From IMG/VR virus record IMGVR_UViG_3300046723_000034, positions 1 to 23,548 of that record: DNA of 23,548 nt. One strand, given 5' to 3'. Made by a program: the position numbers and the translations under genes. The stretch is from a virus. Each line of letters begins with the position of its first letter. The first letter of the stretch is position 1. A model generated the notes under the pieces. The model was not told the DNA's origin, searched no databases, and was given only the letters and a program-made list of their open reading frames with translations. Positions 1-23,548 of the stretch are shown piece by piece.

Positions 1-59
1 ACCGAAACCGATGTGCGGCCCGGAAAATCGGTGCGCTGGACAAGCCGGATGTCGGGCAT
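1..59 (-). CDS. GP46-family baseplate protein, 5' fragment (19 codons)
   Basis: An ATG four bases after the stop of the gp45-like gene opens a frame that stays open to the window edge and begins MPDIRLVQRTDF. Mu gp46-family proteins sit directly after gp45 and commonly begin with a short Met-x-Asp-Ile-Arg-Leu segment, so position and N-terminus both suggest gp46, a baseplate wedge component of contractile tails. Only the first 19 codons are present, the ribosome binding site is weak, and the identity rests mainly on gene order. Confidence 0.5.
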   Translation of the reverse strand, partial: MPDIRLVQRTDFPGRTSVS

Positions 60-63
60 CGCT

Positions 64-987
64 TTAAGGCTTCGTGTCCAGCGAGGTCGGCGGCCCCGGC
101 TTCGGCGCGTTGACCAGCACCGCATCGTTGCCGTTGGGATCGGTCGTGTGGCCGAGCCCTTGATTGACGCCGTAGACGGGATGCGAGGCGCTCTCGGTGC
201 CGAGCTTGATCTTGCCGATGAAGACCCAGGTCTTGTTTTGGCCGTCGTAGTAACCGACCACGCTGTCGCCCGAGCGGAACTCGATGCGGCCCTTGCTGAC
301 GCGGATTTCGTGATTGACGCTCTCGCCTTCGTGCTTGAAATCTTGTTGGCTCTGTCCGCCGCTCTGGCCGCTACCGCTTCCTCCGCTCGTATCGCGCGCG
401 CTACCGATGCCGCCGCTTCCGCTGCTCGAGCTCGAGCCGTCGGCGCTGGAAACGCTGCCGCCTTTACGTTGCTGCTTTTTCTTTTCGACGTGCCGGATCG
501 AAACAAAGCGTTTGACGGTTTGTTGCTGCCCGCTCGACCCGCCGCTGCCGCCCTGGCCGCCGCCGCTTTGCTTCTGGCTATCGTCCGGCCCGTCGAGCGA
601 CAACAGGAACAAGCCGGCGCGGCGCAACAACGTCATCTGCCCAAGGTCGTCATATTGCGCGTTCTCGCCTTCCTTCAAACCCATCGGGCGATGGCGCCGG
701 TCGTCCATGATGGCGCAGACCGGAAACGATCGGTTGCCGCCGATGAAGCTGATAAACCCCTCGGCGGCTTCCTTGATCATTCCCTGCGCGTCTTTGGTGG
801 CGGCGCGCACCACCGACGAGAACCCGTAGTTCTGCGGCGACTCGACCTTGTCGCGGGTCTCGCCCTTCATAAAGTTGCCGGCCATCTCCTGCATCATTTT
901 GCCGTCGTCGGCCCCGCTGATCATGGTGCGGGCGCCGCCCGACGAGTAGGCGCGGAAGCTGGTATTGAGCGGCGTAGCGCGATGCAT
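64..987 (-). CDS. Baseplate assembly protein V, Mu gp45 family
   Basis: This 307-residue protein matches the Mu gp45 baseplate (spike/puncturing) family. Residues about 47-135 carry the family-like core, with SPQNYGFSSVV, then AEGFISFIGGNRSFPV and DDRRHRPMGLKEGE. A Ser/Gly/Gln-rich low-complexity linker fills residues about 137-217, interrupted by a basic patch (VEKKKQQRK). The C-terminal 85 residues look beta-rich (EIRVSKGRIEFRSGDSVVG), as expected for an OB or beta-helix spike part. A GGAGGA ribosome binding site lies six bases before the ATG and overlaps the stop of the gpP-like gene two bases upstream, so translation is probably coupled. The long linker is the odd feature. The spike should sit at the membrane-facing tip of the tail. 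Confidence 0.85.
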   Translation of the reverse strand: MHRATPLNTSFRAYSSGGARTMISGADDGKMMQEMAGNFMKGETRDKVESPQNYGFSSVVRAATKDAQGMIKEAAEGFISFIGGNRSFPVCAIMDDRRHRPMGLKEGENAQYDDLGQMTLLRRAGLFLLSLDGPDDSQKQSGGGQGGSGGSSGQQQTVKRFVSIRHVEKKKQQRKGGSVSSADGSSSSSGSGGIGSARDTSGGSGSGQSGGQSQQDFKHEGESVNHEIRVSKGRIEFRSGDSVVGYYDGQNKTWVFIGKIKLGTESASHPVYGVNQGLGHTTDPNGNDAVLVNAPKPGPPTSLDTKP

Positions 988-989
988 CC

Positions 990-2195
990 TTATTCCTCCA
1001 AGTTTGGCGGCGGCGGCTCGCTCGGCGATGTTACCGGCGCCGCCGGCGTGGCGTTTGCATCGGGCGCCTGCGGCGCGGTTGGATTGCTGACGTCAAAGTC
1101 GCCGGCATCCTTGAGCAACCACGGTGCGACCAGCTCGAGCGCCGTTAGCGTTCCTTGATTGCGGTCTTGCGTAAACGTGATGGTCCTGATCTTGAGGACC
1201 ATGTCGAGCATCGCCATCGGTGATTTGACGCTCACGTCATCGCCGGCGCGCCATAGCTGATGCGTGCCTGGCCGCATCCAGCCTTGCACGACGATGGTCG
1301 CCTCGATGATGGTGCCCTCGTGCCATATCGACTCGTTCTTGGCGCGCTCTTGCAGCTCGCCGATGCTCCACACGGGTTGCTCGGCCGGCGTCAGCACCGG
1401 CGAGTAGCGTTTCGCGGTGCCGGGATAGTGCGCCTCCTGCTCGGAAGCCGCCGCCATGTTCTGCGTGTCGCTGGCCGCGGTCTGGCCGCGGATAATGTAG
1501 TCGGTAAAGATGTTCTCGATCGAGATGACCGCCTGGCAACTTATGATGTTGACGCCTTCGACCAAGCTCGCGCTGATCGGCATCGTATGGTCGTCGATCG
1601 CCAAGAAGTTGCCGTCTTTGTCGCTCCCCATCACGATGCCGCGCGGGCGCGCCAGGCGTTCGAGGAAATTCCAGATCGTCTCGCCCGGCTCGACCTGGCA
1701 TTTGACGAACGGCTCTGCGTTGACGTTGCCGATCGGTATGATCTTGATCCCGGTCGGCGCCAGCACTTCCTCGGCGATTTGCATGAATGATTTGTTGTCG
1801 AAATTGCCGGTCTTGTGGATGACGCTCGCGCGCGCCGCATACCACGTGACGCCGATGCCCTGGAACTGAATGCCCTTGCTTTCCTTGGAATAGGCGGTCT
1901 GGCGCGTGACGATGACGCCGGTGATCGCGAGCTCATTGCCGAGATAGATCGCGCACTCGTCGCCCGGCTTGAATTGCAGCTTTTGCCAATCGGCCGGCAC
2001 TTGCTCGATGTCCGCGGACGTAAAGCGGAACAGCGGATAAGCCTCGGCCCATCGATGCTGCACCCAAACGGATTTCCAGCTTTGAAACCTGCGACCATCG
2101 ACGACGACGGTCGCGATCTCGTCCGGGTTGAAGACCGGCCCCGGAAGCTGGTCGGGCGCCGGTGCCGCCGGCGCGGACGCGGCGTCGTCGGCCAT
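990..2195 (-). CDS. Baseplate hub protein, Mu gpP / gpD-like late control family
   Basis: This 401-residue protein resembles the Mu gpP (gp44) baseplate hub, the T4 gp27 counterpart joining tail tube to spike. Visible family features are an N-terminal beta domain (DGRRFQSWKSVWVQHRW, then FKPGDECAIYLGNELAITG), the IQFQGIGVTWYAARASVIHKT segment (positions about 109-129), a short helix region (FMQIAEEVLAPTGI) and a domain with TIWNFLERLARPRG followed by LAIDDHTMP. Residues after about 365 are Pro/Ala-rich and probably disordered. The ATG follows directly after the TAG stop of the upstream gene, with no strong separate ribosome binding site, so translation is probably coupled. Its place between the gpN-like genes and gp45 is the canonical Mu tail order. 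Confidence 0.85.
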   Translation of the reverse strand: MADDAASAPAAPAPDQLPGPVFNPDEIATVVVDGRRFQSWKSVWVQHRWAEAYPLFRFTSADIEQVPADWQKLQFKPGDECAIYLGNELAITGVIVTRQTAYSKESKGIQFQGIGVTWYAARASVIHKTGNFDNKSFMQIAEEVLAPTGIKIIPIGNVNAEPFVKCQVEPGETIWNFLERLARPRGIVMGSDKDGNFLAIDDHTMPISASLVEGVNIISCQAVISIENIFTDYIIRGQTAASDTQNMAAASEQEAHYPGTAKRYSPVLTPAEQPVWSIGELQERAKNESIWHEGTIIEATIVVQGWMRPGTHQLWRAGDDVSVKSPMAMLDMVLKIRTITFTQDRNQGTLTALELVAPWLLKDAGDFDVSNPTAPQAPDANATPAAPVTSPSEPPPPNLEE

Positions 2196-2864
2196 CTAAG
2201 CCGACAGCGCCAGGCCGGCCGGCGGCGCAAATGCCGGATGAACCACTTTATTTTCTTCTCTAAGCTCGTCGCCGCGGCTGGCGTCGGCATAAAGCCGATA
2301 GGCCATGACCAGCGTCGGCATCGGCAGCGCGAACGCGAATTGCAGAAGCCGCGGCAGCGGGCGCGCCGTCTCGACCAGATAAAACATGATGCTGGCGTGC
2401 AAAGAGACCATTGCCTGGAACGTCATCTGATCCATCGCGTCGGCGACCGCTTCCTCGACTTGTGCAAAGACCGTGTTCATTTGCAGCTTGAGCGCGTCGG
2501 CGTCCTCGCGGCTGGTGAAAGTCATCGCCGAGATCACGCGCCCCTCGGCCGCCAAGCACATGCCGATGATCGACCACTTGATGCGCGTCGCGCCGCTCAT
2601 CGTCGTGGGCTCGGCGCCCGTCGAGACGCGCACTCGGGCGAGCTGCGGCTGCGTCACGCCGGCCGCGCGCGCGAGGTCGAAGCAATTGGCGAGGTATGGC
2701 CCGGCGGCGTCAGCGCCGATGAGCCGCATAGCATTCGCCTGCAACGCGAAGCACGCCAGGCGCAGATCGGAGCCCGCGCGGCCTTGCGCCGGAACCGCGG
2801 CGACCAGCACGCCCAGGCTGCGCTGCAAGATGCCGGCGGCTTCGATCGCTTCGCTTTTAAGCAT
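2196..2864 (-). CDS. C-terminal part of a gpN-type DNA circularization/tail protein
   Basis: The 222-residue product resembles the C-terminal half of Mu gpN-type proteins. Its diagnostic end is PMPTLVMAYRLYADASRGDE, followed by a segment ending near HPAFAPPAGLALSA, which matches the usual gpN ending in which the polypeptide names an R-x-E-rich stretch and an H-P-x-F motif. The central segment (REDADALKLQMNTVFAQVEE) is helical. It overlaps the N-terminal half gene by eight bases and uses a different frame, so the two parts are separate polypeptides unless a frameshift joins them. No signal for a frameshift is obvious at the overlap. Together the parts total about 418 residues, somewhat shorter than the roughly 490-residue single Mu protein. 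Confidence 0.75.
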   Translation of the reverse strand: MLKSEAIEAAGILQRSLGVLVAAVPAQGRAGSDLRLACFALQANAMRLIGADAAGPYLANCFDLARAAGVTQPQLARVRVSTGAEPTTMSGATRIKWSIIGMCLAAEGRVISAMTFTSREDADALKLQMNTVFAQVEEAVADAMDQMTFQAMVSLHASIMFYLVETARPLPRLLQFAFALPMPTLVMAYRLYADASRGDELREENKVVHPAFAPPAGLALSA

Positions 2865-3447
2865 GGCCGACGCCCGATGGCGTCACCGCCGGTGCGCGCG
2901 GCGGCAGTCCGGCGAGCGCGCGGATCGCGGCGTCGCTGCCTTTCATGACCTCGAGCATGCGGGCGGTCACCGCCTGCGATTGATTGATGAGCTCGTCGCG
3001 TGAGTCGGTCGGCGCGGCGCCGGGCGGGTCACCCCACTCGACGAAGGTCATATCAAACGTACAATAGCCGCCGAGCTTCTGCTCCTCGGTCCAACGGTAT
3101 TGCGGGCAGACCACCAGCATCGGCGGGATAGTCGGCAATTGGAGCACGCCCTTGCCTTCCTCCTCGAGCGCGGTGAACAACAAATCGCGCGCGATCCGGT
3201 AGTCGCGGTTATAGAGCGGCTCGCCGGTGTTGACCGGATAGACGATGCAATAGCCGCGCACCGAGAATTGCCGCGTCCGCCGGCCCATGTCCTCGGGATA
3301 GGGTAGGTCGCGCTTGGGGAACTCATGCACGACGATCGCGCGCCCCGACTCCTTGCTACCCGCCTCGACGTGAAAGAACGCGCCGCGGAAGGATGCGGGC
3401 AACAACTCATCGCGCCATTTGGTATTGGGTAGATCGGTGATCAGCAT
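2857..3447 (-). CDS. DNA circularization protein N-terminal domain (Mu gpN-like)
   Basis: The 196-residue protein contains the DNA_circ_N-type domain: KWRDELLPASFRGAFFHVEA, then GRAIVVHEFPKRDLPYPEDM and YNRDYRIARDLLFTALEEEG, and KLGGYCTFDMTFVEWG. In Mu-like phages this protein is a tail or baseplate component encoded right after the tape measure, and it is named for a proposed role in closing injected DNA into a circle. Here the domain ends near residue 145 and is followed by a short helical tail, with the remainder encoded by the next overlapping gene. The ATG lies six bases after the tape measure stop, with CAGGAA about nine bases upstream as a modest ribosome binding site. Confidence 0.8.
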   Translation of the reverse strand: MLITDLPNTKWRDELLPASFRGAFFHVEAGSKESGRAIVVHEFPKRDLPYPEDMGRRTRQFSVRGYCIVYPVNTGEPLYNRDYRIARDLLFTALEEEGKGVLQLPTIPPMLVVCPQYRWTEEQKLGGYCTFDMTFVEWGDPPGAAPTDSRDELINQSQAVTARMLEVMKGSDAAIRALAGLPPRAPAVTPSGVGHA

Positions 3448-3453
3448 CGATCG

Positions 3454-5763
<2,310 letters not shown>

Positions 5764-5766
5764 TGT

Positions 5767-6323
5767 TCAACGATCCTCGCGGTCGGCGTTTGCCTGGCGC
5801 CTGAGCTCGCCGATGCGGTGCGTGTATTTGAGATGCGTCTGCACATGCGAGATCGGCATGGACAGAAAAACGTCGGGGCATTGGTGATACCAACGAGCGA
5901 GCCAGTAGCAGTCGAGCACGAAGTTGTCGCCGGCGTCGGTGCCTACCAGGCCGCCGGCTCCGGCAGAAAAAAACCCCGCAGCCTAAAGGCGCACGAAGCG
6001 AAGTCGCGCGGATCGAGCCGCTCGACCTCGGGCGTGAGGATGCCGCCGAGCGTCGCCACCATCGCCGCCATTTTTCGGTCGTCGATGATGATTTCCCAAT
6101 CGGCATCGATGCGGCACGGGTTGCCGTTGCGGATGATGTCGGCGGCGGTCGGCTCGCGGAACGAAATCTCGTGGACTTCCTCGTTCTTATGATTGCGGAT
6201 CGGATGATGGAGTAGCTTGACCTTAATCGGCCAGGTCTCGACGCGCGCCGGCGCCGCGGCCGGCGCGGCTTCCGGCGCCACCGGCTGCTCGGCGACGAAC
6301 CCTTCGCGGACGGGTATGTTCAT
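5767..6323 (-). CDS. Tail assembly chaperone long form made by -1 frameshift (185 aa)
   Basis: If the ribosome slips back one base on the seven-T tract after codon 119 of the short chaperone, reading continues for 66 codons to a TGA four bases before the tape measure start. The extension contains DNFVLDCYWLARWYHQCPDV, then FLSMPISHVQTHLKYT and a charged tail ending RQANADREDR. A conserved-looking, aromatic, helical extension with no start codon of its own, filling exactly the gap between chaperone and tape measure, is the standard sign of a translational fusion (lambda G/GT, P2 E/E+E'). The long form would bind the tape measure and recruit tube subunits. The frame has no credible independent start. 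Expression by frameshifting is inferred. Confidence 0.8.
5929..5973 (-). promoter_or_regulatory. Programmed -1 ribosomal frameshift site with stem-loop
   Basis: The message reads GGT TTT TTT C, giving a perfect T-TTT-TTT slippery heptamer at 5967-5973 in the chaperone frame. Eight bases further on, GCCGGCG (5952-5958) pairs perfectly with CGCCGGC (5929-5935) across a 16-base loop that includes the chaperone stop codon (5943-5945). An 8-base spacer and a 7-bp GC stem are typical of stimulatory structures. The distances are read directly; the shift itself is inferred. Confidence 0.8.
5943..6323 (-). CDS. Tail assembly chaperone, Mu gp41-like, short form
   Basis: The 126-residue protein resembles the FluMu gp41 family: WPIKVKLLHHPIRNHKNEEV, EISFREPTAADIIRNG, DWEIIIDDRKMAAMVATLGG and RLDPRDFASCAFRLRGFF. 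An Ala/Pro-rich N-terminus precedes this core. Mu gp41 is encoded between tail tube and tape measure and acts as a chaperone that is not part of the mature virion. The ATG lies five bases after the tail tube stop region and is therefore coupled to it. Its last seven codons follow a slippery T tract, and a longer product is probably also made. Confidence 0.85.
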   Translation of the reverse strand: MNIPVREGFVAEQPVAPEAAPAAAPARVETWPIKVKLLHHPIRNHKNEEVHEISFREPTAADIIRNGNPCRIDADWEIIIDDRKMAAMVATLGGILTPEVERLDPRDFASCAFRLRGFFLPEPAAW

Positions 6324-6327
6324 GCGC

Positions 6328-6693
6328 TCACCACGAGCTCTCGTCGCATTGCACGCCTTCCCAGCGGACGCGCGCCTGGCCGTCGCGGGTATTGATATCG
6401 AACCCGGCTTTGCACGACGCTTGGATGAGCGTGTACTGCTTGCGGTTGGCGAGCTGCGCGATGACAGTCACGTCAGTTTCCGCCTCGAGTGTTTCCATCA
6501 ACAAGTCGGGCGTGGTCGAGATGTCGCCCTCGATGTAGGGAACGCGCGGCAGCTCCTGATAGCCGTGGACGCGGTCCTGGCCTGCGATCATGGTGCGCTC
6601 GACGTTGCTCGGCGAGACGGTGAAGTTGCCGCGCAACGCCAGTTGTCGGTTGTCGGCCCAGAGGAAGGCCGTGCCCGCAAAGAGTTGGGCCAT
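6328..6693 (-). CDS. Tail tube protein, Mu gpM-like
   Basis: The 121-residue product matches the size and pattern of Mu gpM-type tail tube proteins: MAQLFAGTAFLWADNRQLAL, GNFTVSPSNVERTMIAGQDR, YIEGDISTTPDLLME and IAQLANRKQYTLIQASC. The family forms stacked hexameric rings inside the contractile sheath. It follows the sheath gene with a 44-base gap and has a strong AAAGGAG ribosome binding site about six bases before the ATG, fitting the high expression needed for a major structural protein. No unusual residues are evident. Confidence 0.88.
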   Translation of the reverse strand: MAQLFAGTAFLWADNRQLALRGNFTVSPSNVERTMIAGQDRVHGYQELPRVPYIEGDISTTPDLLMETLEAETDVTVIAQLANRKQYTLIQASCKAGFDINTRDGQARVRWEGVQCDESSW

Positions 6694-6737
6694 AGGTTTC
6701 TCCTTTGCTTACGGGTTGATGATGCGAGGAACGAAAG

Positions 6738-8303
6738 TTAGGCCGCCGCCGGCAGCGTGCCGGTAACGCCGATCGGCGGAAGCGTGGTGGTGTCGATGCC
6801 GCGGTCGTATTGCAGGCGGAACTGCGCCAGCACCGCGAAGATGCGCAGTTGATTGATGAGGTCCGGCGGATAAAGGACATCGAGCCTGTTGGGATCGTTG
6901 ACGTTGCGTTCCACCAGAAGGTTGTTCTTGAACTGAGTCACGTTCTCGACCAGCCCGTTGAACTCGTCCATCCGGTACTGCGCGATCAATGCCGCCCGAA
7001 CGATGCCGGGCGTGACGATCGCCTGGCCCGGCCCGAAGCGCGTTCCATCGTCGGCGAGCTTGCAGCGCGGGAATTGCGAGGTCACCGCGGCTTTCTGATT
7101 GCGCAACAGCTTGGCCAGTGTCGCGAGCGTGGTCACGAGCTCATAGGCGTCGTCGCTCTGGCCATAGAGGTTGAGCTGATAGAGCGTCTGCTCTCGCGCG
7201 ATCATCGGCTGGTTGTCGGTGCCGGCCTTTTGGATCGCGATGCCGTTTTCGGCCAGCGAGTTGAGTTCCTCGAAATCAAAACGGCTGTGCAAGGGCGCGC
7301 ATTTGATCTGATTGAGCGAGAGCGTTTGCAGCGGGCGCGCCGGGTCGTCGATGAGGGCGCGCTGCGCCTTGCCGCAATAGGCCGCGGCCCATTCGAACGA
7401 CGGCGACGGGCTCGCCACCTCGAAGCCGAGCACGGAGATCACGCCGGAATTCTGCGTGTTACCGAACGTGATGAGGTCGGTATAGAGCCCGCGCTTGGCC
7501 GAGAAGACGTGGCCGAAATGCTCGCGCATCCAACCCCATCGACCGCCATCGGTGAAGCCGTATTCCTGATCCCACGCGAACAGCGAGGTCGAGTCGGTGT
7601 AGGGCATGGCGACGTATTCGAATTCCTGCTCGCCCATGTTCGAGATCGCAGCATCGAACACCGGCACGCCGACGCCGCCAGCGAGCACACCGCCGGCCGG
7701 CAGCGTCATGATCAGACCGGGCGGCAGGCGCTCGCCGCCGATGCTGCCGTAGTAGTTCAGCGCGACCGTGATCTCGTTGCCGTGAACGCCCTTGAACTCG
7801 GCGGTCAATGTCACGTCGGTCGGGCCGCCGACCGAATGCACCGGCAGATCAAAGTTCTCGTTGATTGCAAACGAGATGGCGGTGTGGATCGAGTTGACGG
7901 TGTCGGTGGCGCCGACATTGACCGGGATGTGATCGCCGGCGATGTAGAGATGGATCGTGCCGGCTTCGGTCGGCGCCGCGGTGACGATGATCTTGCCGGT
8001 GGCCGCGGTGCCGCCGCTGGGCTCGGCGACCGGCAGGCCCCACACCTCGTTGGCCAGGTTGCTCGCGTAGTAAGCCTTGAACATCCGCGAGAGCTCGGAG
8101 CCCTGGCCGAAATGCGCGTCGGCTTGCGCCTGCGATCCGACCGCGATCGGAATGTCGTGCGGCGCGTCCCCGCCGGCGGTCGCGGTGCCGACGAGCAACG
8201 CCCGCAGCCCGAGCTGCGGCAATCCGGCTTTCGACGGATCTACCTCCACCCAGTACAGGGGAACCTTGATATTTGAAGGAATTTGATTGAAGCTGATGGG
8301 CAT
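6738..8303 (-). CDS. Contractile tail sheath protein, Mu gpL-like
   Basis: The 521-residue protein is a tail sheath of the Mu gpL type. N-terminal family features are MPISFNQIPSNIKVPLYWVE and LPQLGLRALLVGTATAGG, then a ring-forming middle with AYYASNLANEVWGLPV, a beta-sandwich insertion of about residues 100-195, and FDAAISNMGEQEFEYVAMPY. The C-terminal portion contains LAENGIAIQKAGTDNQPMIA and DPNRLDVLYPPDLINQLRIF, typical of the conserved sheath core. Its presence identifies the tail as contractile. A TAGGAGA ribosome binding site precedes the ATG by seven bases. It sits between a DUF2635-like gene and the tube gene, the standard Mu-like arrangement. Confidence 0.93.
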   Translation of the reverse strand: MPISFNQIPSNIKVPLYWVEVDPSKAGLPQLGLRALLVGTATAGGDAPHDIPIAVGSQAQADAHFGQGSELSRMFKAYYASNLANEVWGLPVAEPSGGTAATGKIIVTAAPTEAGTIHLYIAGDHIPVNVGATDTVNSIHTAISFAINENFDLPVHSVGGPTDVTLTAEFKGVHGNEITVALNYYGSIGGERLPPGLIMTLPAGGVLAGGVGVPVFDAAISNMGEQEFEYVAMPYTDSTSLFAWDQEYGFTDGGRWGWMREHFGHVFSAKRGLYTDLITFGNTQNSGVISVLGFEVASPSPSFEWAAAYCGKAQRALIDDPARPLQTLSLNQIKCAPLHSRFDFEELNSLAENGIAIQKAGTDNQPMIAREQTLYQLNLYGQSDDAYELVTTLATLAKLLRNQKAAVTSQFPRCKLADDGTRFGPGQAIVTPGIVRAALIAQYRMDEFNGLVENVTQFKNNLLVERNVNDPNRLDVLYPPDLINQLRIFAVLAQFRLQYDRGIDTTTLPPIGVTGTLPAAA

Positions 8304-8333
8304 CGCACTTTCTCCTAATGATTGATTGTTGGA

Positions 8334-8642
8334 TTAGGCGGTCGGCTTCGGCGGCGGCGGGCCGCCGGGCGCAGCCTGCGCAGGCTTGGGCGCTTCGCCC
8401 TTCTCGCCGCCAACGACCTTTACGGTGCCGTCCGCGATCCGCCGTTTGGTGAAGCGGTCAAGCGGCCACTCGACCGCGCCGCTCGGCGGGAAGCCGATGC
8501 CGCGGGGATGGCGCACCGCCTTGCGCAGCACGTCGGTTGACGGCTCGACGCGCACGACCTCGGGCTTCGGAAGCCGGCTCTTGAGTTGCGCCTGGCGCTC
8601 GGCGACCAGCTTTTGACGCTCGGTTAGCTTTACCTCAACCAT
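8334..8642 (-). CDS. DUF2635-like small tail-associated protein
   Basis: The 102-residue protein has the layout of DUF2635 proteins (Mu gp38 neighbourhood), which lie just before the sheath gene in Mu-like phages: a valine/proline segment (VVRVEPSTDVLRKAVRHPRG), a short linker (FPPSGAVEWPLD) and an aromatic/basic segment RFTKRRIADGTVKVV. The first 25 residues are a charged helix and the last 25 are Pro/Ala-rich. Its role in tail assembly is unknown. The start chosen, MVEVKLTE, has an AAGGAGG ribosome binding site eight bases upstream; a longer reading of the frame overlaps the upstream gene out of frame and is not supported. It overlaps the preceding gene by eight bases. Confidence 0.65.
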   Translation of the reverse strand: MVEVKLTERQKLVAERQAQLKSRLPKPEVVRVEPSTDVLRKAVRHPRGIGFPPSGAVEWPLDRFTKRRIADGTVKVVGGEKGEAPKPAQAAPGGPPPPKPTA

Positions 8643-9270
8643 TGGTCTTTCCTCCTTGTGCAGGCGTGAACTCATATTCGCGGATGATGCGTTGGACCGC
8701 GTCGGCCGGCGGCACCGCCTCGTCGCCCTCAACCGGGACGATCTCGACATGCATGCGCAACAGATCGTCGGTAATGATCGGCCCGTATTCGGCGCCGTAG
8801 ACGACCCAGGCGTCATATTGCAACTCTGCGAACGGCGTCTCGTTGGTCCCGGATGTTCCGAAGTTGTGCCGGCGCGTACCTTTTTCGACGCCGCGAAACG
8901 TGACGTTGTCGGGCAAGCTGGAAAACCAGAAATTCGTCAGCTTGGGATCGCGCCAGATGCCATTCATCAACGCCCAGAAGGCTTCGTCGATTTTGAGCTC
9001 GCCTTCGACCTGATCGTTGTTGTTGATGATGACCGAGAAACCAATGCACAGCGAATGGATAAACCGGATCATGCTGGTCTGATATTCGCCGTCTGGCGCC
9101 ATCGCTTCCTCGACGATGTAGACGCCGAGATACGGGATGAACTGCGGCTGGATTTGGAGCTGCCGGCAGCGGCGCGACGTGAAGCCGGCAAAGAACGGCA
9201 GCGTCACCGCCTTGGCATAGAGCGCATCCCGGATGATCGCGGAATAACTCTGCGTGTCCGAGATGCTCAT
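8635..9270 (-). CDS. Putative tail terminator / tail completion protein
   Basis: This 211-residue protein lies between the neck protein and the tail sheath, where tail terminator or tail completion proteins are encoded. Segments SAIIRDALYAKAVTLPFFAG, QFIPYLGVYIVEEAMAPDGE and IDEAFWALMNGIWRDP suggest an alpha/beta fold like minor tail protein U, but I cannot assign a family firmly. The likely start is the ATG that overlaps the upstream stop as ATGA; the frame is open for 127 codons before it, but that part overlaps the neck gene. Such a protein would cap the tail and bind the head connector. The function is inferred from position. Confidence 0.6.
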   Translation of the reverse strand: MSISDTQSYSAIIRDALYAKAVTLPFFAGFTSRRCRQLQIQPQFIPYLGVYIVEEAMAPDGEYQTSMIRFIHSLCIGFSVIINNNDQVEGELKIDEAFWALMNGIWRDPKLTNFWFSSLPDNVTFRGVEKGTRRHNFGTSGTNETPFAELQYDAWVVYGAEYGPIITDDLLRMHVEIVPVEGDEAVPPADAVQRIIREYEFTPAQGGKTNG

Positions 9271-9644
9271 GGCGCCGGCGGCAACCATTTGCGCAGCGTG
9301 AGCACGGTCATGCCGCCATCGTAGCTGTCGATATCGACGACCTCGAATTCGCCGAGCGCCGGGCCGGCGTCGGCTTCGGGGATAACGAGGCGATCGCCTT
9401 GCTGCGGCAGCTCGGCGAATTCTACGTCCCGGATATCGAGCGCGGTTTTCTGATCGGAATAGATCGCACCGTCCTCGGTTTGGATATCGACCGGCCCGCT
9501 CCAGTAGTAGCCGCGGCCGAGAAAGGACGCGCCCGCCGGCTGCGAGACATACGGATAGAACGTGACCGGCCGTGCGAACACATCGAACGCCGGACTCAAA
9601 ACCATGGTCGAGAAGTTGACGCCGCCGCCGATCGTCATCGTCAA
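9267..9644 (-). CDS. Putative head closure / head-tail joining protein
   Basis: A 125-residue, beta-rich protein (MTMTIGGGVNFSTMVLSPAF, then FLGRGYYWSGPVDIQTED and RDVEFAELPQQGDRLVI) ending in FEVVDIDSYDGGMTVLTLRK. Its size, fold character and place directly after the gp6-like connector fit a head closure (stopper) protein such as those joining connector and tail in siphoviruses and myoviruses. It overlaps the gp6-like gene by four bases (ATGA) and the next gene by four bases, so translation of the three is probably coupled. No exact family can be named from the sequence alone. Confidence 0.6.
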   Translation of the reverse strand: MTMTIGGGVNFSTMVLSPAFDVFARPVTFYPYVSQPAGASFLGRGYYWSGPVDIQTEDGAIYSDQKTALDIRDVEFAELPQQGDRLVIPEADAGPALGEFEVVDIDSYDGGMTVLTLRKWLPPAP

Positions 9645-10270
9645 ACCTCAAAGCGGATGTAGGCGGACAAAAGCGAATTGATCGAATTGATCGAATAGCC
9701 GAATTGCTGGGCCGCTCGCGCGCCCGAAACGAGCGGATCGAAGAACATCACACGGCTTTCACGATGTGAAATTGACCGGATGCCGCTCGAGCCGAACGAG
9801 CGCCGCAACGCGCGACCCTCGAGCAGCATGATCTCGCAAACCTGGCGCAATGCCGGCGGCGCATCTTCGGGCAGATTGTAGCCGCCGGTATATGTGACAA
9901 CGATCGGTTCGCTGCGCGTTTCGAACAGCTCGAGCTTGCCGGATTGCTCCTCGAATTCGTAGACGCTCGGATCGAGCGTCGAGCCGCGCGGCGACTCGAC
10001 CGACGCGATGTCCGCCTCGGCCGCCGGCCAATGACTCAAGAACATGCGGCGTGAGCCCAGGCAGCGCCACGTCTCGCGCACCTCCTCGCGGGCAAAGACG
10101 CGATTGCAAAGCGACGAGATGACATCGGAATAGCGCGTGATGTCCTCGGCGAGCTGCGCGTCCTGGCTCGTGTCCGTTGGCGGGATGCCCATTGCGAGCT
10201 TGATCGCGTCGAGCGTGAGCAGATCGTAGGTATCGGCGGGCGTTAGGATTTTGGTGATGATGTCAGCCAT
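9641..10270 (-). CDS. Head-tail connector protein, HK97 gp6-like
   Basis: The 209-residue protein resembles HK97 gp6-type connector proteins. The N-terminal helical part contains LLTLDAIKLAMGIPPTDTSQ and DAQLAEDITRYSDVISSLCN, typical of the family start; a beta portion follows with RRMFLSHWPAAEADIASVE and LELFETRSEPIVVTYTGGYN, and the last helical part has LPEDAPPALRQVCEIMLLEG. Gp6 proteins form a dodecameric ring beneath the portal. The C-terminus (SINSINSLLSAYIRFEV) lies beyond the usual family core. The ATG shares one base with the stop of the collagen-like gene (TGATG). Confidence 0.75.
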   Translation of the reverse strand: MADIITKILTPADTYDLLTLDAIKLAMGIPPTDTSQDAQLAEDITRYSDVISSLCNRVFAREEVRETWRCLGSRRMFLSHWPAAEADIASVESPRGSTLDPSVYEFEEQSGKLELFETRSEPIVVTYTGGYNLPEDAPPALRQVCEIMLLEGRALRRSFGSSGIRSISHRESRVMFFDPLVSGARAAQQFGYSINSINSLLSAYIRFEV

Positions 10271-11280
10271 CAGCCGGCCTCACCGTGGAATTGAGCGAAC
10301 AGCTCGCGCAGCTCGAGCGGCGCGCCGGCGTTGCCGTCGTCCATGAGCGGCGTTGCCGTGTAGGTCTTGCGATCGATGCGCCAGGCCACGATCGCCGGCG
10401 CCGGCGCCGCCATGCCTGGCATGCCGCGCTCGCCGCGCTCGCCCTTGCCGCCGGGGAGTCCCTGCTTGCCGGGCCGCCCGGCCGACGCGATCAATTGCCA
10501 GCCGTCGCCAGGGCACGGCCCCGGATTGTCGGCGCGGGCGATGAAGCCGCAGCCGTTCAATGCAACGACCTCGAGGGCGCGGTAGCTCTCGCCCTCGCGC
10601 CAGGTGCCGCGGACGACCGGGACCGGCGCGTCGCGCCCGGCCGCGGCAACGAGCGCCCAATCCTCATGCGGCGGCGCGGCCGCGGTATCCCGGCGCGCCT
10701 GCCAAGTGCTGCCGGCGGCGGCGACGAGCTCGCCCTCGTAATGGACTGCGCCGGCGGCAAAAATCTTGACCGCGCGCAACGCCCCCGGTGCGCCCTTCTC
10801 GCCGCGCTCGCCGGTCGGGCCGGCCGGGCCGGGCTCGCCCCGCTCGCCTTGGCCTCCTGGCGCGCCACGGTCGCCCGCTGGGCCGCGTTCGCCGGGAGGG
10901 CCTATGTCACCTAGCGGGCCGGGCAAACCGCGCTCACCGGGCGCCCCGCACGCGCCTGGCGGCCCTTCCTTGCCGGGCGCACCGGGCGCACCGGGCTCGC
11001 CGGTCGGGCCGGGCGCCCCATCGGCCCCGCTGCGGAGCTCGGCCAGGCGCGCGGCCGCCATCTCGCGCATATCGGTGCGGGCGATCGCGACCTCGGCGCG
11101 GAGCTCGGCCAGCGTGGCCGCGGTCTGCGCCTGGGCGAGGGCGTGCTCGCGCTGCCACTGGCACCGGGCGTTGTCGAGCACCTCGGCCAGGACTTCGCGC
11201 CACGCCTCAAGCAGACATTCGGCGGCGTCCGATCCGATCGGCGTTGGCAAAGATGTTTCCGACTTCTCGATGTATGTCAT
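10270..11280 (-). CDS. Collagen-like phage protein with two Gly-X-Y blocks
   Basis: The 336-residue protein has a helical, probably coiled-coil N-terminus (residues about 20-84, rich in Ala, Leu, Arg, Glu), then 27 successive Gly-X-Y triplets (residues 85-165, many GPP, GER and GAP). A globular part, about 166-266, holds two modules each ending in a Trp-rich motif ([20 protein letters not shown] and DGWQLIAS); these resemble carbohydrate-binding or ChiC-type beta modules, a guess from the motifs. Eight further Gly-X-Y triplets follow (267-290). Collagen-like phage proteins form trimeric, rod-like fibres or decorations. Its place between portal and connector is unusual, as fibre genes normally lie after the baseplate. 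It overlaps the portal gene by 74 bases, with AGAAGG about nine bases before the ATG. Confidence 0.85.
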
Positions 11281-12637
11281 CGCGGCTGGCCTTCTGCGGC
11301 GGCTTCGGCTGGTCGGCCGGTTTCGGCTGGTCGGTGGGCGCCGGCGGCGGCGCGCCAGGCGCAGGCGCGGCCGGGATCTTGCCGACCTGACTCAAGGGCA
11401 CGACTTGCTGTTGCACGCGCGGCTCATCGCCGAATGGCACGGCCTCGAGGCCCTCCATCTCGCGCGCCTCGTTGGGCGCGTAGATGCCGCCTTGCACGCC
11501 GCGCGCCAGCGAGTCGATCCGGTCTTTCTGCGCCGAGCGCAGCAACGCGCCGGTGTCGAATTCCACATACTCGTCCGGCTGGCCTTTGAGCTGGAACATC
11601 GCGCCGATGGCTTCCTCGATGTGGTTGAGCGCGAAGCCGAGCCCGCTCGCGATCCAGCTCTGCATCAGCAATTCGGTGGACGAAAACCCGCTGGTGCCGA
11701 GCCCGAAGATTTGCAGCGGAATGCGGAAGGCGAGCGCGATGTGCTCGTTGGTCAGCTTGAGAACGTCCGCGGTCGCCGCGTCGCGCCCGCCGACGGCCCA
11801 CGGCTGCACCTTGAGGCCGGCGGTGAGGATCGGCGTGCCGCCTTGCTTGAGGCCCTTCGCCTGCTCGTTCCAGCGGTCGCGCAACGCCTGAACCTGATCC
11901 TTATCGAGGATGAGATCGGTCGAGAGCACGGCGCTCGGCCGCGCTTCGTTCGTGTAGAACGACCCTTGCTGATTGACGATAGCTGCGCCGGCGCCGATGT
12001 CGGCATAGGCGGCAACGATCGGCGACTCGCCCACCAGCGGTGTCGGCTGGCGATATCGCTTGGTATGCAAGCGGATATGCAGCACGTCGCGCTGCGGCAC
12101 CAACAACTGATTGTCGGCGCCAAGGCGGCGTTGAATAACGTCGTTGCCGTAGAGTTGATAGAAAATCTCGCCGTTGACCGCGAGCCGCGGCTGCGACATC
12201 AGCGGGTCCATCAGGTGGAGCTCATCCACCTCGTAGCGATCGTTGCGCAACGCCAGCGCATAGGTGTTGCCGTGCTCATAGAGCGAGCGCGTTGCATTGA
12301 GCATGAAATCGCTTGTTGATTGATAATCGTTGAAATAGCGCAACAGGCGGGACAGCGCCGAATTCTTGACGCGGTCGCGCCCGCCCTTTGAGTTGAGCCG
12401 CCAGTGATCGCCAGGGCACATGGCCACGGTCTGCGAATAGGCCGAGACGCAAGCCTCGACCATTGCCGACCGTGGCGCGGTGATCGGGTCGTATCCCTGT
12501 TGCCACCAATTCCAAGCGGCGCCATCCGGCAACCAGCCGCCCGTCACCGACAGATTGTAAGGGCCAGGGCGAAAGTCGCCTTCGCCTCGGCGAACGAGGC
12601 GATCGGCGATCCGCCCTAGCCAGGCGCGTGCGCTCAC
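11207..12637 (-). CDS. Portal protein, HK97 family
   Basis: The 476-residue product matches HK97-type portal proteins: [36 protein letters not shown], the [20 protein letters not shown] segment, [14 protein letters not shown], the [20 protein letters not shown] loop, [20 protein letters not shown] and [16 protein letters not shown]. The C-terminal 60 residues are Pro/Ala-rich. The portal forms the dodecameric DNA gate at one capsid vertex and receives the terminase. The start is GTG (VSARAWLG), whose GTGA overlaps the previous stop by four bases; the longer in-frame extension upstream is Arg-rich nonsense read out of frame over the preceding small gene. The portal gene follows the capsid gene, the reverse of the usual order. 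Confidence 0.9.
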
Positions 12638-12963
12638 GTCGATGGGTTTGCCGTGGTCGCTCTGGTCGGATAGGTGCCGCGCTGCGGAGTCTTGCCCGCC
12701 TCGGCCTGGCGCTTTTCGCGCTCGGCCGCCGGCAGCATGCCGGTATCGGCCGGCGAGCCGTCCGGCTCCTTCTCGACCACATGCACGCCGCTTGCCGCCA
12801 GGTCGTTTTCCTCCTGGGTCGGCGTCGGCTTCACGCCCGCCATTGTCTCGCGTTGCTCGGCGTGTCCTTTCTCGCGGGCGGTCTTTTCGTCCGCGAGCCG
12901 CTTCTTGGTTTCCTCGACGCGCTTCTTGTTGGCGGCGGCGTCGTCGTGAGGCTGATCGGCCAT
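12634..12963 (-). CDS. Small charged, probably disordered protein between capsid and portal
   Basis: The 109-residue protein begins MADQPHDDAAANKKRVEETK and is rich in Lys, Glu, Arg and Ala. Residues about 8-42 form a charged helix and the rest, including TPTQEENDLAASGVHVVEKE, looks disordered. I do not recognise a domain. An AAAGGAA ribosome binding site lies six bases before the ATG, and the stop overlaps the portal start by four bases, so it is expressed with the virion genes. By location it could be a scaffold-like or head-associated factor, but nothing in the sequence proves this. Confidence 0.7.
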   Translation of the reverse strand: MADQPHDDAAANKKRVEETKKRLADEKTAREKGHAEQRETMAGVKPTPTQEENDLAASGVHVVEKEPDGSPADTGMLPAAEREKRQAEAGKTPQRGTYPTRATTANPST

Positions 12964-13024
12964 CTGATGTTCCTTTCGTTTGCGTGTGTTTCAGTCTTTC
13001 ACCCAAAGGGTGATAAGGCGTGAA

Positions 13025-15160
13025 CTACCAAGTAACGCCGGCAACCCAAGCAACGACGCCCGCACGCCTGATGCACCAGTTCGTTGGTAGGATCAGCCGA
13101 AGGGCGAGGCTATCGGTTTGGAACATCGACTTGGCCGGCGCACCGACCACGGCGGGCGCCCCGGACGTGCCGATGTCGGTCGGCGCGGTGTCGTCGAAGA
13201 CCAGCGTAGCCTGGTCGCTGATTTCGAACCTTGGCGCGTCGCCGCCAACCGCCACGAAGTCGGCGGCATCGAGGGCGATCACCGTGCCGAGCGGCACCGT
13301 GCCAGAAGTGATGACCGGCCATCCGCCGAGCCTGCCTTGACTGATTTCGTCGCGGAACGGGAAAACGCCCGCGCCCGGCGCCGCTACAAGCCCGATAGAA
13401 TTTGCTTGCTGCGGATTGAGAAGCCAGACCGGCGCGCGCACATTGCCCTTGGTGCCGGTGAGCAGCGCGCCGGATATTTGCTTGATGTCACCGACCAGGG
13501 CGGTGAAGCCGCCGGCGGCGGTCGGCGTCAAGCCGGCCACGCCGTTGAGGATGCCGGCGGGCCGCACCACGGTCGCCGGGTTGGCATCGAGCAGCACACT
13601 ATCAAGCGAGATAGCGGTGTCGTTTTGGATCGCGTCGCGGAGCAAGCCCTCGACCGCCGGCACGGAATGCTCGGACAATTCCCTGGTCCAAGTGGTGATC
13701 ACGGCCATTTTCTTCGGCGTCAAGGTCTGCGAGCTGAACAGCCCTTGGCGAACCGGGATCGGCAAACCTTCACCAACAAACGAGCCGGCGATCGTCGGCG
13801 TGGTCGCGCGCGTCGGGATCAGGATTTTGCCGTAGGGACCAAACGAAAGCGACAATCCCTTCGCTGCAAGCCGCGGATAGATCGCCGCCGGATAGAGGAC
13901 TTCCATGAACGCAGCGTAGGTGGTCTGCGCCAATTCCGCGGCCCATCCGACCGCGGTAGTGGTGGCCGGCGCGGTCGCGGCGCGCATGATCCACATCACC
14001 GCTTGCCGGTGCTGCTCGTCGTCCCCGTAGATTTCGCGCATCGTCACGTCGATCGGCTGGCGCTTCTGATGCGCGAACAATTGCGCGACGCCGCAATGCA
14101 CGAGCAGATCGAGTCCTTCCGTTTTCTTGCGTGGCATTCCGAACGGCCGCGGCGTGTCGATGCTCGCAGTCTGGTGGGCGGCGATTGGAGTGATGGCCGT
14201 GCTGCCGCGAGCGGTGGTGACGAGCGCGCGCGAGCCGCCATTGTCGGAAGTCTCACCGAGTTGCCGCTCGGCATCGCGCAGGGAAGCGAGCGTGCGTTCC
14301 GCCTGCGTGAGGCTTGCGCTCAACTCGTTGGCGGCGCCCAGGCTGTCATCGCTGACGTTGCTGGCGTCGCCCTGCTTGTCCCAATGGTCGGTCAATTGAT
14401 CTTTCAGTCCGTTGATGCGTTGTTCGACCGCAGTAATACGTTGAGCAAACGACGACATGGTCGTGCCCTTTCTGATGGGAGGTCGTGTCGGCTTGCCCGC
14501 CGGTTGAGCCCCGCGGCGAGCGGCCCGGTCTTTTGCGCCATGCCCGGCGAAGACGAGGTCGATCGTTGCAGGGGAAATTCTAAGGCCCTTGGCGACCGCC
14601 AGGGCGTTTGGATTGGCCGGGACCGAGACCAGGCTGCACTCGACCAGCTCGGCTTTGGTATAAAACACGCCGTAGTCGGACTCCTTGCGCGGCTTGGTTT
14701 CCATCGGCCGGAAGCCGACCGAAACGGCGCGCAGAATGTCGGCAGCGATCAACGCGCGGAGCTCGTCGATGCGCTCGGACGTGCCCTTGGGCGCCAGCTC
14801 GAGCTCGCCGCGCAATTGCTTGTCCACGACGCGGAGCTTGCTCCACTTGCCGATCGGCCATGATGAGTTGTGAGCAAACAAAGCAATCGGGTTTTTCTTG
14901 AAGGCGGCGAGCTCCCAGCCGTCCGCCATGATCACGTCATCCATTCGATCCGGCGTTTCGTCGGAGAGGATGAACTCAAGCGCCCCGACCTTGCCCTCGT
15001 GGGTCTTGTGGCGAATGTCGCCGGCGCCGCGATTTTCCCAAAGTATCTGGCAGGCCTCCTCGTCCCCGATCTCGTCGGTGCACCGCTCCATGAAATCGTC
15101 CTCGCTCTCGTCCTCCTCGGGCTCGAGGTCTTGGCGAGATAGCTTCGCGGCTGCGTCCAT
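13025..15160 (-). CDS. Fused HK97-type prohead protease and major capsid protein (711 aa)
   Basis: One open frame carries two head proteins. Residues about 45-205 form an S78/U35-type prohead protease: a Phe-Ala-His segment (His97 in LFAHNSSWPIGKW), ILRAVSVGFRPMET, and the catalytic ELVECSLVSVPANPNAL (Ser176). A basic linker (about 207-234) leads to MSSFAQRITAVEQRINGLKD at 235, the start of the coiled-coil delta/scaffold region. The HK97-fold capsid domain occupies about 350-711 (KILIPTRATTPTIAGSFVGE, SQTLTPKKMAVITTWTRELS, SLDSVLLDANPATVVRPAGI, SQGRLGGWPVITSGTVPLGT). The protease removes the delta domain after shell assembly. The start has TAGGAGG six bases upstream. A functional internal start for capsid alone is likely. 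Confidence 0.9.
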   Translation of the reverse strand: MDAAAKLSRQDLEPEEDESEDDFMERCTDEIGDEEACQILWENRGAGDIRHKTHEGKVGALEFILSDETPDRMDDVIMADGWELAAFKKNPIALFAHNSSWPIGKWSKLRVVDKQLRGELELAPKGTSERIDELRALIAADILRAVSVGFRPMETKPRKESDYGVFYTKAELVECSLVSVPANPNALAVAKGLRISPATIDLVFAGHGAKDRAARRGAQPAGKPTRPPIRKGTTMSSFAQRITAVEQRINGLKDQLTDHWDKQGDASNVSDDSLGAANELSASLTQAERTLASLRDAERQLGETSDNGGSRALVTTARGSTAITPIAAHQTASIDTPRPFGMPRKKTEGLDLLVHCGVAQLFAHQKRQPIDVTMREIYGDDEQHRQAVMWIMRAATAPATTTAVGWAAELAQTTYAAFMEVLYPAAIYPRLAAKGLSLSFGPYGKILIPTRATTPTIAGSFVGEGLPIPVRQGLFSSQTLTPKKMAVITTWTRELSEHSVPAVEGLLRDAIQNDTAISLDSVLLDANPATVVRPAGILNGVAGLTPTAAGGFTALVGDIKQISGALLTGTKGNVRAPVWLLNPQQANSIGLVAAPGAGVFPFRDEISQGRLGGWPVITSGTVPLGTVIALDAADFVAVGGDAPRFEISDQATLVFDDTAPTDIGTSGAPAVVGAPAKSMFQTDSLALRLILPTNWCIRRAGVVAWVAGVTW
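14456..14472 (-). promoter_or_regulatory. Internal ribosome binding site and start for capsid alone
   Basis: Inside the protease-capsid frame, GAAAGGG (14466-14472) lies seven bases before an in-frame ATG (14456-14458) that begins MSSFAQRITAVEQ. This is exactly where stand-alone HK97 capsid proteins start, ahead of the coiled-coil delta region. Starting here would give a 477-residue capsid protein in excess over the fusion, as capsid must outnumber protease. The motif is seen; its use is inferred. Confidence 0.6.
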
Positions 15161-15190
15161 AGCCGGCCTCCTACCAAAATTTGGGAATGG

Positions 15191-15238
15191 AAAAGCGGCT
15201 CGCCGCGGCCGGCGTGGTTAGGTCGGCCGCAGCGAGCC
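15191..15238 (-). terminator. Strong intrinsic terminator upstream of the protease-capsid gene
   Basis: Arms at 15224-15238 and 15197-15211 (minus strand GGCTCGCTGCGGCCG and CGGCCGCGGCGAGCC) pair over 15 positions, 14 Watson-Crick plus one G-U, with a 12-base loop. On the minus strand the stem is followed by GCTTTTCC and, further on, a second four-T run. The T tract is short for a classical terminator but the stem is very stable. It sits 30 bases before the capsid gene start, downstream of the lysis genes. Confidence 0.7.
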
Positions 15239-15254
15239 TACCGCACTGTGCCTC

Positions 15255-15656
15255 TCAGCGGTGCGGGTTGGGATCGTCGGAGCGATGCCCGGCCGCCATG
15301 GCGCCGGCGCCGGCGCCGGTCTCGACCGCGATGCCGAACTTGCATTCGTCGCGCGACTGCACAACCGGATGGTCGCGCGAGCCGGACCTGATTTTCACGA
15401 AATTGATCGAGCGGCCCCACGCCTCCGAAATCAGGATCGAGGTATTCGGCTTGGCGACAACGGTGACCTCGCCGCCCTTGCTGTCGAACAAGTCGTTGAA
15501 CAGGTTGCCGTCGCTCGAGACCTGAAAGGTCAAATTTGCGGGCGTGAATTCCTGCGGGACGGTGATGCGGACGATGTTGCCCGCGGAGCAGTCTGCGGCA
15601 TCTGAAAGCGACTCGCCGAGCGGAATGGTCGGCCCATCAACAATAGTGATCGACAT
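15255..15656 (-). CDS. Unknown beta-rich protein between endolysin and capsid genes
   Basis: The 133-residue protein begins MSITIVDGPTIPLGESLSDA and has the segments GNIVRITVPQEFTPANLTFQ and SSDGNLFNDLFDSKGGEVTV, then SINFVKIRSGSRDHPVVQSR. The pattern is beta-rich, like small phage decoration or accessory proteins, but I cannot name a family; decoration is only a guess from fold and proximity to the capsid. The last 35 residues are Gly/Ala-rich and ordinary. A GGGGAG ribosome binding site lies eight bases before the ATG. It is the last gene before a strong terminator. Confidence 0.7.
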   Translation of the reverse strand: MSITIVDGPTIPLGESLSDAADCSAGNIVRITVPQEFTPANLTFQVSSDGNLFNDLFDSKGGEVTVVAKPNTSILISEAWGRSINFVKIRSGSRDHPVVQSRDECKFGIAVETGAGAGAMAAGHRSDDPNPHR

Positions 15657-15686
15657 TGGGTAATCTCCCCTTTTTAGGATTGCGGG

Positions 15687-16670
15687 TTAGACGATGCCGG
15701 CCGTGATCAGCGCCTCGACATCCGCGAACAGGTCATTGGCCTCGGGCCGGACCTCGACCTCGCGCCGGTTGATTGGTCCCCAATGCTGGCGCAGATGGCG
15801 CAGCGCAACGGCCGCGGCCTCGACCGCGAATTGCGGGCAGCACTTGCAGAGCTTCTGGAATGCGCGGCCCTCGCCGGCACCGTAGTTTTCCCAATCCGTT
15901 TCCGAACACTCGACGCCATCGGCAAAGATGTGCAACGCGCATTGCGCCGGCGGCTCGATGCCGAGCCCGGCAGCGTATTCCGCCATCAGCTTTTCGATCT
16001 CGGTCGAGCAGCTTGAGGAATTGAAACTTTGCTGGAACAGCCCGGCCTCGGCGGTTTCACTTTCGACGTTGGTCGCGCTCTGGTCGCGACCCTCGCAATG
16101 CTGGCCGGACGACTCTCGCATACCGAGGCCGAGCAATAAGACAAAAAGGTGCCGCAGGGTTTTTAGTCCGGCGGTTTCGTTGCTCATCTCGAGGTCGTTG
16201 AATATGTCGGCGTACCATGCGAGCGCGTCCTTGTCCTCGTTGTGCGAATTGGCTTTCGCCATATCGAGCGCGGATGTGTCGAAGGCAAATAGTTTGCGAA
16301 TGCACGTTGCGAACGCGATCGCCATGCCGGCGATATAGGCGGGCGGCGCCTGGCCGCGGTCGGCCCATTCGTAATGCGCAATCGCGGACGAGCGCGCCAG
16401 GCCGACAATGGCGGCCGCGGTCGCCGGGTCGAGCGGCTCGAGCAGCGGCGGCGGGTAGGGCGGCAAGCCGAATTCGGCGTCGAGCGCGTCCCAGGTCTGC
16501 GGCCCGACCACGCCGTCAACGACGAGGTCGCACATGAGTTGATAAACCTCAACCGCGTCGGCGGTGATGTTGCCGAAGTCGCCGTCGAGCGGGCGCACGC
16601 CGAGCAGGCGTTGCACCAGCGTCACCTGGCTCCCTTGCGAGCCGATCGAGATCGTGGGCCGCTCGATCAT
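15687..16670 (-). CDS. Endolysin-like protein: PG-binding domain plus lysozyme-like domain
   Basis: The 327-residue protein has an N-terminal peptidoglycan-binding domain of the PG_binding_1 type (residues about 8-66: GSQGSQVTLVQRLLGV, then DGDFGNITADAVEVYQ and VDGVVGPQTWDAL). The C-terminal domain has LLGLGMRESSGQHCEGRD (Glu186 as likely catalytic acid) and, 20 residues on, EAGLFQQSFNSSS, the arrangement of SLT/lysozyme-like glycosidases. No signal peptide is visible, so release would depend on the holin. The chosen ATG overlaps the holin stop as ATGA; a 53-codon upstream extension lies out of frame over the holin gene. Six cysteines in the C-terminal domain are noticeable. A virion role cannot be excluded. 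Confidence 0.8.
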   Translation of the reverse strand: MIERPTISIGSQGSQVTLVQRLLGVRPLDGDFGNITADAVEVYQLMCDLVVDGVVGPQTWDALDAEFGLPPYPPPLLEPLDPATAAAIVGLARSSAIAHYEWADRGQAPPAYIAGMAIAFATCIRKLFAFDTSALDMAKANSHNEDKDALAWYADIFNDLEMSNETAGLKTLRHLFVLLLGLGMRESSGQHCEGRDQSATNVESETAEAGLFQQSFNSSSCSTEIEKLMAEYAAGLGIEPPAQCALHIFADGVECSETDWENYGAGEGRAFQKLCKCCPQFAVEAAAVALRHLRQHWGPINRREVEVRPEANDLFADVEALITAGIV

Positions 16671-16903
16671 CGGTACATCAGATGCGGTTCCGGCAGGCCG
16701 GGACCGAAGCCGATCAACCCGGAAAGCCAGACTAGAACGGCGATAATGCAGAGCAGACCGACGATGACCTTGCCCCACTTGTAGACGTTCGCGTCGATCG
16801 ACCAACCCATGAAGCCCGTGATCAACCAAACAATGCAGAATGCGATGAAGATGACGATCGCGATGTAAAGCAGGAGGTAAGCAAAGCTGATGAGAATTCC
16901 CAT
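16667..16903 (-). CDS. Two-helix membrane protein, probable holin
   Basis: This 78-residue protein has two hydrophobic segments, about residues 3-32 (LISFAYLLLYIAIVIFIAFC) and 45-67 (KVIVGLLCIIAVLVWLSGLI), joined by a short polar turn, fitting a class II holin. It overlaps the endolysin start by four bases, the usual lysis-cassette layout. A GGGAGG ribosome binding site lies seven bases before the ATG, overlapping the upstream HNH stop region. Holins share little sequence, so this call depends on topology and the adjacent lysin gene; no antiholin or spanin gene is visible nearby. Confidence 0.7.
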   Translation of the reverse strand: MGILISFAYLLLYIAIVIFIAFCIVWLITGFMGWSIDANVYKWGKVIVGLLCIIAVLVWLSGLIGFGPGLPEPHLMYR

Positions 16904-16915
16904 TTGATCGCCTCC

Positions 16916-17242
16916 CTATCGAACCTTGTTTGCCGGATGCTTCGGATCGAGCGGCCAGCCGTCGTCGTCAACGTCGATGCTGTAGCCGTCGAGCTCGATG
17001 AAACGCTTGGACGAGTTGTGGCAGGCTTCGCAGAGCGATTGCAGCTTGCCGATTACAAACTTGTTCCAATCGCCCTTGTGCGGCTCGACGTGATCGACGA
17101 TGCGAGCGACCGTGACGACGCCGCGCGCCAGGCAGAAGGCGCAGAGCGGATGCGCTCGCAGTTGCAACCGGCGCCGCCGCTGCCACGACGCCTTGCCGTA
17201 GAAATGCGACCAGGCGGTGCGGGCCTCGCCTGGTCGCGGCAT
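16916..17242 (-). CDS. HNH endonuclease, packaging type (HK97 gp74-like)
   Basis: The 108-residue protein carries a complete HNH motif: HPLCAFCLARGVVTVARIVD, then HVEPHKGDW and LQSLCEACHNSSKR. Two Cys-x-x-Cys pairs bind zinc, Asp-His (VDHV) is the catalytic pair, and His-Asn closes the motif. Small HNH proteins near terminase genes stimulate cohesive-end cleavage during packaging in HK97-like phages. The gene follows the terminase genes but is separated from them by the PEP-CTERM gene and a small ORF. GAGG lies seven bases before the ATG. It overlaps nothing upstream, three bases after the preceding small ORF stop. Confidence 0.88.
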   Translation of the reverse strand: MPRPGEARTAWSHFYGKASWQRRRRLQLRAHPLCAFCLARGVVTVARIVDHVEPHKGDWNKFVIGKLQSLCEACHNSSKRFIELDGYSIDVDDDGWPLDPKHPANKVR

Positions 17243-17245
17243 GGC

Positions 17246-17386
17246 TCAACCTCGTTCAACCAATTTGCCGCGCAAGGAGCCGGCGACCCGGATGCGCTTC
17301 TTGACGCGGCCTTTGCGGTCGCGAATGATCCGCCAATGAGTGGCCACCGCGTGGCGTTTCTTGGCACTAGGCCGATGCCGCCGCAT
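17246..17386 (-). CDS. Possible 46-residue basic protein
   Basis: An ATG frame of 46 codons ends three bases before the HNH start and overlaps the end of the PEP-CTERM gene by 20 bases. Its product is strongly basic (MRRHRPSAKKRHAVATHWRI, then KGRVKKRIRV). There is no good ribosome binding site, so translation would need coupling. Tight packing and a coherent basic composition favour a real gene, but the absence of a known family leaves doubt. Confidence 0.4.
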   Translation of the reverse strand: MRRHRPSAKKRHAVATHWRIIRDRKGRVKKRIRVAGSLRGKLVERG

Positions 17387-18152
17387 CACCGCTGATGCAT
17401 TGCCGGCGCCGCGAACGCATCAGGCCGACCAGCCCCAGCAAGCCCGCTGCAAAGAACGGCAGCGAAGCCGGCAGCGGCGTGACGACAGCCGCCGGTGCCG
17501 CCTCGATGAAGAACGAGTCCGGGCCATCGTTCAATCCGGTCATCAGCGCCACGAAGCCGATCGTATCTCCCACATGAACGTCGTTGAGATTGAGCAGCGC
17601 CCCGGTGATGGAGTAATCCGGGAAGCCGGTGCCGTTGTTGAGCGACGGCACGTTGCCGGTCGTGCCGCCGGTGAAGCTCGCCAGCACGGTGCGCGTCGTG
17701 AAGTCGAGGAAGAAAAACGAGTTGAGCGTCTGCGCCTGATTGGTGTCGTTCACGTCCACGCCGATCGAGAAGCCCAGGCTCGTGTCGTTGTTGGCGAGCA
17801 GGAACAGCAGGAACGGACTTCCGGCGCCGACGGTGTAGCCGGTCGCGAAGGTGTTGTCGGCCAGCGTGTTGCGGCCGCCATTGCCCTCATCGGAGAACGC
17901 GGTGATCGATGACGTGGCTCCGTTGTTGCTGTAATCGTTGTAGCCGAAGTTTGCCGGCTGTTGCGGCTGGGTCGCGCCGCAAATCACGCACGGCGCGTTC
18001 TGCGGTTGGTTGCCGGCCGGCACCACGTTTCCAAGGCTTAGGCTACCGGAGTTGGTGGTGTCCCAGGTCACGCCGCCCAGCGTGACGGTGCTGGCGGATG
18101 CGGGCAGCGCGAGCGCCGCCAGGATGAAAGCCGTAAGCGCAAGTCTTTTCAT
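17367..18152 (-). CDS. PEP-CTERM-like secreted protein, cargo gene inside the phage operon
   Basis: The 261-residue protein has a signal peptide (KRLALTAFILAALALPASAS, cleaved near residue 21), a Gly/Asn/Thr/Asp-rich extracellular domain of about 200 residues, and a C-terminal sorting signal TPLPASLPFFAAGLLGLVGL followed by MRSRRR (about 225-250), which matches the PEP-CTERM pattern of a short Pro motif, a hydrophobic helix and an Arg cluster. In bacteria such proteins are exported and processed by an exosortase; none is encoded here, so host machinery would be needed. Eleven extra residues follow the Arg cluster, which is slightly long. AGAGG lies five bases before the chosen ATG; an ATG five codons earlier has no ribosome binding site. 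It begins 25 bases after the terminase stop. Confidence 0.8.
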   Translation of the reverse strand: MKRLALTAFILAALALPASASTVTLGGVTWDTTNSGSLSLGNVVPAGNQPQNAPCVICGATQPQQPANFGYNDYSNNGATSSITAFSDEGNGGRNTLADNTFATGYTVGAGSPFLLFLLANNDTSLGFSIGVDVNDTNQAQTLNSFFFLDFTTRTVLASFTGGTTGNVPSLNNGTGFPDYSITGALLNLNDVHVGDTIGFVALMTGLNDGPDSFFIEAAPAAVVTPLPASLPFFAAGLLGLVGLMRSRRRQCISGDAAASA

Positions 18153-18177
18153 AGTTGCCTCTTTCATGTTGGGTAGT

Positions 18178-19749
18178 TCAAGCGATCAGCGTTTCAAGAT
18201 CGATCGGTTTAGCAACGCGGTCACGCGAGCGCAGACCGAGCAGCATCGCGAGCGCGACAGCGCCGTCAATGCGGAAGCGCGCCTTGTCTTTGTCGAGCTT
18301 ACGATTGCCAGCCGGGTCCATAGTCGCAACCGCATTGGCCATGTTCCAGTTGAGCACGGGATTGCTTGGATGGACGAGTCGCCGCTCCATGATGGCGAGC
18401 TCGAGCGCGTCGATCGCCGGCGCCATGTCCTTGAAGCCCTGGCCCCAGGGGACGAGCCGTAAGCCGTCGCCGCCCTTCTCGCCGTCTTCGTAAGCCTGCA
18501 AGCCGATGCGATCAAACTCCCGGAGGATGTCGCCCATGCGCCAGCGATCATAGGCCATGCCCTTGACGCGGTAGCGTTGCGTGAGCTCGCCGATGAAGCG
18601 CGCGATCGTCTCGGGATCGATGGTCTTGCCGGGCGAGAGCCGCAGATGCCCGGCCTCGACCCATTCCCGATAGCGGTGCGTTCCGCTACCGAAGTCGCGA
18701 TTGGCGTGCTCGGTCAGATGGTCGGCCGGCTTCCAGAAATACGGCACCACCCGCGTCGGGTCGGAGATCGAGCCGACCATCAACGCGGTCAGATCGATGA
18801 CGCTCGACAAATCGAGCGCGAGGTAGACCTCCTCGCCGTCCGCGATCCTGGCATCGCCGGCGCACGCCATCCACTCGGCGCGCGAGATCAGCGAGGATAT
18901 CGGTGCCACCCGCTGATTGAGAAATAGGTTGCGGACCTTGGGTTCGCCCGCCGGCATGCGCTTGGCCTGGCGCACCGCGGCGACGAGGTCTTCGCGATCG
19001 CGGAACTTGCCGAGCGCCGGATTGGCTTTCGCCCATTGCGCCTCGTCATCGAGCTCGCAGCCCTCGGCGGCGGCGTGCAAGTGGCAAACGATCGACGGAT
19101 CGGTGCCCGCCAGCCCGTCGTCGATCAGCTTTGAGAGCACATGCTCGGGATCATTCGACTGCGTCGAGATGGTGATGAACAGTGGCTCATCGCGCGCCCC
19201 GAAGCTGGTATCGAGAACATCATACAAGGCCCGGCTCTTGGCCTGCGCGAGCTCATCGTAGATCACGACGCTGGGCAAATATCCGTGCTTGGTGCCGGCC
19301 TCCGCGCTCACCGCACGGTAGATCGAGCCGGTGCGCCGCGAAAACATGGTCTTGGTCGAGGTAATGACTTCGATCTCGGCCGCGAGCTGCGGTTCGAGCT
19401 CGACGATCTGCTTGGCGAACTTGAACACGATCGAAGCCTGATCGCGGTCATTGGCGGCCGAATAGATTTCCCCGTTGACGACCCTTTCCGGCCCGACCAG
19501 ATGCGCGAGCGCCATCGTCGCGATCAACGCCGTCTTGCCGTTCTTTCGCGCCATCGAGAGGATCGCACGCCGCACAACACGGCGGCCGCCGATGTGCGGC
19601 TCGTAAATATCCTTGAGAAAAGCCCGCTGGAACGGATGCAGCTTGAACGGCTTGCCCTGGCCGGTCCCGCTCGGGATGGTCAGGCATTCGATGAAGTCGA
19701 TCACATCCTGGGCGCGGCGCTTGCCGTCCGCGGTGCGCTGGACGGGCAT
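18178..19749 (-). CDS. terL: Terminase large subunit, HK97/P27-associated type
   Basis: The 523-residue protein is a packaging ATPase-nuclease. The ATPase domain has Walker A at 66-73 (MARKNGKT), Walker B VVIYDE at 161-166 and the coupling motif ISTQSN at 194-199. The nuclease domain begins with VYLALDLSSVIDL (Asp313), then MAYDRWR (Asp401), and RIDGAVALAML (Asp495) near the end; these acidic residues should coordinate metal ions. The N-terminal KLHPFQRAFLKDIY segment is typical of the family. The ATG shares one base with the terS stop (TGATG), so the two subunits are translationally coupled. Together they pump and cut DNA at the portal. Confidence 0.95.
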   Translation of the reverse strand: MPVQRTADGKRRAQDVIDFIECLTIPSGTGQGKPFKLHPFQRAFLKDIYEPHIGGRRVVRRAILSMARKNGKTALIATMALAHLVGPERVVNGEIYSAANDRDQASIVFKFAKQIVELEPQLAAEIEVITSTKTMFSRRTGSIYRAVSAEAGTKHGYLPSVVIYDELAQAKSRALYDVLDTSFGARDEPLFITISTQSNDPEHVLSKLIDDGLAGTDPSIVCHLHAAAEGCELDDEAQWAKANPALGKFRDREDLVAAVRQAKRMPAGEPKVRNLFLNQRVAPISSLISRAEWMACAGDARIADGEEVYLALDLSSVIDLTALMVGSISDPTRVVPYFWKPADHLTEHANRDFGSGTHRYREWVEAGHLRLSPGKTIDPETIARFIGELTQRYRVKGMAYDRWRMGDILREFDRIGLQAYEDGEKGGDGLRLVPWGQGFKDMAPAIDALELAIMERRLVHPSNPVLNWNMANAVATMDPAGNRKLDKDKARFRIDGAVALAMLLGLRSRDRVAKPIDLETLIA

Positions 19750-20204
19750 CAGCCGGACAGAAAGCGGTCGAACTTGCCCGGCCGGCGACCGGCGCCGCTC
19801 GAGCCGGCATTGATCCGCGTCCGCGCCGCCGGACTAAACCCGAATTCGTTAGCCAGCCGGATCATGTCGGCCGCGGCCTTGCTCGCGATCGAGATGTGCG
19901 CGTTGCGGGTCAGGCGAGGGTTGTCGCGCAATGCCATCGCAGCGCCGTGCCAAACCCCATAGGAAAGGCAGTAAGCCGCCAGCAAAGCCAGATCGACCTT
20001 GCTGAATATGCCCATGACGATGAGCTGTCCGGCCGCCACCCGCCACTCATCCGCGGCCACGCCCGACAGACACGCAGGCGGCTCGGGCACCTCGACAATC
20101 CCTTCCGGCTGCGGCTCGTTGAGATTGAGCCGGTCCAACGCCATGCCGGGATTGCCGCGCAATAGCTTGAGCCGCAGCGATTGCGGCTTCGGTCCCGATC
20201 TCAT
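19749..20204 (-). CDS. terS: Terminase small subunit, P27 family
   Basis: The 151-residue protein matches P27-type small terminases: RSGPKPQSLRLKLLRGNPGM at the N-terminus, VEVPEPPACLSGVAADEWR, LLAAYCLSYGVWHGAAMAL and the C-terminal ANEFGFSPAARTRI, the family hallmark. It recognises phage DNA and regulates the large subunit. The start is chosen at ATG with GGAG eight bases upstream; an upstream TTG would add 13 residues but has no better signal. A 124-base gap with two palindromes lies upstream. Confidence 0.92.
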   Translation of the reverse strand: MRSGPKPQSLRLKLLRGNPGMALDRLNLNEPQPEGIVEVPEPPACLSGVAADEWRVAAGQLIVMGIFSKVDLALLAAYCLSYGVWHGAAMALRDNPRLTRNAHISIASKAAADMIRLANEFGFSPAARTRINAGSSGAGRRPGKFDRFLSG

Positions 20205-20252
20205 TGTTTCGGCTCCAATTTTTTTCGGATGTGCAAGTTCCAAAAGTGAGCT

Positions 20253-20277
20253 CGGCGCGCGCCGCGGCCATTGGCCG
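20253..20277. other. Adjoining palindromes upstream of terS, possible packaging site
   Basis: In the 124-base gap before terS, CGGCGCGCGCCG is a perfect 12-bp palindrome (20253-20264) and is followed at once by CGGCCA-T-TGGCCG (20265-20277). In phages with this terminase type plus an HNH protein, the cos site often lies just upstream of terS. GC-rich DNA makes such palindromes more likely by chance, so the cos idea is only a suggestion. Confidence 0.3.
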
Positions 20278-20328
20278 GTCCTGCGTTTTGCCTATCCCCC
20301 CCGCCGGGCTTGAAAAGCTATTGCTTTT

Positions 20329-20892
20329 TCAAAGACCTAGCAGACAATCCAACGTCGCCTTGAGACTTTCCTCCGCGGCATCGTGCTTGATCTGCGTTAA
20401 AGGGAGTTCGAACCGTCCTGATGCGGGTACGGATTGAATTGGAAAGAAGATCACTGTCTTGAACTTGTGGTGAAAGAGCGCGACGACATCGGCATCGCAT
20501 ATCGTGAGGCGTTTAGGCGATCGATCCGTTCTGTTGCCGCCGTTCGATGCTTGAGTGTGTCTTTTGCAATTCCACACCGCAACCGCTTGCTGCTTGCTCG
20601 GCATTCTCTTGGTGTAAATTTTGGCGTGCGAAACTGGATGCTTTATCGTAGCAGTCGATTTGACTTGGACGCGCAAACTTCGATCTTCGACAGTCAAAAT
20701 GATATCAAATCCAGGCGCATCAACGTGCAAGGCGTGATACCCAAGCCGCGTTAGCTCAGCGCAAACTATGAACTCAGCATAGCGACCAAGACGTGATGAG
20801 TCGACAAAATCACCTTCCGCGTCATCTACTTCGCGGTCATCAATCACAAACTCTGGAAATAGCGATTGCTGCCTAACGATCTCTTTCGGCAT
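20329..20892 (-). CDS. PD-(D/E)XK-superfamily nuclease-like protein
   Basis: The 187-residue protein has the core order of this superfamily: a helix with Glu (LGRYAEFIVCAELTRLGY), then an Asp after a beta strand (APGFDIILT) and QVKST (Gln-Val-Lys), the D-x(n)-Q-x-K metal site. Homing, repair and restriction-like nucleases share this core; I cannot choose among them. The N-terminus contains QQSLF (residues 8-12), similar to bacterial sliding-clamp-binding peptides. The ATG, one base after the upstream stop, is chosen since the longer frame upstream overlaps the preceding gene and is only Arg-rich. Base composition is visibly lower in GC than the virion genes, suggesting recent acquisition. Confidence 0.7.
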   Translation of the reverse strand: MPKEIVRQQSLFPEFVIDDREVDDAEGDFVDSSRLGRYAEFIVCAELTRLGYHALHVDAPGFDIILTVEDRSLRVQVKSTATIKHPVSHAKIYTKRMPSKQQAVAVWNCKRHTQASNGGNRTDRSPKRLTICDADVVALFHHKFKTVIFFPIQSVPASGRFELPLTQIKHDAAEESLKATLDCLLGL

Positions 20893-20893
20893 T

Positions 20894-21304
20894 TCACCAA
20901 CGGATCTTCTCTTGGAGTAGCCGCGCCATCCGCGCCACGAGCTTCTGGCCGAGCTCCTCGCGCAGGATCGGTCGCGTCGAGGTCTTGCGTTGCCAGAGCG
21001 CGAGCGCACGCAGATTGCGCTTGCTCCTGGCGCGCTTGGATTTGCTGGCGGCCTTGCGCTCGAGGCCGCTCTGGTATTTGACCGATGCCCTTGTTTCGTA
21101 AAGCGAATGCGGTCGCACGACTGTTGCGGCTCGACCAGCTCGACGCGATCGCATCGTAAACGGTCGATGGCGATGCATGTCCTGGGTCTGCCAATCGGAC
21201 AGCTCGCTTCCGATGTCGATCGTTTTGAAGTGCTGGATTTTCCAGATCATCTTCTGAAGCCGAAGCAGGACTGCGTCGCTATCGACTTCGACGAGGTATG
21301 GCAT
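20894..21304 (-). CDS. Unknown phage protein with WQTQDMHRHRPFTMR motif
   Basis: The 136-residue protein begins MPYLVEVDSDAVLLRLQKMI and has a distinctive central stretch, SDWQTQDMHRHRPFTMRSRR, followed by TVVRPHSLYE; the last 60 residues are basic and helical. I do not recognise a functional family, though the central motif looks like a conserved phage signature. No clear ribosome binding site precedes the ATG; its leader contains the parS-like palindrome nine bases upstream, which could couple its expression to protein binding there. It ends one base before the nuclease start. Confidence 0.65.
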   Translation of the reverse strand: MPYLVEVDSDAVLLRLQKMIWKIQHFKTIDIGSELSDWQTQDMHRHRPFTMRSRRAGRAATVVRPHSLYETRASVKYQSGLERKAASKSKRARSKRNLRALALWQRKTSTRPILREELGQKLVARMARLLQEKIRW

Positions 21305-21312
21305 CGCGTTGC

Positions 21313-21328
21313 TGTTTCACGTGAAACG
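21313..21328. promoter_or_regulatory. parS: parS-like ParB-binding palindrome
   Basis: TGTTTCACGTGAAACG matches the bacterial chromosomal parS consensus (TGTTTCACGTGAAACA) at 15 of 16 positions; the inner 14 bases GTTTCACGTGAAAC are a perfect palindrome. parS is bound by ParB, which spreads along DNA and acts with ParA in segregation. It lies in an intergenic gap. ParB binding in this element is inferred and no parA or parB gene is in the window. Confidence 0.75.
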
Positions 21329-21338
21329 CGGAAATGTT

Positions 21339-21400
21339 GTGTTGTTTGGTGGCGATTGGTGCTGCTTGATTGCGCCTAGCACCGCTTCGTGTTGTTTGGT
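21339..21400. repeat. 12-bp direct repeat pair GTGTTGTTTGGT with hairpin between
   Basis: GTGTTGTTTGGT occurs at 21339-21350 and again at 21389-21400, exactly 50 bases apart. Between them GGTGCT (21358-21363) and AGCACC (21378-21383) are inverted repeats able to form a weak 6-bp stem. The whole gap from 21305 to 21399 has no gene and no obvious promoter; it holds these repeats and the parS-like site. Function is unknown. Confidence 0.5.
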
Positions 21401-21999
21401 TACGCTTTTATCGCAGCCTGCAAGGCGCGCGCCGCGCGTCCAGGGGACTCGATTTTTTCCCCACGAAACCCACGTACACCGGATTGATTTTGCGCGCAAC
21501 TTTCGGCCCCAACAATCTCATCGATTGTTGCTAGCTCGACGCGGGTCTGGCGCCCGAACATGGTCAAGAGGACGAGCTGGCGATCGCGCGTGCTCATGCC
21601 GGCATAGACGGCATCGAAGCCGGTGAAGGATCCGGTCAGGACGCGGATATTCTGTCCGACCTTGAACGGTCGCGGCTTGGCGCGTTGCGGCATTTTCGGC
21701 AATTGGACGAGGCCGTTGCGCATTGCTGCGCGGATTTTCTCAACCTCGATATCTGGGCATTGCGCCGGTTGCTCGCCGCTCATGACCAGCCCGAGCACGC
21801 CAGGCGTTTTGGCGACCGCGCGCCAGCGATCGACGATGCGGACGAAAGCGTAGCCGGGGAACAAGGCGACGACCCGAAACGTGCCTTTGACGCGGATGCG
21901 GGTTTTGGGCGCGAAGACCTCAAAGCCGGCATCGGTGATCCTGCCGGCGACGTATGACTCGCGATTGATGTAGATTTGCGCGACCGACCAGAAGGTCAT
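21400..21999 (-). CDS. NusG/RfaH-family transcription antiterminator
   Basis: The 199-residue protein is a NusG paralogue. The NGN domain spans residues 1 to about 95: WSVAQIYINRESYVAGRITD, GFEVFAPKTRIRVKGT, then LFPGYAFVRI at 46-55, which is the most diagnostic stretch. A KOW domain follows (about 112-165: PFKVGQNIRVLTGSFTGFDA and LVLLTMFGRQTRVEL). The last 35 residues are not family-typical. Such paralogues bind RNA polymerase and act on specific operons. Its location ahead of the terminase and head genes fits a late-operon antiterminator, inferred. AGG lies about ten bases before the ATG. The 329-base region upstream may contain its promoter. Confidence 0.9.
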   Translation of the reverse strand: MTFWSVAQIYINRESYVAGRITDAGFEVFAPKTRIRVKGTFRVVALFPGYAFVRIVDRWRAVAKTPGVLGLVMSGEQPAQCPDIEVEKIRAAMRNGLVQLPKMPQRAKPRPFKVGQNIRVLTGSFTGFDAVYAGMSTRDRQLVLLTMFGRQTRVELATIDEIVGAESCAQNQSGVRGFRGEKIESPGRAARALQAAIKA

Positions 22000-22108
22000 G
22001 CCGCATTGCCTTAACGCAGCCGCGGCGGGCGCGTCAAATTTGGGCGCGCGAAACCCCTTGTTTTTAGATTTCGAATTCGGATCGAAAAATCCTCTTACTC
22101 AGAGTTCT

Positions 22109-22140
22109 TCTATATAGGACTAACACTTGTCCTGTCCCAA
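22109..22140 (-). promoter_or_regulatory. Candidate sigma-70-type promoter for the nusG-like gene
   Basis: On the minus strand TTGGGA (22135-22140) and TATATA (22111-22116) are separated by 18 bases, acceptable for -35 and -10 elements. One TGGGACA repeat overlaps the -35, which would allow control by a repeat-binding protein. Transcription would begin about 100 bases before the nusG-like start. The prediction is by eye only. Confidence 0.4.
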
Positions 22141-22326
22141 AACCGCTCCCCTGCCGGGTATGGATTCCGGCGTGGGCGTTGGGACAAGGTTTGTCCCAGA
22201 CTTTGTTATTGCCCAACAATAGGTTGATTGATTTTGGGACAACTGGGACAAATCGTTTTGTCCAACGAGGCAAAATTGTGAATACAACTGGTTGTCGATT
22301 TGGTTTTGGGACACCTACCTGTCCCA
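22127..22326. repeat. Cluster of seven TGGGACA repeats, iteron- or operator-like
   Basis: TGGGACA or its complement occurs at 22133, 22180, 22192, 22235, 22244, 22307 and 22320, all in about 200 bases without genes. Pairs at 22180-22198 (TGGGACAA, 3-base gap, TTGTCCCA) and 22307-22326 (6-base gap) are inverted; 22235 and 22244 are direct, nine bases apart. Partial copies (TTGTCC) occur at 22127 and 22258. Surroundings are AT-richer than the window. The whole region 22000-22328 holds no credible gene. Such clusters serve as replication iterons or operators. Confidence 0.7.
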
Positions 22327-22328
22327 GA

Positions 22329-22901
22329 TTAAGGCAGCGCAAATAGTCCCAATTGCTGAGGCTGAGGATCGCGGGTTTTTCGCCAAGCCTCCCATTCAGC
22401 CCAAGCGCGCAATTTTCTGGCCCATAATTCAGGCGGCGTGTTCGACTTTTCCCGATTGCAAGTCTGGCAGCACGGTTGGGTATTGGTTTCGAGGAATGGC
22501 GCTTTCTGAGGATCGAGGATATCCATCGTCACTTGCCACTGTGGGTTTGGCATATTGGCGTAGGGGTCTCGGCAATATGGACAGGTGTTGTCAAAGGCAT
22601 GTTTCAGGATGTGGGCCACGCGCGAAGTGTCCCACCCGTACAGACGTACAAATTCCTTTGTAGTTTTCTTGTAGCGTCTGGCGTGGCGTTGAATTGTTGA
22701 TCGTGCTTTTGCGAACCATTGGTCGGCTTTTTTGTGCTCGGTCCGAGCGGTTGTTTCGCAGCCGATGCAGACAGGTCGATACTCGGTGGCACATATATGT
22801 GCCACGCCTTTACGCCGCTGGTTCTTTCGGAAGAACGCTTCCTGGTCGAATCTACCGCGGCATTTTCTGCATTGCTGTTTGATAGGCTCGGCGAAGTTCA
22901 T
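22329..22901 (-). CDS. Zinc-finger protein with degenerate HNH-like nuclease domain
   Basis: The 190-residue protein has an N-terminal zinc ribbon (Cys11-x2-Cys14 and Cys45-x2-Cys48) and a C-terminal HNH-like domain: CPYC at 107-110, then VTMDILDPQ (Asp127, Asp130), and CCQTCNREKSN at 144-154. The usual catalytic His is replaced by the Met-Asp pair, as in some HNH relatives, so activity is uncertain. It ends with QLGLF (183-187), like a sliding-clamp-binding peptide. ATG 22901 is chosen because GAGGA lies nine bases upstream; a GTG three codons earlier lies too close to it. Base composition is less GC-rich than the neighbours, suggesting transfer. It lies between the RepA-like gene and the repeat cluster. 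Confidence 0.75.
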   Translation of the reverse strand: MNFAEPIKQQCRKCRGRFDQEAFFRKNQRRKGVAHICATEYRPVCIGCETTARTEHKKADQWFAKARSTIQRHARRYKKTTKEFVRLYGWDTSRVAHILKHAFDNTCPYCRDPYANMPNPQWQVTMDILDPQKAPFLETNTQPCCQTCNREKSNTPPELWARKLRAWAEWEAWRKTRDPQPQQLGLFALP

Positions 22902-22913
22902 GCTGCGCACTCC

Positions 22914-23548
22914 TCAAAACATAGCCTTTTGGCTGTCGGTATCTTTGCGCCGATTGAAGCGCAGGACGGCCTGACGGGCGGCGTCCTTGCCTTCCTCGGT
23001 GAGCTGCCACTTGTTGCGAATCTTGGTGGTGAGCTTCGGCTTTTTCTTTTCCAGATTGGCGATCAGGCGCTCGACCTTTTTCCGGTAGACTTCGCCACTT
23101 TCGGATATCCACCCAATGTTCGTCGCCCAGCTCGCGAACGAACCGCCGTTGTCGGCCGGCATGTTCAGCATGGCGGCGAGCACGCGATCCTCGTCTTCCT
23201 CGGCTTTGTTGTCGTGCTGCTCTTCCTCGCGCTGGCTGATGGGAACGGCGCGCACCGTGCTGATCTGCCTACCTTTTTGGTCGAGCAGCTTGTCCGACTT
23301 GATGGGGTCGAGCTTGAACGACATGGCCTGGAAGCCAGGCCCGCGAATTTTGTTGTAATGCAGTTCCACCACGTCGTCGCTGGTGCGCCAGAGCGTGAGG
23401 TTGCCGTCCATTTCGGCGAGATAGGCGCCGCCGCCGCGCGGCAGCAATTGGGAAGGATCGGTGACGTATTTGATCGGATGGCAGAGCACGAGGACGCACG
23501 GCTTGCCGGGCAACGTCGTGAGCCGTCGCAGTGTGCGGGCATAGGCGC
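22914..23548 (-). CDS. RepA/AAA_25-like ATPase, C-terminal part (cut by window edge)
   Basis: The frame stays open to the edge, so the real start lies outside; reading begins AYARTLRRLTTLPGKPCVLV. The visible beta-strand and helix order (CVLVLCHPIKYVTDPSQLLP, then GGGAYLAEMDGNLTLWR and VELHYNKIRG) resembles the second half of RecA-type RepA/AAA_25 ATPases, which are hexameric helicases or helicase loaders of plasmids and phages. A charged linker (about 90-110 residues further) is followed by a winged-helix-like C-terminus (WISESGEVYRKKVERLIANL, KLTTKIRNKWQLTEEG). The Walker motifs must lie upstream of the window, so ATPase assignment rests on the fold pattern. A plain TTG at 23513 is a frame-internal codon, not the start. 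Confidence 0.7.
   Translation of the reverse strand, partial: AYARTLRRLTTLPGKPCVLVLCHPIKYVTDPSQLLPRGGGAYLAEMDGNLTLWRTSDDVVELHYNKIRGPGFQAMSFKLDPIKSDKLLDQKGRQISTVRAVPISQREEEQHDNKAEEDEDRVLAAMLNMPADNGGSFASWATNIGWISESGEVYRKKVERLIANLEKKKPKLTTKIRNKWQLTEEGKDAARQAVLRFNRRKDTDSQKAMF

Follow-up and report, generated by a model that had tools for sequence, protein, structure and literature searches.

The exported protein and its neighbours

The window, by which we mean the whole stretch of 23,548 bases analysed here, is an IMG/VR virus record, and the window features located in this section lie on its minus strand. At positions 17367-18152 it carries an ORF of 261 aa for a PEP-CTERM-like exported protein of a phage-specific family. 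The upstream neighbour is the terminase large subunit gene terL (18178-19749; PF03354, PF20441, phrog_9), which is preceded by the small subunit gene (19749-20243; PF05119, phrog_83) and ends at 18178, 25 bases before the gene. Downstream lies an HNH endonuclease gene (16916-17242; PF01844, phrog_2323), followed by an ORF for a hydrophobic protein of 78 aa with two TM segments, a putative holin without PHROG match (16667-16903), and by a gene for a peptidoglycan-binding protein with an endolysin-like N-terminus (15687-16676; PF01471, phrog_33367, phrog_1493). The original prediction had placed the gene between terminase and lysis genes; the upstream border stands, but the downstream border is the HNH gene, with the possible lysis genes after it. 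The other genes of the window include a prohead protease-capsid fusion, a portal and a contractile tail. It may be noted that the prohead protease and major capsid protein form a single ORF of 711 aa (13025-15160; phrog_617, TIGR01543 and TIGR01554), that the gene of a collagen-like protein with Gly-X-Y repeats (10270-11280) is flanked by those for the portal and the head-tail connector, and that a NusG-family protein (PF02357; 21400-21999) is possibly an RfaH-like antiterminator.

Translation starts at an ATG (18150-18152), five nucleotides after a Shine-Dalgarno-like AGAGG (18158-18162). Residues 1-20 (18093-18152) form a signal peptide, as PEP-CTERM substrates carry at their N-terminus, with an MKR n-region, a hydrophobic core and an A18-S-A20 cleavage site whose two alanines are invariant or nearly so across the family. 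It is followed by a beta-rich ectodomain (residues 21-218; 17499-18092; alignment A3, model pLDDT 80.7) with the motifs NGTGFPDY and NDGPDSFF and a CxxC at residues 55-58 (17979-17990), which is invariant in 31 representatives; both cysteines are lost together in L077. The C-terminal sorting tail (residues 225-250; 17403-17480) consists of TPLPAS (225-230), a TM segment (231-245) and the basic cluster RSRRR (246-250), so that the arrangement of motif, TM helix and basic residues is that of PEP-CTERM proteins with PLPA in place of PEP. The AlphaFold model is in agreement, with helices at residues 3-13 and 231-254 flanking an all-beta domain. Thus the exported protein with its signal peptide and PLPA-TM-RRR tail, 25 bases after terL on the same strand, was correctly predicted. 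Neither of two AlphaFold models (pLDDT about 81) had a Foldseek match at E <= 1e-3, a PDB sequence search gave none, and PHROG matches were weak and to families without assigned role. Weak Foldseek matches to carbohydrate-binding modules and ConA-like lectins recurred; we did not use them to assign a fold to the ectodomain.

The tail of the window protein scores below every curated PEP-CTERM cut-off: it reached 8.8 bits against 20.7 for PF07589, the protein scored 11 against 125 for XDP1, and it was not listed by TIGR02595 or TIGR03370 at E 10. This is the outcome which the original prediction had itself named as speaking against a PEP-CTERM tail, but relatives carrying the same ectodomain pass curated cut-offs, as described below, and it is through their scores, not through that of the window protein, that the sorting tail of the family is recognised. 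A pattern scan for such tails over all ORFs of at least 100 codons in the loci (11,338 ORFs) flagged the window family and a few other tailed proteins, with only three obvious false positives (one each in L059, L112 and L150), which argues that the tail architecture is not due to chance.

A simple sigma-70/terminator consensus scan of 16600-18700, which other promoter types would escape, found neither a promoter nor a terminator for the gene on its strand; the transcription signals of its own which moron-like cargo often has were thus not seen, and the gene is probably co-transcribed with terL. A contig of 49.7 kb, identical to the window at 11,261 of 11,267 bases, contains a tyrosine recombinase frame (25.9 bits against a cut-off of 27.1), which suggests that the phage is probably temperate; integrase matches were obtained in this contig and in 12 further records. 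The late-region position without a promoter-like site is by itself no argument for expression in the lysogen, and a role in the lytic phase fits the late-operon position better than a role in the lysogen only.

A cargo slot after terL

The exact gene was found in the same context in contigs from other samples (L001, L002, L003 and L005), and a diverged version occupies the same site in L029/L229. Together with the 49.7-kb twin contig, these recurrences of one junction leave an assembly join, named in the original prediction as a refuting outcome, or host contamination with hardly any probability; nothing was found that speaks for either. In L004 the gene and TerL are 100% identical to those of the window and the peptidoglycan-binding protein is only 74% identical, as in L029; this mosaic reflects a recent recombination just downstream of the gene.

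We compared 80 TerL relatives and classified the slot between terL and the HNH gene in those which were at least 95% identical and had enough sequence. Four TerL relatives (L244, L248, L254 and L264) bear IMG/VR ids of the 26-28xxxxxxxx type, which we take to mark isolate genomes. The gene was present in eight, the slot was empty in one and another tailed protein was found in one. In the empty slot (L231, TerL 95% identical) the HNH gene starts 7 bases after terL. In L230 (TerL 96% identical) an unrelated ectodomain sits on nearly the same tail DNA: compared with L229, terL DNA is 91.7% identical and the ectodomains are unrelated, and the tail DNA is identical at 90 of 96 bases, including a long identical run, as are all 404 of 404 bases downstream of it. 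This L230 ectodomain resembles the FxDxF family of PEP-CTERM proteins (NF038126; E 1.1e-6) and is 47% identical to a second tailed protein of L167, which has a VPGP tail. A third ectodomain, again with a VPGP tail, fills the same slot in L292 (TerL 73% identical). Other small genes occupy it in L235, L236, L240, L241 and L243, including some for proteins of about 112 aa that resemble the family encoded at window positions 15255-15656. Presence, absence and replacement at one site between close relatives support the reading, from comparison of sequences, that the gene is cargo and not a core phage gene, as originally predicted. Since the ectodomain was replaced on a retained tail, selection appears to keep a tailed, exported protein in the slot while its outer part is exchanged.

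Some 190 IMG/VR contigs, spread over many phage backbones that are not related to one another, encode the ectodomain. Many of these contigs belong to samples with adjacent IMG numbers, and their independence is therefore uncertain. The viral scans gave 182-194 confirmed relatives per query, of which the best 80 per query were kept and grouped into 31 clusters at 85% identity. On the other hand, a search of 84,980 prokaryotic genomes with short conserved patterns, which distant homologues may escape, found no relative of the ectodomain (36 and 86 pattern-matching stretches in the scans, 0 relatives among them), and neither did tblastn against 50,697 GenBank phage and 72,556 PLSDB plasmid records. 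Within the family the blocks GNQP, CxxCG, NGTG.PD and DG..SFF are invariant, and the median dN/dS of the ectodomain is 0.30 with none of 3,362 pairs above 1, which indicates purifying selection. The gene follows terL in the lineage of the window; elsewhere, by our reading of the flanking ORFs, it appears to follow portal-like genes (L013, L054), a RecT-like region (L041) or an integrase (L077). One TerL family (phrog_9) is matched by 17 of 49 records, and others match only a different terminase domain. The protein of L041 is 78% shared with that of the window and no TerL was detectable in the L041 stretch examined, while in L125 TerL is 40% and the protein 51% identical to the window; such mismatches show that the gene moves between phages, and its occurrence at other sites in unrelated phages likewise speaks for cargo.

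Sorting tails and their exchange

Visual inspection and model searches divide the tails within this one ectodomain family into the classes TPLPA, VPEPGS (PEP-CTERM), VPGPIVGAGLPGL, PEPxxWA and VPLPAAVW (VPLPA). Relatives with three of these tails exceed curated cut-offs: L058 (22.5) and L054 (20.0) for TIGR02595 (cut-off 16), L156 (28.1) and L169 (26.5) for the VPLPA-CTERM model TIGR03370 (cut-off 25.35), and L154 (38.9) for the PEPxxWA-CTERM model NF035944 (cut-off 35). What differs from the known VPLPA-CTERM and PEPxxWA-CTERM proteins is that here both tails occur on one phage ectodomain family. Among the T-class members tested none passed a sorting-model cut-off, the nearest being L051 (23.7 against 25.35 bits), and the member tested of the commonest class, VPGP (L128), matched no sorting model. 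However, the VPGP tail is also borne by the second tailed protein of L167, whose ectodomain matches the FxDxF PEP-CTERM family (E 2.6e-9), which suggests that it is a signal equivalent to the recognised sorting tails. The FxDxF matches of L230 and L167 extend over the ectodomain and are below the cut-off of 50 bits, and the window protein itself is not a match. A tblastn search of plasmids and phages with tail sequence only gave no match, probably an effect of the low-complexity filter.

Mapped on a tree of 100 ectodomains, the tail labels require 12 changes of class, a count that could be slightly lower as the class of L158 and L190 (VPLPAVG tails) is uncertain. In some pairs the ectodomain DNA is at least 85% alike and the tail DNA less than 65%. 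In L154, VPGPTVGA stands directly before VPEPATWAMM, which looks like the trace of a tail replacement, the old tail followed by the new one.

Seven phage lineages encode a companion, another tailed protein close to the family member. The ectodomains of the two are unrelated, and their tails are of one class in 7 of 7: VPEP in L058 and L067, VPGP in L086/087, L142, L150 and L167, and VPLPAAVW in L156. With labels dealt at random, the chance of such a complete match is 48/5040 (hand calculation). A further companion in L192 has a VPGP motif in an incomplete tail. Single-protein viral scans with the companions gave few relatives. The L058 companion resembles PepA, a flocculation protein (E 7e-11; 42.3 bits against a cut-off of 80), and has relatives among PEP-CTERM proteins on Acidiphilium plasmids.

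Proposed display at the host surface

We propose, with a probability of about 0.6, that the gene is cargo for a surface protein displayed by the host. It would be transcribed with terL and its product exported by Sec; the C-terminal helix would then hold the protein temporarily in the inner membrane until the host's own exosortase reads the tail and processes it, and the processed protein would be released to the cell surface or the exopolysaccharide matrix. Export, anchoring, exosortase recognition and release follow the PEP-CTERM route as proposed for bacterial proteins in PMC1569441. A search of 49 phage records for exosortase genes found none, so that sorting would rely on the host; display through a host exosortase is well supported by comparison, and we consider it to be likely. 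Ectodomain and tail are separate modules: an ectodomain may be retained while its tail is altered, presumably to fit the sorting enzyme of the host, or conversely a tail may be retained with a new ectodomain. As for purpose, we suggest only tentatively that the surface of the infected or lysogenic cell is coated or altered to block receptors or adsorption, whether of other phages or of the phage's own progeny. The superinfection block, decoy and lysogenic conversion suggested in the original prediction are candidate roles only.

A close alternative, somewhat doubtful in our judgement, is that the protein, exported and sorted in the same way, is a conversion factor which changes biofilm or floc structure to the benefit of the host cell or of phage spread. 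The PepA-like companion of L058, with its similar proteins on Acidiphilium plasmids, is what brings this purpose near to the preferred one; some gene copies lie near integrases (L076, L077, L085), and Haft et al. 2006 (PMC1569441) tie PEP-CTERM to exopolysaccharide in bacteria of soil and sediment. Yet the window copy belongs to the late region, where the consensus scan detected no promoter-like site for it, and the main ectodomain family had no bacterial homologue in the genomes scanned. Were the product instead a plain type I protein of the inner membrane, its tail a mere anchor and the tail variety drift, the low sorting-model scores of the window and VPGP tails would be accounted for; but drift would predict neither the convergence of tails on three curated sorting classes, nor their agreement in class with a companion, nor their modular exchange with breakpoints at the border of the tail, and we regard this reading as unlikely.

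We hold it improbable that the protein is a decoy, an abundant substrate saturating the host exosortase and stripping the host of its surface proteins. Tail matching and varied ectodomains on one tail would be explained, but a decoy would not need an ectodomain, and this one is under apparent purifying selection with invariant motifs. Still less probable is a virion component: in the window the gene lies beside genes for packaging and the head, but the product has a signal peptide and an anchor, and close relatives that share the head genes lack the gene, which takes other genome positions in other phages.

Surface-modifying cargo of other phages, such as lambda Bor and Lom, T5 Llp and P22 SieA, resembles the window gene in that it encodes envelope proteins which belong neither to the replication nor to the structural core. 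Those proteins differ in being lipoproteins or in inserting into the outer or inner membrane, and we know of no exosortase tail on cargo of that kind. With the substrates of the PEP-CTERM/exosortase (EpsH) system (Haft et al. 2006; TIGR02595, PF07589) the protein shares the signal peptide, short C-terminal motif, TM helix and basic cluster, an ectodomain without known homologues, and phage-family relatives above curated cut-offs. Unlike them, its family is phage-encoded and absent from the bacterial genomes scanned, the tail of the window protein is below cut-off, and tails vary within one ectodomain family.

More broadly, we lean slightly towards the view that exosortase-client surface proteins form a large set in phages of soil and freshwater bacteria. 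Both of their modules would be freely exchanged, the ectodomain acting as effector and the short tail as host address, and a new tail would allow one effector to be displayed in a host with another exosortase. In the part of the open-access PMC literature covered by our search, neither a connection of phages with PEP-CTERM nor a phage system of this kind was found. If the proposal is true, phages exploit a bacterial protein-sorting system so far unlinked to them in that literature, tail type could predict the hosts of uncultured phages, and the family provides a set of natural tail swaps with which the tail specificity of individual exosortases, still unsettled in that field, could be tested.

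Tailed proteins were also noticed outside this family. PEP-CTERM proteins lie near toxin-antitoxin genes on mobilizable Acidiphilium plasmids (L197, 2615-3280; L198, 2755-3441 and 3957-4559) and show, in parallel, proteins of this type as cargo of another mobile element; no VPGP tail was found on two Acidiphilium plasmids. Two further IMG/VR contigs encode unrelated tailed proteins, one with the C-terminus VPIPAAVWMFGSALFGLIVIARRKK (L222, 9434-10102) and the other a THxN family PEP-CTERM protein scoring 108.8 against a cut-off of 85 (L223, 9392-10126).
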